Positions 1 to 64,000 of a stretch of 64,000 bases of DNA are shown here, one piece after another; position 1 is the first letter of the stretch; every line of letters begins with the position of its first letter. A program made the translations under genes and the position numbers. Source of the stretch: Nocardioides speluncae (lineage in GTDB: Bacteria; Actinomycetota; Actinomycetes; Propionibacteriales; Nocardioidaceae). The notes beneath the pieces were generated by a model. The model was not told the DNA's origin. It did no database searches and saw nothing but the letters and a program-made list of their open reading frames with translations. The DNA lies in NCBI RefSeq assembly GCF_003121585.1, contig NZ_QEOO01000031.1, positions 1-64,000 of the forward strand. The letters run 5' to 3'.

Positions 1-98
1 TGCGGAGTCAGGGTCAACTCGGCCTTCGGACGTCCTGATCGTGGCATGTCCACATCCTACGACTTATCTAGCGAACTTCACGTGCGCCTCACTAGCTG
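1..98. other. Left edge, no gene seen
   Basis: No reading frame here has a credible start, ribosome binding site or family signature. The stretch is somewhat less G+C-rich than its surroundings and runs directly into the long palindrome that begins near position 99. It may be the intergenic tail of a gene outside the window. Confidence 0.4.
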
Positions 99-265
99 GC
101 TAGTGGGTATCTCCGGAAGTTCGTCGGGGTCTGAGCGGCCAGGGCACGCACATCGCTGCGTTGTCGTCGGTCGACGGGCCACCGGCCCGCCTCCCTCCGA
201 CGCCTTGCGCTGCACGCACCCTGACCACTCAGACCCACGAAGAACTTCCGGAGATGCCCACTAGC
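99..265. repeat. Long imperfect palindrome (MITE-like)
   Basis: The outer arms (about 99-150 and 212-265) are near-perfect reverse complements: ctagtggg, then atctccggaagttc, a one-base slip, gggtctgag and ggycaggg. The stretch between them pairs weakly around a G/C-rich centre at 171-192. The four bases ctgg lie immediately outside both ends (96-99 and 265-268), as a short target-site duplication would. No reading frame inside looks like a transposase. The stop codon of the neighbouring TIGR03086 gene (261-263) lies in the right arm. The centre is shared with the palindrome at 62783-62944. A non-autonomous element or a structured terminator are both possible. Confidence 0.6.
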
Positions 266-839
266 TGGCCGCCCACCGCGGGTCACGGCCGTTCATCGCG
301 ATGAGCCGCTCCAGCGGAGTCGCGTCGGCGGGTGGCTCGACCTCCGGGCCGAACGCGCCGTCGCCGCGCATCTCCTCGGTGCCGGGCCCGCTGAACAGCG
401 CGACGAAGGCGGTCGCCGCCGCGACCGACTCCTCGTCCATCGCGTACTCCTGGCCGGTCGCCCGGGCCAGGTCCCAGCCGTGTACGACGACCTCGTTGGT
501 CGCCACCTGGCCCGCGGTGTTGCCGTCGAGGTCGACGCCGCCGGCCGCGGTGTCACCCGTCCATGCCGCCGGGTCCCGCCAGCTCTCCGCCAGCTCGTTG
601 AGCCGCTGCGGGATGCTCTCGCGCCAGTCGGCCGGCAGCCGCGACCCGTCGCCGTTGCCCGAGCCGTCGACGGGGTCCTTCTGGGCCGCCCTGGCGAAGG
701 CGTACGACAGCCCGTTGACGTGATCGAGCAGGTCGCCGACGGTGTAGCTGTCGCACGGCGTTCGGTCGTTCAGCTGGTCGTCGCGCACGTTGGCGACGAC
801 ATCGGCGACGGTGCGGGTGGCAGGTCCGAGATCGAGCAT
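261..839 (-). CDS. TIGR03086 family metal-binding protein
   Basis: This 192-residue cytosolic protein resembles the TIGR03086 branch of the DinB/maleylpyruvate-isomerase fold, which is abundant in actinobacteria and often of unknown substrate. The N-terminus has the family pattern LGPATRTV, a TPCDSYTVGDLLDHV segment with a candidate metal-binding His, and a second conserved His in VVVHGWDLARATG. Length is normal. The ATG at 839 follows an AGGAGG Shine-Dalgarno sequence. The stop codon lies inside the right arm of the adjacent palindrome. A mycothiol-dependent enzyme is possible but unproven. Confidence 0.75.
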   Translation of the reverse strand: MLDLGPATRTVADVVANVRDDQLNDRTPCDSYTVGDLLDHVNGLSYAFARAAQKDPVDGSGNGDGSRLPADWRESIPQRLNELAESWRDPAAWTGDTAAGGVDLDGNTAGQVATNEVVVHGWDLARATGQEYAMDEESVAAATAFVALFSGPGTEEMRGDGAFGPEVEPPADATPLERLIAMNGRDPRWAAS

Positions 840-911
840 GCGGGTCCTCCTGGGTTCGTGGGTCTTCGTCGGTGCTGACCGGCGCCGACCCGCAAACTCA
901 TCGGCGCCCGC

Positions 912-1931
912 TCAGGCGCAGGGATCCACGCCCGGGCGGCCGGGACGCTCGATGTCGCGCTCGTCGAGGATCCGTTCCAGCAGTGCCGGCCGGGCCGGCA
1001 TGATCCCGTCGACGCAGGCGTCGAGCATCTGGTTGTAGGTCGGCTCGTCGTCCGGCGCGGAGCCGCTGAACCACACGTGTACGGCGTACCCGTCGCCGTG
1101 GGCCCGCTCGACGAAGGGCCGGGTCACCACCGGGATGCCGCTGAACCTGGCCGGCACCTGCAGCGCCACGGTGCCCTCGGGCAGCGGCGTACCGGTCAGG
1201 AAGTAGGCGATCATCGCGTTGCGGGCCGCCGATAGCGGGACCTTCGGGGCCAGGCCGTGGAAGTAGCCGAGCGCCTCGTCGTTGAACGAGCCGACGATGA
1301 TGTCCTGGCGAGGGTGCCGCTCGAGCAACTTCGCGAGCAGCCGCGCAGTGCGCTTGTACGACTCGGTGTCGGCGTCGGCAGTGCCCTTGATCTCGATGTT
1401 GATCGGCGTCCGCCGGAACTTGTGGAACACCTCATGCAGGGTCGGGATCGCGAAGTCGCTGGGTCGGTAGCCGCGCACCTTCGGCCGGCCGTAGCGGGCG
1501 CCGCGCAGCGTGTACGCCGACGCCGGCTGGTCATGGACGGTGCCGAGGTCCGGCACGAACCAGTGCGCCGCATCGAGGCGGCGCAGCTTGCGCAGCGTCA
1601 GGTCCTTGACGTAGCCGGTGCCGTTCGTGGTCTCGTCGACGGTCGCGTTGTGGATCACCACGAGCCGGTTGTCCTTGGTCGACTGGATGTCCAGCTCGAT
1701 CATGTCGGCGCCGATCTTCACCGCCCGCTTGAACGCGTACATCGTGTTCGTGGGCGCCTCGTTCTCGCCGCCCGAGTGCGCCATGTTGAGCACCCGGTGC
1801 TCCAGCCAGTCGACCGGTTGGCTCGGCCGGTGGTGGTCGGGCTTGGCGGTGACCGGGCCGCTGGTCGTGGCAGTCAGCAGGGCGGTCGCGGTCGCGGCGA
1901 CGGCGATGTTCAGCAGGAGGCGTGCGCGCAT
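912..1931 (-). CDS. Secreted glycerophosphodiester phosphodiesterase
   Basis: This is predicted to hydrolyse glycerophosphodiesters to glycerol 3-phosphate and an alcohol outside the membrane. It has 339 residues. A signal peptide of about 29 residues ends near AKP. The GDPD barrel then shows HSGGENEAPTNT (the usual HRG motif is varied), the metal-binding ELDIQ, the catalytic VVIHNATVDETTNGTG, and a late IEIK strand. The ATG at 1931 was chosen because the signal peptide begins there; the reading frame stays open upstream but encodes low-complexity Arg-rich sequence. It stands alone on the minus strand. Confidence 0.85.
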   Translation of the reverse strand: MRARLLLNIAVAATATALLTATTSGPVTAKPDHHRPSQPVDWLEHRVLNMAHSGGENEAPTNTMYAFKRAVKIGADMIELDIQSTKDNRLVVIHNATVDETTNGTGYVKDLTLRKLRRLDAAHWFVPDLGTVHDQPASAYTLRGARYGRPKVRGYRPSDFAIPTLHEVFHKFRRTPINIEIKGTADADTESYKRTARLLAKLLERHPRQDIIVGSFNDEALGYFHGLAPKVPLSAARNAMIAYFLTGTPLPEGTVALQVPARFSGIPVVTRPFVERAHGDGYAVHVWFSGSAPDDEPTYNQMLDACVDGIMPARPALLERILDERDIERPGRPGVDPCA

Positions 1932-1995
1932 GCGGCCGAGGCTAGTGGCGACCGATGTCGAGTCGCCATCGATTGACCTGAACTCCAGGGGGCGG

Positions 1996-2439
1996 TCAGG
2001 AGGCGACGATCGCCAGCACGACGAAGAGCACGGCGATCGCCAGCACCCCCGCGAGGAGGGCAAGGCCGAGCAGACCGCCCTTCCGCCGCTGCTTCTGGTG
2101 GCCGATGCTGCCGCTGGTGAACTGGTGCCACGGCGCGGCGTAGAACACCGGCACCTGCTGCCCCCGGGGTACGTCGACCTGCAGCGTCGCCTCGCCGTAC
2201 CGCCGCAGCCACTGCGCATGTACGTCGATCTGCAGCGGCCCCGGGTGGACCGGAATCGTCTGCGGCCCGTACCGGGCCGGCACCGGATAGCCGTTGAAGG
2301 TCACCGCCGGCGTGATCATGTTCGACGTCATCACGCTGCCCTGCAGGGTCAACAGGATCGAGCTCGGCGGCTGCTGCGGCTGCTGCGGCTGCGGAGGCTG
2401 GGGCTGCGGCGGAGGCCCGCCCGGCGGAGTCATGCTCAC
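1996..2439 (-). CDS. Pro/Gln-rich single-pass membrane protein
   Basis: This 147-residue protein has no family I recognise. The first 27 or so residues are almost only Pro and Gln. A beta-rich middle follows (about 28-110), then a basic HQKQRRKGG stretch and one strongly hydrophobic C-terminal helix ending the chain. This suggests a tail-anchored protein whose main domain lies in the cytoplasm. An alternative start is the Met two codons downstream. It is encoded 21 bases after the VapC-like gene but is probably unrelated to it. Confidence 0.6.
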   Translation of the reverse strand: MSMTPPGGPPPQPQPPQPQQPQQPPSSILLTLQGSVMTSNMITPAVTFNGYPVPARYGPQTIPVHPGPLQIDVHAQWLRRYGEATLQVDVPRGQQVPVFYAAPWHQFTSGSIGHQKQRRKGGLLGLALLAGVLAIAVLFVVLAIVAS

Positions 2440-2460
2440 GCCAGGACCTTAGCTCCAGTC

Positions 2461-2835
2461 CTAGACCCGGACGAGGACCGCCGACGGGTCCAGGCGCGCC
2501 AGGTCGTCGGGATCGCTGGTGGCGATGGCGGTGCCCGCGCGGCGGGCACACACCACCACGTGAGCATCGGCGATGTCGGAGGTGCGGCTCGCAGCGAGCA
2601 GCCGTCCGACGCTGGTCGCGTCCGCGCGATCGAGGTGGACGATCTTGGTCTGCGGCTGACGAAGCAGCCCGGCAAGTCGTGCCTGCCGTGCCGGCTCCCG
2701 GACTGCTTGTGCCAGTGCGGTCGCCGGCACGATCACCGGGTCGTCCTTCGCGAGGGCAAGGAGAACGACCGCATGACGATCACCACGATCGAGCTGGATG
2801 AGCGGTCCGGCGTCGAGAGTCACTCCAGCGCTCAT
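2461..2835 (-). CDS. PIN-domain toxin (VapC-like)
   Basis: This 124-residue PIN-fold protein is a predicted Mg-dependent ribonuclease toxin. The acidic residues expected of the active site appear in LDAGPLI near the N-terminus, in DIADAHVVV and in ATSDPDDLARL near the C-terminus. Its ATG overlaps the stop of the upstream small gene by 4 bases (ATGA), the arrangement of a VapBC pair. VapC is usually about 130 residues, so this is full length. The RNA target is unknown. Confidence 0.75.
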   Translation of the reverse strand: MSAGVTLDAGPLIQLDRGDRHAVVLLALAKDDPVIVPATALAQAVREPARQARLAGLLRQPQTKIVHLDRADATSVGRLLAASRTSDIADAHVVVCARRAGTAIATSDPDDLARLDPSAVLVRV

Positions 2836-3080
2836 GCGGTGCCCGACCTGCCGAGCGCCTTGTCTGCCCAGGCTCGTTCCTCGGGCGTGATCGGGCCACC
2901 GGTCTCCTCCAGCGCCTGAGCCAGCATCTCGCCCCAGCCGGTCACATCATCGAGCGACACTTGCACGGCATGTTGGACAAAGCCGGACACGCTGTCCGCC
3001 GTGCCGTCGGCGACCAGTTCGCGGATCGCTTCGACGTGCGCCTCAGGCAGCGTGACCGTGACCTTTCGCATCTGCGCCAT
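2832..3080 (-). CDS. Antitoxin of the PIN-domain pair
   Basis: This protein of about 82 residues begins with a short strand (MRKVTVTLPEAHVEAIRELV) typical of ribbon-helix-helix DNA-binding antitoxins. An acidic C-terminal tail, probably the toxin-neutralising part, ends in ITPEERAWADKAL. The start at 3080 was chosen because a TATGGT -10 box ends 7 bases before it, which implies a leaderless mRNA; in-frame ATGs at 3131, 3092 and 3071 are alternatives. As in other VapB-type systems, it should bind its own promoter with the toxin (inference). Confidence 0.65.
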   Translation of the reverse strand: MAQMRKVTVTLPEAHVEAIRELVADGTADSVSGFVQHAVQVSLDDVTGWGEMLAQALEETGGPITPEERAWADKALGRSGTA

Positions 3081-3133
3081 ACCAACGACCATACCGTCGC
3101 CTCGGTCAACGTCGCCATGTTTCGGCCTCACAG

Positions 3134-4318
3134 TCAGTCGCCCTTGACGTTGACGATCTGGCGCAGCGTGTGCCGGATCTCGACCAGGTCCTTGGCGTCC
3201 TCCATGACCTGGTCGATGTCCTTGTACGCCGCCGGGATCTCGTCGATGAAGGCGTCGGTGTCGCGATACTCGATGCCGGCCATCGCCTCCCGCAGCTGCT
3301 CACGGGTGAAGGTCTGGCGCGCCTTGGTCCGCGAGTACTCACGCCCGGCGCCGTGGGGCGCCGAGTTCAGCGAGAGCGGGTTGCCGAGCCCGCTGACGAC
3401 GTACGACGCGGTCCCCATCGACCCCGGGATCAGGCCCATCACACCCTTGGCGGCGTTGATCGCACCCTTCCGCGAGAGCCACACGTCCTTGCCGAAGTGG
3501 CGCTCCTTCTCGGTGTAGTTGTGGTGCGTGTTGATCTCGTCCTCGCGCACCACGTCGTCGGCCGAGGCGAGGCCGACCCACTCCGCGAAGCAGGCGACGA
3601 CCCGGTCCATCATCTCCTCGCGGTTGAGCAGCGCGTACTCCTGCGCCCACCGCATCTCGCGGATGTAGGCCCAGAACTCGTCGGTGTCCTCGACCAGGTA
3701 GGCGAGGTCGCGGTCGGGCAGCGGGATCCACCACTTCTCGCACAGCTCGCGCGCCACCTTGACGTGCTTCTGCGCGATCCGGTTGCCGACGCCGCGGGAG
3801 CCGGAGTGCAGGAACAGCCACACCCGGTCGAGCTCGTCGACGGTGATCTCGATGAAGTGGTTGCCGGAGCCGAGCGTGCCGAGCTGGAGCTCCCACCGGC
3901 CGGCGTACGACGCGGGGTCGAAGCCGGCCTGCTCCGCCTCGACGGTCAGCCGGTTGAGGCGGTGCTTGGTGTGGTCTCGCGTGATCCGCTGGTTGGCGGC
4001 GCCCGCCGACAGCGGCACCGCGCGCTCGATCGCCTCCCGCACCGGTCGCCGGTCGGCCGGCAGCTCGTCCAGCGTGTACGGCGTCCGCACCGCGATCATC
4101 CCGCAGCCGATGTCCACGCCGACCGCGGCCGGCATGATCGCGCCGAGGGTCGGGATGACCGAACCGACGGTCGCACCCAGGCCCAGGTGGGCGTCCGGCA
4201 TCAGCGCGAGGTGCGGGTGGATGAACGGCATCGTGGCCGTCTTCTCCGCCTGCTCGCGGGTGCCCTGCTCGAGGATCGAAGCCCAGTTCATGAGCTTCTT
4301 GGTGATCTGCTCCATCAT
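3134..4318 (-). CDS. rtcB: RNA-splicing ligase RtcB
   Basis: RtcB joins RNA 3'-phosphate or 2',3'-cyclic phosphate ends to 5'-OH ends using GTP and Mn, in tRNA repair or RNA-damage responses. The 394 residues carry the hallmark motifs: VGVDIGCGM with a metal-binding Asp and Cys, HSGSRGVGN, HHNYTEKE, GSMGTASYVV, and SAPHGAGR, whose His is the guanylylated residue. ATGs at 4318 and 4315 are equally plausible behind the GGAAAGG sequence. No archease or RtcA gene lies nearby. Two strong hairpins lie upstream of the start codon. Confidence 0.92.
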   Translation of the reverse strand: MMEQITKKLMNWASILEQGTREQAEKTATMPFIHPHLALMPDAHLGLGATVGSVIPTLGAIMPAAVGVDIGCGMIAVRTPYTLDELPADRRPVREAIERAVPLSAGAANQRITRDHTKHRLNRLTVEAEQAGFDPASYAGRWELQLGTLGSGNHFIEITVDELDRVWLFLHSGSRGVGNRIAQKHVKVARELCEKWWIPLPDRDLAYLVEDTDEFWAYIREMRWAQEYALLNREEMMDRVVACFAEWVGLASADDVVREDEINTHHNYTEKERHFGKDVWLSRKGAINAAKGVMGLIPGSMGTASYVVSGLGNPLSLNSAPHGAGREYSRTKARQTFTREQLREAMAGIEYRDTDAFIDEIPAAYKDIDQVMEDAKDLVEIRHTLRQIVNVKGD

Positions 4319-4336
4319 CCTTTCCACATCGCTTTC

Positions 4337-4432
4337 GAGTCGGGTGGCACCCCCGTGGTGGCCACCCGACTCCTGCGAACCTACGCGGGCGCAATCCGGT
4401 TGCACACCCGGATTCCCGCGTGCTGTGGATAA
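4337..4432. promoter_or_regulatory. Two hairpins and a DnaA box upstream of rtcB
   Basis: Two inverted repeats fill the rtcB side of the divergent gap. The first has perfect 12-bp arms (4337-4348 and 4361-4372) and a 12-base loop. The second has arms 4383-4399 and 4408-4421, giving two 7-bp blocks with a 3-base bulge. A consensus DnaA box (ttatccaca on the minus strand) follows at 4424-4432. In an mRNA reading into rtcB the first hairpin would sit just upstream of the ribosome binding site. Confidence 0.55.
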
Positions 4433-4487
4433 CTCGGCCTGTGGAGATTCACTACCTCGTGGCCTGTGTAGGCCATACCTTCGAGCC

Positions 4488-5645
4488 ATGTCCGGCACCC
4501 GCGCTCCGCTGTTCACCCGGGCGTTCGTGCTGCTGGGGGTCGCCGACCTGGCCTACTTCACCTCGGTCGGCGTCGCGATCTACACCCTGCCGCTCTATAC
4601 GACCGGCCCGGTCGGCTCGAGCGAGGCGGGCGCGGGACTGGCCTTCGGCGCGTTCGGGATCACCGCACTGGTGTGCCGCCCGTTCGCGGGTCGCGCCTCC
4701 GACACCCGTGGCCGGCTGCCGCTCATGATCTTTGGCGCGCTGCTCGCCGCGGCCGGGATGCTGCTGTTTCCGTACGTCGACTCGCTGGCCGCCGTGATCG
4801 CGATCCGGCTGGTGCAGGGCGTCGCGGAGGCGGCGTTCTTCGTGGCCGGGTTCGCCTTGCTGGCCGACCTGGCGCCGCCGGAGCGGATGGGGGAGGCCCT
4901 CAGCTACAACTCGCTCGGGCTCTACCTCGGCATCGCCTTCGGCCCGCCGCTCGGCGAGGTCCTGCTGGAGCAGTGGGGGTACGACGTCGCGTGGATCGGC
5001 GCCGCGGGGCTTGCCGCACTCGCCGCAGCCCTGACCTGCCTGATCCGCGAGCCCGCGCGGGCGGACGGCGGCGACGGGCACGGCCGGCTGATCCATCGCC
5101 CGGGGATCGCGCCGTCGCTGGGCTTCTTCGCCTCGCTCGCGGCGATCAGCGGGTTCCTGGCCTTCGCGTCGCTCTACTCCGAGGAGGTGGAGCTGAGCAA
5201 CACCAGCCTCGCGCTCTTCCTGTACGGCGCTGTCGTGGTGTTCTGCCGGATCGCCTTTGCCCGCGTCCCCGACCGGCTGCCGTCCCTGCAGCTGGGCGCC
5301 GCGTCCCTGCTCGCGATCGCGGCCGGCCTTACCGTGATCGCCCTGTGGCAGACACCGGCTGGTCTGCTGTCGGGGGTCGTCGTACTCGCGGTCGGCGTGA
5401 CCTTCTCGACCCCGGCCTTCTTCGCGGCGATCTTCGCCACCGCCACCCCAAGCGAACGGGGCGCCGCAGCCGGCACCGCGAGCGCCTTCATCGACCTCGG
5501 CCTCGGCTTCGGCCCGATCGCGCTCGGCCTGGTCGCCGACGCGCGGGGCATCCCATGGGCGTTCGGCGTCGGCGCAGGGATCGCCGTACTCGGCGCGATC
5601 TGGACGCTGCGGCTGGCCCGTGCGGAGTCGGTCGCTACGGCGTGA
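4488..5645 (+). CDS. MFS transporter
   Basis: This 385-residue major facilitator superfamily permease has about 12 hydrophobic segments and a typical loop 2-3 motif, GRASDTRGRLPLM (GXXXDRXGRR-like). The substrate is unknown; drug or sugar efflux is common for this architecture. The ATG at 4488 lies 7 bases after a cataCCT-type -10, so the mRNA may be leaderless. It is divergent from rtcB and convergent with the TetR gene, whose 3' end it overlaps by 11 bases. Confidence 0.8.
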   Translation: MSGTRAPLFTRAFVLLGVADLAYFTSVGVAIYTLPLYTTGPVGSSEAGAGLAFGAFGITALVCRPFAGRASDTRGRLPLMIFGALLAAAGMLLFPYVDSLAAVIAIRLVQGVAEAAFFVAGFALLADLAPPERMGEALSYNSLGLYLGIAFGPPLGEVLLEQWGYDVAWIGAAGLAALAAALTCLIREPARADGGDGHGRLIHRPGIAPSLGFFASLAAISGFLAFASLYSEEVELSNTSLALFLYGAVVVFCRIAFARVPDRLPSLQLGAASLLAIAAGLTVIALWQTPAGLLSGVVVLAVGVTFSTPAFFAAIFATATPSERGAAAGTASAFIDLGLGFGPIALGLVADARGIPWAFGVGAGIAVLGAIWTLRLARAESVATA

Positions 5646-6204
5646 GCAGCCGCAGCAGATGGTCGAGGGCGGGCTCGACGAGGGGTCCGCTGCCCTTGGT
5701 CTCCGGGGCGATGTCAGGCGCGGCCCGGCGTAGCTCGATCCAGCCGAGGTAGGCGGCGTACGTCGCCACCGCCTGGCGCCGCGCCGCCGCCGGGTCCAGG
5801 CCGAGCTGGGCGAACAGGTCGGTGAGGTAGTCGAGCCGGCGGGTGGTCACCCGCTCGAGTACGACGCGGACCACGGGGTCGCTCGCATGGGCGACGATCG
5901 CAGGCTCCAGCCCGGCGATCAGGTCGCCGGTCAGCGCCTCGCGGAAGAGGGTCTGCAGTCGTGCGAGGGGTTCGGCGATCGGGGCCAGCTCCTCGATGAA
6001 CCCGATCGTCTCCTCCGACTCCCACAGCTCCAGCGCCCCGACCAGCAGCGCTTCGCGGTCCTTGAAGTACCAGTAGAAGCTGCCGCGAGTGACACCGAGC
6101 TGCTTGGCGATCGGCTCGACGCTGACGCCGCTGACCCCGCTCTCGGCGAGCGCACGCTGGGCGCCGCGGAGCCAGTCGTCGCGGGTGACCTTCACGGTAG
6201 GCAT
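5635..6204 (-). CDS. TetR family regulator
   Basis: This 189-residue repressor has an N-terminal helix-turn-helix (about residues 20-50: GVSVEPIAKQLGVTRGSFYWYFKDREALL) and a C-terminal ligand-binding helical domain. Two near-identical 18-bp dyads lie directly upstream of its ATG, in the gap shared with a divergent membrane-protein operon. It most likely represses itself and that operon; the inducer is unknown. Its 3' end overlaps the convergent MFS gene by 11 bases. Confidence 0.9.
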   Translation of the reverse strand: MPTVKVTRDDWLRGAQRALAESGVSGVSVEPIAKQLGVTRGSFYWYFKDREALLVGALELWESEETIGFIEELAPIAEPLARLQTLFREALTGDLIAGLEPAIVAHASDPVVRVVLERVTTRRLDYLTDLFAQLGLDPAAARRQAVATYAAYLGWIELRRAAPDIAPETKGSGPLVEPALDHLLRLLTP

Positions 6205-6206
6205 TT

Positions 6207-6247
6207 CCGTACGGTACTGTATGGGCTATCCGTACAGACCTGTATGG
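6207..6247. promoter_or_regulatory. Tandem operators for the TetR regulator
   Basis: Two 18-bp dyads, 6207-6224 (ccgtacggtactgtatgg) and 6230-6247 (ccgtacagacctgtatgg), are 23 bp apart start to start, about two helix turns. The second is a near-perfect palindrome with half-site CCRTACAG. They occupy most of the 68-bp divergent gap and cover the likely -10 regions of both directions, as expected for a TetR dimer binding twice. Confidence 0.75.
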
Positions 6248-6272
6248 AACTCGATCTCCAAGGAGGATCGCT

Positions 6273-6707
6273 GTGCAAACCGTTGGCATCGTCGCCGCAC
6301 TCGCCCTTGTCGTAATCGCCGTCTTCCACGTCGTCTGGGTCGTCTCCCCCTGGCCGCTCGCCACCCGCGAGGAGCTGGCGCGCAACGTCGTCGGCCGGGC
6401 CGACGGCAGCCTTCCGCTCGGCTTCTTCGTGCCGGCGTCGATCGGGGTCGCGGCGGCGCTGGGCTTCGCGGCGTACCTGGTCAGCGTCCAGGCCGGCGCA
6501 GTCTCCAGCTCGCTGTCGGAGGACCTGGTCCGGCTGGGCACCTGGGGTTGCGCGGCAGTGCTGCTCGGCCGCGGCGGGTGGGGACTGCTCGAGTCCGGCC
6601 TCAAGCTGGGCAACGCGCCCGCGTCGTACCGCCGGCTCGACCTCATCTGCTACTCGCCGCTGTGCCTGGTCCTCGGCGGCCTGATCGCGCTGGTCGCGCT
6701 GCGATGA
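6273..6707 (+). CDS. DUF3995-like membrane protein
   Basis: This 144-residue protein has four predicted transmembrane helices. The first helix contains FHVVWVV followed by WPL, and the last region has RRLDLICYSPLC; both resemble DUF3995, whose function is unknown. The GTG start at 6273 follows a strong AAGGAGG sequence (6260-6266). It is the first gene of a two-gene operon probably controlled by the divergent TetR protein. Confidence 0.7.
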   Translation: MQTVGIVAALALVVIAVFHVVWVVSPWPLATREELARNVVGRADGSLPLGFFVPASIGVAAALGFAAYLVSVQAGAVSSSLSEDLVRLGTWGCAAVLLGRGGWGLLESGLKLGNAPASYRRLDLICYSPLCLVLGGLIALVALR

Positions 6708-7129
6708 GCGCGCAAACAGTTGCGCCGTCGGAGGCAAAGCCGCTGGCCAGGTGGGTGCCGAGGGCGCTATGGGTGGTGACCGCGATCCACCTGCTGTTCG
6801 GCCTACTCGGCGATGCCGTGTGGCTCGAGATTCTGCGCGACGGGGTGGTCGGCACGGCGTGGGCCGACGATGACCTGCTGTCCGCCGAGCGCAGCTACAC
6901 GCTGTACTTCACGGCCACTGGCATCCCACTGCTTGCCATGGCCCAACTGGCGCAAGACCGAGTCCGCACGACCGGCCGGCTGCCGCTCTATGTCGGCGTC
7001 AACCTGCTGGCCTTCGGCGTGCTCGTCTGCACCGTTCAGTTCCCGATCACCGGGGCCTGGATGATCCTCGCCATTGGCGTCTTCGCCGTCTGGACCTCGC
7101 TCCTGAGTCCGCCGCGGCTTAGGGAGTGA
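6704..7129 (+). CDS. Small four-helix membrane protein (DUF6463-like)
   Basis: This 141-residue protein starts at an ATG that overlaps the preceding stop by 4 bases, so it is translationally coupled. After about 20 polar residues there are four hydrophobic helices, the first with an AIHLLFGLLGDAVWL pattern like the DUF6463 family (assignment tentative). It probably acts with its operon partner in the membrane under TetR control. Its 3' end overlaps the convergent dehydrogenase gene by 11 bases. Confidence 0.6.
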   Translation: MSAQTVAPSEAKPLARWVPRALWVVTAIHLLFGLLGDAVWLEILRDGVVGTAWADDDLLSAERSYTLYFTATGIPLLAMAQLAQDRVRTTGRLPLYVGVNLLAFGVLVCTVQFPITGAWMILAIGVFAVWTSLLSPPRLRE

Positions 7130-8189
7130 CCCGGAGGATCTTGTCGTAGTCGGGGCCGGCGTGGTTGTTGGTCAGCACCCACAGCGAGCCGTCCGGGGCT
7201 TCGGTGACCAGGCGCAGCCGGCCGTAGTCGTTGGTCAGCAGCTGCTCGGCATCGGAGCCGTCGGTGTTGATCCGGTAGAGCCGCTCGCCGCGCAGGCAGG
7301 CGATCCAGATCTGGCCGTCGTGGTAGGTGATCCCGCTGGGTGAGGCGTCGGCGGGCTTCCAGGTCGCGACCGGGTCGGTGTAGTCGGGCTCGCCGCCCTG
7401 GCCCTCCACCTCCGGCCAGCCGTAGTTGGCGCCGGGCTCGATCCGGTTGAGCTCGTCGAGGTTGTTGTGGCCGAACTCGGAGGCGTACAGCTGACCGTCC
7501 TCGTCCCACGCCAGACCCTGCGGGTCGCGCAGGCCCCAGGCATAAACCGGCGAGTCCTCGAACGGGTTGCCGGGTGCCGGGTCGCCGTCTGGGGTGACCC
7601 GCAGGATCTTGCCGCCCAGGTCGTCGCGGTCCTGGGCCCGGGGCTTGTCTCCGGCCTCGCCAGTGGTCACGTAGAGCATGCCGTCCGGGCCGAACCTGAT
7701 CCGCCCGCCGTTGTGGATGTCACCGCGCGGGATGCCGTCCAGGATCGTCTCGGGCGGTGCCGTGGAGTCCAGCTTCAGCCGGGCGACCCGGCTGCCCTCC
7801 TCGGCGGTGAAGTAGATGTAGATCCAGCCGTCCTGCTCGTACGTCGGCGAGACCGCGACGCCCTGCAGGCCCGCCTGGTCGGCACCCTCGCGGGCGACGT
7901 CCTCGATGGTGCGGACGTCGGTGAGCTCTCCGTCGGGCGAGACCATCCGCAGCTTGAAGCTCTCCCGCTCGGTGACCAGCGCCGACCCGTCCGGCAGGAA
8001 CGCCAGGTCGAACGGGAGGTGCAGCCCGCTGACGTACTCCTCCACCTCCGCCGGCTCCGCCTCGGGAGCGTCATGGACGGTGGGGCGGGCCCACCAGCCG
8101 TACTCCGCGCCGTACCGGTAGACGCCGACGCCGGCCCCCACCAACAGCACGCCCACCAGGCCCAACACGATGATCCACCGCCGCCGCAC
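7119..8189 (-). CDS. PQQ-dependent sugar dehydrogenase-like lyase fold protein
   Basis: This 356-residue membrane-anchored beta-propeller of the glucose/sorbosone dehydrogenase family is predicted to oxidise sugars with PQQ outside the cell. An N-terminal anchor helix (WIIVLGLVGVLLVG) is followed by family motifs: LHLPFDLAFLPDG, GGRIRFGPDGMLYVTTGE, GLRDPQGLAWD and ANYGWPEVEG. The GTG at 8189 was chosen because it directly precedes the anchor and lies 6 bases after TACGGT, implying a leaderless mRNA. No PQQ synthesis genes are in the window. Confidence 0.85.
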   Translation of the reverse strand: MRRRWIIVLGLVGVLLVGAGVGVYRYGAEYGWWARPTVHDAPEAEPAEVEEYVSGLHLPFDLAFLPDGSALVTERESFKLRMVSPDGELTDVRTIEDVAREGADQAGLQGVAVSPTYEQDGWIYIYFTAEEGSRVARLKLDSTAPPETILDGIPRGDIHNGGRIRFGPDGMLYVTTGEAGDKPRAQDRDDLGGKILRVTPDGDPAPGNPFEDSPVYAWGLRDPQGLAWDEDGQLYASEFGHNNLDELNRIEPGANYGWPEVEGQGGEPDYTDPVATWKPADASPSGITYHDGQIWIACLRGERLYRINTDGSDAEQLLTNDYGRLRLVTEAPDGSLWVLTNNHAGPDYDKILRVTP

Positions 8190-8377
8190 GCGGCCACCGT
8201 AAAGGTGCGCGCTGGCCGGACGGCGACGCTGGCGGTGTCGTACACGTGAGCGGCGAGTGAACGGTGGATGGGCTGAGTACGGCCGGGTCGCGGCCTGAGT
8301 ACCTGGGCTCGGGGCTGGGGCCAAGGGCCGCGTCAGAGTCGAAGACGTCCGTTTGTGCCCCTCACCAGGAGGTCCAG

Positions 8378-9010
8378 ATGTCTCGCAAGCTGCTCGCCGC
8401 ACTCGCTGCCACGACCGTCACCGTCCCGCTGCTGCTCGCCGGCCCATCCGCGCTCGCCGCGGCTCCCACTTCTCAGGCCGTCGACTCCAGGCCGTCGGTC
8501 CGCACCGTTTCCGACCCACGTGGGGACGTCTGGTTCGGGACCGAGAACGGCGACAAGCGCCGTGTCGCCCACCGGCGGATCGGTGACCTCACGTCCTTCC
8601 GGGTCGCGCACCAGCGCAACGGCGTACACCTGCGGCTCACGATGGCCCGGATGAAGAAGCCGGCGTTCCTGGCCAGCGGGACCGTGATGCTCAAGGGCCC
8701 GAACGGGAAGCGGTACGTCGCCGCCGCCTTCACCTCCGTCCTCAACGACACACCCCGCGGAGACCACGGCCTCTGGGGTCCGGGCGACCGGAAGGTGCGT
8801 TGTCCTGGGATGACCCACCGGCTCGACTACCGCAAGGGCGTCATCACGATGTTCGTCCCGCGCAGCTGTCTCGGTAGCCCGAGGTGGGTTCGCGCGCGGG
8901 CCGCGACGTACTGGTCCGGCGCCGAGAAGGCGTACATCGACATCGCGCCCGGCAGGTCGGCCAGCGAGAACGGTCCGTGGCTGCCGCGCGCCTGGCGTCA
9001 GGCCAGCTGA
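8378..9010 (+). CDS. Secreted protein of unknown function
   Basis: This 210-residue protein begins with a clear signal peptide (MSRKLLAALAATT... to ALAAAP). The mature part is basic and beta-rich, with an early DPRGDVWFG segment and two cysteines (KVRCPGM and PRSCLG) that could form a disulfide. The DPxGD start is common in secreted actinobacterial proteins of unknown role. The ATG at 8378 follows an AGGAGG sequence. The 3' end overlaps the convergent Uma2 gene by 13 bases. Confidence 0.7.
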   Translation: MSRKLLAALAATTVTVPLLLAGPSALAAAPTSQAVDSRPSVRTVSDPRGDVWFGTENGDKRRVAHRRIGDLTSFRVAHQRNGVHLRLTMARMKKPAFLASGTVMLKGPNGKRYVAAAFTSVLNDTPRGDHGLWGPGDRKVRCPGMTHRLDYRKGVITMFVPRSCLGSPRWVRARAATYWSGAEKAYIDIAPGRSASENGPWLPRAWRQAS

Positions 9011-9543
9011 CTTGGCGTCACCGTGACCGGGAACGGGTGCTGGGCGGTCCAGGACTCGTCACCGGTCACGGTGGCCACCTCGGCGTAGGTCCCGTCCTGG
9101 AGTTCCCAGGCGGTCAGCGTCAGGGAATCCGGGTCGACCGTCCAGTACGACGCGCACCCGGCCAGCTCGAACCGCGCCTTCTTGGTGTTGAGGTCGATCA
9201 GCCGGGTGCTCGGTGACAGGATCTCGATCGCGAGCAGCGGCGCGGCCGGGAGGTTCTTCTCGGTCAGGTCGACCTTGCGGGCGACCAGCAGGTCGGGCTG
9301 CAGGACGGTGTCGACCGCCAGCCGCACGTCGGTCGGCGCCGCCAGAACCTCCAGATCGGGCGGGCAGGCTGCGTAGAGCAGCACTGACAGTTCCATCGAG
9401 ACCCGTTGGTGCTTGACGATTGGTGCGGGGCTCACGATGAGCGTCCCGTCGAGCAGCTCGTAGCGATGCCCGTCATCGGGCATCGTCTCCAGGTCCACCT
9501 CGGTCAGCGGCCGGCTGCGCGGAAGAATGGTCACAGCTCCCAT
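8998..9543 (-). CDS. Uma2 family endonuclease-like protein
   Basis: This 181-residue protein of the Uma2 (DUF820) family has a PD-(D/E)XK nuclease-like fold. It shows the family sequence DDGHRYELLDGTLIVSPAP near the N-terminus, VLQPDLLVAR with the acidic residue of the fold, and LAIEILSPSTR, which carries the catalytic Glu position. The biological role of the family is unsettled. It stands alone, with no obvious partner gene. Confidence 0.85.
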   Translation of the reverse strand: MGAVTILPRSRPLTEVDLETMPDDGHRYELLDGTLIVSPAPIVKHQRVSMELSVLLYAACPPDLEVLAAPTDVRLAVDTVLQPDLLVARKVDLTEKNLPAAPLLAIEILSPSTRLIDLNTKKARFELAGCASYWTVDPDSLTLTAWELQDGTYAEVATVTGDESWTAQHPFPVTVTPSQLA

Positions 9544-9605
9544 GGTGCCTCATCTCGGCTAGTACTTCCCCCATGGCGGACTACCGTGCCACAGGGGGCC
9601 GACAG

Positions 9606-11261
9606 TCAGCCGACGTTATCCACAGGCCCCAGATCGTCGGCGTCGATGATCCGGTAGGCGTAGCCCTGCTCGGCGAGGAAGCGCTGCCGGTTCTGGGCGA
9701 AGTCGGCGTCGACGGTGTCCCGGGACACGACGGTGTAGAAGCGGGCGACCTTGCCGCCTTCGCCGGGTCGCAGCAGCCGGCCGAGCCGCTGCGCCTCCTC
9801 CTGGCGGGAGCCGAACGAGCCCGACACCTGGATCGCGACCTCGGCGGACGGCAGGTCGATCGAGAAGTTGGCGACCTTCGAGACGACCAGCAGACCGACC
9901 TCGCCGGAACGGAACGCCTCGAACAGCCGCTGCCGCTCCTTGACGGTCGTGTCGCCCTTGATCACCGGGGCGTCCAGGGCCGCGGCCACCTCGTCGAGCT
10001 GGTCGAGGTACTGCCCGATCACCAGCGTCGGCCGGCCGGCGTGCTGGGCCACCACCGACCGTACGACGTCGATCTTGTGGTGGGTGCAGGACGCGAGCCG
10101 GTAGCGCTCCTCGGGCTCGGCGGTCGCATAGGCCAGCCGCTCGGAGTTGGGCAGCGTCACCCGGACCTCGACGCAGTCGGCGGGCGCGATCCAGCCCTGC
10201 GCCTCGATGTCCTTCCACGGCGCGTCGTACCTCTTCGGCCCGATCAGCGAGAACACGTCGCCCTCGCGGCCGTCCTCGCGCACCAGGGTCGCGGTCAGCC
10301 CGATCCTTCGCCGCGCCTGGAGGTCGGCGGTCATCCGGAAGATCGGTGCGGGCAGCAGGTGCACCTCGTCGTACACAATCAGCCCCCAGTCGCGGGCGTC
10401 GAGCAGCTCGAGGTGCCGGTAGACGCCCTTGCGGCGGGTGGTCATGACTTGGTACGTCGCGATCGTGACCGGCCGGATCTCCTTCACCGAGCCCGAGTAC
10501 TCGCCGATCTCGTCCTCGGTCAGCGACGTACGGCGGACCAGCTCGTCCTTCCACTGCCGGGCGCTGACGGTGTTGGTGACCAGGATCAGCGTGGTCGCCT
10601 GCGCGTGCGCCATCGCGGCCGCGCCGACCAGCGTCTTGCCGGCACCGCAGGGGAGTACGACGACTCCCGAGCCGCCGTGCCAGAACGACTCCGCCGCGTC
10701 GCGCTGGTAGTCGCGGAGCTTCCAGTTCGACTCGTCGAGGGCGATCGCGTGCGCCTCGCCGTCGACGTACCCGGCGAAGTCCTCGGCCGGCCAGCCCAGC
10801 TTGAGCAGCGCCTGCTTGAGGTTGCCGCGCTCGCTCGGGTGGACGGCGACGGTGTCGTCGTCGAGCCGCGCGCCGAGCATGCCCTGGACCTTCTTGGCGC
10901 GCAGCACTTCCTCCAGCACCGGGCGGTCGGTGGAGGAGAGGACCAGCCCGTGCGTCGGGTGCTTCTCGAGCTTGAGCCGCCCGTAGCGGGCCATGGTCTC
11001 GGCGATGTCGATCAGCAGCGCATGCGGAACGGCGTAGCGCGAGTAGCTGAGCAGCGTGTCGATCACCTGCTCGGCGTCGTGGCCGGCGGCGCGCGCGTTC
11101 CAGAGGCCGAGCGGGGTGAGCCGGTAGGTGTGGATGTGCTCCGGCGACCGCTCCAGCTCGGCGAACGGCGCGACCGCCTTGCGGCAGTCGGGCGCCTGCT
11201 CGTGGTCGATCTCCAGCAGCAGGGTCTTGTCGGACTGGACGATCAGCGGGCCGTCATTCAC
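9606..11261 (-). CDS. DNA repair helicase XPB
   Basis: This 551-residue superfamily 2 helicase of the bacterial XPB type is an ATP-driven 3'-5' DNA translocase used in repair. Seen in the sequence: an N-terminal actinobacterial domain (1-170), Walker A PCGAGKT (204-210), the DEVH box (298-301), GLTATLVRED with the RED motif (about 321-330), and a C-terminal motif VI with EAQRLGRLLRP. Length matches actinobacterial XPB. A consensus DnaA box happens to lie in its last codons (9616-9624). Confidence 0.93.
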   Translation of the reverse strand: MNDGPLIVQSDKTLLLEIDHEQAPDCRKAVAPFAELERSPEHIHTYRLTPLGLWNARAAGHDAEQVIDTLLSYSRYAVPHALLIDIAETMARYGRLKLEKHPTHGLVLSSTDRPVLEEVLRAKKVQGMLGARLDDDTVAVHPSERGNLKQALLKLGWPAEDFAGYVDGEAHAIALDESNWKLRDYQRDAAESFWHGGSGVVVLPCGAGKTLVGAAAMAHAQATTLILVTNTVSARQWKDELVRRTSLTEDEIGEYSGSVKEIRPVTIATYQVMTTRRKGVYRHLELLDARDWGLIVYDEVHLLPAPIFRMTADLQARRRIGLTATLVREDGREGDVFSLIGPKRYDAPWKDIEAQGWIAPADCVEVRVTLPNSERLAYATAEPEERYRLASCTHHKIDVVRSVVAQHAGRPTLVIGQYLDQLDEVAAALDAPVIKGDTTVKERQRLFEAFRSGEVGLLVVSKVANFSIDLPSAEVAIQVSGSFGSRQEEAQRLGRLLRPGEGGKVARFYTVVSRDTVDADFAQNRQRFLAEQGYAYRIIDADDLGPVDNVG

Positions 11262-11304
11262 CGTGCGAGTCTACGGTGGCGCCCGGACGCCTCCGCGCAG
11301 ACCG

Positions 11305-11333
11305 GCGGCGGGCCCGGCGGCCGGGCCCGCCGC
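11305..11333. terminator. GC-rich hairpin after the LVIVD gene
   Basis: A perfect 13-bp stem (arms 11305-11317 and 11321-11333, loop cgg) starts 8 bases beyond the stop codon of the minus-strand LVIVD gene and precedes XPB. There is no clear T-run, as is common for actinobacterial terminators. Confidence 0.7.
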
Positions 11334-11340
11334 GTGAGGG

Positions 11341-12738
11341 TCACTCGAGTGAGAACTCCTGGGTCTGCGGGTTGAGGTGGCGTAGCCGTAAAGCCCCACC
11401 GGTCTCATTCCCGCTGAGCCGGAAGACGTTCAGGCCCTCGGTGATGCTGGACTCGTAGATGTAGTTGTTGTACCAGTACGACGACCAGGCACCGCCCAGG
11501 TCAGGTGGCGAGATCACCGGCGGGTCCGACCAGCCCAGGGTCATGGGGTTCGCCGGGTCGGTGAACTCTGTCGCCCAGGTGCCGGCTTGGTAGTGGCCGC
11601 CGACCGCGACGTACCGGCCGTTGCGCAGCGGCACGATGTTGTAGTTGTGGATCGTGCAGTTCTCGCCGACCCCGTCCTGGCCGCGCGGGAGCACCCACTG
11701 GCCGAGCTTGGCCCCCGTGGATGCGTCGTAGAAGAAGAGGCTCTTATCGACATCGGGGTCGGTGGTCTGGCATTCGTCGGCCGCGCCGCCACCCGGCTCC
11801 CAGCCGAGCACCAGCACCTCGCCGTCCCAGGTGAAGGTGGCGGAGTGCCAGCGGCCGTTGGTGCCGGCCTGGCCGACGCCGGGCTCGACGACCGTGTAGA
11901 GGAACTCCGGATCGGCCAACGAGCCACCACCGGCACCCCCCACGCTCCAGACGTTGGTGGCGTCGGCAGCGGCGCAGGCGAGTAGGTTCACCTGGCCCAG
12001 GATCAGGCCGGCATCGTGGCAGCCGGTGCGCACGTCGGTGACCGGTCCTACGAGCGGCTCACGGCGCAGGAGGTTGGCGCCAGCCGGGTTGGCCAGGGGC
12101 ACCTCGATGACGTCCATGAAGTCGCCGAGTGGGTCGTCGGCGGCCCGCGGGTTGCCGGGCAGGCCCGCGCACCCAGTGCTGCTGGAGTTGTTGCTGTAGA
12201 CGATCAGCCGATCGCCGTCCTTGGCGCCGGTCAGCGTGTGGGAGCCGCACGGGAGAGAAACCGACGCGATCAGGTCGGGGTCGCTGAGGTTGCTGATGTC
12301 GAAGACATGGACCCCCTCCCACTCGGCCGGTACGACGTCGCCGTCGCAGGTCCGGGCCGAGGACTTCTTCGAGTTCCACGACCGGACGAGGATGTCGTTC
12401 CAGACGAAGATGTCGCCCTGGTCGCCGTTGCACCGCTGGTGTGCGATCTCGACCGGTGCCTCGGGATCGGACATGTCGACGACCCGGAACCCGTCGTAGT
12501 TCCCGTTGAACGCGGTCTGACCCCAGAACGCGATGTCCGAGTTGATGTGGCGGACCCCGTCGGGGTCGCCGAGGAAGGTCGCCGGATGCGGGCTGTGCCC
12601 GAGTGCGTGCATGTTCTGCGTGTGCGGATTGGTGGCGTGATCCGCCGTTGCCGTCGTCGCGAACCCGGTCGCGGTTGCGACCAGTAGCCCCGCGATGGTC
12701 CCTCTGAAGAGCAGGTGGTGCTTGCTGCGGCTAGTCAT
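11341..12738 (-). CDS. Secreted LVIVD-repeat beta-propeller protein
   Basis: This 465-residue secreted protein has a signal peptide ending near TATADH and then a beta-propeller-like body with FRVVDMSDPEAPV and VHVFDISNLSDPDLIAS repeats, as in LVIVD-repeat proteins. The function is unknown; cell-surface binding is a guess. Several cysteines (CNGDQGD, SSARTCDGD, STGCAG, TGCHDAG, DECQTTD, ENCTIHN) suggest disulfides outside the cell. The ATG at 12738 follows GGAGGTGCC. A strong GC hairpin follows its stop codon. Confidence 0.75.
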   Translation of the reverse strand: MTSRSKHHLLFRGTIAGLLVATATGFATTATADHATNPHTQNMHALGHSPHPATFLGDPDGVRHINSDIAFWGQTAFNGNYDGFRVVDMSDPEAPVEIAHQRCNGDQGDIFVWNDILVRSWNSKKSSARTCDGDVVPAEWEGVHVFDISNLSDPDLIASVSLPCGSHTLTGAKDGDRLIVYSNNSSSTGCAGLPGNPRAADDPLGDFMDVIEVPLANPAGANLLRREPLVGPVTDVRTGCHDAGLILGQVNLLACAAADATNVWSVGGAGGGSLADPEFLYTVVEPGVGQAGTNGRWHSATFTWDGEVLVLGWEPGGGAADECQTTDPDVDKSLFFYDASTGAKLGQWVLPRGQDGVGENCTIHNYNIVPLRNGRYVAVGGHYQAGTWATEFTDPANPMTLGWSDPPVISPPDLGGAWSSYWYNNYIYESSITEGLNVFRLSGNETGGALRLRHLNPQTQEFSLE

Positions 12739-13100
12739 GGCACCTCCTATGTCGTTATGTCTGACATGCCGTTTAACCGACGCTCGTCCTGCTGGCTCGC
12801 GGCGTCAACAGCACGATGGGGTGGGTCCGTTCTGGGGTGCCCCAGTCGGGCGGAGGCGGCGCGCGCGGCCGGCAGGAGCTCAGCGCCCGATGGCGGTGTC
12901 CAGGTCGCTCCCCTGGGCCGAGTGGTCGGCCTACGGCCGGACGACGTTGCCCTCCGCATCCACCGGCGACGTCACCCGGTCGATGGGCACTGGCGACGTC
13001 AGCATCCTTTGTCGAGCGCGACCACTTTCTGGCGAAGACGGCGTAAACCAACCTCAGAGTGTGGACGCTCGATGCGAACCTCAGCGCTCACTCGTAGCGG
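12739..13100. other. Intergenic region without a supported gene
   Basis: This stretch of 362 bases lies upstream of the LVIVD gene and downstream of the CGNR gene. It holds the promoter side of the LVIVD gene, a short perfect hairpin ctggggtgccccag (12832-12845) and a direct repeat ggcgacgtca at 12965-12974 and 12992-13001. Small open frames on both strands lack ribosome binding sites and family resemblance. Confidence 0.5.
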
Positions 13101-13625
13101 TCAGGACGCGGCGGCCTTCTGGCGGGCGCGGTACGCCGCGACGTTGGCCCGCGAGGAGCAGCGGTCGGAGCAGTAGCGGCGGGACTTGTTGGGCGAGGTG
13201 TCGACGTACACGTTGGCGCAGGGCGTGGCCGCGCAGACGCCGAGCCGGTCGGCGCCGAGGTCGCACACCAGCGTGGCCAGGCCCATGAGCGACTCCGCGA
13301 CCAGCAGCTCGGCGACGGTGGCGGCGCGGTCGGCGACGTGCAGGTGCAGGTTGGTGGGGTCGTGGTCGCTGATCATCGGCGTCACGGGGTGCCGGCCGAG
13401 CAGCTCGTTGATGCCGGTGACGACGGTCTTGGTGTCGCCGGTCCCGGACGCCTCGAAGACCGGTCGCAGGTCGCGCTGGAACCGGCGCAGCACCGTCACG
13501 TCGCGGTCGGTGCACTGGTGGTGCAGCCACTCGCGGTGGGCGAGGTGCGCGACCAGCGCGTCAACGTCGGTCAGCTCCGCGTTGAGCAGGCTGGCCGACG
13601 ACTCGGCATAACGGAGGAAGTCCAT
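13101..13625 (-). CDS. CGNR zinc finger (ABATE domain) regulator
   Basis: This 174-residue protein has an N-terminal helical ABATE domain, thought to sense a ligand, and a C-terminal treble-clef CGNR zinc finger. The Zn ligands are visible in CAATPCANVYVD and RRYCSDRCSSRANVAAYR. In this copy the usual CGN of the first pair reads CAN. Members act as stress-related transcription factors in actinobacteria. A TGT.CC-type start region gives ATG at 13625, just after the next upstream gene's 3' end. Confidence 0.85.
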   Translation of the reverse strand: MDFLRYAESSASLLNAELTDVDALVAHLAHREWLHHQCTDRDVTVLRRFQRDLRPVFEASGTGDTKTVVTGINELLGRHPVTPMISDHDPTNLHLHVADRAATVAELLVAESLMGLATLVCDLGADRLGVCAATPCANVYVDTSPNKSRRYCSDRCSSRANVAAYRARQKAAAS

Positions 13626-13648
13626 GTTGTCCCCAGTCTAAGGGCGCG

Positions 13649-15916
13649 TCAGCCGCGCCGGTCCACAGCGCGGACGGCGGTGATGCGGTGGACGGCGAAG
13701 GAGCGGATGTCGTCGCTGCGATGGTCGTACGCCGTGAGGTGGCCGCCCTCGACCCGGACCGGGTCGATGATCCGCTCCGACGAGGTGCCGTGGTTGTCGA
13801 CGTACCCGATCCACACCGGCGACCGGGTCTCGATCGCGGCCCGCAGCGCGGCGAGTGAGCTGCTGGGCGAGCTGACCGTGCCGGCCGGTACGACGGGCCG
13901 GCTCGCCGCCGCCCGGTCGCCCGCCCGGATCGCGGTGACCACCTGGGCGACGTGCGCCTGCTCGCGGGCGATGGTCAGCCCGTCGGCGCGCCGGGAGCGC
14001 GGGGTGCGGCAGCGCTGGACGTCACGGCGAGCGACGCGCACGGTGCCGTCCGGTGACTCCACGACCGGCGCGACGCCGAGGTCGCGCAGCCGGGGGAGCA
14101 GGATGTCGACCGGCGTGCTCGACACCAGCACGGTCGGCGCGATCTGGCGCAGCCCGAGGCTGGCCGCCTTCGGGTGGTGGAGTAGCTCGGCGAGCGCGGC
14201 CGTGTCGTCGGCGCGCAGGAACGCCTCGGCCATCCCGACCCGGATATTGCCGAAGGTGCGGGCGGTGTCATCGACCAGGTAGGTGAGCGGCTGCGGCACC
14301 GGCGTCCGCGAGATCTCGGCTATGAAGGAGTGCACCTCGCCGGACGTCCAGCCGGAGTCGAAGGCACGGCGGACCGAGGTCGGCGTGAACCGGTAGACGG
14401 TGGCCCCGCCGCGCGACTCGACATCGGCCACCAGCTGCACCCGGCGGGCCAGCCCGGCCTCGAGCGGCCCCGGCGCCACCGCGGTCAGGTCGGCCTGCAG
14501 CAGGACGTGGTCGACCGGCGACGGGAGCAACGGAGCCAGCACCGCCGCGGCGTCCTCGTCGTCGAGCAGTGCCCGGCCGTGGCGCGCGAGTCCACCCAGG
14601 CCGCTGACCCCCAGCGTCGCGGCCTCCTCCAGTGTCCCGACCACCAGATCGTCGCGGAACCGAGGCCGGCGCGGTCGCTGCCAGGCCACCCGCGCGACCA
14701 GCGACGGTACGCCGGTGCCGGTGGCCAGCACCTGTCCCGGTTCCAGCCCGGCCAGCTCGGCCAGGGTCATCCGGCGCGCCTCCGAGGCGAACACGCTGGC
14801 CAGGTCCGGCACCAGCGCGTTGCGGGCCTTGCCGACCGGGTCGCGGCTGCCGATCAGCGCGGGCATCCGGGCGGACTGCAGCCAGGCACGGGCGATCCGC
14901 TCCCAGCGCTGCTCGACCGGCTGCCCGCACCAGCCGTCGAAGGCGTCGCTCGGCAGCCAGCACGGATCGCCCTCGTGGTTCGGGCCCGCGGCCAGCAGGT
15001 CGGCGGCGAACGCCACCTCGACCAGCAGCGCGGCCGTCGGCTCGGACACCTGCAGATAGGCGGCTGCCGCCTTGAGATCGCGCACGCCGAGGCCGCCGGC
15101 GCGCAGCACCGTGGGCGGCTCGGTGCTCCAGAGATCCAGCAGCAGCTCGATCCGGCGTACCGTCTCGAAGGCGGCGCCCGCCGCGCCCCGATCGATCAGG
15201 GCCGCATCCCGGTCGCTGGTCGCGAGCGGCGGTACGACGTCGACCGGCTCCGCGGTGGTGTGGCCGCCGCGCAGCGCCACCGCGACCTCGCCGGGCAGCA
15301 GCACCGTGGTCCGGTCGCGGGCCACCAGAAGCTGGTGGGCGAGCAGCTCCTCGACCGGTGTCTCGGCCTGCTCGGGGGACAGGCCGGTCCGGGCGCCGCC
15401 GGTGGTGCCCTCGCCGCCGCCATTGTCGAGGTGCTCGAGCAGGGCCCGCGCCCGAGGCGACAGCAGTGCCAGCCGCCGCTCGGCGTCCGCGGGATCGCCG
15501 GCCGCGGAGAACGGGCGGACGCGGCTGCCGGCCCCGATCAAGGCGTCCGGAACCGCGCTCAGCGGCCGCAGGCCGGTGCTCGACTCCCACACCAGCGCGA
15601 GACCCGTCAATCTTTCCAGCGCCGCTGCCACGTTCTCGCGGTCCGCGTGGACGATACTGATCCTCGGAAAATCGGAGGTTTGGCCCGTCACGACGAGGGC
15701 ATCAAGCACGAAGAGCTCGAGTCGAGTGAGCTGGTCGAGTGCACGAAGCAAGGAGGCGCGAGTGGCGGCTCTTCCCGCCAATTGCGCGGAGTCGTGGGGA
15801 GCAGGAGTGGCGAGATCCGGTCGATCACGAAGCAACTGGGACAGCCGATCGTCCGGCCAGCCACGAAGCTGGTCGGCGAGCGAACGGGCGTTCCCGTTGG
15901 CGGCACTGTCGGACAT
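13649..15916 (-). CDS. Helicase-associated/WYL-like domain protein
   Basis: This 755-residue cytosolic protein matches the actinobacterial helicase-associated family often encoded near XPB. The N-terminus (SLADQLRGWPDDRLSQLLRDRPDL) is typical. A helical, winged-helix-rich middle follows, and the last 65 or so residues have the beta-rich WYL-like pattern WIGYVDNHG, ERIIDPVRVEGGHLTAYDH and RITAVRAVD. A DNA-repair or ligand-sensing role is inferred. The ATG at 15916 follows a TACCGT -10 by 7 bases, so the mRNA is probably leaderless. XPB lies 2.4 kb downstream on the same strand. Confidence 0.8.
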   Translation of the reverse strand: MSDSAANGNARSLADQLRGWPDDRLSQLLRDRPDLATPAPHDSAQLAGRAATRASLLRALDQLTRLELFVLDALVVTGQTSDFPRISIVHADRENVAAALERLTGLALVWESSTGLRPLSAVPDALIGAGSRVRPFSAAGDPADAERRLALLSPRARALLEHLDNGGGEGTTGGARTGLSPEQAETPVEELLAHQLLVARDRTTVLLPGEVAVALRGGHTTAEPVDVVPPLATSDRDAALIDRGAAGAAFETVRRIELLLDLWSTEPPTVLRAGGLGVRDLKAAAAYLQVSEPTAALLVEVAFAADLLAAGPNHEGDPCWLPSDAFDGWCGQPVEQRWERIARAWLQSARMPALIGSRDPVGKARNALVPDLASVFASEARRMTLAELAGLEPGQVLATGTGVPSLVARVAWQRPRRPRFRDDLVVGTLEEAATLGVSGLGGLARHGRALLDDEDAAAVLAPLLPSPVDHVLLQADLTAVAPGPLEAGLARRVQLVADVESRGGATVYRFTPTSVRRAFDSGWTSGEVHSFIAEISRTPVPQPLTYLVDDTARTFGNIRVGMAEAFLRADDTAALAELLHHPKAASLGLRQIAPTVLVSSTPVDILLPRLRDLGVAPVVESPDGTVRVARRDVQRCRTPRSRRADGLTIAREQAHVAQVVTAIRAGDRAAASRPVVPAGTVSSPSSSLAALRAAIETRSPVWIGYVDNHGTSSERIIDPVRVEGGHLTAYDHRSDDIRSFAVHRITAVRAVDRRG

Positions 15917-15967
15917 CCCGTCAACGGTACTGGCGCGCCCACTGAGCCGCCGCGATCGGGAGTAGCC

Positions 15968-16786
15968 GTGGTCGAGCTGCACTTCGGTGCCACCACCGAC
16001 GTCGGAGCCGTGCGCGAGGCGAACCAGGACGCCTATCTCGCCGCGCCTCCGGTGTTCGTCGTTGCCGACGGGATGGGTGGCCACGAAGGCGGTGAGATCG
16101 CCAGTGCCATCGTCGTCCAGGAGTTCCAGCGCCTGGTGGACGAGGGCTACGACAGCCGCAAGGGCGTCGACGCCGTTGCCGGCGTACTCAACAACTGCCA
16201 GCGGCTGATCATGGAGTACGGCGCCCACCAGCGCGCCAACGGCCACCCGGACTGGTACGCCGGCACCACCGTGGTCGCGGCCGTGCTGGTCGAGGACGAC
16301 GAAGGCCCGAAGTGGCTGCTCGCCAACCTGGGCGACTCCCGGATCTACAAGCTGCACGAGGACGAGCTCGACCAGATCAGCGTCGACCACTCCGTCGTAC
16401 AGGAGCTCGTGGACGCCGGTGCGATCACCGTGGACGACGCTGCGACACACCCGGAGCGGCACGTGATTACCCGGGCCCTCGGCGGGCCGGGTCACGTCGA
16501 GGCCGACTTCTTCCTGCTGCCGCTGTCGTCGGCAGCGAGGCTGGTGCTGTGCAGCGATGGCGTGAGCGGCATGATTGGGGACGACGAGATGGCCGGCATC
16601 CTTCGGGTCGAGGAGGACCCGCGTGACGCCGCCGACCAGATCGTGGCGGCGGCGGTGGCTGCCGGGGGTGCAGACAACGCGACCGCCGTCGTGGTCGATG
16701 TGGTGGGATTGAGTGAGAACATCGACTCCTACGACGCCGAGCGACAGCGGATGAGTCTCCACGAGAAGCTAGGGGCATTGCCGTGA
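15968..16786 (+). CDS. PP2C-family serine/threonine phosphatase
   Basis: This 272-residue Mn/Mg-dependent phosphoprotein phosphatase is soluble. All main PP2C motifs are visible: TDVGAVREANQD, VVADGMGGHEGGE with two metal-binding Asp positions, LANLGDSRIY, LVLCSDGVSGM and GADNATAVVV. The GTG at 15968 follows GGGAG by five bases. It overlaps the next gene by 4 bases. It should oppose a Ser/Thr kinase acting on the FHA proteins encoded after it, but no kinase gene lies in this window. Confidence 0.9.
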   Translation: MVELHFGATTDVGAVREANQDAYLAAPPVFVVADGMGGHEGGEIASAIVVQEFQRLVDEGYDSRKGVDAVAGVLNNCQRLIMEYGAHQRANGHPDWYAGTTVVAAVLVEDDEGPKWLLANLGDSRIYKLHEDELDQISVDHSVVQELVDAGAITVDDAATHPERHVITRALGGPGHVEADFFLLPLSSAARLVLCSDGVSGMIGDDEMAGILRVEEDPRDAADQIVAAAVAAGGADNATAVVVDVVGLSENIDSYDAERQRMSLHEKLGALP

Positions 16787-18237
16787 CAAAGAAGAGCAAC
16801 GGACAGACAGACGGGCAGGGCCGGTCCTATCGCCCAGGCTCGTGGTTCGGCATCTTTGGCGACCACGCGACCGTGATCCTGCCGCCCACCGAGAAGTCTC
16901 GGGTAGCCGCGCTGTGGGAGCTGGTCGACGACGGAGCCGGTTTCGACGACGTGCTCGACACGCTGGTTGCCAGCGGCCTCAGTGCGCTGCCCGGATTCGT
17001 GCTGCTGAGCCGCGCCGAGGGCGCCACCCGGGTGCTGCTCCGCGGCTCCGCGGCAGCGACCTTCACCCTGGTCGGCGGCGAGACCATCGAGGTCACCTCC
17101 ACCAAGGGCGGGACCTGGGCCGAGCGCACGCTCGAGAAGGTCGAGAGCGTCCAGCTGGCGCTGGAGGACGGCGCCGCGGGCGATGACCTGGTGATCGGCG
17201 GCGGCCTGGTCCGCGTCGCCCAGGTCGACGAGCCACCGCAGTACGCCGAGGGCGGTGCCCGCGTGGCCGAGGCCGACGTTGCCGCCGCGCCGGTGGCCGA
17301 GCCTGAGTTTGAGCCGGAGCCCGAGCCTGAGCCCGAGGCCGTCGTCGAGGAGGCCGCGCCGGAGGCGCCGGCCGGCGGCATCGGCCTGGAGAAGCCCGCG
17401 CCGGTCGAGCAGGACTCGCTGGAGGGCGCACCCGTCGAGGAGCCGGAGGCCGCGCCGGAGCCTGAGAGCGACATGTTCGCGAAGCCGGCTGCCCCTGAGG
17501 CGCCGTACCCCGGACCGGATTCGCAGGGCCTGCCGCCGGAGAACCCCTTCGGGGGCGGTGAGCAGGTTGGTGAGCAAGGCGGTGGGCAGCCCGAGTGGCA
17601 GCCCGAGCCGGCGTACGCCCCGGAGGGTGGGATGCCACCGGCCAACCCGTTCCCCGGTGGCGACCCGCTGTCGGGTCAGGAGTGGCAGCCGGCCGACGCC
17701 CCGCAGGCGCCGTACCCGCCGCAGGGCGAGCAGCAATACGCCCCGACCCCGGACCAGGGACAGGCCGCTGAGGAGGACGCCGACCACGACGGCTACACCC
17801 GCGCCGGCGCATGGGACCCGGGCCAGTTCGCCCGCCCGCAACCCGGCATCCCCGGTCAGCCGCAGGCGCCGAGCGTGACCGCACGCCCGGTCGCGAACCT
17901 GATCTTCTCGAGTGGCGAGACGATCGAGGTGGACCGCGCGATCCTGATCGGCCGCGCCCCCGAGGCGCGGCGCTTCACCTCGACCGACCAGCCCCGGCTG
18001 GTGACCGTGCCTAGCCCGAACCAAGAGATCTCGTCCACCCACCTGGAAATCCGTCCCGGCTCCGGAGCCGACCACGGAGCGGCCATCGTCACCGACATGG
18101 GCTCCACCAACGGCACCGTGCTGGTTCAGCCCGGCCTGCAGCCGGAGGAGCTTCAGCCCGGCATCGCGGTCGCGCTGATCCCCGGTGCCGTGGTCGACCT
18201 CGGCGATGGCGTGACCATCCAGGTCCTGAACCCCTGA
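16783..18237 (+). CDS. FHA domain protein
   Basis: This 484-residue protein starts at a GTG overlapping the phosphatase stop (GTGA). Residues 1-150 form a conserved globular part (WFGIFGDHATVILPP). A long Pro/Glu/Ala-rich linker (about 160-360) follows, then a C-terminal FHA domain (about 370-484) with IEVDRAILIGRAPEA, SSTHLEI and DMGSTNGTVL, the phosphothreonine-binding loops. It probably docks a phosphorylated partner; signalling with the neighbouring phosphatase is inferred. Confidence 0.88.
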   Translation: MTKKSNGQTDGQGRSYRPGSWFGIFGDHATVILPPTEKSRVAALWELVDDGAGFDDVLDTLVASGLSALPGFVLLSRAEGATRVLLRGSAAATFTLVGGETIEVTSTKGGTWAERTLEKVESVQLALEDGAAGDDLVIGGGLVRVAQVDEPPQYAEGGARVAEADVAAAPVAEPEFEPEPEPEPEAVVEEAAPEAPAGGIGLEKPAPVEQDSLEGAPVEEPEAAPEPESDMFAKPAAPEAPYPGPDSQGLPPENPFGGGEQVGEQGGGQPEWQPEPAYAPEGGMPPANPFPGGDPLSGQEWQPADAPQAPYPPQGEQQYAPTPDQGQAAEEDADHDGYTRAGAWDPGQFARPQPGIPGQPQAPSVTARPVANLIFSSGETIEVDRAILIGRAPEARRFTSTDQPRLVTVPSPNQEISSTHLEIRPGSGADHGAAIVTDMGSTNGTVLVQPGLQPEELQPGIAVALIPGAVVDLGDGVTIQVLNP

Positions 18238-18253
18238 GAGCAACCGTCACCAG

Positions 18254-19669
18254 ATGACAGATCTCGCCCTCCCTTCCGCAGGCGCGACCTTCCCCGCCGC
18301 GGAGCTGGACCGTCGTTTCTATGCCTTCGTCATCGACCGGCTGACCGCCTGGTCGTTGTACGCCGTGGCCGCCTGGGCCGCCTGGCTGTTCTTCATCGAG
18401 CCCGGCGACCTGTGGATCGGTGTCGGCGTGATCGCCGGCGCCGTACTGCTGACCGGCCTCGGCTTCTCCATCGCGCTCGGCGCCAAGGGCACCTCGCCCG
18501 GCAAGGCGGCGATGGGGCTGCGCACCGTGCACCACGGCACCGGCACCCCGATCGGCGTCGGCTCGGCGATCGTGCGCACCTTCGTGCTCGGTGCCGCCGG
18601 GCTGCCGACCTTCGGTCTCGGCGTGGCGACGCTGGCCTGGACCGCGGTGATGGACGCCGGCCGGCAGCGTCGCGGCTGGCACGACCACGTCGCGCACTCG
18701 ATCGTCGTCGACATCCGGCCCGAGCCCGAGGTCGTCGAGGAGGAGGAGAGCGGGCCGCGGCACATCGTCAACCTGACTGCGATGCGGCTGGTTCCCGCCG
18801 CGCAGCCGCAGGCGACCCATGTCGAAGCACCGCCGCGGGCGCCCGTCGAGCGGACGCCGACCAACCCCGCCGGTCCGGTGCTGGAGCCGGTGACCACCGT
18901 CCCGCCGGCGTCGCAGCCGTACCAGCAGCCGGTGCAGCCGCCGACCCAGCCGGTGCGGCCCGCTCAGCAGCCGGTGGCTCCGCCGACTCAGCAGCCCACC
19001 CAGCAGCCCACTCGGCAGGCACCTCCTGTGCCGCCTGTGCAGCCTGCGCAACCGGTCCAGCCGCCGCAGCCCGTGCAGCAGCCGACCCGTCGGCCGGTCC
19101 AGCCCGTTCAGCCGCAGCCGACGCAGCCGGTTCGTCCACCGGCGGAGCAGCCCGCCGCACGCCAGCCCGCTCAGCCGGTCCAGCCTCCCGCCCAGCCGGC
19201 GCAGCCGCGGCATCGTGCGCAGCCGAGTACGCCGCCGGCCCCGGTGCAGCCCAACGTCGCCGCGCCCGCCGTACCTCCGCCACCGGTGCAGGAGCGCACC
19301 ACCAGCCGGACCACCAGCCGGGCCGCAGCCAACGCCGGCTCACGCTGGCGGGTCACCTTCGACACCGGCGAGTCGTTCCTCGTCGAGGGCCTCGGCCTGG
19401 TCGGCCGGCGGCCCGAGGGCCGCGCCGGCGAGCCGGTGCAGCACGTCGTGCCGCTGCCGTCCAGCGACATGTCACTGTCGAAGACGCACGCTCAGTTCCA
19501 CCTCGCCTCCGACGGCGTCCTGGTGGTGATGGACCGTGGCTCGACCAACGGCTCGATCCTGATCCGGCAGGGTGTCAACCGCGACCTCACCGCCGGTCGC
19601 CCGGCCACCCTGGTGGACGGCGACAAGGTGATGTTCGGCGACCGCGAGATGCGGGTCTCCCGCGAGTAG
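18254..19669 (+). CDS. RDD and FHA domain membrane protein
   Basis: This 471-residue protein joins an N-terminal RDD membrane domain to a C-terminal FHA domain. The RDD part (LDRRFYAFVIDRLTAW, GTSPGKAAMGLRTV, then several hydrophobic helices) spans about 1-155. A Pro/Gln-rich linker of some 200 residues follows, then FHA (about 365-471) with LVGRRPEGRAGE, SLSKTHAQF and DRGSTNGSIL. It would bring phosphothreonine binding to the membrane. It is the third gene of the phosphatase-FHA operon, 16 bases after the second. Confidence 0.88.
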   Translation: MTDLALPSAGATFPAAELDRRFYAFVIDRLTAWSLYAVAAWAAWLFFIEPGDLWIGVGVIAGAVLLTGLGFSIALGAKGTSPGKAAMGLRTVHHGTGTPIGVGSAIVRTFVLGAAGLPTFGLGVATLAWTAVMDAGRQRRGWHDHVAHSIVVDIRPEPEVVEEEESGPRHIVNLTAMRLVPAAQPQATHVEAPPRAPVERTPTNPAGPVLEPVTTVPPASQPYQQPVQPPTQPVRPAQQPVAPPTQQPTQQPTRQAPPVPPVQPAQPVQPPQPVQQPTRRPVQPVQPQPTQPVRPPAEQPAARQPAQPVQPPAQPAQPRHRAQPSTPPAPVQPNVAAPAVPPPPVQERTTSRTTSRAAANAGSRWRVTFDTGESFLVEGLGLVGRRPEGRAGEPVQHVVPLPSSDMSLSKTHAQFHLASDGVLVVMDRGSTNGSILIRQGVNRDLTAGRPATLVDGDKVMFGDREMRVSRE

Positions 19670-19701
19670 GTCGACAGGCCACCGCGACCACCCACCGGGT
19701 G

Positions 19702-19761
19702 GGCGACCCCGTCCACGCACGCGTGAGCGAGGCACGGGCGGGACCACCGAGGGTTTGTCTT
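19702..19761. repeat. Intergenic repeat of about 60 bp, copy 1
   Basis: The segment 19702-19733 (ggcgaccccgtccacgcacg...) matches the reverse complement of 29314-29345 at 31 of 32 positions. A second shared block, gagggttt, follows at about the same spacing (15 or 16 bases). This copy lies between two convergent genes, after the RDD-FHA stop. A 16-base piece of it (gcgaggcacgggcggg, 19727-19742) also occurs in the rpsJ leader at 52638-52653. Confidence 0.65.
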
Positions 19762-19784
19762 AACCGCAACCACCGCCGCCCGCG

Positions 19785-21938
19785 TCAGCGGGCGATAACG
19801 AGCGGGATGCGGACGGTGATGCCGTTGGCGCCGAGCCAGGTGACCCAGCCGCTGTCGAGGGCGTGGGGGGTGTAAGGGCCGAGGTTGGTGACTCGGAAGG
19901 TGCGGGTCTCGCCGGGGGCGATCCTGATCGCGGCGGGGGTGACCCGGACCTGGTGGTGCTCGAGGCCGACGACGTGGGCGGAGTAGTACATCGCCTTCGT
20001 GCCGACGTTGGTGACCTTCCGGGTCACGGTGCCACGCTGCCCGCGCAGCATGATCGACGGCTGGTTCAAGGTGGCCGCCGGGACCTCGCCGCGTAGGTAG
20101 CGGCGGTAGGCGGGCAGCTTCTCGTCGTACACCAGGCCGGGACGGTTGGCCCGCAGCGCCTGACTGCGCCCGCTGCCCTGCGCGGTGGCCGGTACGTCGC
20201 CGACGAGCGGTGCGGCCGACGTCATCAGCGCCGAGCGGACCGCGGTCGGGGACCAGCGGTGCTTGGCCCGGAGCACGGCCGCCTGCCCGCTGACCTGCGC
20301 CGCGGAGGCGGACGTGCCGGCGGTGAAGTTCCAGCGCCGGTCGCTGTCGGTGGCCGGCGGCGACGCGCCGAGCACGGCCGATCCGGGCGTCACCACGTCG
20401 GGCTTGACGATGCCGGCGCGAGGATTGCCGCGCGCCGACCACGAGGAGATCCGCGGGGCGTCGCTGCCGAAGCCGGCCGGCCGCAGCGTCACGGCGGTCT
20501 CCGGGTTGGCGCGCACCCAGTCTCGGACCACGTCGGCGTCGGCCGCTGCGAGGTGCAGGGTGGGTACGTCGTGGAAGTCGGCCGCCGTCGAGACACCGTG
20601 GACGTTGGCCAGGATCATCCCGACCCCGTCGGCCAGCTGGACGGCACGCGACTTGTCGATCCGGCCGATCTCGCCGCGGTCGCAGACCACGATCCGGCCG
20701 GCCGCCGCGGCGGCGTCCAGCGAGCCGGGCCGGCACAGGCGCGCGGCGTTGGTGCGCGCGCCCGGCGCGGCGATGTCCTCGGCGAGTACGACGCGGGCCG
20801 GGCCCACGCCGGAGCCGGACACCATCGCGCCCGCGACGGTCGGGCCGTCGGGCATCGCGAGCTCGCCGCGTCGCTGCCGGCCGACGGTGGCGGCGACCGT
20901 GGTGACCCAGGGCGCCGAGTGGGCGGCGTACCCGCTGTCGTTGCCGGCCGCCGCGGCCACGAAGACGTCGCCCTCGACGGCGCCGAGCAGCGCACGGTCG
21001 ACGGTGTCGATTTCCCGCGGGCCGGCCACGGACAGGTTGAGCACGTCGACGCCGTCTGCGGTAGCGCGGTCGATCGCGGTCACCAGGTCCGCGCTGGCAC
21101 AGCCGTCCTTGTCGGGGTCGGGCGCGGTCCAGCAGGCCTTGTAGATCGCGAGCCGCGCCTGCGGCGCCACGCCGGAGTAAGTGCCGAGCTGCTGGCCGCG
21201 AACCCGAACGGTGACCCCGGCGTTGCCGGCCGCGATCGAGGCGACCTGGGTGCCGTGGCCGTCGTCGTCGCGCGGAGACAGGGACGAGGCGCTGCTGACG
21301 TTGTCGGTGCCGAATCCGGCGACGAACCAGCGGGCGCCGACCAGCTTGCTGTTGCAGGTGGACTGCGGCCACTCCTCGGCCTCGTCACAGCTGCCCTGGA
21401 AGCCGCGCGGCGCCGGCCCGAGCCCGGGTACGGCGGCGAACACCGGGCTGTCCGGCCAGATTCCGGAGTCGATGACGCCGATCACCACGCCCTTGCCGCC
21501 CCGGGTGGTGCCGCCGGGCAGCCCGGCCGACACGGTGTCCGAGCCGGCCGCCGAGGCAAGCTTGCGGACCGAGTTGCGCTCGACCAGCGCCACGCCGGGC
21601 TCGGCGGCGAGAACCCGGGCCTCGGCGCCGGTCAGGGAGACGGCGTACCCGTTGAGCGCGGTAGTCCACCGGTACACCGGCAGCACGCTGCCGACGGCCG
21701 CCAAGGTCCGGTCCTGCGCGTCGACCAGCTGGCTGCGGTAGGCGCTGGCGGCGAGCGGGCCGGCGTACGCCGAAGCGCCCGGGCCGTCCAGGGTCACGAG
21801 GTACAGCGCGCGCTCGTCGTCGAGCTGCGGCCGGGCGGCGGCAGCGTGCGGGGAGAGGCCGGCGGTGAGGCTGCCGACCAGTGCTGCGCAGAGGATGACA
21901 GGACGCCACCGACTGCGCACGAACGCGCGTCGGCTCAC
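19785..21938 (-). CDS. Secreted subtilisin-like serine protease (S8)
   Basis: This protease of about 717 residues is secreted. A signal peptide (RPVILCAALVGSLTAG) and an I9-type propeptide (about 40-125) precede the subtilase domain. The catalytic residues are Asp157 in VIGVIDSGIWPD, His228 in DDDGHGTQVAS and the Ser of GTSASAAQVSG near residue 540. A PA-like insert (VCDRGEIGRIDKSRAVQLADGVGMIL) sits between His and Ser, as in plant-type subtilases. A fibronectin-like tail ends the protein. GTG starts at 21938 and 21962 are both possible; the first has GAGGGAG at good spacing. Confidence 0.9.
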   Translation of the reverse strand: MSRRAFVRSRWRPVILCAALVGSLTAGLSPHAAAARPQLDDERALYLVTLDGPGASAYAGPLAASAYRSQLVDAQDRTLAAVGSVLPVYRWTTALNGYAVSLTGAEARVLAAEPGVALVERNSVRKLASAAGSDTVSAGLPGGTTRGGKGVVIGVIDSGIWPDSPVFAAVPGLGPAPRGFQGSCDEAEEWPQSTCNSKLVGARWFVAGFGTDNVSSASSLSPRDDDGHGTQVASIAAGNAGVTVRVRGQQLGTYSGVAPQARLAIYKACWTAPDPDKDGCASADLVTAIDRATADGVDVLNLSVAGPREIDTVDRALLGAVEGDVFVAAAAGNDSGYAAHSAPWVTTVAATVGRQRRGELAMPDGPTVAGAMVSGSGVGPARVVLAEDIAAPGARTNAARLCRPGSLDAAAAAGRIVVCDRGEIGRIDKSRAVQLADGVGMILANVHGVSTAADFHDVPTLHLAAADADVVRDWVRANPETAVTLRPAGFGSDAPRISSWSARGNPRAGIVKPDVVTPGSAVLGASPPATDSDRRWNFTAGTSASAAQVSGQAAVLRAKHRWSPTAVRSALMTSAAPLVGDVPATAQGSGRSQALRANRPGLVYDEKLPAYRRYLRGEVPAATLNQPSIMLRGQRGTVTRKVTNVGTKAMYYSAHVVGLEHHQVRVTPAAIRIAPGETRTFRVTNLGPYTPHALDSGWVTWLGANGITVRIPLVIAR

Positions 21939-22095
21939 CCCGCCAACTCCCTCACGGAACACGAAATCCCTTCACGATCGGACTGCACCCGCCACATTCT
22001 CCCCAGGAAACCCACGAATGCACAGCCCCGGGTGTCCGGGCGTCCGCACCCGGCCGCCGCGCCGGGCCTACGGACGAGTACGTAGGCTGGCAACT

Positions 22096-23571
22096 GTGAC
22101 CGGTCTCGAGCGCGCCGCGCGGCCACCCCTGGTGGTCGGCTTCGACCTCGACCTCACACTGATTGAGACCGGCCCCGGATTCGCGGCCACACTGAAGCTG
22201 GTGGGCGACGAGATCGGTTTCGATTTCCCGATCGAGGAGATGGCCTCGCGGATCGGGCTGCCGCTAGAGCAGATCCTGGCCTTCCACCTGCCGGAGGACG
22301 CGGTGGCCGACGCAGCCGACCGGTACCGCGCCCGGTACGCCGAGCACGGCATCGCGCCGACCCCGGCCCTGCCGGGCGCCCACGACGCGCTTGCGGCGGT
22401 ACGCCGGCACGGTGGCCGCAGCGTCCTGGTGACCGCGAAGGCGGCCGCCAATGCCCGGCTGCACGTCGAGGCGCTCGGCTTCGACGTCGACCGGGTCCAG
22501 GGCGACATGTGGGGGACCGGCAAGGCCGACACGCTGCTCGCCGAGGGTGCGTCGGTGTACGTCGGCGACCACGTCCTGGACGTCGAGGGTGCCCGGGCTG
22601 CCGGGGCGACCGCGGTATCGGTGCTGACCGGTGGCTGCACCCGCGAGCAGCTGGTCGAGGCCGGGACCGACGTGGTCCTCGACAGCCTCACCGAGTTCCC
22701 CGGCTGGCTCGACGAGCACGTTCTCGACCAGCGACTGGCGGCACTGGAGGCGGACCTGCGTTCACGCGGATCCGTCCTGGTGGCCTTCAGCGGCGGTGCG
22801 GACAGCGCCTTCGTGCTGGCCGCGGCGGTCCGGGCGCTCGGCGCCGACCGGGTCGCCGCCGCCACGGCGTACTCACCCTCGCTGGCGTCCACCGAGCGCG
22901 ACCCGGCGCGGGCCTTCGCCGAGGGGCTCGGCGTTCGCGTCTTCACCCCGGAGACCCACGAGATGGACCGTGAGGGGTATCGGGCCAACGACGGCGACCG
23001 CTGCTACTTCTGCAAGGCCGAGCTGGTCGAGACGCTGCTGCCGCTGGCGGCCCGGCACGGCCTGGCCCACATCGCCACCGGCACCAACGCCGACGACGCG
23101 GTCGCCGGCTTCCGGCCCGGCATCCGCGCCGCCGACGAGCGCGGTGCGATCACGCCGCTGCTGGACGCCGGGCTCACCAAGGAACAGATCCGCGCGGCGT
23201 CCCGGCGCTGGGAGCTGCCGACCTGGGACAAGCCGGCCGCGGCCTGCCTCGCGTCCCGGGTGGCGTACGGCGTCGAGGTCACGCCGTACCGACTGGCGCG
23301 GGTGGAGCGGGCCGAGGCGGCTGCTCGTGCCGCGCTGGCCGGCGCCGGGCTGACCAGCTCCGACCTCCGGGTTCGCGACCTGGGTGAGCGGGCCTCGGTC
23401 GAGGTCGACGCCGCCTTGCTCACGGACGGGTTGGCCGAGGACACGGCGGCGGCCGGCGCCGTACTCGAAGCGGTGCGCGCCGCCGGCTTCCCGGACGCCG
23501 TACTCGACTCGCGTGGGTTCCGCTCGGGCGCGATGAACGAGCTGCTCGACGACCCCGAGCGCTACCGCTGA
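22096..23571 (+). CDS. HAD phosphatase fused to a LarE-type sulfur transferase
   Basis: This 491-residue fusion has two domains. Residues 12-215 are a HAD phosphatase with the nucleophile motif FDLDLTL (Asp17, Asp19) and YVGDHVLDVEGARAAG. Residues 220-491 are a PP-loop protein of the LarE type with FSGGADS (231-237), RCYFCK (Cys303, Cys306) and KPAAACLASR (Cys384, the usual sulfur-donor position). LarE makes the nickel-pincer cofactor by giving up a cysteine sulfur. No larB or larC lies nearby, so the cofactor role is unproven. The GTG at 22096 lies 7 bases after TAGGCT: a leaderless start. Confidence 0.88.
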   Translation: MTGLERAARPPLVVGFDLDLTLIETGPGFAATLKLVGDEIGFDFPIEEMASRIGLPLEQILAFHLPEDAVADAADRYRARYAEHGIAPTPALPGAHDALAAVRRHGGRSVLVTAKAAANARLHVEALGFDVDRVQGDMWGTGKADTLLAEGASVYVGDHVLDVEGARAAGATAVSVLTGGCTREQLVEAGTDVVLDSLTEFPGWLDEHVLDQRLAALEADLRSRGSVLVAFSGGADSAFVLAAAVRALGADRVAAATAYSPSLASTERDPARAFAEGLGVRVFTPETHEMDREGYRANDGDRCYFCKAELVETLLPLAARHGLAHIATGTNADDAVAGFRPGIRAADERGAITPLLDAGLTKEQIRAASRRWELPTWDKPAAACLASRVAYGVEVTPYRLARVERAEAAARAALAGAGLTSSDLRVRDLGERASVEVDAALLTDGLAEDTAAAGAVLEAVRAAGFPDAVLDSRGFRSGAMNELLDDPERYR

Positions 23572-23638
23572 CCTAGTGGTCATGCCGGGCAACCCGCTCG
23601 CTCGGCTGCGGATGTGCGGAATAGGCTTGGCTGCGTAT

Positions 23639-23658
23639 CCGCGGCGAAAGTGCCGCGG
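23639..23658 (+). promoter_or_regulatory. Hairpin in the cold-shock gene leader
   Basis: A TAGGCT -10 box at 23622-23627 predicts a transcript start near 23634 and a 48-base leader. Within it, ccgcggc (23639-23645) pairs with gccgcgg (23652-23658). The ribosome binding site GGGAAGAGG follows at about 23667. A temperature-sensitive leader is possible. Confidence 0.5.
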
Positions 23659-23681
23659 CGTGAGCTGGGAAGAGGTCTCCG

Positions 23682-24077
23682 GTGCCCGTTGGCAAGGTGA
23701 AGTGGTTCGACGCTGACAAGGGGTTCGGCTTCCTGACCCAGGACGGTGGCGCGGACGTCTACGTGCACGCCGATGCGCTGCCGGCAGGTGTGACGACCCT
23801 GAAGCCCAACACGCGCGTGGAGTTCGGCATCGCCCAGGGCCGCCGGGGCGAGCAGGCGCTGCAGGTCAAGGTGCTGGACGCGCCGCCGTCGGTGGCCAAG
23901 GCCCAGTCGCACGCCAAGCGCAAGAAGCCCGAGGAGATGGTCCCGATCGTCGAGGACCTGATCCGGCTGCTCGACGGCGTCGGCGAGGGCTACCGCCACG
24001 GCCGCGCCCCCGACCCCCGCACCGCCAAGCCCACCGCCAAGCTCCTCCGCGCCCTCGCCGACGAGCTGGAGCTTTAG
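23682..24077 (+). CDS. Cold-shock domain protein with C-terminal extension
   Basis: This 131-residue protein begins with a cold-shock domain (1-66) carrying both RNA-binding motifs, KGFGFLTQ and DVYVHADAL, slightly varied from the usual KGFGFI and VFVHFS. The remaining 65 residues form a basic linker (SHAKRKKPEE) and a helical tail (VEDLIRLLDGVGEGYRHGR to LADELEL). The extension is found in a class of larger actinobacterial cold-shock proteins. It should bind single-stranded RNA. The start is the GTG at 23682. Confidence 0.88.
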   Translation: MPVGKVKWFDADKGFGFLTQDGGADVYVHADALPAGVTTLKPNTRVEFGIAQGRRGEQALQVKVLDAPPSVAKAQSHAKRKKPEEMVPIVEDLIRLLDGVGEGYRHGRAPDPRTAKPTAKLLRALADELEL

Positions 24078-24092
24078 TGACGGGCGGGCAGG

Positions 24093-24176
24093 TTTCACTA
24101 GGTACCTAGTGAAATTGTCCCAGCCCACGCGAAGTATCCGACGGGGTCGGACGGTTTCACTGGGTACCTTGCGAAA
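24093..24176. repeat. Pair of 22-bp palindromes between convergent genes
   Basis: A perfect 22-bp palindrome at 24093-24114 (half-site tttcactaggt) is followed by a degenerate copy at 24155-24176 that keeps tttcact.ggtacct..gaaa. The second copy covers the stop codon and last residues of the convergent MFS gene. Either could end transcription from both sides, but the identical-centre pair looks more like a protein-binding or mobile repeat. Confidence 0.6.
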
Positions 24177-25635
24177 CTGCCGCCACCTCCGGCCGCGGCC
24201 GCATGGCCAGGACGAAGACGAACCAGCCGGCCAGTACGCCGAAGGCGATGCCGAGGCCGAGGCGGGGTTCGAGGGGCATCACGATGCCGACGAAGCCGCC
24301 GACCACCCAGGCCAGCTGGAGGACGGTGTCGGAGCGGGCGAAGGCGCTGGTGCGCACCCGCTCCGGGACGTCGCGCTGGATCAGCGAGTCGAGCGAGAGC
24401 TTGGCGAGGATCTGGGCGAGGCCGGCGGTGAAGCCGATCGCGGCGAGCACGAGTACGCCGTAGAACAGCGCGCCGAACAGCGCGAGGGCGGCATCGGCGG
24501 CGAGCGCGATCACCACCGTGATCGTCGGGTTGAGACGCCGCAACAGCGCGGCGAGGGCGATGCCGAGGGTGTTGCCGAGCCCGGCGGCGCCGATCACGAT
24601 CGCCAGCAGTAGCTCCGGCCGCCAGCCGTCGATCGGGTTCTCGCGCAACAGGAACGCCATGAACATGGTCAGGAAGCCGGACAGCCAGCGCGGTCCGCAG
24701 TTGCCGCGCAGCGCGAAGGCGACCGTGCCGGGAATCCGCACCTGTGGGCGCCGGTTGCCGCGCGGAGCCTCGCCATTGGCGGCCGGATCGCTGTCGCCGG
24801 CCAGCATCGACGCCTTGGCCTCGCCGACGCTCGAGTCGACCTTCGCCGGCAGCAGGATCGCCAGCGCGGTCGCGGCCAGGAACAGCAGGAACGCGTAGCG
24901 CAGCGCCCACTCCGCGCCGATCGTCGCCGCCAGCGCCGCGATCGGCGCCGACACCGCCGCGCCGACCACGCCGGCCAGCGACAGCCGCCCGTTGACCTTG
25001 ACCAGGGTCAGGTTCCGCGGCACCAGACGGGGTACGGCGGCCGCCTTGGTCACGCCGTACGCCTTGGACGCGACCAGACAGCCCAGTGCCGCCGGGAACA
25101 TCCAGGTGGACTCGGTGGCGACCGCGCTCGCCAGCACCCAGCAGAGGAATGCGCGCACCGCCATGGTGGCGCCGATCGCCCACCTCCGGCCGTGGCTGAA
25201 CCGGTCGAGGAACGGCCCGATCAGCGGCGCCACGATCGCGAACGGCAGCATCGTCAGCGCCAGGAACAGCGCCACCTGCCCGCGCGCCTCGCCGGTCGGG
25301 ACCTGGAAGAACAGGGTGCCGGCCAGTGAGATCGCGATCGCCGCGTCGGCGGCCGCGTTGACGGCGTGCAGCTCGATCAGCCGGAACAGCCCCGATTCGC
25401 CGGCGCCCTCCGCGTGCGAGGCCCGCCGCGCCAGCCGGAGGGCGCGGCCACCGGCGGCCCCGGTGACCCGGGCGACCCCGTGTACGCCGCGGGCCGTCGC
25501 CTTCGCGCCGGTGCCGGTGGCGCGAAGCGCGCGCTGCGCCGCGGTCTCGTCCGGACCGCCCTTGGTGTCGTCGTACGGATGCGGGTCGCGCCAGCGCTGC
25601 TCCTCCGAGGAGCCGGGCGGTGGCGTGCTGGTCAT
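24157..25635 (-). CDS. MFS transporter (large N-terminal cytosolic arm)
   Basis: This 492-residue permease has about 12 hydrophobic helices preceded by an 80-residue charged arm (SSEEQRWRDPHPYDD...). The loop motif GPFLDRFSHGRR is a GXXXDRXGRR variant. The substrate is unknown. The ATG at 25635 is favoured by spacing; ATG at 25644 is possible. The C-terminal seven residues are encoded within a palindromic repeat, so the exact end may have been changed by that repeat. Confidence 0.75.
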   Translation of the reverse strand: MTSTPPPGSSEEQRWRDPHPYDDTKGGPDETAAQRALRATGTGAKATARGVHGVARVTGAAGGRALRLARRASHAEGAGESGLFRLIELHAVNAAADAAIAISLAGTLFFQVPTGEARGQVALFLALTMLPFAIVAPLIGPFLDRFSHGRRWAIGATMAVRAFLCWVLASAVATESTWMFPAALGCLVASKAYGVTKAAAVPRLVPRNLTLVKVNGRLSLAGVVGAAVSAPIAALAATIGAEWALRYAFLLFLAATALAILLPAKVDSSVGEAKASMLAGDSDPAANGEAPRGNRRPQVRIPGTVAFALRGNCGPRWLSGFLTMFMAFLLRENPIDGWRPELLLAIVIGAAGLGNTLGIALAALLRRLNPTITVVIALAADAALALFGALFYGVLVLAAIGFTAGLAQILAKLSLDSLIQRDVPERVRTSAFARSDTVLQLAWVVGGFVGIVMPLEPRLGLGIAFGVLAGWFVFVLAMRPRPEVAAVSQGTQ

Positions 25636-25735
25636 AACAGACATCCTGCCTGCTCGGGTGATGCGGCGGTCGGCACCGGCCTCGGCGTGGAGCCCCAAAC
25701 GAGACTTTCTCGCCGGGATAGGTCATGATTTCGCG

Positions 25736-26521
25736 GTGATGGCGACACGCACCAAGACCGACGCCCAGGCGGCCAAGGCCGTCGACACCGCTCGCGGTGC
25801 TCTCCTGGAGCAGATCGCGGAGTCGGAGGTCGGCGAGCACCTCGGCCACATCGCCGAGGGCGAGCGTGTGGTCACCCACCTGTTCGAGTGCACACTGGCC
25901 GGCTACCGCGGCTGGCGCTGGTCGGTGACCGTCGCCCGCGCGTCGCGGGCCAAGCAGATCACCGTCGACGAGGTCGTGCTGATCCCGGGCGACGAGGCGA
26001 TCGTGGCGCCCGAGTGGGTCCCCTACAAGGAGCGGATCCAGCCCGGCGACCTGTCACCCGGTGACCTGCTCCCGGTTGAGGAGGACGACCCGCGCCTGGT
26101 CCCGACGTACTCCTTCGGCGACGACCCGGTCGACCCGCCGCTGTCCGACAACGACCGCGCGCAGGTGCGACAGGTCGCCGACGACCTCGGCCTGGGCCGG
26201 GTGCGGACGCTGTCGATCGAGGGCCGCGACCTGGCCGCCGAGCGGTGGTACGGCGGCGACGGCGGCCCGGACACCCCGCTCGCCCAGTCCGCCCCCGCCA
26301 CCTGCACCACCTGCGGGTTCCTGGTCCGGCTGTCAGGACCGCTCTCGGAGCTGTTCGGCGTCTGCGCCAACGGCAACGCCAACGACGACGGCCGGGTGGT
26401 CTCCTATGACCACGGCTGCGGCGCCCACTCCGAGGTCCAGCTCGCGAAGCGGCACGAGCCGCAGCCGCTGCCGGGCCACGTCTTCGACACTGTCACCCAC
26501 GAAGAGTTCGAGGCGCTCTAA
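25736..26521 (+). CDS. DUF3027 family protein
   Basis: This 261-residue actinobacterial protein of unknown function has a typical DUF3027 core: GRWWSVTV-like YRGWRWSVTVARA, then VDEVVLIPGDEAIVAPEWVPYKERIQPGDLSPGDLLP. A C-terminal CTTCGFLV and CANGNANDDGRVVSYDHGCGAHSE pair resembles a zinc-binding site. Genes of this family are widespread in actinobacteria. The GTG at 25736 follows CATGAT by 6 bases, so the mRNA is probably leaderless; the next codon is ATG. The stop overlaps that of the convergent amidohydrolase by 3 bases. Confidence 0.85.
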   Translation: MMATRTKTDAQAAKAVDTARGALLEQIAESEVGEHLGHIAEGERVVTHLFECTLAGYRGWRWSVTVARASRAKQITVDEVVLIPGDEAIVAPEWVPYKERIQPGDLSPGDLLPVEEDDPRLVPTYSFGDDPVDPPLSDNDRAQVRQVADDLGLGRVRTLSIEGRDLAAERWYGGDGGPDTPLAQSAPATCTTCGFLVRLSGPLSELFGVCANGNANDDGRVVSYDHGCGAHSEVQLAKRHEPQPLPGHVFDTVTHEEFEAL

Positions 26522-27411
26522 AGCCTGAAGAGCCGCCTGGCGTTCTCACGAAGGACGCCGCGCGCCCAGTCGTCACCCAGGCCGAGGCCGAGCACGGCGT
26601 CGACCGCCTCGAGGTAGGCGTACGGGATGTTGGGGTAGTCGCTCCCGAACAGGATCCGCTCACTCAGCGCGAGCAGGTCGCCCCGTCTGCTCGCGGGGAA
26701 CGGGTTGTCGGCCTCGGTGAACGCGGTGAAGACCATCGTGGTGTCGAGGTGGACCCGCGGGTACACAGCAGCCAGGTCGAGGAACGCGCCGTAGTCGGGC
26801 AGGCCGAGGTGCGCGACGACCAGCGTCAGGTCTGGGTAGCGGCGCAGCAGCTCCGCTGCGGCCCGCGGGCCGGTGTGGGCGCCGGGCGCGGGGCCGTTGC
26901 CGACATGGGTCACGATCGGCGTGCCGGCCTCCTCGAGCGCGACCCACACTCCGTCGAGCAGCGGATCGGCAGGGTCGTAGCCACCGACCTGCACGTGGGC
27001 CTTGAAGACCTGCGCTCCGGCGTCGATCGCCTCCCTGACGTACGACGCGGCGCCGGCTTCCGGGAAGAACGTCGCCGAGCGCAGGCAGTCCGGGTGGCGG
27101 TCGGCGAACTCGGTGGTCCAGGCGTTGAGCCACTCCGCCATCCCCGGTTTGTGCGGGTAGGTCAGCGAGGTGAACCGCTCGACACCGAGTGCACGCAGCG
27201 TCGCCACACGCACGTCCTCGCTGTGGCGGTAGGCAATCGGCCAGGCCCGCCCGGTGAGCGGTCCGGCCCGGTCGAAGTAGGCCCACACCTTGTCCAGCAT
27301 CGGCGCCGGCATGAAATGCGTATGCACGTCCACCAGACCTGGCAGGCCGATCCGGTCCAGGCGCTCACGCAGCCGTGTGGGCTCGTCCGCCGGGACGTCG
27401 ATGCCGCTCAA
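26518..27411 (-). CDS. Amidohydrolase family protein
   Basis: This 297-residue metal-dependent hydrolase of the amidohydrolase-2 type belongs with decarboxylases and TIM-barrel hydrolases. The metal ligands are visible as VDVHTHF near residue 30, VTHVGNG, VVAHLGLPD and LFGSDYPN; KAHVQV also lies on a strand end. The substrate is unknown; aromatic acid decarboxylation or lactone hydrolysis are common in the family. It is preceded by DUF2530 14 bases upstream on the same strand. Confidence 0.85.
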   Translation of the reverse strand: MSGIDVPADEPTRLRERLDRIGLPGLVDVHTHFMPAPMLDKVWAYFDRAGPLTGRAWPIAYRHSEDVRVATLRALGVERFTSLTYPHKPGMAEWLNAWTTEFADRHPDCLRSATFFPEAGAASYVREAIDAGAQVFKAHVQVGGYDPADPLLDGVWVALEEAGTPIVTHVGNGPAPGAHTGPRAAAELLRRYPDLTLVVAHLGLPDYGAFLDLAAVYPRVHLDTTMVFTAFTEADNPFPASRRGDLLALSERILFGSDYPNIPYAYLEAVDAVLGLGLGDDWARGVLRENARRLFRL

Positions 27412-27425
27412 CGACAGATCTGGAT

Positions 27426-27731
27426 CTAGACCGCGCGGCGGCGACCGCCGCCGCTACTGCGTTGCTCGCGGGCCTTGCGCCGGCGCCGGCAGTACTCGAG
27501 CCCGAACAGGCCCAGGCCGAACCCGGCCATGCAGGTCCACAGCCACCACAGCCGGCCGGTGCTCTCCAGCCGGCCGTAGAACGGCAGCAGGCCGACGAAC
27601 GCGATCAGCCATAGCGCCGTCCCGACCTCGACCGTGCGCACGCCGTCGACGTCCAGCGGGTCCACGTCGGCGACGAGGTAGGTCCGGCTGCCGATCTCGT
27701 GCCGGTCCGGCTGCTCGTCGCGAAGCTCCAT
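27426..27731 (-). CDS. DUF2530 family membrane protein
   Basis: This 101-residue protein has a polar N-terminus with DVDPLDVDGVRTVEVGT (family-typical), two hydrophobic helices and a strongly basic tail (CRRRRKAREQ). DUF2530 proteins are actinobacterial and of unknown role. The ATG at 27731 lies 6 bases after a TACGCT -10, indicating a leaderless mRNA. It is divergent from the purine permease, and the two promoters overlap. Confidence 0.8.
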   Translation of the reverse strand: MELRDEQPDRHEIGSRTYLVADVDPLDVDGVRTVEVGTALWLIAFVGLLPFYGRLESTGRLWWLWTCMAGFGLGLFGLEYCRRRRKAREQRSSGGGRRRAV

Positions 27732-27737
27732 GACCAG

Positions 27738-27790
27738 AGCGTAACTCGCGGCAGATTTTCCTTAACAGAAAGCGCGGATTCTGCCACTCT
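27738..27790. promoter_or_regulatory. Overlapping divergent leaderless promoters
   Basis: On the plus strand a -35 TTAACA (27762-27767), a 17-base spacer and a -10 CACTCT (27785-27790) lead to GTG at 27798 after 7 bases. On the minus strand TACGCT (27738-27743) leads to ATG at 27731, and its -35 (TTAAGG or GTTAAG, 27760-27766) shares the central TTAA with the plus promoter. Polymerase binding on both sides should be mutually exclusive. Confidence 0.6.
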
Positions 27791-27797
27791 GAGCCGC

Positions 27798-29264
27798 GTG
27801 ACCGATCTCGGGAAGACCAGCGCCGTCGCAGCCACGTCCGCACTCGACCGCTTCTTCAAGATCAGCGAGCGCGGCTCGTCGCTGAGCGCGGAGCTGCGCG
27901 GTGGCGTGGTGACGTTCCTGACGATGGCCTACATCATCGTGCTGAACCCGATCATCCTTGGCAACGCGAAGGACGCCGACGGCGCACTGCTCGCGGGTGG
28001 CGACACTGCCGCGATCGCGGCCGCAACGGCCCTGGTGGCTGGCGTACTCACGATCCTCATGGGCGTCGCCGCCAACTATCCGCTGGCGCTCGCCACCGGT
28101 CTCGGCCTGAACGCCTTCGTCGCCTACTCGATCGCCAGCCAGATGACCTGGTCGGACGCGATGGGCCTGGTCGTGATCGAGGGCCTGGTGATCCTGGTGC
28201 TGGTGCTGACCGGCTTTCGCGAGGCCGTGTTCCACGCCGTACCCGCGCAGCTGAAGATCGCGATCTCGGTCGGCATCGGCCTGTTCATCGCGCTGATCGG
28301 GCTGGTCGACGCCGGGTTCGTACGCCGTACCGGCACCGGCCCGGTGCCGGTCGAGCTCGGCATCGGCGGCCGGCTCGAGGGCTGGCCGGTGTTGGTCTTC
28401 GTCTTCGGCCTGGTGCTGGTGATCGCCCTGTTCGTACGCCGGATCCGCGGCGCCATCCTGATCTCGATCGTGGTCACCACACTGGTCGCGATCCTCGTCG
28501 AGAAGCTCGTCGAGCCCGGCCCGGCGTTCGGCGCAGACGGCACGCCCAACCCGACCGGCTGGAACCTCGGTGTGCCGGCCTGGCCGGACAAGGTCATGGA
28601 GAAGCCCGACTTGCAGCTGCTCGGCAACTTCAACCTGCTCGGCTCCTGGGAGGAGGCCGGGTTCGTGACCGCGCTGCTGTTCGTGTTCACGCTGCTGCTG
28701 GCCGACTTCTTCGACACCATGGGCACGATGACCGCGATCGGCGCCGAGGCCGACCTGCTCGACGAGGACGGCATCCCGCCGAACGTCCGTAACATCCTGG
28801 TCGTGGACTCGCTCGCCGCCGCCGCGGGTGGCGCGGCCGGCGTCTCCAGCAACACCTCCTACATCGAGTCCGCATCCGGCGTCGCCGAGGGCGCCCGCAC
28901 CGGCCTGGCCTCGGTCGTCACCGGCGTGCTGTTCCTGCTCGCGACCTTCTTCGCGCCCCTGGTCACGATCATCCCGAACGAGGCGGCGGTGCCGGCGCTG
29001 GTCCTGGTCGGCTTCCTGATGATGCAGCAGGTCACCGGCATCGACTGGGACGACCTCGAGATCGCGCTGCCGGCGTTCCTGACCATCGTGCTGATGCCGT
29101 TCACCTACTCGATCTCGGTCGGCATCGGTGCCGGCTTCGTCAGCTGGGTGCTGATCAAGGCCGTCCGCGGCAACCTGCGCGCCATCCACCCGCTGATGTG
29201 GGTCGTCGCCGCCCTCTTCGTCCTCTACTTCGCGATCAGTCCGGTTAGCAGCTGGCTGAGCTAG
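27798..29264 (+). CDS. NCS2 family guanine/hypoxanthine permease (AzgA-like)
   Basis: This 488-residue inner membrane purine transporter is a nucleobase-cation symporter-2. Family motifs are seen: TMAYIIVLNP in the first helix, NAFVAYSI (NAYFAY-like), FDTMGTMTAIG in the seventh segment, SNTSYIESASGVAEGARTGLASVV in the tenth and eleventh. These match the AzgA/PbuG type rather than the uric acid branch. The GTG start is the predicted transcript start. No purine riboswitch can fit in the leaderless promoter. Confidence 0.92.
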   Translation: MTDLGKTSAVAATSALDRFFKISERGSSLSAELRGGVVTFLTMAYIIVLNPIILGNAKDADGALLAGGDTAAIAAATALVAGVLTILMGVAANYPLALATGLGLNAFVAYSIASQMTWSDAMGLVVIEGLVILVLVLTGFREAVFHAVPAQLKIAISVGIGLFIALIGLVDAGFVRRTGTGPVPVELGIGGRLEGWPVLVFVFGLVLVIALFVRRIRGAILISIVVTTLVAILVEKLVEPGPAFGADGTPNPTGWNLGVPAWPDKVMEKPDLQLLGNFNLLGSWEEAGFVTALLFVFTLLLADFFDTMGTMTAIGAEADLLDEDGIPPNVRNILVVDSLAAAAGGAAGVSSNTSYIESASGVAEGARTGLASVVTGVLFLLATFFAPLVTIIPNEAAVPALVLVGFLMMQQVTGIDWDDLEIALPAFLTIVLMPFTYSISVGIGAGFVSWVLIKAVRGNLRAIHPLMWVVAALFVLYFAISPVSSWLS

Positions 29265-29313
29265 CGAGGCTCTGGCTGGGGTTTCAAGCAAACCCTCTGT
29301 TGCTGAGCCCCTG

Positions 29314-29345
29314 GCCTCGCTCTCGCGTGCGTGGACGGGGTCGCC
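29314..29345. repeat. Intergenic repeat of about 60 bp, copy 2
   Basis: This segment matches copy 1 (19702-19733) in the opposite orientation with one mismatch, and aaaccctc at 29290-29297 extends the match. It lies right after the purine permease stop. Confidence 0.65.
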
Positions 29346-29400
29346 GACCCGGCCCTTGTTCGCATAGCTCGCTGCGCTCGCCGCAAACAAGAGCCGGGTC
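29346..29400. repeat. GACCCGG palindromic repeat, copy 1
   Basis: Arms gacccggcccttgttcgc and its near-complement (2 mismatches) end at 29400, around a centre of agctcgctgcgctcgcc. The outer arm matches repeats at 39803-39847 and 43975-44049. A second hairpin (29411-29432, stem ccggc) follows, before the MarR promoter. Confidence 0.6.
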
Positions 29401-29435
29401 GACTCCTCTTCCGGCTCGCTTCGCTCCGCCGGAAT

Positions 29436-29468
29436 AGTTAGGCAAGGTAATGAGTTAGGGTAATTACC
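29436..29468 (+). promoter_or_regulatory. MarR promoter and candidate operator
   Basis: TAGGGT (29456-29461) ends 7 bases before the MarR ATG, predicting a leaderless mRNA. It is wrapped by two agttagg repeats (29436 and 29453) and two ggtaat repeats, and by the palindrome ggtaattacc (29459-29468) that abuts the start codon. MarR binding here would block the promoter of its own operon. Confidence 0.55.
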
Positions 29469-29909
29469 ATGCCTACGGATAAGAGGGTCGCGCGCACGGA
29501 CGCCGGACTGGCGTCGGTGTTGCGGGTGTCGGTGATGCGGCTGCGCAGGCGGCTGGTGAACGAGGCCGATAGCGAGCTCAGCATCGCCGCGACGGCGGTG
29601 CTCGGCTGGCTCTACCGCAAGGGGGAGCTCACCGTCGGCGAGCTGGCCGCCCACGAACGGGTGCAGCCGCCGTCGATGACCCGCACGATCAACTGCCTGG
29701 AGCGCGACGGCTACGTCAACCGCCGCCCCCACGACACTGACGGCCGGCAGGTGCTGGTCGCGCTGACCGAACATGGCGAGGCCACCGTCCTGGCCGACCG
29801 CCGTCGTACCGACGCATGGCTCGCGCAGCGGCTCCGTGAGCTGACACCCGAAGAACGCGCCGTCCTCCGCCAGGCGGCCCCATTGCTCGAAAGGCTTGCC
29901 AACACCTAG
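29469..29909 (+). CDS. MarR family regulator
   Basis: This 146-residue winged-helix regulator shows ISIAATAVLGWLYRKGELTVGELAAHERVQPPSMTRTINCLERDGYV for the helix-turn-helix and DTDGRQVLVALTEHGE for the wing. It probably represses its operon and responds to the substrate of the MFS pump encoded next. The pump gene begins within the stop codon (1-base overlap), so the two proteins are produced together. Confidence 0.88.
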   Translation: MPTDKRVARTDAGLASVLRVSVMRLRRRLVNEADSELSIAATAVLGWLYRKGELTVGELAAHERVQPPSMTRTINCLERDGYVNRRPHDTDGRQVLVALTEHGEATVLADRRRTDAWLAQRLRELTPEERAVLRQAAPLLERLANT

Positions 29910-31183
29910 TGAGTCCAACCTTCAGGTCCCTGTCCAACTCCAACTACCGCATCTACGCCGCCGGCGGCGTGATCTCCAACGTCGGCACCTGGATGCAGCG
30001 CGTGGCGCAGGACTGGCTGGTGCTCGTGCTCAGCGCCGGCAGCGGTATGGCGCTCGGCATCACCACGGGACTGCAGTTCCTGCCGTTCCTCCTGCTCTCG
30101 CCGTTCGCCGGCCTGGTCGCCGACCGGGTGTCGAAGCGGCGGCTGCTGCAGCTGACCAACGTCGCGATGGCGGTCCCCGCTCTCCTCCTCGGCCTGCTGG
30201 CAGTGACCGGCACGGTCGAGATCTGGCACGTCTACGTGCTCGCGTTCGTGCTCGGCTCGGCGTCCGCGTTCGACGCGCCCGCCCGGCAGTCCTTCGTCTC
30301 CGAGATCGTCGACCGCGACGACCTCACCAACGCGGTCGGGCTCAACTCGGCCTCGTTCAACGCCGCGCGCCTGGTCGGGCCCGGCCTCGCCGGCGTCCTG
30401 ATTGCGGCCTTCGGCGGCGGCGCTGCCGGCACCGGCTGGGTGATCCTGCTCAACGGCCTTACCTACATCGGCCCGATCCTCGCGCTGCAGGCGCTCGACC
30501 GGGCCGCGCTGGACACGCCCGATCCGCTGCGCCGCGAGCCCGGCCTGGTCCGCGAGGGCGTGCGCTACCTGCGTGGTCGGCCGGACCTGATGCTGGTCCT
30601 CGGCGTGATCTTTGCTGTCGGCACCTTCGGCATGAACTTCCAGCTGACCTCGGCGCTCATGGCGACCGAGGTGTTCGGGAAGGGCCCGGCCGAGTACGGC
30701 CTGCTCGGCACCGTCCTCGCCGTCGGCTCCCTGTCCGGCGCACTGCTGGCCGCCCGCCGGGCCCGGGTCCGGCACCGGATGGTGATCGGCGCCGCGGTCG
30801 CGCTCGGTCTGCTGCAGATCACGGCCGGCCTGGCTCCGTCGTACGTCGTCTTCGCGCTGCTGACCCCGCTGATCGGGCTCACCGCGCTGACGGTGGTGAC
30901 CTCGGCCAACGCGTACATGCAGCTGCACACCGACGCCGGCATGCGCGGCCGGGTGATGTCGCTGTACCTGATGGTCTTCATGGGCGGGGTGCCGCTCGGC
31001 GCCCCTGTGATCGGCTGGATCGGCGAGGTGCTGGGCGCCCGCTGGACGCTGCTGGTCAGCGGCTCCTTGGTGCTCACCGGCACACTGTTGAGTGTGGCTC
31101 TCTTCCTGCGGGCACGCGAGCGGGCAGGAGAGCCGCGGGTGCGGCTGCTGCCGGTTTTGACCCCCGCCGGGGCGACCGAGTAA
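29909..31183 (+). CDS. MFS exporter (MFS_3 type)
   Basis: This 424-residue permease is similar to enterobactin-exporter and Tet(V)-type MFS_3 proteins. The N-terminus FRSLSNSNYRIYAAGGVISNVGTWMQRVAQDWLVL is very typical, and GLVADRVSKRRLL is the loop motif. It has 12 predicted helices. Drug or siderophore export under MarR control is the likely role. Translation starts at GTG 29909 inside the MarR stop. The inverted repeat gtctgggtcaaccagac lies 14 bases after its stop, before the rpsL leader. Confidence 0.85.
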   Translation: MSPTFRSLSNSNYRIYAAGGVISNVGTWMQRVAQDWLVLVLSAGSGMALGITTGLQFLPFLLLSPFAGLVADRVSKRRLLQLTNVAMAVPALLLGLLAVTGTVEIWHVYVLAFVLGSASAFDAPARQSFVSEIVDRDDLTNAVGLNSASFNAARLVGPGLAGVLIAAFGGGAAGTGWVILLNGLTYIGPILALQALDRAALDTPDPLRREPGLVREGVRYLRGRPDLMLVLGVIFAVGTFGMNFQLTSALMATEVFGKGPAEYGLLGTVLAVGSLSGALLAARRARVRHRMVIGAAVALGLLQITAGLAPSYVVFALLTPLIGLTALTVVTSANAYMQLHTDAGMRGRVMSLYLMVFMGGVPLGAPVIGWIGEVLGARWTLLVSGSLVLTGTLLSVALFLRARERAGEPRVRLLPVLTPAGATE

Positions 31184-31315
31184 CCTCGGTCATCGTGTCT
31201 GGGTCAACCAGACCGTTGTGCATGCTCGAAAACAGTTCGCGGCCAGGTCGCGAGCTCTCGAGGCACTCGATCCCGATCGCACGTCGAGACACGTGCGAGC
31301 GAGCGTGGAAGCGAT

Positions 31316-31450
31316 GACACGCCCGACCGCGGGGGCCGAGAGCGCGCGACGCGGTTGGCCCACGACCAACCAGGCACATCAGAACAGCAGTCTTTATCGT
31401 GCCCGGCAGAGCGCCGGGTTCTGAGAGTAGAAAAGAAGGGGAACCACCCG
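31316..31450 (+). promoter_or_regulatory. rpsL leader with the block shared with rpsJ
   Basis: The block gacacgcccgaccgcggggg (31316-31335) recurs exactly in the rpsJ leader. Two hairpins follow: ggttgg/ccaacc (31353-31371) and cccggc/gccggg (31402-31418). The ribosome binding site (gaaggggaac) lies just before GTG 31451. The -35/-10 of the str promoter is not clear to me; the TATCGT near 31395 is one candidate. Confidence 0.55.
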
Positions 31451-31825
31451 GTGCCCACCATTCAGCAGTTGGTCCGCAAGGGCCGCCAGGACAAGGTGTC
31501 GAAGCAGAAGACGCCTGCCCTCAAGGGTTCGCCCCAGCGACGCGGTGTTTGCACCCGCGTCTACACCACCACCCCGAAGAAGCCGAACTCCGCTCTGCGC
31601 AAGGTCGCCCGTGTGCGCCTGTCCAGCGGCGTCGAGGTCACGGCGTACATCCCGGGTGTCGGTCACAACCTTCAGGAGCACTCGATCGTGCTCGTCCGCG
31701 GCGGTCGTGTGAAGGACCTGCCCGGTGTGCGTTACAAGATCATCCGCGGCTCGCTCGACACCCAGGGTGTGAAGAACCGCAAGCAGGCCCGCAGCCGCTA
31801 CGGCGCCAAGAAGGAGAAGAGCTGA
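31451..31825 (+). CDS. rpsL: 30S ribosomal protein uS12
   Basis: This is uS12, a decoding-centre protein of the small subunit; its 124 residues are the actinobacterial length. The GTG at 31451 has a purine-rich Shine-Dalgarno sequence. Lys43 and Lys88, the positions where streptomycin-resistance changes arise, are both Lys, so the sequence looks streptomycin-sensitive. Asp89, the site of beta-methylthiolation in many bacteria, is present. It is the first gene of the str operon. Confidence 0.98.
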
Positions 31826-31905
31826 TGGCCCGCCCAGTGGGAACCGTTCCCGCCCCGAACTCGCACACCGCCACCACCGACCTCCGTAAGACGGGAGACC
31901 GCTGA
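31825..31905 (+). CDS. Micro-ORF bridging rpsL and rpsG
   Basis: A 26-codon frame runs from an ATG inside the rpsL stop (tgATG) to a TGA that overlaps the rpsG ATG (tgATG again). It starts with [14 protein letters not shown] and ends with DLRKTGDR, behind an AAGGAGAAGAGC ribosome binding site. No homologue is known to me. The product may be unimportant, and the frame may serve only to carry ribosomes from rpsL to rpsG. Confidence 0.4.
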
Positions 31906-32375
31906 TGCCCCGCAAGGGTCCCGCCCCGAAGCGGCCCATCGACGTCGACCCGGTCTTCGGCTCGACCCTCGTCTCCCAGCTGGTCAGCAAGGTTCTGCAG
32001 GACGGCAAGAAGCAGGTCGCCCAGCGGATCGTCTACAGCGCCCTCGAGGGCTGCCGCGAGAAGACCGGCACCGACCCGGTCGTCACGCTGAAGCGTGCGC
32101 TCGACAACGTCAAGCCGGCCATCGAGGTCAAGTCCCGCCGCGTCGGCGGTGCGACCTACCAGGTCCCGATCGAGGTCAAGGCCGGCCGCAGCACCACGCT
32201 GGCGCTGCGCTGGCTGGTGGGCTACGCCCAGGACCGCCGCGAGAAGACCATGTCCGAGCGGCTCATGAACGAGATCCTCGACGCGAGCAACGGCCTCGGC
32301 GCCGCTGTCAAGAAGCGCGAGGACACCCACAAGATGGCCGAGTCCAACAAGGCCTTCGCCCACTACCGCTGGTGA
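31905..32375 (+). CDS. rpsG: 30S ribosomal protein uS7
   Basis: uS7 nucleates the 16S rRNA 3' domain and contacts E-site tRNA. Its 156 residues start [20 protein letters not shown], the usual actinobacterial form. The alignment with the family runs to the end ([13 protein letters not shown]). The ATG overlaps the stop of the preceding micro-ORF. In many bacteria uS7 also represses its own operon's mRNA; whether that holds here cannot be seen. Confidence 0.98.
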
Positions 32376-32381
32376 CAGCCG

Positions 32382-32406
32382 CGCGGGAGTACGCCGTACT
32401 CCCGCG
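32382..32406. terminator. Hairpin between rpsG and fusA
   Basis: A perfect 11-bp stem (32382-32392 with 32396-32406, loop gcc) follows the rpsG stop by 6 bases. With no T-run and a co-directional gene 43 bases on, it is more likely an RNA processing or attenuation site than a full terminator. Confidence 0.55.
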
Positions 32407-32449
32407 ACCGCTGCCCATCCAAACCTCTTCCTAAGGAACGCGACACACC

Positions 32450-34561
<2,112 letters not shown>

Positions 34562-34625
34562 CCCAGACCGGCGTACCCAGTTCAACCAAACACGAGTCAA
34601 GTAACAATCAACAGGAGGAGCCCCA

Positions 34626-35819
<1,194 letters not shown>

Positions 35820-35830
35820 GTAGCAGCGCA

Positions 35831-35870
35831 CGAAGCCCCTCGGGAGCCGTCAGGCTCTCGGGGGGCTTCG
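35831..35870 (+). terminator. Terminator of the str operon
   Basis: An 18-bp arm (35831-35848, cgaagcccctcgggagcc) pairs with 35853-35870 across the loop gtca, with only small mismatches. It begins 11 bases after the tuf stop. There is no strong T-run, as often in high-G+C actinobacteria. Confidence 0.8.
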
Positions 35871-35901
35871 GCATGTTGTGGGTGGCTTGTGTCTTGCTTG
35901 G

Positions 35902-36060
35902 GACTGTGGGCGACAGCGGCGCCTCCAACGCACGCCGGGCGCTGGGGCGGCGCGTCGCGCGCACGGCCTCTCCTTTGGTTGCGCGCTCTACGCGCGCGCC
36001 GCGGCCAAGCCCCTTTACGCCGCCCGGCGTGCGCTGGAGTCACCGCCGTCGCCCACGGTC
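35902..36060. repeat. Long imperfect palindrome after tuf
   Basis: The 40-base arms 35902-35941 and 36021-36060 match at 35 positions as reverse complements. The 79 bases between them also fold into G/C-rich stems (for example gcgcgctctacgcgcgcgc). It lies between the tuf terminator and the histidine kinase promoter. Its core differs from that of the palindromes at 99-265 and 62783-62944. No coding signal is seen in it. Confidence 0.6.
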
Positions 36061-36152
36061 TTCGCATTGCTGGTGGTTGGTTCTGTGGTCGTGGTTGTTG
36101 GGTCGTTCTGTGGGTGGAGTCGGAGGGCGGTTTGCAGGGATAGGGTTCCCGC

Positions 36153-37277
36153 ATGGGCGGGCTTGGCGTTCGTGCGCGGGAGGGGGACGACCAGCCTGAC
36201 GTGGTGCGGCTGGTGGTGCCGGTGCTTTGTGGCCTGGTCCTCGTGAGCGCGCTGGTTGTCGACCCGGCGGTGTGGTGGGCGGGGCTTTCGCTGACGGTTG
36301 CGGCGCTCGCGCTGATGTTCTGGTCCTGGTACGACGTGCCGCCCGAGGTGGTGGCGCCGGTGGTGCTGGTGAGCACCGTGGCAAGCCAGTCGACCGGGGC
36401 GCTCGAGGTCGGGCTGTTCATGCTCTCGATCCTGGGCCTGGCGCTCACCGGCTGGGGCGAATCGCGATGGACCACCTGGGTGCTGGTCGGGCTGACGGTA
36501 ACGGCGCCGATGCTGGGGTGGTGGCTGCTGCAGCGGGCCGAGTTCGTGCCGTGGATCTGGACCATCGGCGTCGCGTTCCCGGCGGCGATGGGGTGGGCGG
36601 TGCACCGGCAGGAGGTGCTGGTGCGTGAGCTGACCGCGGCCCGGCACGAGCTGGCCGAGCAGGCGGTTCGGGAGGAACGGCGGCGGGTGGCACGCGACGT
36701 ACACGACCTGGTCGGGCACGGCCTGGCGGCGGCGATGGTGCAGGTGACCAGTGCCCGCCACGTATTGTTCCGGGACCCGGAGGCGGCCGACGAGGCGCTG
36801 GCCACGGCTGAGCGGGTGGGGAGGGCGAGCATGCGGGAGCTGCGAGCCACGCTCTCGGTGCTGCGTGACGGCGACGAGGGCGGCCAGGAATCGGCCTCGC
36901 CGCCCGGAGCGGACGACATCTCCCGCCTGGTCGAGGACGCCCGGAGCGCCGGACTAGACGTCACGCTGCTGACCGAGGGCGACACCGCGCGCGTCGACCC
37001 GGTGGTCGGGGTGACCCTGTACCGGATCGCCCAGGAGGCGCTGACCAACGCCACCCGGCACGCGCCGAAGGCCGAGACGACCGTGCGGATCCACGTCGAC
37101 GACGCGGTGGCGGTGCTGGAGGTGGCCAGCCTCGGGCAGCCGGCCGCCGAGCCCGACCAGCGGCAGCCGCGATACGGCATCCTCGGCATGCGTGAGCGGG
37201 CCGAGGTGGTCGGCGGAACCCTGCTCGCAGGTCCGGTGGAGTCGGGCTGGTTGGTGCGGTGCGAGGTGCCGCTGTGA
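36153..37277 (+). CDS. NarL-type sensor histidine kinase
   Basis: This 374-residue kinase has an N-terminal part of four or five hydrophobic helices (about 18-150), a HisKA_3 dimerisation helix with the phospho-acceptor His in RRRVARDVHDLVGHGLAAAM, and a C-terminal ATPase with LYRIAQEALTNATRHAP (N box) and YGILGMRERAEVVGG (G box). The signal is unknown. The ATG at 36153 follows TAGGGT by 6 bases (leaderless). It overlaps the response regulator gene by 4 bases, so the pair is a two-component system. Confidence 0.9.
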   Translation: MGGLGVRAREGDDQPDVVRLVVPVLCGLVLVSALVVDPAVWWAGLSLTVAALALMFWSWYDVPPEVVAPVVLVSTVASQSTGALEVGLFMLSILGLALTGWGESRWTTWVLVGLTVTAPMLGWWLLQRAEFVPWIWTIGVAFPAAMGWAVHRQEVLVRELTAARHELAEQAVREERRRVARDVHDLVGHGLAAAMVQVTSARHVLFRDPEAADEALATAERVGRASMRELRATLSVLRDGDEGGQESASPPGADDISRLVEDARSAGLDVTLLTEGDTARVDPVVGVTLYRIAQEALTNATRHAPKAETTVRIHVDDAVAVLEVASLGQPAAEPDQRQPRYGILGMRERAEVVGGTLLAGPVESGWLVRCEVPL

Positions 37278-37942
37278 TCGCCGCCGTGATCCGCGTGGTG
37301 CTGGTCGACGACCAGGACATCGTCCGCAACGGGCTGGCCCGGATCCTCGGCCCGGAGGACGGGTTCGAGGTCGTGGCCGAGTGCGCCGACGGCGACGAGG
37401 TCGAGGAGGCGGTGACGCGCACCCGGCCGGACGTCGTACTCATGGACCTGCGGATGCGCCGCGTCGATGGCATCACCGCCACTCGGGCGCTGGCCACGCT
37501 GGAGCACCCACCGCCGGTGCTGGTGGTGACCACCTTCGACGAGGACGAGCTGCTCTGGGGCGCGATCCAGGCCGGGGCAGCGGGTTTCGTGCTCAAGGAC
37601 AGCCCGGCCGGCGGCCTGATCGCGGCGGCTCGGGCGGTGGCCGGCGGCGGCGCGTGGTTCGACCCCGGCGTGACCCCGCGGCTGCTGCACGCCTACCGCC
37701 AGTCGGTGGCTCCCGCCGCTCGCGAGCGCCGGCGGCTCGACGGGCTCACCGAGCGCGAGTACGACGTACTCCGGCTGATGGCACGCGGCGCGACCAACGC
37801 CGAGATCGCCGCGTCGCTGTACCTCAGCGAGACCACCGTGAAGACCCACGTCGGCAACCTGTTCGCCAAGCTCGGGGTCCGCGACCGCGCGGCCGCGATC
37901 GTCTTCGCGTTCGACCACGGCGTGGTGTCGGCGGGCGGCTAG
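37274..37942 (+). CDS. NarL/FixJ response regulator
   Basis: This 222-residue regulator has an N-terminal receiver with the phospho-acceptor Asp in VVLMDLRMRRVDG and a conserved Lys in FVLKDSP, and a C-terminal LuxR helix-turn-helix (LTEREYDVLRLMARGATNAEIAASLYLSETTVKTHVGNLFAKL). The GTG at 37274 overlaps the kinase stop (GTGA); a GTG four codons on is possible. It may activate the ABC exporter genes that follow. Confidence 0.9.
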   Translation: MIAAVIRVVLVDDQDIVRNGLARILGPEDGFEVVAECADGDEVEEAVTRTRPDVVLMDLRMRRVDGITATRALATLEHPPPVLVVTTFDEDELLWGAIQAGAAGFVLKDSPAGGLIAAARAVAGGGAWFDPGVTPRLLHAYRQSVAPAARERRRLDGLTEREYDVLRLMARGATNAEIAASLYLSETTVKTHVGNLFAKLGVRDRAAAIVFAFDHGVVSAGG

Positions 37943-38025
37943 CCCCCGGATGGGCCTCTGGTAGGAGCACGGCTCGGCACCGTGGGCGGATCCGGCGGCA
38001 CCCTCGCCGGCGGTTGCATGGCGGC

Positions 38026-39015
38026 ATGACCGAAACCCTGACCAGCGCCGGGCCCGCCCCGGCCGTGACCGACGATCCGGCCGACACCGTGATCGCGGTC
38101 CGCAACCTGACCAAGTCGTACGGCGACCGACAGGTCGTCCGTGACGTCTCCTTCGAAGTGCGCCGGCAGGAGATCTTCGGGATCCTCGGCCACAACGGCG
38201 CCGGCAAGACCACCACCGTCGAGATCGTGCAGGGCCTGCGCCGCGCCGACGGCGGCGAGATCCGGGTGCTCGGGCTGGACCCGGCCCGCGATCGGGACGA
38301 GCTGACCAGCAGCATCGGCTCCCAGCTGCAGTCCTCGGCACTGCCAGAGCGGCTGCGGGTCGCCGAGGCGCTCCGGTTGTTCGCCCGGATCGCCGGTGAC
38401 GTCGTGGACTGGCGCGAGCTGGCCGCCGAGTGGGAGCTGGACCGGCTGGAGCGCACCGCGTTCGGGTCGCTGTCCGGCGGCGAGAAGCAGCGGCTCTTCC
38501 TCGCGCTCGCGCTGGTCCAGAAGCCGCGGCTGGTGTTCCTCGACGAGCTGACCCAGGGCCTGGACCCGACCGCGCGCCGCGAGACGTGGCGGCTGATCGA
38601 GCGGATCCGCGACCACGGGGCGACCGTGGTCCTGGTCAGCCACTACATGGACGAGGTGGAGCGGCTCTGCGACCGGGTCGGCGTGCTGCACGAAGGCCGG
38701 ATCGCCGCGATCGGGACGCCGAGCGAGCTGGTGACCGAGCACGGCGGCGCCGTACAGACCCGGTTCACCGCTCACGACGCCGACCTCGGTCCCACGCTGG
38801 CCGCGCTGGCCGGCGTGACCGACGTACACGTGGACGGGACGGCGTACCAGGTTGCCGGCACCACCGAGGCGCCGTTCGAGGTGGCCCGAACGCTCGACGA
38901 CCACGGCCTCCGGCCCCGCGATTTCAGCGTGCTCCGGCCGTCGCTGGAGGACGTGTTCATGACCATCACCGGCGAGACGATCGCCGCCACCAGCAGGGAA
39001 GGAGCAGGACGATGA
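38026..39015 (+). CDS. ABC-2 type exporter ATPase
   Basis: This 329-residue ATP-binding subunit has Walker A GHNGAGKTTT, signature LSGGEKQRL, Walker B RLVFLDEL, and the switch His in LVSHYMDEVE. The C-terminal 90 residues form an accessory domain, as in DrrA-like drug exporters. ATG at 38026 follows the regulator by 83 bases with a hairpin (cacgg/ccgtg) in the gap. It forms a pair with the following permease, overlapping it by 4 bases. The substrate is unknown; the upstream two-component system may control it. Confidence 0.9.
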   Translation: MTETLTSAGPAPAVTDDPADTVIAVRNLTKSYGDRQVVRDVSFEVRRQEIFGILGHNGAGKTTTVEIVQGLRRADGGEIRVLGLDPARDRDELTSSIGSQLQSSALPERLRVAEALRLFARIAGDVVDWRELAAEWELDRLERTAFGSLSGGEKQRLFLALALVQKPRLVFLDELTQGLDPTARRETWRLIERIRDHGATVVLVSHYMDEVERLCDRVGVLHEGRIAAIGTPSELVTEHGGAVQTRFTAHDADLGPTLAALAGVTDVHVDGTAYQVAGTTEAPFEVARTLDDHGLRPRDFSVLRPSLEDVFMTITGETIAATSREGAGR

Positions 39016-39764
39016 GCACGCTGACGGCACTGAGCGTCACCGAAGGCAAGCTGTACGCACGGGAGTGGGGGATGCTGGTCTTTGCCTTCGCGTTCCCGCC
39101 GCTGATGATGGTGATCCTGGCCGGCGTCTTCGCAGGTGAGGGCTTCGACGAGGTCTGGGGCGCCACCGGCGGCACCGACTACTACATCGCCTCCTACCTC
39201 GGCATCCCGCTGGCCTCGGTCGCGCTGACCGGGCTGCCGGTGATGCTGGCGTCGTACCGCGAGCTCGGCATCCTGCGCCGGTTCGAGGTCTCCGGTGTCA
39301 AGGCGACCACCGTGGTCACCGCGCAGGCGCTGGTCGGCCTGGCCACTGTGGCGCTGGGTGCGGTGCTGGTGCTGGCCGTCGCCGCCCCGGTGTACGGCGT
39401 ACCCGCGATCGAGGACCCGCTCGGCGTACTCGTGGTGCTGGCGCTGGGTTCCGGCGCGATGCTGACCCTCGGCGTGGCGCTCGGGCTGGCGCTGCGCACA
39501 TCGCGGGCGGCGAACGCGATCGGGATGCTGCTGTTCCTGCCGATGTTCATCCTCGGCGGTGGCGGCCCGCCGGCCGGCGTGATGACGTCGGCGATGAGCA
39601 ACGTCGCGGACCTGATGCCGCTCACCCACATCACCGAGGGCCTGCGCCAGGCCTGGCTGTTCGGAGACCTGCAGGCCACCGAGCTGCTGTGGCTGGCGGG
39701 CTGGTGGGCCGTCGCCCTGGCCCTGGTCGCCCTGGTCGCCCGCACCCGCCGCTCCTTCCAGTAA
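39012..39764 (+). CDS. ABC-2 type exporter permease
   Basis: This 250-residue permease has six hydrophobic helices in the ABC-2 pattern and a characteristic YRELGILRRFEVSGVKATTVVTAQ connector before helix 3. The long LPMFILGGGGPPAGVM region between helices 5 and 6 is usual. The ATG overlaps the ATPase stop (ATGA). DrrB-like drug or lipid export is the typical role. Confidence 0.88.
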   Translation: MSTLTALSVTEGKLYAREWGMLVFAFAFPPLMMVILAGVFAGEGFDEVWGATGGTDYYIASYLGIPLASVALTGLPVMLASYRELGILRRFEVSGVKATTVVTAQALVGLATVALGAVLVLAVAAPVYGVPAIEDPLGVLVVLALGSGAMLTLGVALGLALRTSRAANAIGMLLFLPMFILGGGGPPAGVMTSAMSNVADLMPLTHITEGLRQAWLFGDLQATELLWLAGWWAVALALVALVARTRRSFQ

Positions 39765-39802
39765 CCACGCCGACCCGGCCCGTCTTCACCGCCAAGGCCG
39801 CC

Positions 39803-39847
39803 GACCCGGCCCGTGTTGACCTGCACGATGTCAACACGGGCCGGGTC
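39803..39847. repeat. GACCCGG palindromic repeat, copy 2
   Basis: Perfect 18-bp arms gacccggcccgtgttgac (39803-39820) and complement (39830-39847) enclose a 9-base loop. A partial direct copy gacccggcccgtcttcac lies at 39772-39789. It sits between the convergent ABC permease and the lipoprotein gene, and could end transcription in both directions. Confidence 0.75.
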
Positions 39848-39850
39848 AGG

Positions 39851-41179
39851 TCACGGCTTCGCGCAGACGGTGCAGTGGACGTCGTCGAGTGGTTGACCGG
39901 CAAGCAGTGCTGCGACCCAGTCGGCCAGGGCAACGCCGTTGACCTCGAGTTCGTAGAACATCGGATACTCGAGGATGCCGTGTCCGTTGCCGGGCGCGGT
40001 GTAGCTGTGCTGGACCACGCCGGCGTCCTCGATCGCTGCGTCGTTGGCGTCGATCAACGCGAGAAGGTCCGGCGCGGTCTGACCGGTCAGGTACTCAACC
40101 GACTCCGCTGCATGCGAGTCGTAGGCGTAGTCGAAGCGGGCCATGACGATGTCCGGATCGTGGCGCCCGGCCTGGATCCAGAACTGGGTCGGCGCCCAGT
40201 CGCGCGGGGTGAGTCCTTCGTTGACCTCCCAGTCGGGCATGGTGTCGTGAGCGCCCCAGTTGCCGAGGATCTTGGCGTTGAGGTCGGGTTCATCGAGGGC
40301 GGCGCCAGACTGGGAGCCGAACACGGTGACCTGGGCATCGGGAAGCAGGTCGGCGACGAGACCGGCGTACACAGGAGCGGCGATCGACCCGGCCGTGTGG
40401 CCGACGACGACGACCTGGGCGGCGTTGGGGTACTGCTCGGCGAGGTGGTCGAGCGCTGCGGTCCCGTTGACGAACCCGTTGTGCGACACGCTCAGCCCTC
40501 TTGAGTACTCGTGGGTGGCGTCACCGAGGTGTGCGTCGGCGGTGCACAAGGGCACATAGACGAAGCTGAAGTCGCCGAACGGGTTGTCGGAGCGGGTGAG
40601 GTCGAGCATCCCGCCCTCCCGCGCCGGGTCTTCTCCCTCGATGGTTGGGTCATAGTCCGGGCCTGTCGGCTCGTCGGTCGAGCCGGTGTTCGCGCTGGCG
40701 CAGGTCGTCGCGTCGAAGCAAGTGCCGCCACCGTCGAGGTAGAGCACGACCTTGGTCTGCTTCGCCGGGCGCTGCCAGAAGGCGAACTCGCTGCCGTCAG
40801 CGCACTCGCAGTCACCGCCGGGGACGATCTTCTCCCAGTCCTCGTTAGCCGCCTTTCCCGGGCTGCCCGACGTGGCGTCCGCCTGGGGTACCAGGTGCTC
40901 GCACGCCTTCTCGGCGGTCTTGAACCGGGCCGAGTCTGGATCGATGCCGCTGTCCCCGAGACTGATTCCGTCGGGGCCGGGGTCGGGGAAGTCGGCGATT
41001 CCCTCGGCGCGCATGCACCGCGTGAACGCCTGGAGGTCGGGCTCGCCGGCGTGCGAGCCCTCGGTCGCCGGGTCTGCCGGTGCTGAGTCCGCCTGCGGTT
41101 TCGAGTCGGTTCCACAGCCGGTGACGAAGGCGGCGAGCAGCATCAACGCGGCTGTCGCGAGGCTGGTTCTGGCGCGCAT
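39851..41179 (-). CDS. Lipoprotein with pectinacetylesterase-like domain
   Basis: This 442-residue exported lipoprotein has a lipobox FVTGC after the signal helix. A small domain (LQAFTRCMRAEGIADFPDP to ACEHLV) typical of actinobacterial lipoproteins precedes a pectinacetylesterase/Notum-like hydrolase domain (LYLDGGGTCFDATTCAS onward). The usual nucleophile motif G.SAG(G/S) reads GHTAGS, so the catalytic Ser is a Thr here; the His candidate is in PGNGHGIL. It may be an inactive carbohydrate or lipid binder, or use Thr. ATG at 41179 behind AGAGG. Confidence 0.75.
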   Translation of the reverse strand: MRARTSLATAALMLLAAFVTGCGTDSKPQADSAPADPATEGSHAGEPDLQAFTRCMRAEGIADFPDPGPDGISLGDSGIDPDSARFKTAEKACEHLVPQADATSGSPGKAANEDWEKIVPGGDCECADGSEFAFWQRPAKQTKVVLYLDGGGTCFDATTCASANTGSTDEPTGPDYDPTIEGEDPAREGGMLDLTRSDNPFGDFSFVYVPLCTADAHLGDATHEYSRGLSVSHNGFVNGTAALDHLAEQYPNAAQVVVVGHTAGSIAAPVYAGLVADLLPDAQVTVFGSQSGAALDEPDLNAKILGNWGAHDTMPDWEVNEGLTPRDWAPTQFWIQAGRHDPDIVMARFDYAYDSHAAESVEYLTGQTAPDLLALIDANDAAIEDAGVVQHSYTAPGNGHGILEYPMFYELEVNGVALADWVAALLAGQPLDDVHCTVCAKP

Positions 41180-41317
41180 GGTGTTACCTCTTCTCGGGCC
41201 GGCCGGATGCCGGTTCTCCCGACCGAGGGAACGCTGCCGCCGGTTTCCGTGGCGTTTCGTCCAGGCGACACGACAACGAGAACCTGGGGGAAACCACGCC
41301 CGGACCACAATGGTGGA

Positions 41318-41974
41318 ATGCGCTTGCTGGTGGTCGAGGATGAACCCACGCTCGCTGAGGCGATCGCGGAATGGTTGCGCGCCGAGGCGCACGCGGTCGA
41401 TGTCGCCTTCGACGGTGCCAGCGCGCTGGAGCACACGTCCGTCAACGACTACGACGTCGTGATCCTGGACCGTGATCTCCCGGTGATCCACGGCGACGAA
41501 GTGTGTCGACGGCTCAGCGCCCTGGACGAGGGGCCGAGCATCCTGATGCTGACAGCATCCGCGGAGGTGCCCGAGCGAGTCGCCGGGTTCGCCCTGGGGG
41601 CCGACGACTACGTGCCGAAGCCGTTTGCCTTCGCCGAGCTCACGGCCCGGGTGCTGGCTCTCGGTCGGCGCAGCGGCCGCCGCCTACCGCCGATCCTGAC
41701 GCGGGGCGAGCTGAGCCTGGACCCGGCACGTCATGAGGTGTTCCGGGGCCACCGGTTCGTGCCGCTCGCAAAGAAGGAGTTCGGCGTACTCGCTGAGCTG
41801 TTGCGCGCGGAGGGTGCGGTCGTGAGTGCGGAGACGCTCTTGACGAAGGTCTGGGACGAGCATGCGGATCCGTTCACCGGAGCGGTGAAGCTCACGATCC
41901 ACAAGCTGCGGCGCAAGCTCGGCGAGCCCGAGTTGGTCGAGACCGTCACCGGGGTGGGGTACCGGATCCGATGA
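41318..41974 (+). CDS. OmpR-family response regulator
   Basis: This 218-residue regulator has a receiver with the phospho-acceptor Asp in VVILDRDLPV and Lys in YVPKPFAF, followed by an OmpR winged helix (LTIHKLRRKLGEPELVETVTGVGYRI). The ATG at 41318 follows CACAAT by 7 bases (leaderless). It overlaps the kinase gene by 4 bases, and the lipoprotein gene is divergent 138 bases away, so that gene is a candidate target. Confidence 0.9.
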   Translation: MRLLVVEDEPTLAEAIAEWLRAEAHAVDVAFDGASALEHTSVNDYDVVILDRDLPVIHGDEVCRRLSALDEGPSILMLTASAEVPERVAGFALGADDYVPKPFAFAELTARVLALGRRSGRRLPPILTRGELSLDPARHEVFRGHRFVPLAKKEFGVLAELLRAEGAVVSAETLLTKVWDEHADPFTGAVKLTIHKLRRKLGEPELVETVTGVGYRIR

Positions 41975-43206
41975 GTCGCCTGAGGCCATCGCGTCGGCTC
42001 GGCTTGCGGGCCAGGCTCACGCTGTCGATCGGCCTGCTGTTCGTCCTCGCCGGCCTGGCCCTGCTCGGAGCGACCTACGCCCTGGTCGATCGCCAGCTTG
42101 AGCGCGAACCGCCGCCCCTGCTTGCCGACCACCTGCCCGGTGACGCGCCGGAGAAGGCGGCGGGCGAATTCACGTTGATCGACCAGGAGGGCAACGCGTA
42201 TGTCGGCGGCGACGCCACCAGGCTGCTTGAGACTGATCAGCGTGAGGCCCTCTCGGAGGCGGCGCGCGAGGTTCTCACCCAGGGTGCCTTGGCACTCGTG
42301 GTCGTCGGCGGAATCGCGGTGGCGCTTGTCTGGGTCGTGTCGGGCCGGATCCTCGCGCCGCTGCGGCGGGTGACCGAGACAGCTCGTCGGATCGCCGATG
42401 CGCCCGCTACCGAGCACGTGCTGCATGAGCGCATCGCACTCACCGGACGGGAGGACGAGGTCGCGGATCTGGCGTCGTCGTTCGACACCATGATGGAGAA
42501 GCTCGATCAGACCTTCACGGGGCAGCGCCGATTCGTGGACAACGCCGCGCACGAGCTCCGCACCCCACTCACCACGGGGCGAGCGCTCATCGAGCTCGTT
42601 CTGCAGAACCAGGACGCGCCGCCGCAGGTCCGAAAGCTCGGCGCGGAGCTGCTTCGAACCAACGAGAAGCACGAGCGGCTCATCGACGGCCTCCTGCTGC
42701 TGGCCAAGGCGGATCACGAGGTGGAAGATCGCTCGCTCATCGACCTGGCGGATCTGGTCGAGCACACGCTTCATCAGGCGTCGATCGGCGACACCCACCT
42801 CGAGACAGATCTCGGGGAAGCGTTGACCCGTGGCGATGCATTGCTGCTCGAGCGCGTGGTGCACAACCTCGTCGACAACGCCTCACGCCACAACCGGCCC
42901 GACGGGTGGATCCGCGTCTCGAGCCGTTCGGTGGGCCTCTGGGTGGAGCTGGAGATCGAGAACACCGGGCCCGTGGTGCCGGCCGACGAGGTGCCCGAAC
43001 TGTTTCGACCATTCCGCCGGGCCGGGGGTGACCGGCTCGTCGCCGATGGCGTTGGCCTCGGGATGTCGATCGTGGCCTCGATCGCGCGCGCGCATCATGG
43101 CGAGGCCGTTGCGACCGCCCGCCCCGGCGGCGGCCTCGTGGTCACCGTGCGTCTTCCGGCGGCGGAGCCGACCGACGTCCCACTGCCGTTCGAGGGACCA
43201 GGCTAG
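41971..43206 (+). CDS. Sensor histidine kinase
   Basis: This 411-residue kinase has two transmembrane helices (about 15-37 and 110-130) enclosing a short extracytoplasmic loop, a HAMP linker (SGRILAPLRRVTETARRIADA), a HisKA domain with the acceptor His in NAAHELRTPLTT, an N box LVDNASRHN and a G2-like VADGVGLGMSIV. It is the partner of the overlapping OmpR-type regulator. The signal is unknown. Confidence 0.9.
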   Translation: MSRLRPSRRLGLRARLTLSIGLLFVLAGLALLGATYALVDRQLEREPPPLLADHLPGDAPEKAAGEFTLIDQEGNAYVGGDATRLLETDQREALSEAAREVLTQGALALVVVGGIAVALVWVVSGRILAPLRRVTETARRIADAPATEHVLHERIALTGREDEVADLASSFDTMMEKLDQTFTGQRRFVDNAAHELRTPLTTGRALIELVLQNQDAPPQVRKLGAELLRTNEKHERLIDGLLLLAKADHEVEDRSLIDLADLVEHTLHQASIGDTHLETDLGEALTRGDALLLERVVHNLVDNASRHNRPDGWIRVSSRSVGLWVELEIENTGPVVPADEVPELFRPFRRAGGDRLVADGVGLGMSIVASIARAHHGEAVATARPGGGLVVTVRLPAAEPTDVPLPFEGPG

Positions 43207-43241
43207 GGCCTGGCTGGGCGGCGTACCGGAGAATGTCGCCC

Positions 43242-43976
43242 ATGGCAGAACCGTCAGGGCCAGTCCGCCCCGCCCGCCCGCACCACAAGCTGACCGAGGA
43301 CGGGCGGCGGGTGCGGGAGGTGCTGACCTACTCGCGGCGGGGGAGCAGGTTCTCAGCCAAGCAGCAGCAGGCGTGGGACGCCCACCACGAGCGGTGGGTG
43401 ATCCCGGACGAGGTCGTGGACCAGCCGGGGTTCACGTTCGAGAGCTGGTTCGGCCGCAAGGCGCCGCTGATCGTGGAGATCGGGTCCGGCGTGGGCGAGG
43501 CAACCGCGGCGCTGGCAGCCACCCGTCGTGAGTACGACGTCCTCGCGCTCGAGGTCTGGCGGCCGGGAGTGGCCGAGACGCTGGGCCGGCTGGCCGAGGC
43601 CGAGGTCGACAACGTGCGGCTGTGCAGCGTGGACGCGGTCTGGTCGATGGAGCACCTGATCGGCGCCGGCGAGCTGGCCGAGCTGTGGACGTTCTTCCCC
43701 GACCCGTGGCACAAGAAGAAGCACCACAAGCGCCGCCTGGTCACTCCGGACTTCGCCGCGCTCGCCGCGTCCCGGCTGGCGCCGGGCGGGAGCTGGCGGC
43801 TGGCCACCGACTGGGCCGACTACGCCGAGCAGATGGCCGAGGTCCTGGATGCCTTGCCGGCCCTCGACGGTGGTGTGGTCGAGCGGTGGGCCGAGCGGCC
43901 GGTGACCAAGTTCGAGCGCAAGGGGCTGGCCGTCGGCCGCGTCATCACCGATCTTGCCTACCGCCGTACCAGCTGA
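43242..43976 (+). CDS. trmB: tRNA (guanine-N7)-methyltransferase
   Basis: TrmB makes m7G46 in the variable loop of many tRNAs using S-adenosylmethionine. The 244 residues carry VEIGSGVGEAT (SAM binding), the LEVWRPGV segment, a DAVW acidic position, FFPDPWHKKKHHKRRLV (the catalytic and tRNA-binding signature) and TDWADYAE. An in-frame ATG at 43233 is also possible. The stop codon lies in the first copy of the GACCCGG repeat. Confidence 0.93.
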   Translation: MAEPSGPVRPARPHHKLTEDGRRVREVLTYSRRGSRFSAKQQQAWDAHHERWVIPDEVVDQPGFTFESWFGRKAPLIVEIGSGVGEATAALAATRREYDVLALEVWRPGVAETLGRLAEAEVDNVRLCSVDAVWSMEHLIGAGELAELWTFFPDPWHKKKHHKRRLVTPDFAALAASRLAPGGSWRLATDWADYAEQMAEVLDALPALDGGVVERWAERPVTKFERKGLAVGRVITDLAYRRTS

Positions 43977-44049
43977 CCCGGCCCGTATTGACACTGAGCT
44001 ACGTCGACCCGCCCGTGTTCACGCGTTGTGCGTCAACACGGGCCGGGTC
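43975..44049. repeat. GACCCGG palindromic repeat, copy 3
   Basis: The left arm gacccggcccgtattgac (43975-43992) and the right arm gtcaacacgggccgggtc (44032-44049) match copy 2 with one change. A second, shortened left arm (44006-44022) lies between them, and a further fragment (aggccgggtc) at 44071-44080. Copy 3 covers the trmB stop codon and lies upstream of the convergent VOC gene. Confidence 0.7.
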
Positions 44050-44110
44050 GGCGTGCTCTGGCGTGAATTCAGGCCGGGTCGGCTCCAGGCTGAGCTTGCG
44101 AAGCCTGGTG

Positions 44111-44557
44111 TCAACCCGGGGCTCCGCTGGCGGCGAAGTCTTCGGCGGTGTACGGCGTGGTCTCGACCAGGACCACCCAGTTGCCGGAGTTGTCGCGGCA
44201 CAGCGCCTCGACGCCGTACGGCCGCTTAGAAGGCTCCTGGAGGAACTCGACCCCCTTGGCCTTCAGGTCCTCATAGGTCTGCTGGCAGTCGTCGACGGTG
44301 AGTCCGAGGCCGTGCATCCCGCCCTCATCCTGGGCGCGGCGCACGGCCTCGGCGTACTCCGGGCTCAGTGGCGGGCCGGGGACGGCGAGGTTGACCATGA
44401 GCTCCGGCTGGTTGGGGTGGAAGACGGTGCACCAGCGGTAGCCGTCACCCAGCGTGATGTCGTCCTTCTCCTCGAAACCGAGGACATCGACGTAGAACTT
44501 CTTGGACTCGTCCTGGTCCTTGACGAAGACGCTGACAATCGAAATGTTGGTGATCAT
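44111..44557 (-). CDS. VOC family protein (glyoxalase/dioxygenase fold)
   Basis: This 148-residue protein of the vicinal oxygen chelate fold begins SIVSVFVKDQDESKKFYVDVLGFE and ends DNSGNWVVLVET, with candidate metal ligands in MHGLGLTVDD and at that C-terminal Glu. The substrate is unknown. It is the third gene of an RDD-AraC-VOC operon, 9 bases after the AraC gene, which suggests that the regulator controls it. Confidence 0.88.
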   Translation of the reverse strand: MITNISIVSVFVKDQDESKKFYVDVLGFEEKDDITLGDGYRWCTVFHPNQPELMVNLAVPGPPLSPEYAEAVRRAQDEGGMHGLGLTVDDCQQTYEDLKAKGVEFLQEPSKRPYGVEALCRDNSGNWVVLVETTPYTAEDFAASGAPG

Positions 44558-44566
44558 GTGACCACG

Positions 44567-45013
44567 CTAGGAGCCTTCGCCGCCCGGTGGCTTCTCCCCG
44601 ATTGCGGACCGTTCCGCGAGTCCCCACATGAACACGAAGCAGCCCGGGATGTGCGGCGCGGCGCCGGCGTACCGCCGCTGGAAGTCGCTCGGCGACTCGC
44701 CCACCAGCGCCCGGAACCGCGAGCTGAATGAGCCCAGGCTGGAGAAGCCGACCGCGTGGCAGACCTCGGTGACGGTGAGGTTGGTGGCGCGGAGCAGGTC
44801 CTGGGCGCGCTCGATCCGGCGCTGCGAGACGTACTCGGCGGGGGTCACGCCGTACGTCGCCTTGAACAGCCGCAGGAAGTGGTACTTGCTCAGCCCGGCG
44901 ACCGCGGCCAGGTCGTCGAGGACCACCGGGTCGGTGTAGGAGCGGTCGGCGTGGTCGCGCGCGCGGCGCAGGTGGACGAGTACGTCGCCGGGCGCCCGCG
45001 CAGGCGTGCTCAT
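44567..45013 (-). CDS. AraC-family regulator (DNA-binding domain only)
   Basis: This 148-residue protein consists of the AraC double helix-turn-helix (VAGLSKYHFLRLFKATYGVTPAEYVSQRRIERAQDLLRAT and VCHAVGFSSLGSFSSRFRALVGESPSDFQRR) plus a short C-terminal tail with no effector domain. The ATG at 45013 overlaps the RDD gene's end by 4 bases. Such small AraC proteins typically regulate a neighbouring VOC gene, as here. Confidence 0.88.
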   Translation of the reverse strand: MSTPARAPGDVLVHLRRARDHADRSYTDPVVLDDLAAVAGLSKYHFLRLFKATYGVTPAEYVSQRRIERAQDLLRATNLTVTEVCHAVGFSSLGSFSSRFRALVGESPSDFQRRYAGAAPHIPGCFVFMWGLAERSAIGEKPPGGEGS

Positions 45014-45825
45014 CGGCGCTGGGTCAGCCGCTGCCGGAAGTCGGCCTCGCGGCGCAGCCGGGCCGCATCCCGGTCCCGCCGGGCCGCGATCACCGCGGCG
45101 AGGAACGCGTCGGGCGGGGTGCCGGGCGGCGGCTTGGGTGCGACGTACGCCGCGACCTGCTCGGCCAGCCGGTGCCCGAGCGCGGCCCGGGCCTGCGGGC
45201 TGATCTGGTGGGCGCGGCCGAGGTACTGGCGGACCGCGAGCGCGAGCCCGGTCGGCAGGGCGGCGATGTCGGCGGCGGCCGCCCACTGCTGCAGCGGCCA
45301 CGGCATCTGGGTGGGCAGCGGCAGGATCAGGTGCACCCGCTCGCGGACGACGTAGGTGCCGGCCGCGTAGTCGCCCAGCCGCTTGCCACGCTCGCTCAGC
45401 AGCGCCGAAAAGAACGCCGGGACGCCGGTGAACGCATAGATCTCGACGTACCCGATCAGGGCCCGGACCAACGCATGCTGGGCCGAGATCGGGCCGCCGT
45501 CGTCGCGGACGGTGCGCAGCCCCATCGCGTACTTGCCGAGCGTCCGGCCGCGACTGAGCGTCTCGAACGCGGTCGGGTAGACCAGGAAGACCAGGATCGT
45601 GACGCCGACGTACGCCGCCCACTGCAGGGCGGCGTCGGCCCTCGCGGTGGCGATCATCAGGAACACGTACGCCGCGATCAGCAGCGCGATCGTCGCGAGG
45701 ATGTCGATCAGCCCGGACGCGATCCGGGTGCCGAGGCCGGCCGGCGGCAGGTCGAGCGCGACCGCCTCACCGGTGACGAGGTCATCGGCGGTCAGGGTGG
45801 CGAACTCGGTCGCAGGCTCGGTCAT
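45010..45825 (-). CDS. RDD family membrane protein
   Basis: This 271-residue protein has an RDD domain (GTRIASGLIDILATIALLIAAYVFL, SRGRTLGKYAMGLRTV, GVPAFFSALLSERGKRLGDYAAGT), then a long basic helical C-terminal part. Function unknown; RDD proteins may be transporters. The ATG at 45825 lies 7 bases after TATGCT (leaderless); upstream ATGs exist at 45831 and 45837. It is divergent from the SpoIIM gene, and the two -10 boxes overlap. Genes for RDD and SpoIIM proteins commonly sit beside MoxR clusters. Confidence 0.82.
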   Translation of the reverse strand: MTEPATEFATLTADDLVTGEAVALDLPPAGLGTRIASGLIDILATIALLIAAYVFLMIATARADAALQWAAYVGVTILVFLVYPTAFETLSRGRTLGKYAMGLRTVRDDGGPISAQHALVRALIGYVEIYAFTGVPAFFSALLSERGKRLGDYAAGTYVVRERVHLILPLPTQMPWPLQQWAAAADIAALPTGLALAVRQYLGRAHQISPQARAALGHRLAEQVAAYVAPKPPPGTPPDAFLAAVIAARRDRDAARLRREADFRQRLTQRR

Positions 45826-45832
45826 CGACATC

Positions 45833-45842
45833 AGCATATGGT
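45833..45842. promoter_or_regulatory. Face-to-face -10 boxes of RDD and SpoIIM genes
   Basis: The sequence agcatatggt reads TATGCT on the minus strand (45833-45838) and TATGGT on the plus strand (45837-45842). Each is followed by 7 bases and a start codon: ATG at 45825 on minus and GTG at 45850 on plus. Translation starts are only 25 bp apart, so both mRNAs must be leaderless if these are the promoters. The symmetric centre is a CATATG palindrome. Confidence 0.65.
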
Positions 45843-45849
45843 TGGCCGC

Positions 45850-46845
45850 GTGGATCTCGACGCGTACGTGCAGGCGCACCTGCATGAGTGGCGCCGGCTG
45901 GAGGCTTTGACCAAGCAGCGCCGGCTGTCCGGGGCCGAGAGCGACGAGCTGGTCGACCGCTACCAGCAGGTCGCCACCCACCTGTCGGTCGTGCGTACGT
46001 CGGCACCCGACGCGAGTCTGGTCGCCTACCTCTCCTCGATCCTGGCCCGGGCGCGGATGCGCGCGGTCGGGACCCGGGTGGCGTCGTGGCGCGGCGTGCT
46101 CCACTTCTTCACCGACCGGTTCCCGGCCGCGCTCTACCGGCTGCGCTGGTGGTGGATCGGGACGCTGGTGGCCAACGTGATCGTCACCGCGGTGCTGATG
46201 TGGTGGCTGCTGGAGCACCCGCGGGTGGAGCAGAGCCTGCTGTCACCGGAGCAGGTCGACCAGCTGGTCAACGAGGACTTTGAGAACTACTACAGCGAGC
46301 ACGCCGCCACTAGCTTCGCCACCCAGGTGTGGGTCAACAACGCCTGGGTCGCCGCGCTGTGCATCGCGCTGGGCGTTCTCGGCCTGCCGGTGATCTGGCT
46401 GCTGTTCAACAACATCGCCAACCTCGCGATCATCGGCTCGATCATGCACAGACACGGTCACGGCGAGCACTTCTGGGGGCTGATCCTGCCCCACGGCCTG
46501 CTAGAGCTGACAGCGGTCTTCGTGGCCGGCGGGGTCGGGCTGCGGCTGTTCTGGTCGTGGATTGACCCGGGCTCGCTGACCCGGTCCCGCTCGTTCGCCC
46601 GCGAGGGGCGAACGGCGATCACGGTCGCCCTTGGCCTGGTGGTGGTGCTGTTCATCAGCGGCGTCATCGAGGCCTTCGTGACCCCGTCGGGCCTGCCCAC
46701 CTGGGCCCGGGTCGGCATCGGCATCACCGCCGAGCTGGTCTTCTTCGCCTACGTCTTCACGCTGGGCCGCGCGGCGTACCGCCGCGGCGAGACCGGCGAC
46801 ATCGCCGAGGCGCTGCTGGAGGACAAGGTCGCCACCGCCGAATAG
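45850..46845 (+). CDS. Stage II sporulation protein M-like protein
   Basis: This 331-residue membrane protein of the SpoIIM/DUF95 family starts VDLDAYVQAHLHEWRRLEALTKQ, has a charged N-terminal region, then about five to six hydrophobic helices with the family-typical NNIANLAIIGSIMHRHGHGEHFWGLILPHGLLELTAVFVAGGVGLRL. In non-sporulating actinobacteria it accompanies the MoxR-DUF58 cluster, as here (next genes). ATG at 45838 is an alternative start. Confidence 0.85.
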   Translation: MDLDAYVQAHLHEWRRLEALTKQRRLSGAESDELVDRYQQVATHLSVVRTSAPDASLVAYLSSILARARMRAVGTRVASWRGVLHFFTDRFPAALYRLRWWWIGTLVANVIVTAVLMWWLLEHPRVEQSLLSPEQVDQLVNEDFENYYSEHAATSFATQVWVNNAWVAALCIALGVLGLPVIWLLFNNIANLAIIGSIMHRHGHGEHFWGLILPHGLLELTAVFVAGGVGLRLFWSWIDPGSLTRSRSFAREGRTAITVALGLVVVLFISGVIEAFVTPSGLPTWARVGIGITAELVFFAYVFTLGRAAYRRGETGDIAEALLEDKVATAE

Positions 46846-46882
46846 GCCGCCCTGCCGGCTGTCGTGGGGCCGGCCCGGGGCC

Positions 46883-46980
46883 GACGTCATACGAGCCGCG
46901 CGCTATGACAGACGGGTCGTATGACGTCCCGCGGGACGTCATCCACTCCGCGCGCTATAGGTCGCTGAGCGTATGACGTC
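46883..46980. repeat. Tandem 52-bp repeat with ATGACGTC arms
   Basis: The units start at 46883 and 46935. Each has arms gacgtcat and atgacgtc around a shared middle (ccgcgcgctat at 46896-46906 and 46948-46958). In unit 1 the arms extend to 12 bp (46883-46894 and 46917-46928). Where the two units meet, 46921-46942 is a perfect 22-bp palindrome. It lies between the convergent SpoIIM and DUF58 genes. Confidence 0.7.
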
Positions 46981-46999
46981 CCACCCGAGCCGCAGGGGG

Positions 47000-48292
47000 T
47001 CAGAGCAGGCCGCGTGCCTTCAGGCCGAGGTAGTGGTCGGCGAGGGCCGGAGGAAGCTTCTCGGCGTCCGCGTCGACGATGTCGACGCCGAGCTTGCTCA
47101 GCAGCTCGCCGGTACGCCGGCGCCGCCGCAGGACCTGCTCGGCCGCTGCCGCGTCGTACACCTCGTCGATGGAGTCGCGGCTCTCGGTGAGGGCGGCCAG
47201 GGCGGGGTCGTTGACCGAGGCCAGCACCACTCGGTGGTGCCTGGTCAGCGCGGGCAGCACCGGCAGCAGGCCCTCCTCGACCGCCGACGGGTCCAGCGCC
47301 GTGAGGAGTACGACGAGTGCCCGCTGCCGGCCGAGCTCGGCGACCGCACCCGCGATCCCGGACCAGTCGGCCTCGACCAGCACCGGCTGCAGGTCGGCCA
47401 TCGTGTCCTGAAGCCTGGCGGCCACATCGCGCGAGCCGGCCGAGCGGAGCCGGGAGCGGATCCGGCGGTCGCCGGCCACAAAGTCGATCCGGTCGCCCGC
47501 GCGGGCGGCCAGTGCGGCGAGCAGCAGCGCGGCGTCCATGGCCGAGTCCAGCCTGGGTACGTCGTCGACGCGCGCGGCCGAGGTGCGGGAGGTGTCCAGG
47601 ACCAGCACCACCCGGCGGTCCCGCTCCGGCTGCCAGGTGCGGACCACCACGTTGCGGTTGCGGGCCGAGGCCCGCCAGTCGATGGAGCGGACGTCGTCGC
47701 CACGGACGTACTCGCGCAGCGAGTCGAACTCGGTCCCGGCGCCGCGCACCCGGACCGCCGCCCGGCCGTCCAGCTCACGCAGCCGGGCCAGCCGCGACGG
47801 CAGGTGCTTGCGGGACTCGAACGGCGGCAGCGAGCGGACGGTGCCGGGCACCACCCTGGTCTGCTGGCGCGCCGCCAGCCCGAGCAGTCCGTAGGACCGG
47901 ACGGTGACGCCGGCCGCGCGCAGGTCGCCGCGCCGTACCGGAGTGAGCGGGGTGGTCAGCAGCACCCGGTCGCCCGGCGTCAGCCGGACCCGGTGCCGGT
48001 TGTCGACGGCGCCGGCGGTCGGCTGCCAGGCGTCGCGGACGATGCCGCGCAGCCCGCGGCTGCCCTCGTTGACTACCGTCAGCGTGGTCGAGGTCGGGTA
48101 GCCGAGCCTGACGGTGCCGACCGGCGGCCGGTGGAACGACAGGCTCGCGGGCTTGGATGCCAGCAGCCAGTCCAGGAGTACGACGAACGCCACCACGCCG
48201 AGCCACATCCAGACCGTGCCGCCGGACGGCCGGAGCACGACCGGCACCAGGCCCAGCAGCAGGAGGAGCGGCACCCGCCCGGTGATCACCAT
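47000..48292 (-). CDS. DUF58 domain protein
   Basis: This 430-residue protein has two N-terminal membrane helices, an immunoglobulin-like middle, and a C-terminal DUF58 region with EFDSLREYVRGDDVRSIDWRASAR, followed by a von Willebrand factor A-like fold with a MIDAS-like DTSRTS. DUF58 proteins act with MoxR AAA+ ATPases, perhaps in maturation of complexes. It is encoded 11 bases after MoxR, last in its operon. The 3' end faces the tandem palindromic repeat. Confidence 0.87.
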   Translation of the reverse strand: MVITGRVPLLLLLGLVPVVLRPSGGTVWMWLGVVAFVVLLDWLLASKPASLSFHRPPVGTVRLGYPTSTTLTVVNEGSRGLRGIVRDAWQPTAGAVDNRHRVRLTPGDRVLLTTPLTPVRRGDLRAAGVTVRSYGLLGLAARQQTRVVPGTVRSLPPFESRKHLPSRLARLRELDGRAAVRVRGAGTEFDSLREYVRGDDVRSIDWRASARNRNVVVRTWQPERDRRVVLVLDTSRTSAARVDDVPRLDSAMDAALLLAALAARAGDRIDFVAGDRRIRSRLRSAGSRDVAARLQDTMADLQPVLVEADWSGIAGAVAELGRQRALVVLLTALDPSAVEEGLLPVLPALTRHHRVVLASVNDPALAALTESRDSIDEVYDAAAAEQVLRRRRRTGELLSKLGVDIVDADAEKLPPALADHYLGLKARGLL

Positions 48293-48302
48293 CAGGGCTG
48301 CC

Positions 48303-49333
<1,031 letters not shown>

Positions 49334-49337
<4 letters not shown>

Positions 49338-50452
49338 GAGCGGCGTACCTCTCTGTCGAGTGCGGCCAGGTCGTTGGCCAGTCGGACGAGTTCGTGGTCG
49401 GAGGTGGGGATCCCACCGGCCGGGGTGAGCAGGGCGGCGACCTGCTCCTCGGGGCGCCCGGTGTGCCGGGCCACGTCGCGGACCAGCTGCTGCTCGTGGC
49501 CGGCGCGGGGCAGGTGCAGCCGGTCGGCGAGCCGGGCGCCGGCGGCGTCGCGCAGGGCCTCCGCGGCGTGTGCGCGGTCGTTGACCTTGCGGTAGAGCCG
49601 GCCGCGGCTGCGGGTGGTCTCGATGGCCTTGACCACCACCGGCAGCGGCTCGGTCACCAGCGCGCCGAGGCGCCGCGCCCGCCACCAGATCAGGCCGATC
49701 GTTGCCAGCGCCACGATCACCAGCGCCGGCACGATCCAGTCCGGCAGCAGCGAGCGCAGCGACACCGAGTCCTCGGCCAGCAGGTCCTCGTAGTTCGGGA
49801 CGTACCAGACCAGCCGCTCGCGCTCGCCGAGCAACCGGAGCGCGGCGGCCGCGTTGTCGCCGTCGGTGATCCGGTCATTGGTGAGCAGGTCGGTGCTGCC
49901 GACCAGGGTCACGCCGTTCTCGCCGGTGACCAGCAGCGAGCCGTCGCCGGTGCCGAAGCAGCCGTCGTCGCCGGTGTAGGCGACACCGAGGTCGACCTCG
50001 AGCGTCAGGTCGGTGAACCGTGGGTCGTCGCAGCGGGCCTCGACCCGCTCCGGGATGCTCGCGCTGTTCACGGTCGAGTCCAGGCCCAGCTCGTCGATCA
50101 GCAGCGGCGACGGAGTCAACACCACGACCGGCTCGCCATCGGCGTGCTCGAGCAGCCGTTCGGTGGTGCTCTCGCCGAGCGCGGACGGGTCGCTGACCAG
50201 GACCATGGTCCCGTCGTCGACGACGGTGTCCTCCAGCCCGTCGGCGGAGCGGGTGACGGTCACCTCGACGCCCTGGTCGTCGAGCACTCGCGCGATCGCC
50301 TGGGCGCCGTCCGGTCCGGGGTTGTCCGGGTCGAGCGGTGCGTCGGAGCGGGCCGGGCCGCCGCCGAGGACCACGGTCAGCGCCACCGCCAGCAGGAGTA
50401 CGCCGCCGACGAGCAGCAGCGCCCGGTTGCGGCGTACCCAGCTCGTGCTCAT
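49334..50452 (-). CDS. DUF4350 membrane protein
   Basis: This 372-residue protein has an N-terminal helix (RALLLVGGVLLLAVALTVVLG), a large extracytoplasmic DUF4350 domain (LDPDNPGPDGAQAIARVLDDQGVEV...), then a second helix (WIVPALVIVALATIGLIW) and a cytoplasmic tail. The family lies in MoxR clusters. Function unknown. It overlaps MoxR (downstream) and DUF4129 (upstream) genes by 4 bases each, showing tight coupling in this operon. Confidence 0.85.
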
Positions 50453-51054
50453 CGGCCCAGCTCGTCGTCGAGGGACAGCACCGAGACCGCCTGGTCACGG
50501 GTGGCCGGGCGGTCGCCGTACAGGACGGCGTCGAACAGCTGCGCGCTCGCGTCGACCCGCGGCCGGTGCGGCGGGAACAGCTCCGCCAGGCTGCCGGCGA
50601 CCTCGTCGGCGGTCGCGCCCGGGTTGTCGGACAGCCGGCCACGCTCGACCTGCCGGACCGCCAGCGCCCGGAAGCCGTCGACGACCGCGAGCTCGTGCCG
50701 GCCCTCGCCCAGGGCCAGCTCGGCCCGGCGGCGCAGCTCCTTGGCACTGACCCGCTCGTCGGTGAACACCGGGCCCTCCGCCTTCTCCGCACGGGCACCG
50801 CCGCGGGCGCGGGAGACCAGCCAGCCGAGCGCCAGGACCAGCAGCACGAAGGTCACGATCGCCGCGAACGTCGACAGCGGTGACGCGTCCGAGGCGGCGT
50901 TCACCGAGTCGTCGAGCAGCTCCTGGAGCTTGCGCAGGATCCGGTCGATGATGTTGGAGTCGTTGTACTCCGGCTTCAGCAGCTCGCGGCGCAGCAGTGA
51001 GCGACCCTCGTCGGGCGAGGGGTGCAGCGGCGGGTCCTTGAGCCTTTCGATCAC
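50449..51054 (-). CDS. DUF4129 domain protein
   Basis: This 201-residue protein has one transmembrane helix (about 68-90) and a C-terminal cytosolic DUF4129 domain (VSAKELRRRAELALGEGRHELAVVDGFRALAVRQVERG). The GTG at 51054 overlaps the upstream gene's stop (GTGA). DUF4129 lies in transglutaminase or MoxR clusters and is of unknown role; it probably works in the membrane with the DUF4350 protein. Confidence 0.83.
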   Translation of the reverse strand: MIERLKDPPLHPSPDEGRSLLRRELLKPEYNDSNIIDRILRKLQELLDDSVNAASDASPLSTFAAIVTFVLLVLALGWLVSRARGGARAEKAEGPVFTDERVSAKELRRRAELALGEGRHELAVVDGFRALAVRQVERGRLSDNPGATADEVAGSLAELFPPHRPRVDASAQLFDAVLYGDRPATRDQAVSVLSLDDELGR

Positions 51055-52214
51055 TGTGCGGTGATCCCCGCCTCCGACATCAGCTGCACGTCGTAGGCCT
51101 CCTTGCGCATCCGCAGGTCGATGTACTGCAGCGAGGTGACCCCCGCCGAGAACGGCGCCACGAAGGCCGTGGCGAGGACCTGGGCCACCACCATCAGGCC
51201 GAGGAACAGGAATGTCCCGAGCATGCCGCTCACGGCGTAGCCGGCGATGAAGGCGACGATCAGCACGGGTACGACGATGATGCTCGCGGCGAACTGGGTG
51301 ACCAGGTAGGTCAGTACGCCGATACCGAGCGTGCGCCAGAAGGCGCGGCCCGTGAGCTCCCAGGCGCGGCCGATCGCCCGGAAGATGCCGACCGGCTCCA
51401 GCATCAGCGGCGGGACGGCCAGGTAGACCACCCGGGTCCAGACGAAGACCAGCGCGCACAGGAACAGCGGGATCGTCACCACCGCCCACGCCACGATCGG
51501 CCACGGACTGTCACTGACCACGACGACCGGGATCCAGAGCGCGACGTACACCGTGATCATCAGCAGCACCATCGTGCTCAGGAACAGCGACAGGCCGAGC
51601 AGCCTCCAGCGCTTGCCGTGGGTGCCCTGCCACGCCTCGCCGAGCGAGATCCGGCGGCCCAGGGTGGCCGCGGCGACCACCAGCGACACGATGCCGGTGA
51701 CGAAGATCAGCCCGAGCGCCTGCACCAGTGCGCCGCCGTACTGGGTGCCGTTGAGCAGACCGGTGAAGGCGGCGCTGTCCTCGGTCTCGGTCATCGACAC
51801 ACTGACGTCGGCCAGCCGCACGATCAGGCCGCCGAGCAGCAGCGGGATCACCATCGAGACCGAGCTGACCAGCACCGCCGCCCCGACCGTGGCGCCGGGG
51901 CTCCTGCGGATCGTCTTGAACGCGCCGTCGTAGATGTCACCGAGCGACAGCGGGCGCAGCGGGATCACGCCGGGCTTGTGGGCCGCCACCAGCGGCCCGA
52001 ACCCATTGCCTCCCGGGAACTGCTGCTGCGGGTACGGCGCCGGGTACGGCGCGCTGCCGGGCGGCGGCGGCCCGGCGGGAGCGCCGGGCGGCGGGTATGC
52101 CGGGCCACCCGGCGGCACCTGCCCCGGAGCCGCGAAGTCGGGCACCGGGAACGTGGTCGTCTTCTCAGGCGGAGGCGTGTAGCCGGGCGGTGGGTACAGA
52201 TCGTCGCCGGACAT
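51051..52214 (-). CDS. Pro-rich multipass membrane protein of the MoxR operon
   Basis: This 387-residue protein has a Pro/Gly/Tyr-rich N-terminal arm of about 75 residues, then an alpha-helical membrane domain with about six transmembrane segments similar to glycerophosphodiesterase membrane-domain or DUF7544 proteins. The conserved LRPLSLGDIYDGAFKTIRRSPGATVG marks the start of the membrane domain. It is first in the operon that continues to DUF58 (five genes). Its promoter lies in the gap to rpsJ. Confidence 0.78.
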   Translation of the reverse strand: MSGDDLYPPPGYTPPPEKTTTFPVPDFAAPGQVPPGGPAYPPPGAPAGPPPPGSAPYPAPYPQQQFPGGNGFGPLVAAHKPGVIPLRPLSLGDIYDGAFKTIRRSPGATVGAAVLVSSVSMVIPLLLGGLIVRLADVSVSMTETEDSAAFTGLLNGTQYGGALVQALGLIFVTGIVSLVVAAATLGRRISLGEAWQGTHGKRWRLLGLSLFLSTMVLLMITVYVALWIPVVVVSDSPWPIVAWAVVTIPLFLCALVFVWTRVVYLAVPPLMLEPVGIFRAIGRAWELTGRAFWRTLGIGVLTYLVTQFAASIIVVPVLIVAFIAGYAVSGMLGTFLFLGLMVVAQVLATAFVAPFSAGVTSLQYIDLRMRKEAYDVQLMSEAGITAQ

Positions 52215-52599
52215 GGGCCCTGTCTTCCCCCGATCGGAGCTTGGTAGTCCGGGACATCCTGTCAGGTCATCCCACGTCCAGCGCCAGGCCCGGATAGTCC
52301 AGAACGTTTGACATCAGTTCTGCGCTCAAAGTGATGTCGAACGTTCTGGACTATCCGGCCCGCGGGACCGATACCAGATCCGATTTGGTACGGCGCCGGA
52401 TGCATGCCAAGATAGTCCGGTTGCTTCGGCGGGTTGCCGGGGTGCGCCTCAACTTGACCACTGAATCGCGTCTCCCTGATGGATCAGTGGTCTGGCATGC
52501 GGCCGCACCGATCCTGGAGACCCGATCAGCTCGACGAACCCGTCGAGCGTCACCTACAAGCTAGCGAGATCCCGGTCTCGTGTTGCGTCTCAACAGCGC
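52215..52599. other. Divergent gap upstream of rpsJ
   Basis: This is the left part of the 522-base gap between the MoxR operon and rpsJ. It has a 27-bp inverted repeat (listed apart), a further gatagtccgg copy at 52411-52420, and ctcgacgaacccgtcgag, a hairpin near 52529. The open frame 52331-52564 (77 codons) starts inside the inverted repeat and has no recognisable domain. Promoters for both sides should be here; I cannot place them with confidence. Confidence 0.45.
52290..52358. repeat. 27-bp inverted repeat with mirrored start codons
   Basis: Arms 52290-52316 and 52332-52358 differ at one base; the loop is 15 bases (52317-52331). Each arm, read outward, contains ATG TCR AAC GTT CTG GAC TAT CCG, so the divergent frames start with the same MSNVLDYP: a 15-codon frame on minus from 52314, and a 77-codon frame on plus. 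The only difference is a silent Ser codon change. This could be a duplicated operator or a duplicated leader. Confidence 0.7.
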
Positions 52600-52736
52600 G
52601 ACACGCCCGACCGCGGGGGTCGGTGCGGGCTGGGGTGGCGAGGCACGGGCGGGGCGGCTTCACCGAAGTCGCATCGACATCAGGCACGCGGTGCTGGCAC
52701 GAGCCGGTACTTATCGGAGAAGGACGAGAGAGACCT
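52600..52736 (+). promoter_or_regulatory. rpsJ leader with the block shared with rpsL
   Basis: The 20-base block gacacgcccgaccgcggggg at 52600-52619 is identical to the rpsL leader block at 31316-31335. It is followed by gcgaggcacgggcggg (52638-52653), also in the intergenic repeat at 19727. The ribosome binding site GGAGAAGGACGAGAG precedes the ATG at 52737. The likely transcript start is near the shared block (inferred). Confidence 0.55.
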
Positions 52737-53045
52737 ATGGCGGGACAGAAGATCCGCATCAGGCTCAAGGCCTACGACCACGAGGTGATCGACACCTCGG
52801 CGCGCAAGATCGTGGACACCGTCACCCGCACGGGTGCCAAGGTCGCCGGCCCGGTGCCGCTGCCGACCGAGAAGAACGTGTACTGCGTCATCCGCTCGCC
52901 CCACAAGTACAAGGACTCCCGCGAGCACTTCGAGATGCGCACGCACAAGCGTCTGATCGACATCATCGATCCCACGCCGAAGACGGTCGACTCGCTGATG
53001 CGCCTCGACCTGCCCGCCGGTGTCGACATCGAGATCAAGCTCTAG
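52737..53045 (+). CDS. rpsJ: 30S ribosomal protein uS10
   Basis: uS10 is a small-subunit head protein and, with NusB, part of rRNA antitermination complexes. Its 102 residues run from [19 protein letters not shown] to DIEIKL, normal for actinobacteria. It opens the S10 operon. The leader ahead of it shares a 20-base block with that of rpsL. Confidence 0.98.
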
Positions 53046-53064
53046 TCGACGGGAGACGCAGACC

Positions 53065-53730
53065 ATGACCAGTACTTTTGAACGCAATGTGAAGGGCCTG
53101 CTGGGCAAGAAGCTCGGCATGACCCAGGCCTGGGACGCCGACAACCGGATCGTCCCGCTGACCGTCGTCGAGGCCAGCACCAACGTCGTCACCCAGGTGC
53201 GGCAGCCCGAGACCGACGGCTACAACGCCATCCAGGTCGGGTACGGCGAGATCGAGGCCCGCAAGGTGAACAAGCCCGAGTCGGGCCACTTCGCCAAGGC
53301 CGGCGTGACCCCGCGCCGCCACGTCGTCGAGATCCGCACCGCTGACGCCGCGTCGTACTCCGTCGGCCAGGAGCTCAGCCCCGAGCTGTTCGCCGCCGGC
53401 GAGGTCATCGACGTGACCGGCACCAGCAAGGGCAAGGGCTTCGCCGGAACCATGAAGCGGCACGGCTTCCACGGTGTCGGTGCCTCGCACGGTGCCCACA
53501 AGAACCACCGCAAGCCGGGCTCGATCGGCGCCTGCGCCACGCCCGGCCGCGTCTTCAAGGGCATGCGCATGTCCGGCCGGATGGGTAGCGACACCGTCAC
53601 CACCCAGAACGTCACGGTGCACGCCGTCGACGTCGAGAAGGGCCTGATCCTGCTCAAGGGCGCCGTTCCCGGCCCCAAGGGCAGCCTCGTGGTCCTGCGC
53701 TCGGCAGCCAAGAAGGAGGCCTCCGCATGA
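53065..53730 (+). CDS. rplC: 50S ribosomal protein uL3
   Basis: uL3 is an early assembly protein at the base of the 50S near the peptidyl-transferase centre. Its 221 residues start [20 protein letters not shown] and include the glutamine-methylation region [15 protein letters not shown]-like. An in-frame upstream ATG at 53020 lies inside rpsJ and is rejected. A 19-base gap separates it from rpsJ. Confidence 0.98.
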
Positions 53731-54701
53731 GCCGGTCCGTGACCAACCTTGTCAAGGTCGACCTCCCCGCGGAGATCTTCGACGTCGAGGTTAACGTCCC
53801 GCTGATGCACCAGGTGGTCGTGGCCCAGCAGGCCGCCGCCCGCCAGGGCTCGGCGTCGACCAAGACCCAGGCCGAGGTCCGCGGTGGCGGTCGCAAGCCC
53901 TACAAGCAGAAGGGCACCGGCCGCGCCCGCCAGGGCTCGATCCGCGCCCCGCAGTTCACCGGTGGTGGCGTCGTACACGGCCCGAAGCCGCGCAGCTACG
54001 ACCAGCGCACGCCCAAGAAGATGAAGGCTGCCGCGCTGAAGGCGGCGCTGTCGGACCGGGCGCGCAACGACCGGATCCACGTGGTCGAGTCGCTGGTCAC
54101 CGGTGAGAAGCCGTCGACCAAGGCCGCGATCGCGTCCCTGCAGGCACTCAGCGAGCGCCGCCGGTTCCTGGTCGTGCTGGAGCGCGGTGACAACCTGACC
54201 TGGCTGTCGCTGCGCAACGCGCCCGAGGTGCACATCATCGCGGTCGACCAGCTGAACACCTACGACGTGCTGGCCGCCGACGAGGTCGTCTTCACCAAGG
54301 CTGCGTACGACGTGCTGGTCGGTGGCAAGTCCGAGGGCGAGACGGTCCCGGTCGAAACCACCAAGAAGCCGGCCAAGAAGGCTGCCGCCAAGGTCGAGAC
54401 CGAGTCGAAGTCCGAGGAGAAGCCGAAGGCGAAGGCCAAGGCCGAGCCCAAGGCGATCGCCGACGTCCCGGCCGAGGAGGCCCCCAAGGCCGAGCTGCCC
54501 AAGGGCGCCAAGGCTCCGCTGAAGAGCGGCGGCGCGCCGAAGGGCTACGAGGTCAAGGGCAACGCCGACTCGGGCCTCTACCACGAGCCGGACGGCCAGT
54601 GGTACGACGCGACGGTCGCCGAGTTCTACTTCAAGAGCGCCGAGGCTGCCGAGGCCGCTGGCTTCAAGCGCGCTGGCAGCAGCGAGGAGGGTGACAAGTG
54701 A
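53727..54701 (+). CDS. rplD: 50S ribosomal protein uL4 fused to a sunset-like domain
   Basis: The N-terminal 215 residues are a normal uL4 (exit tunnel loop region [19 protein letters not shown] included). Beyond the usual end there is a Lys/Ala/Glu-rich linker (about 216-272), then a folded-looking 45-residue end starting [20 protein letters not shown] (from residue 273) and ending [11 protein letters not shown]. This end resembles the actinobacterial sunset domain. Most uL4 proteins are about 200-220 residues, so the total of 324 is unusual. ATG overlaps the rplC stop. Confidence 0.95.
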
Positions 54702-55003
54702 GCACCATTCACAAGGACCACCGCGACATCCTGATCGCGCCGGTGGTGTCCGAGAAGAGCTACAGCCTTCTCGACGCGAACAAGTACACCTTCCTGGTCC
54801 GTCCGGACGCCAACAAGACCGAGATCAAGATCGCGGTCGAGAAGGTGTTCAACGTCAAGGTGACGTCGGTCAACACGATCAACCGCAAGGGCAAGACGCG
54901 GCGTACCCGCACCGGGCTGGGCAAGCGCAAGGACACCAAGCGCGCCATCGTCAGCCTCGCTGAGGGCAACCGCATCGACATCTTCGGAGGTCCGGTCTCC
55001 TGA
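54698..55003 (+). CDS. rplW: 50S ribosomal protein uL23
   Basis: uL23 lies at the exit of the peptide tunnel and binds signal recognition particle and trigger factor. Its 101 residues run from [22 protein letters not shown] to DIFGGPVS, full length. The GTG start overlaps the uL4 stop by 4 bases (GTGA), so translation is coupled. Confidence 0.98.
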
Positions 55004-55024
55004 CCGGGCTGAATAGGAATAGAC

Positions 55025-55858
55025 ATGGCTATCCGTAAGTACAAGCCGACTACCCCGGGCCGTCGCGGCTCGTCGGTCGCCGACTTCGTCGAGATCACCC
55101 GGACCACGCCGGAGAAGTCGCTGACCCGTCCGCTGCCCAAGAAGGGCGGCCGCAACAACCAGGGTCGGATCACCACCCGGCACCAGGGCGGCGGTCACAA
55201 GCGTGCCTACCGCATCATCGACTTCCGTCGGTACGACAAGGACGGTGTGCCGGCCAAGGTCGCGCACATCGAGTACGACCCGAACCGCACGGCTCGGATC
55301 GCGCTGCTCCACTACGCCGACGGCGAGAAGCGCTACATCGTCGCGCCGAAGGACCTGGCGCAGGGCGCCAACGTGGAGTCCGGTCCGAACTCCGACATCA
55401 AGGTCGGCAACAACCTGCCGCTGCGCAACATCCCGGTCGGTACCACCGTCCACTGCGTGGAGCTGCGTCCGGGCGGCGGCGCCAAGCTGGCCCGCTCGGC
55501 CGGCAACTCGGCGCAGCTGGTGGCCCGCGAGGGCAGCCGGGCGACGCTGCGGCTGCCGTCCGGCGAGATGCGGTACGTCGACGTGCGCTGCCGCGCCACC
55601 GTCGGCGAGGTCGGCAACGCCGAGCAGTCGAACATCAACTGGGGCAAGGCCGGCCGGATGCGCTGGAAGGGCAAGCGCCCGACCGTCCGTGGTGTCGTCA
55701 TGAACCCGGTCGACCACCCGCACGGTGGTGGTGAGGGCAAGACGTCCGGTGGCGGCCACCCGCGCTCGCCGTGGGGCAAGAAGGAAGTCCGCACGCGCCG
55801 CAAGAAGGCCAGCGACGCCCAGATCATCCGCCGCCGCAAGTCCGGCAAGAACCGCTAG
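55025..55858 (+). CDS. rplB: 50S ribosomal protein uL2
   Basis: uL2 is a main rRNA-binding protein near the peptidyl-transferase centre. Its 277 residues include the conserved [19 protein letters not shown] and, near the C-terminus, [17 protein letters not shown] with the key His. No truncation seen. It lies 21 bases after rplW. Confidence 0.98.
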
Positions 55859-55872
55859 AAGGGACCTGAGAG

Positions 55873-56154
55873 ATGCCTCGTAGCTTGAAGAAGGGTCCCT
55901 TCGTGGACGACCACCTGATGAAGAAGGTGGAGGCGGAGAACGACAAGGGCTCCCACAACGTCATCAAGACCTGGTCGCGTCGTTCGATGATCGTGCCGGC
56001 CATGATCGGCCACACGCTCGCCGTACACGACGGCCGTAAGCACGTTCCCGTGTTCGTGACCGACGCGATGGTCGGCCACAAGCTCGGCGAGTTTGCCCCC
56101 ACCCGCACCTACCGCGGACACGTCAAGGAAGACCGGAAGGGACGCCGTCGATGA
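55873..56154 (+). CDS. rpsS: 30S ribosomal protein uS19
   Basis: uS19 sits in the head of the small subunit and contacts A-site tRNA with uS13. Its 93 residues include [19 protein letters not shown] and [23 protein letters not shown], standard for the family. It is 14 bases after rplB, in the same operon. Its last codons overlap the next start. Confidence 0.98.
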
Positions 56155-56594
56155 GCGTCACAGAACGTAGGCGCACCAGCGCCCGCCGCGAGACTCTGCT
56201 CGGCGACGAGCCGGGTGCCTTCGCGAGCGCGCGCTTCGTGCGGATCACGCCGATGAAGGCGCGTCGGGTCGTGAACATGGTTCGCGGCCTGCCCGTCGAG
56301 GAGGCCCTGGCGACCCTGCAGTTCGCGCCGCAGGCCGCTTCGCAGACCGTCTACAAGGTTCTCGAGAGCGCCATCGCGAACGCCGAGACCACCGAGGGGC
56401 TCGACGCCTCGTCGCTGGTCGTGTCGGTCGCGCAGGTCGACGAGGGTCCGACGATGAAGCGCTGGCGTCCGCGTGCGCAGGGCCGGGCTACCCGGATCAA
56501 CAAGCGCACCAGCCACATCACGCTCGTCGTACAGCCGGCCGCCAATGTCGATGAGCGCCGTGTCGCCGAGAACAAGAAGGGACGGAAGGCCTGA
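56151..56594 (+). CDS. rplV: 50S ribosomal protein uL22
   Basis: uL22 lines the peptide exit tunnel, where mutations confer macrolide tolerance. Its 147 residues are longer than the E. coli form because of an N-terminal extension ([24 protein letters not shown]) before the core [16 protein letters not shown], common in actinobacteria. ATG overlaps rpsS by 4 bases. Confidence 0.97.
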
Positions 56595-56595
56595 C

Positions 56596-57468
56596 ATGGG
56601 TCAGAAGATCAACCCGAACGGGTTCCGGCTCGGTATCTCGACCGACCACAAGAGCCGCTGGTACGCCGACAAGCTCTACAAGGCGTACGTCGGCGAGGAT
56701 GTCGCGATCCGCAAGCTGCTGTCCAAGGGCATGGAGCGCGCCGGCATCGCGAAGGTGGAGATCGAGCGCACCCGGGACCGGGTCCGCGTCGACATCCACA
56801 CCGCCCGCCCCGGCATCGTCATCGGCCGCCGCGGCGCCGAGGCCGACCGGATCCGCGGCGAGCTCGAGAAGCTCACCGGCAAGCAGGTCCAGCTGAACAT
56901 CCTCGAGGTCAAGAACCCCGAGATCGACGCGCAGCTGGTGGCCCAGGGCGTTGCCGAGCAGCTGTCCGGCCGCGTGCAGTTCCGGCGTGCGATGCGCAAG
57001 GCGATCCAGACCTCGATGCGCTCCGGTGCCAAGGGCATCCGGATCCAGTGCTCGGGTCGTCTGAACGGCGCCGAGATGTCGCGGACCGAGTTCTACCGCG
57101 AGGGTCGGGTGCCGCTGCACACGCTGCGTGCCGACATTGACTACGGCTTCTACGAGGCCCGCACGACCTTCGGCCGGATCGGCGTGAAGGTCTGGATCTA
57201 CAAGGGCGAGGTTGCGGGCACCCGCGCCGAGCGTGAGGCCCAGGCTGCTGCCCGGGCCGGTGCGCCCGGTCGTGGCGGCGGCCGCGGTGACCGTCCGAAC
57301 CGTGGCGGCGACCGTCCGAGCCGTGGCTCGCGCGGTGACCGGCCCACTAGGTCTGGTCGCGACGGCGCCTCTGGTGCCCCCGCCGAGAGCGCGCCGGCCG
57401 AGGCTCCTGCCTCGACCGAGCCTGCCGCTCCGGCCGAGGCCGCTGCGACCACCGGCAAGGAGGGCTGA
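56596..57468 (+). CDS. rpsC: 30S ribosomal protein uS3, RG-rich C-terminal tail
   Basis: uS3 forms part of the mRNA entry and helicase site. The core ([15 protein letters not shown] to about residue 215) has the KH domain with [16 protein letters not shown]. Residues 216-290 are a low-complexity tail with [15 protein letters not shown] and then Ala/Pro/Glu-rich sequence. Total length of 290 is larger than the 233 of E. coli; the tail is common in high-G+C actinobacteria. The start 2 bases after rplV is the MGQKINP start. Confidence 0.97.
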
Positions 57469-57473
57469 GCATC

Positions 57474-57893
57474 ATGTTGATGCCCCGTCGTACCAAGTTC
57501 CGCAAGCAGCACCACCCGGCTCGCCGCGGCGCGCCCAAGGCCGGCACCAAGCTCGCCTTCGGCGACTTCGGCATCCAGGCGCTTGAGGGCAGCTACGTCA
57601 CCAACCGGCAGATCGAGTCCGCGCGTATCGCGATGACCCGGCACATCAAGCGTGGCGGCAAGGTGTGGATCAACATCTACCCCGACCGTCCGCTGACCAA
57701 GAAGCCTGCTGAGACCCGCATGGGTTCCGGTAAGGGTTCCCCCGAGTGGTGGGTTGCCAACGTGAAGCCCGGCCGCGTGATGTTCGAACTTTCTGGAGTG
57801 GACGAGGAAGTCGCTCGTGAGGCCATGCGCCGCGCGATGCACAAGCTTCCGCTGAAGTGCCGCTTCATCTCCCGCGAGGCAGGTGAATTCTGA
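57474..57893 (+). CDS. rplP: 50S ribosomal protein uL16
   Basis: uL16 helps to position A-site tRNA on the large subunit. Its 139 residues start [15 protein letters not shown] and include the loop [21 protein letters not shown] near residue 85. The end of the frame overlaps the rpmC start (tgATG). Confidence 0.98.
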
Positions 57894-58162
57894 TGGCCGG
57901 CACCGGAGTGCCCGCACACGAGCTCGACGAGATGACCCCCGTCGACCTGGAGGCCAAGCTGCGCGAGGCCAAGGAGGAGCTGTTCAACCTCCGTTTCCAG
58001 GCCGCCACCGGGCAGCTCGAGAGCCACGGCCGTCTGCGCACGGTCAAGAAGGACATCGCCCGGATCTACACCGTGGTGCGCGAGCGCGAGCTCGGCATTC
58101 GGGACACCCCGGGCGCCACGATCGACCAGGCCAAGACGGCTGAGAAGGATGGAGCGGCATGA
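57893..58162 (+). CDS. rpmC: 50S ribosomal protein uL29
   Basis: uL29 is a two-helix protein near the tunnel exit. Its 89 residues include the pattern [27 protein letters not shown] and [20 protein letters not shown]. The tail of some 20 residues after that is common in actinobacteria. It overlaps rpsQ by 4 bases. Confidence 0.97.
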
Positions 58163-58431
58163 GCGAGACGGCTCCCGTTGAGCGCAACGCACGCAAGGTC
58201 CGCGAGGGCCTCGTGGTCAGCGACAAGATGGACAAGACCGTGGTCGTGTCCGTCGAGGACCGCGTCAAGCACGCGAAGTACCACAAGGTCATGCGTCGTA
58301 ACACGCGCCTGAAGGCCCACGACGAGCAGAACGAGGCCGGCGTCGGCGACCTGGTGCGGATCATGGAGACCCGCCCCCTGTCCGCCACCAAGCGCTGGCG
58401 CATCGTCGAGATCCTCGAGAAGGCCAAGTAA
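58159..58431 (+). CDS. rpsQ: 30S ribosomal protein uS17
   Basis: uS17 is an early-binding 16S rRNA protein with an OB fold. Its 90 residues carry [34 protein letters not shown], typical for the family. The gap of 70 bases to rplN is the largest in this stretch and contains a ctcgcgc/gcgcgag hairpin (58451-58474). Confidence 0.98.
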
Positions 58432-58501
58432 ACCCACGAGTTCGGCCAGGCTCGCGCCCCGATGAGAGCGCGAGAACCGGCACGACAACCAGGAGAAACT
58501 G

Positions 58502-58870
58502 ATGATTCAGCAGGAGTCGCGGCTCAAGGTCGCCGACAACACCGGTGCGAAGGAGATCCTTTGCATCCGTGTTCTCGGCGGCTCGGGTCGGCGGTACGCC
58601 GGGATCGGCGACGTCATCGTGGCCACCGTGAAGGACGCGATCCCCGGTGGCAACGTCAAGAAGGGTGACGTGGTCAAGGCCGTGATCGTGCGCACCGTCA
58701 AGGAGCGTCGCCGGCCGGATGGTTCCTACATCCGCTTCGACGAGAATGCCGCCGTGATCCTCAAGGCGGATGGCGAGCCGCGAGGCACCCGCATCTTCGG
58801 CCCCGTGGGTCGCGAGCTGCGCGAGAAGAAGTTCATGAAGATCGTCTCGCTTGCCCCGGAGGTGCTGTGA
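58502..58870 (+). CDS. rplN: 50S ribosomal protein uL14
   Basis: uL14 lies at the subunit interface and binds the initiation and silencing factors. Its 122 residues run from [20 protein letters not shown] to LAPEVL, the canonical length. It starts the spc operon part of the cluster, after a 70-base gap with its own ribosome binding site (CAGGAGAAACTG). Confidence 0.98.
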
Positions 58871-59247
58871 TGGCACGGAGTAGAAATTCCAGCGCAATGA
58901 ACATCAAGAAGGGCGACACCGTCAAGGTGATCGCGGGCAAGGACAAGGGCGCCGAGGGCAAGGTCATCTCGGTCCTGCGTGACGAGGACCGCGTGATCGT
59001 CGAGGGCGTCAACCGAGTCAAGAAGCACACCAAGGTCGTCAACCAGGGCGGTCGCGCCGGCAACACCGGTGGCATCGTCACCGCTGAGGCGCCCATCCAC
59101 GTGTCCAACGTGATGCTGGTCGAGGGCGACGGCGTGACCCGGATCGGCTTCAAGCGCGAAGAGGTCACCAAGCGCCGGCCCGACGGTTCGACGTACACCT
59201 CGACGCGCAGCGTCCGCGTTTCCCGCAAGACTGGCAAGGAAATCTGA
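58870..59247 (+). CDS. rplX: 50S ribosomal protein uL24
   Basis: uL24 starts 50S assembly by binding 23S rRNA domain I. The KOW core [18 protein letters not shown] begins at residue 10. The ATG at 58870 overlaps the rplN stop (tgATG); a GTG one codon before is an alternative and the internal Met is less likely because it lacks a ribosome binding site. The total is 125 residues. Confidence 0.95.
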
Positions 59248-59837
59248 TGCCCGAGAACACTGGGACCGAGACTCCAGAGACCCAGGAGCGGATTCAGCCG
59301 CGGCTGAAGCTGCGCTACCGCGAGGAGATCATCCCCGCGCTGCAGAGCGAGTTCAAGCACGCCAACATCATGCAGGTGCCCGGCCTGACCAAGATCGTGG
59401 TCAACATGGGCGTCGGCGAGGCGGCTCGCGACTCGAAGCTGATCGAGGGTGCGGTCAAGGACCTCGCCGCGATCACCGGCCAGAAGCCGCAGGTCACCAA
59501 GGCCCGCAAGTCGATCGCGCAGTTCAAGCTGCGCGAGGGCATGCCGATCGGTGCGCACGTGACGCTCCGCGGCGACCGGATGTGGGAGTTCCTCGACCGG
59601 CTGCTGTCGCTGGCGCTGCCCCGCATCCGCGACTTCCGCGGCCTCAGCCCGAAGCAGTTCGACGGGCGCGGCAACTACACCTTCGGTCTGACCGAGCAGG
59701 TGATGTTCCACGAGATCGACCAGGACAAGATCGACCGGTCGCGTGGCATGGACATCACCGTCGTGACGACTGCGACCAACGACGACGAGGGCCGGGCGCT
59801 GCTGAAGCAGCTCGGGTTCCCGTTCGCCGAGCGCTGA
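59247..59837 (+). CDS. rplE: 50S ribosomal protein uL5
   Basis: uL5 binds 5S rRNA and P-site tRNA in the central protuberance. Its 196 residues include an N-terminal lead of about 20 residues, then [18 protein letters not shown], and [30 protein letters not shown]. The ATG overlaps the rplX stop (tgATG). Confidence 0.97.
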
Positions 59838-59853
59838 GGGGAGGAGAACTGAT

Positions 59854-60039
59854 ATGGCGAAGACTGCACTGAAGGTCAAGGCGGCCCGCAAGCCGAAGTT
59901 CGCTGTCCGCGGCTACACCCGCTGCCAGCGCTGTGGCCGTCCGAAGGCCGTCTACCGCAAGTTCGGCCTGTGCCGCATCTGCCTCCGGGAGATGGCACAC
60001 CGCGGCGAGCTGCCCGGCGTCACCAAGTCCTCCTGGTAA
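59854..60039 (+). CDS. rpsZ: 30S ribosomal protein uS14, zinc-binding type
   Basis: This 61-residue uS14 is the type Z form with four zinc-binding cysteines: CQRCG and CRIC. It acts in the head of the small subunit. The C-minus, longer rpsN paralogue used under zinc starvation is not in the window. The preceding ribosome binding site is GGGAGGAG. Confidence 0.97.
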
Positions 60040-60119
60040 TCACCTCCGAAACAAAGATCGCTGCAGGTCGCATCTGAGATGCAGGTGCGAAACCACGGTG
60101 GAGAAAGGGCCATCCGGCC

Positions 60120-60539
60120 ATGACGATGACTGACCCGATCGCAGACATGCTGACTCGTCTGCGCAACGCCAACCAGGCGTACCACGACGCTGTTGAGATG
60201 CCGTACAGCAAGCTCAAGCAGGGCGTCGCGGAGCTCCTCCAGCAGGAGGGCTACATCACGTCGTACGACGTGAAGGACAACGTGTCCGACGACGGCAAGG
60301 CGGCCGTGGGCAAGACGCTCACGATCACGCTGAAGTACGGCCGCAACCGGGAGCGCTCGATCGCCGGCATCCGCCGGATCAGCAAGCCCGGCCTGCGCGT
60401 GTACGCCAAGCACACGGGCCTGCCGCGCGTCCTCGGTGGACTCGGCGTAGCGATCATTTCGACGAACCAGGGTCTGCTGACCGACCGCCAGGCCAACCGC
60501 AAGGGTGTAGGTGGGGAAGTCCTCGCCTACGTCTGGTAG
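60120..60539 (+). CDS. rpsH: 30S ribosomal protein uS8
   Basis: uS8 binds helix 21 of 16S rRNA and, in E. coli, represses spc-operon translation. Its 139 residues begin [18 protein letters not shown] and end GEVLAYVW. The 80-base gap after rpsZ has a gcatct/agatgc hairpin, which might include a repression site (inferred). An internal Met two codons on is a possible start. Confidence 0.96.
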
Positions 60540-60579
60540 CTGGACGAACCGCGAGACCAAGGAAAGTAGAGGAAGAAGC

Positions 60580-61122
60580 ATGTCGCGCATTGGCAAGCTC
60601 CCCATCGCGGTCCCGTCCGGAGTTGACGTCGCGATCGACCAGAGCCTGGTGACCGTCAAGGGCCCGAAGGGCACCCTGTCGCACACCGTCGCCGCCCCGA
60701 TCACCGTCGAGCGCGGTGAGGACGGCGTACTCGAGGTCAAGCGCCCCGACGACGACCGGCTCAGCCGGGCGCTCCACGGACTGACCCGCACCCTGATCGC
60801 CAACATGGTCATCGGCGTCACCGACGGCTACGAGAAGAAGCTCGAGATCGTCGGCGTCGGCTACCGGGTCCTGCCCAAGGGCCCGACCACGCTGGAGTTC
60901 CAGCTCGGGTACTCGCACCCGATCACGTTCAACGCGCCCGAGGGCATCACCTTCACCACCGAAGGCGCGACCAAGCTCGGCGTCCAGGGCATCGACAAGC
61001 AGCTGGTCGGTGAGGTGGCCGCGAACATTCGCAAGCTGCGCAAGCCCGAGCCGTACAAGGGCAAGGGCGTTCGCTACGCGGGTGAGCACATCCGCCGCAA
61101 GGTCGGAAAGGCTGGCAAGTAA
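60580..61122 (+). CDS. rplF: 50S ribosomal protein uL6
   Basis: uL6 lies near the sarcin-ricin loop and binds elongation factors. Its 180 residues start [17 protein letters not shown] and end [16 protein letters not shown]. An open-frame start upstream at 60511 is in the rpsH region and is rejected. It lies 40 bases after rpsH with a ribosome binding site GAGGAAGAAGC. Confidence 0.98.
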
Positions 61123-61125
61123 CTC

Positions 61126-61509
61126 ATGGCCATCTCACTCAAGAACAACAAGCACACCGCCTCGCGGACGCGCTCGCGTCTGCGTCGTCAGGTCCGCGGC
61201 CGGAAGAAGATCTCCGGCACCGCCGAGCGCCCGCGCATGGTGGTCACTCGCTCCGCGAAGCACATCTCGGTCCAGGTCGTCGACGACCTGGTCGGCAAGA
61301 CGCTGGTCTCGGCCTCCACCATGGAGGGGGACCTGCGCGGCTTCGAGGGCGACAAGACCGCCAAGGCGAAGAAGGTCGGCGAGATCGTCGCCGAGCGTGC
61401 CAAGGCAGCCGGTGTCGAGGGCGTGGTCTTCGACCGTGCCGGCAACAAGTACCACGGCCGGATCGCGGCCCTTGCTGATGGCGCCCGCGAGGGCGGCCTG
61501 ACGTTCTGA
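61126..61509 (+). CDS. rplR: 50S ribosomal protein uL18
   Basis: uL18 carries 5S rRNA to the central protuberance with uL5. Its 127 residues show [30 protein letters not shown] and end EGGLTF. The spacing to rplF is 3 bases. No anomaly seen. Confidence 0.97.
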
Positions 61510-61544
61510 TCACGACAACCACGTAAGAGAAAAGGAACAGTCTC

Positions 61545-62156
61545 ATGAGCGGAGCCCAGCGCGGACAGCGCGCCGGCGGCGACCGTCGGGGCAATCGCGA
61601 CGACCGTCGCGGTGGCCAGGCGGCCGACAAGACCGCCTACATCGAGCGGGTCGTCGCGATCAACCGTGTCGCCAAGGTCGTTCAAGGTGGTCGGCGCTTC
61701 AGCTTCACCGCCCTGGTCGTCGTCGGTGACGGCGACGGACTCGTCGGTGTCGGCTACGGCAAGGCCCGGGAGGTCCCGGCGGCCATTGCCAAGGGTGTCG
61801 AGGAAGCCAAGAAGAACTTCTTCAAGGTGCCGCGCAGCCAGGGCACCATCCCGCACCCGGTCCAGGGTGAGAAGGCGGCGGGCGTCGTGATGCTTCGTCC
61901 GGCCGCTCCTGGTACCGGTGTGATCGCGGGTGGCCCGGTGCGTGCGGTGCTGGAGTGCGCCGGCATCCACGACGTACTCAGCAAGTCGCTGGGTTCGTCG
62001 AACCAGATCAACATCGTGCACGCGACCGTCACGGCGCTGAAGATGCTCGAGGAGCCGGAGGCCGTTGCGGCACGCCGGGGTCTGACCGTCGAGCAGGTGG
62101 CCCCGGCCGCCCTGCTGAAGGCGCGGGCCGAGGCCGAGACAGGAGTGACTTCCTGA
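61545..62156 (+). CDS. rpsE: 30S ribosomal protein uS5, RG-rich N-terminus
   Basis: uS5 is involved in translational fidelity and mRNA unwinding. Its 203 residues start with an RG-rich extension of about 28 residues ([21 protein letters not shown]) before the core [20 protein letters not shown]. Residues of the spectinomycin region ([17 protein letters not shown]) are intact. The last codon overlaps the rpmD start. Confidence 0.97.
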
Positions 62157-62335
62157 TGCGCCTCAAGGTCGAGCAGAAGAAGAGCACGATCGGCTGCAAG
62201 CAGAACCAGCGCGAGACCCTGCGCACGCTCGGTCTCAAGCGGATCGGCGACGTGGTCGTCAAGGAGGACCGTCCGGAGATCCGGGGGATGGTCCAGACCG
62301 TCCGTCACCTGGTGACGGTCGAGGAGGTCGACTGA
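62156..62335 (+). CDS. rpmD: 50S ribosomal protein uL30
   Basis: uL30 is a small large-subunit protein of 59 residues: [20 protein letters not shown] to VTVEEVD, normal length. The ATG overlaps the uS5 stop (tgATG), and the following rplO starts 1 base after its stop. Confidence 0.97.
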
Positions 62336-62336
62336 C

Positions 62337-62777
62337 ATGACGCTCAAGCTGCACCACCTGCGTCCTGCCCCCGGTGCCAAGACCGCCAAGACCCGCGTGG
62401 GTCGCGGTGAGGCCTCGAAGGGTAAGACCGCTGGTCGAGGCACCAAGGGCACCAAGGCCCGCTACCAGGTTCCGGTCGCCTTCGAGGGTGGCCAGATGCC
62501 GATCCACATGCGGCTGCCCAAGCTGAAGGGCTTCAAGAACCCCTTCAAGGTGGAGTTCCAGGTCGTGAACCTCGACCGGATCAACGAGCTCTTCCCCGAG
62601 GGTGGCCCCGTGACCGTGGACGACCTGGTCGCCAAGGGCGCGGTCCGCAAGGGCCAGCCGGTCAAGGTGCTCGGTCAGGGCGAGATCTCGGTGGCGGTCC
62701 AGGTGAGCGCGAACGCGTTCTCCGCTTCCGCCAAGGAGAAGATCGAGGCCGCCGGCGGCTCCACCGCCACGGCCTGA
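62337..62777 (+). CDS. rplO: 50S ribosomal protein uL15
   Basis: uL15 is a late-assembly large-subunit protein. Its 146 residues include [24 protein letters not shown] and end SGSTATA-like GGSTATA. The 316-base gap to secY contains a long palindrome that may regulate secY expression. Confidence 0.97.
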
Positions 62778-62782
62778 GCTTT

Positions 62783-62944
62783 CGGCCGTGTCTCCCCATC
62801 CCTCGCCCGCTGCGCGGCGTTTCGGACTCGATCTGGCTGCGGCGGCGCCGCTCGACGGGCCATCCGGCCCGCCTTCGCGCCGCCGCCTTGCCAGATCGGC
62901 CCGAAACACCGCTCGCGACGGCGATGGACGGGGAGACACGGCCG
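62783..62944. repeat. Long imperfect palindrome between rplO and secY
   Basis: The outer arms (62783 onward and ending at 62944) begin cggccgtgtctcccc on both strands, continue with gtttcgg and gatctgg blocks, and meet at a core tcgacgggccatccggcccg (62852-62871). The core and the flank cgccttgc match those of the palindrome at 99-265. In mRNA this would be a strong hairpin of about 160 bases, 5 bases after the rplO stop, so it may attenuate transcription into secY. Confidence 0.75.
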
Positions 62945-63093
62945 ACCCGTGAGCAACGAAGTTGGCGCGGTCGGCACTCGCCGGCCGCGCCCTTCGTTGG
63001 TCGGAAATGGGCGCTCTGCTGCTCCCTGTTAGGCTTCCCCGGTCCTCGCCATGACGTGGCGAGTACCTGCCCCTGCTTGAGAAAGAGGACCAC
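62945..63093 (+). promoter_or_regulatory. secY leader region
   Basis: The 149 bases between the palindrome and secY hold a short imperfect repeat of ttcgttg (from gagcaacgaagttggc and cgcccttcgttgg, which form a hairpin of about 12 bp with the intervening ccggccgc) and a ribosome binding site GAAAGAGG before GTG. A separate promoter could lie here; the strongest candidate -10 is TAGGCT near 63031. Confidence 0.45.
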
Positions 63094-64000
63094 GTGCTAA
63101 GCGCGTTCGCCAACGCCTTCCGGACACCGGACCTGCGGCGCAAGCTGCTGTTCGTCCTCGCGATCATTGTGATCTTCCGGCTCGGCTCCCAGGTTCCTGC
63201 TCCCGGTGTCGACGCACGCAACGTGCAGAACTGCGTGGACAACGTCGGGAACGAGGGCGTCTACGGCCTGATCAACCTCTTCTCCGGCGGCGCACTGCTC
63301 CAGCTGACGATCTTCGCGCTGGGCATCATGCCGTACATCACCGCCAGCATCATCCTGCAGCTGCTCGTCGTGGTCATCCCGCGGCTCGAAGCGCTGAAGA
63401 AGGAGGGCCAGGCGGGCCAGACCAAGATCACCCAGTACACCCGCTACCTGACGCTGGCGCTCGCCGTACTCCAGGCGACCGGCATCGTGGCGCTGGCGCG
63501 CTCCAAGCAGCTGATCCAGGGCTGCCAGGAGGACCTGCTGCACTCCGACTCGACGAACACCTTCCTGGTCATGGTGGTCACCATGACCGCCGGCACCGCG
63601 GTGATCATGTACATGGGCGAGCAGATCACCGAGCGTGGCGTCGGCAACGGTATGTCGATCCTGATCTTCTGCCAGGTCGTCGCGACCTTCCCGGCCGCCA
63701 TGTGGAGCGTCCAGAAGACCCAGGGCTGGTGGATCTTCGGCCTGGTGATGGCGATCGGTCTGGTGATCGTGGCCGCGGTCATCTTCATCGAGCAGGCGCA
63801 GCGCCGGATCCCGGTCCAGTACGCCCGGCGGATGGTCGGACGCAAGATGTTCGGCGGCAGCTCGACGTACATCCCGCTCAAGGTGAACCAGGCCGGCATC
63901 ATCCCGGTCATCTTCGCTTCGTCGCTGCTCTACCTGCCGGCGATGGCGGTCCAGTTCAACCAGGGCAGCACCTCGCCCTGGATCCGCTGGATCAACAACT
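63094..64000 (+). CDS. secY: Preprotein translocase subunit SecY (partial)
   Basis: SecY forms the protein-conducting channel of the Sec translocon. The first 302 codons of the usual 430 or so are present; the window edge cuts the rest. The N-terminus VLSAFANAFRTPDLRRKLLFVLAIIVIFRLGSQVPAPG and the plug region (LFSGGALLQLTIFALGIMPYITASIILQLL) are typical. GTG at 63094 follows GAAAGAGG. Its leader holds the long palindrome shared with 99-265. Confidence 0.97.
   Translation, partial: MLSAFANAFRTPDLRRKLLFVLAIIVIFRLGSQVPAPGVDARNVQNCVDNVGNEGVYGLINLFSGGALLQLTIFALGIMPYITASIILQLLVVVIPRLEALKKEGQAGQTKITQYTRYLTLALAVLQATGIVALARSKQLIQGCQEDLLHSDSTNTFLVMVVTMTAGTAVIMYMGEQITERGVGNGMSILIFCQVVATFPAAMWSVQKTQGWWIFGLVMAIGLVIVAAVIFIEQAQRRIPVQYARRMVGRKMFGGSSTYIPLKVNQAGIIPVIFASSLLYLPAMAVQFNQGSTSPWIRWINN

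Follow-up and report, generated by a model that had tools for sequence, protein, structure and literature searches.

Many MITEs share only their ends with their IS, and among described elements it is the MITEs of the IS5 and IS1380 families that come closest in form to the palindrome that we analyze here. Like them, it is short and non-coding, carries IS-like terminal inverted repeats (TIRs), is flanked by TA or TNA, and occurs in many intergenic copies; unlike them, it is nearly all one hairpin, has an asymmetric conserved center that is found with the ends of two IS families, resembles an IS at its ends only, and is oriented with respect to replication. Left and right ends can be told apart in Tn7, with its TnsE, and in the IS families with a transposase that binds the beta clamp, whereas the ends of our palindrome match and only its center is clearly asymmetric. 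What it has in common with those elements is an orientation bias relative to replication, as described for them in PMC5371812. The same source reports that elements of the IS200/IS605 group (IS608 and ISDra2 being examples) favor the lagging-strand template, and the orientation of our palindrome also follows replication, which is a likeness in behavior and not in membership: its ends and target duplications are of the DDE type, and no TnpA was found in the six genomes searched. REP/BIME sequences and the REPINs that go with RAYT are likewise high-copy extragenic palindromes, and REPs with GTAG or CGTC tags have been reported nested in longer palindromes (PMC3733652), but REPs measure 20–40 bp, as opposed to the ~160 bp seen here, and our palindrome has no GTAG-tagged unit and no Y1 transposase accompanying it in any of the same six genomes.

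We consider it probable that the element is a non-autonomous, MITE-like palindrome with IS5 or IS1380 ends that is mobilized in trans and given its orientation by the replication fork. One would not expect an element whose two ends match to sense the direction of replication, and yet ~90 copies at different sites nearly always do, which makes the family a natural experiment, in high-GC Actinomycetota, on the ways in which forks may orient transposition or reshape palindromes. In the open-access literature that we searched, we found neither this family nor any replication-polarized MITE described; one string match, in a paper on the Caulobacter helicase loader, was to primer sequences and was discarded as unrelated.

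The palindrome and its family

The window, by which we mean the whole 64,000-nt stretch that was analyzed, contains two copies of the element, one of which lies between two genes that we take, by recognition, to be rplO (uL15) and secY. The features of the window are listed by position and strand.

99–265, plus strand: second copy in the window, of the other cluster and with GTGG... ends; its core is at 171–191
62337–62777, plus strand: coding sequence of rplO (uL15), with 4 nt between its stop codon and the element
62782–62945, plus strand: whole palindromic element (hairpin), the secY copy; its core reads on the plus strand, and as a query it matches itself and six more copies
62784–62795, plus strand: left TIR GGCCGTGTCTCC, an IS5-type end (IS form GGGCGTGTCTCC)
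62837–62845, plus strand: left shoulder GCTGCGGCG, degenerate relative to the conserved GCTGCGTTG
62852–62873, plus strand: polar core TCGACGGGCC-AT-CCGGCCCGCC, the apex hairpin
62884–62891, plus strand: right shoulder CGCCTTGC, kept in most copies
62932–62943, minus strand: right TIR, reading GGAGACACGGCC on the plus strand
62964–62998, plus strand: terminator-like hairpin GGCGCGGTCGGC...GCCGGCCGCGCC followed by TTCGTT, downstream of the element
63026–63038, plus strand: CTGTTAGGCTTCC, a conserved promoter-like motif for secY, present as TGTTA[GC]GCT in 25 of 25 relatives
63094–64000, plus strand: secY, which continues past the end of the window

The secY copy forms a hairpin of 164 nt with outer arms of 26 nt that are 92% complementary, and the RNA fold predicted for positions 62775–62950 has a minimum free energy of -130.2 kcal/mol (z score of -11.1), with none of 200 shuffled sequences folding as well. 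Its flanks, TTTC and GACC, show no visible target duplication, and a search of Rfam returned five weak matches, none of them near the gathering threshold. The core pattern TCGACGGGCC-N-GGCCCGCC matches the window twice, at 62852–62873 and at 171–191, compared with 0.01 matches expected. From this pair of palindromes the sequence-only reading had proposed a repeat family with a single core, noting a one-base indel between the two cores, a common right flank, and differing outer arms. All three details held: the core at 62852–62873 has one extra base relative to that at 171–191, CGCCTTGC at 62884–62891 recurs in the 171 copy, and the outer arms differ because the two copies belong to different clusters and have different ends. 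The family itself proved larger than that reading implied, with 92 exact cores across the source genome (49 forward and 43 reverse) and none for the reversed-pattern control.

Most copies are intergenic and ~160 bp long, with a near-invariant asymmetric center. When the arms were extended automatically, 51 of the 92 copies measured 155–175 bp, the procedure running too far or stopping short in others; seven of the 92, the secY copy not among them, overlap an ORF according to crude ORF calls. Alignment of 90 copies, the other two running off contig ends, separated them into two clusters of 54 and 36; mismatches included, the inner part is well conserved in cluster 0 and nearly invariant in cluster 1. 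Read in order, the center consists of the left shoulder GCTGCGTTG, TCGAC, the apex hairpin, and the right shoulder. By comparison, the ~20 bp at the outside of each arm vary between copies while remaining complementary within a copy: at the outermost 20 pairs, 94.6% of pairings in cluster 0 and 92.9% in cluster 1 are Watson–Crick, compared with 45.2% and 76.9%, respectively, when the left arm of one copy is set against the right arm of another. Arm changes are two-sided in 456 cases and one-sided in 31 in cluster 0 (92 versus 25 in cluster 1), and asymmetries in the outer arms are seen in either phase with respect to the center (4 versus 4 at one pair).

Several variants of this plan were seen. 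Searches with a pattern that required the shoulders showed constant shoulders and an apex that varies with compensation in Streptomyces and certain other genomes. Streptomyces sp. JH14 (G303) has a second hairpin type, for example at C1:42503–42555, with the same shoulders and the apex GAACGCCCGAATAC...GTATGAGGACGCC. Within G278, which has more copies than any other relative, the usual shoulders are missing from one of the 19 exact copies (at 1392785) and from one of two degenerate copies, and a core or near-core sits in long palindromes with other shoulders (L240, ~1186; L251, ~1137), a further variant of the element. Two mini-palindromes of ~60 nt in the source genome, at C45:133435–133497 (L313) and C23:15129–15188 (L314), lack the center but have ends of the IS1380 type flanked on either side by TNA; the center is also missing from very short palindromes with GTGGTCA ends, of the cluster-1 type, at L056 (~154) and L192 (~3988). 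At L228 (15459–15613), an inverted pair of cluster-1-like ends lies ~154 bp apart without an exact TCGACGGGCC core.

A similarity search with the whole secY copy found at least 41 places, with the best 40 of 178 candidates scored; among the matches listed, seven, including the secY copy itself, reach 87% or better over most of their length, the other six at 87–93%. Exact cores are present in one or more copies in 38 of the 294 family genomes searched, mostly in 1–5 copies each, with counts of 92 in the source genome, 19 in G278, 7 in G043, and 6 in G011, and related hairpins occur in other Nocardioidaceae and in Streptomyces. The matches in G043 are those found in Marmoricola endophyticus (G297), and the congeners G240, G206, and G125 have match positions in common with Nocardioides sp. 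Root1257, N. litoris, and N. baculatus; the source genome is thus probably that of a Nocardioides (Nocardioidaceae). Scanning all genomes for the core returned at least 111 stretches, most of which, by eye, are chance matches; those among the listed stretches that we judged by eye to be relatives are L060, L064, L065, L072, L073, L077, L097, L114, L120, L126, L130, L132, and L133. The secY copy had no relatives among plasmids and none among phages. With the 171 copy as the query, 11 Streptomyces plasmids matched over 44–57% of its length, and the shoulder pattern is present on three viral contigs (L309, L310, and L311). A repeated sequence of Planctomycetes bacterium Poly30 (L070, L076, L094, and L104) contains CCTTGCC and the exact core in other surroundings and is possibly an independent repeat family, and a hairpin CTGCGTTG...TCGACGGGCC...CGCCTTGCAG in a Thermoanaerobaculia MAG (L060, ~5185–5206) suggests that the design reaches beyond Actinomycetota. 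Two copies in the source genome, C11:427221 and C11:427382, follow each other directly, head to tail and at a spacing of 161 bp, and share the CTAG at their junction.

Ends, target sites, and element class

The end of the secY-copy subfamily (GGCCGTGTCTCC) is of the type found on an IS5-family element in G278, which reads GGTCGTGTCTCTTTAGT...ACTTAGGAGACACGCCC with TA on either side. The transposase gene of this element, the sole DUF4096 match in that genome, is split in two frames, of which the first ORF scores above the NCBIfam transpos_IS5_3 cut-off and the second matches the model below it. Four further IS5 copies were found on actinobacterial plasmids, three with CTAGGGYGTGTCTC at both ends and the fourth with a GGGCGTGTCTCC end at just one side. 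The assembly of the source genome contains no DUF4096 IS5 match, and thus no visible mobilizer for its IS5-ended copies.

The ends of a second subfamily, B, led to an IS within the source genome. The subfamily-B end pattern had 75 matches, compared with 13 for the reversed control, and revealed an end pair 1.6 kb apart that belongs to a complete-looking IS1380-family IS at C10:128163–129810 (L312, 1164–2811), 1648 bp long if the TGA at either side is counted, with the TIR GCCCTGATCCAC and a 459-aa transpos_IS1380 ORF above cut-off. At its extreme ends this IS matches some subfamily-B copies at all of 17 nt or at 17 of 18. Because internal matches to it are also numerous, albeit short (the best, in a copy of cluster 1, has 94% identity over 18 nt), it is the position of the matches at the ends, and not their score, that carries the argument for IS1380 ends. 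For the GTGG and GATGACC ends, no partner IS was found in the ~1.45 Mb examined (overlaps included) of 5.7 Mb. An origin of the element by internal deletion of an IS5 or IS1380 element was rejected, there being no extended homology to either beyond end matches of 12–18 nt and short internal ones.

Element boundaries could be set in 79 of the 90 aligned copies. Ten copies, all in cluster 0, have an identical TNA on both sides, as opposed to a mean of 2.5 under permutation, with none of 5000 permutations reaching 10; TA on both sides showed no excess over permutation in either cluster (7 versus 6.0 and 22 versus 22.6). By anatomy the element is a MITE, with TIRs in common with a full IS, a target duplication in cluster 0, a length within the 70–300 bp of such elements, and no transposase gene. 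Transposases of the IS5 or IS1380 type would presumably mobilize it in trans into TA or TNA targets, and its asymmetric center belongs to neither IS and is common to subfamilies with different ends. Finding one center between IS ends of two kinds suggests that a MITE can switch from one transposase to another.

Orientation relative to replication

The orientation of the element follows replication, the strand that reads GCGTTG...CGCCTTGC being the lagging-strand template. Nineteen contigs of the source genome have two or more copies, 77 in all, and 72 of these lie on the majority strand of their contig, compared with a mean of 52.9 and a maximum of 65 in 20,000 shuffles. All nine copies on the oriC contig obey the rule: the eight to the left of dnaA are on the minus strand and the single copy to the right is on the plus strand. 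This last copy counts among the five minority copies, in keeping with the rule; the other four lie on contigs C24, C31, C42, and C45, and one or more of them could mark the terminus. Copies with one mismatch at C8:107844 and C11:225027 run against the pattern of their own contig.

The same rule describes other genomes. In G278, on a contig of 6.09 Mb with dnaA at 4.90 Mb, all 19 exact cores follow it and both degenerate cores agree, with plus copies to the right of oriC, minus copies to the left, and switch points between 4.67 and 4.92 Mb and, near the antipode, between 1.67 and 1.99 Mb. Agreement was 15 of 15 for the shoulder pattern in eight other congeners, 10 of 11 in G043, and 14 of 18 in Streptomyces sp. 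JH14 (3 of 4 for the usual hairpin type and 11 of 14 for the second type), and 9 of 10 for core-only matches in single-contig genomes, the flanks of which were unchecked. In the draft genome of S. longwoodensis, orientations are mixed within contigs. The polarity counts leave out this genome, a G043 match without shoulders (642624) together with the C2 copies of G043, the C2 copy of G221, and all five matches in the draft G190, one of which, on the dnaA contig, agrees; they take dnaA as a proxy for oriC, use rounded lengths for some genomes, and are not all independent, in that congeners may share insertions by descent. When GC skew was used as a second polarity test, 20 of 31 contigs and 46 of 79 copies agreed, a weak signal drawn from short stretches.

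Transcription offers no comparable rule. At the 80 copies for which a crude gene caller gave usable neighbors (seven overlapping a called ORF and five without one neighbor were left out), the upstream and downstream genes both read in the direction of the element in 30 cases and both against it in 24, with 13 cases each of same then opposite and opposite then same, and this balance argues that orientation is not set by transcription.

The matching ends give a DDE transposase no obvious orientation cue, so the polarity calls for a contribution from the center, from a single-stranded state, or from a later process. Among candidate causes we would rank fork-coupled transposition first, inversion of the center by template switching second, and purging of copies through fork blockage third. 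Fork-coupled transposition takes first place because IS200/IS605, Tn7, and IS families with beta-clamp-binding transposases provide documented cases of replication-linked orientation (PMC5371812). As the most likely cause, transposition would act on, or insert into, the hairpin when it is exposed as single strand on the lagging-strand template, and orientation would thereby be kept from copy to copy. The palindromes that lack the center but have B-type ends and TNA point to a transposase with no need of the center, which somewhat weakens this proposal. A tentative extension, which we put forward with reserve, is that the center is an independent module read during replication as a single-stranded DNA hairpin on the lagging-strand template, one that would polarize otherwise symmetric transposons and would have been recruited between unrelated IS ends across Actinomycetota.

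A somewhat doubtful alternative is that insertion is random and that template switching at replication within the palindrome homogenizes the arms and inverts the center to the orientation that replication favors. A single known process would then cover both the compensated arms and the polarity: in yeast, template switching is reported to homogenize the arms of inverted repeats and to invert their spacers (PMC8604942), which is why we rank it second. The arms of our element are Watson–Crick within copies, two-sided changes far exceed one-sided ones, and the outer-arm asymmetries fall in both phases relative to the center. Its compensated, variable arms offer a clean case in which palindrome homogenization by this route could be put to the test. 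However, the rate of inversion would have to be strongly one-sided, the spacer inversions reported in PMC8604942 span a few bases compared with ~110 nt here, and the phase data fit ordinary new mutations too.

Fork-coupled transposition must also be weighed against loss after the event, in which insertion is random and wrong-way copies are purged through a center that hinders the fork from that side, as a polar fork barrier would. The near-complete polarity in G278, which flips at dnaA and near the antipode and is independent of gene direction, suits such a barrier, but exceptions are tolerated, and numbers that range from 0 to 92 exact cores among congeners indicate a dispensable site; we regard this explanation as unlikely. 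To our knowledge, no protein and no fork arrest is associated with this sequence.

Very unlikely, in our judgment, is a repeat of the REP type with a transposase like those of IS200/IS605 (RAYT) as its mobilizer, the center being a mobile unit nested in unrelated palindromes. Orientation by the lagging strand is typical of that mechanism (PMC5371812), and REPs nested in long palindromes have been described (PMC3733652), but the length of the unit and its tags are unlike those of REPs, and the ends and TNA duplications are of the DDE type. The ends consist of TA or TNA with GGGC, GCCC, or GTGG, as opposed to the GTAG or CGTC tag of REPs; on the opposite strand the core does have CGTC beside a small stem, and a CGTC-type unit may be nested within it. 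A search for Y1_Tnp (PF01797) was negative in all six genomes, including the one with 92 copies, and positive in 5 of 14 control genomes, which largely refutes a mobilizer of this kind.

The rplO–secY interval

The least credible explanation is that the element serves between rplO and secY and elsewhere as a regulatory terminator or mRNA-stability hairpin, for although its fold is very stable, its copies are mostly intergenic, and 26 of the 47 upstream genes that read in its direction end 1–2 nt inside its approximate boundary, at a terminal TAG or TGA, its orientation ignores transcription, it uses convergent and divergent gaps equally (13 versus 13), and it is absent from this interval in 25 of 25 relatives, 24 of which have a separate terminator-like hairpin there. 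Identification as an intrinsic terminator was likewise rejected, the orientation being untied to the upstream gene and the secY copy having no T tract in the sequence on its 3′ side.

None of the 25 congeners sampled has the core or the shoulders between rplO and secY (one of these intervals contains Ns). In all 25, TGTTA[GC]GCT lies ~65–138 nt upstream of secY, and in 24 of them a strong hairpin, defined as a 60-nt stretch that folds to -35 kcal/mol or better, is found upstream of the motif. The conservation of the motif points to a putative secY promoter. In the window, the order is the element, the terminator-like hairpin at 62964–62998, the motif at 63026–63038, and then secY. The sequence-only reading had set the element inside an essential operon and expected its hairpin to affect expression of secY. 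As far as can be judged from the sequence, rplO and secY do not share a single continuous message, and the expected effect lacks support: the element is separated from secY by the terminator-like hairpin and the conserved motif, the latter being kept in the 25 relatives that have no element. Since both features lie downstream of it, the element adds at most to the 3′ end of the rplO mRNA. Probably this copy inserted long ago at the 3′ end of rplO, ahead of both the terminator-like hairpin and the putative secY promoter, and has affected secY little.
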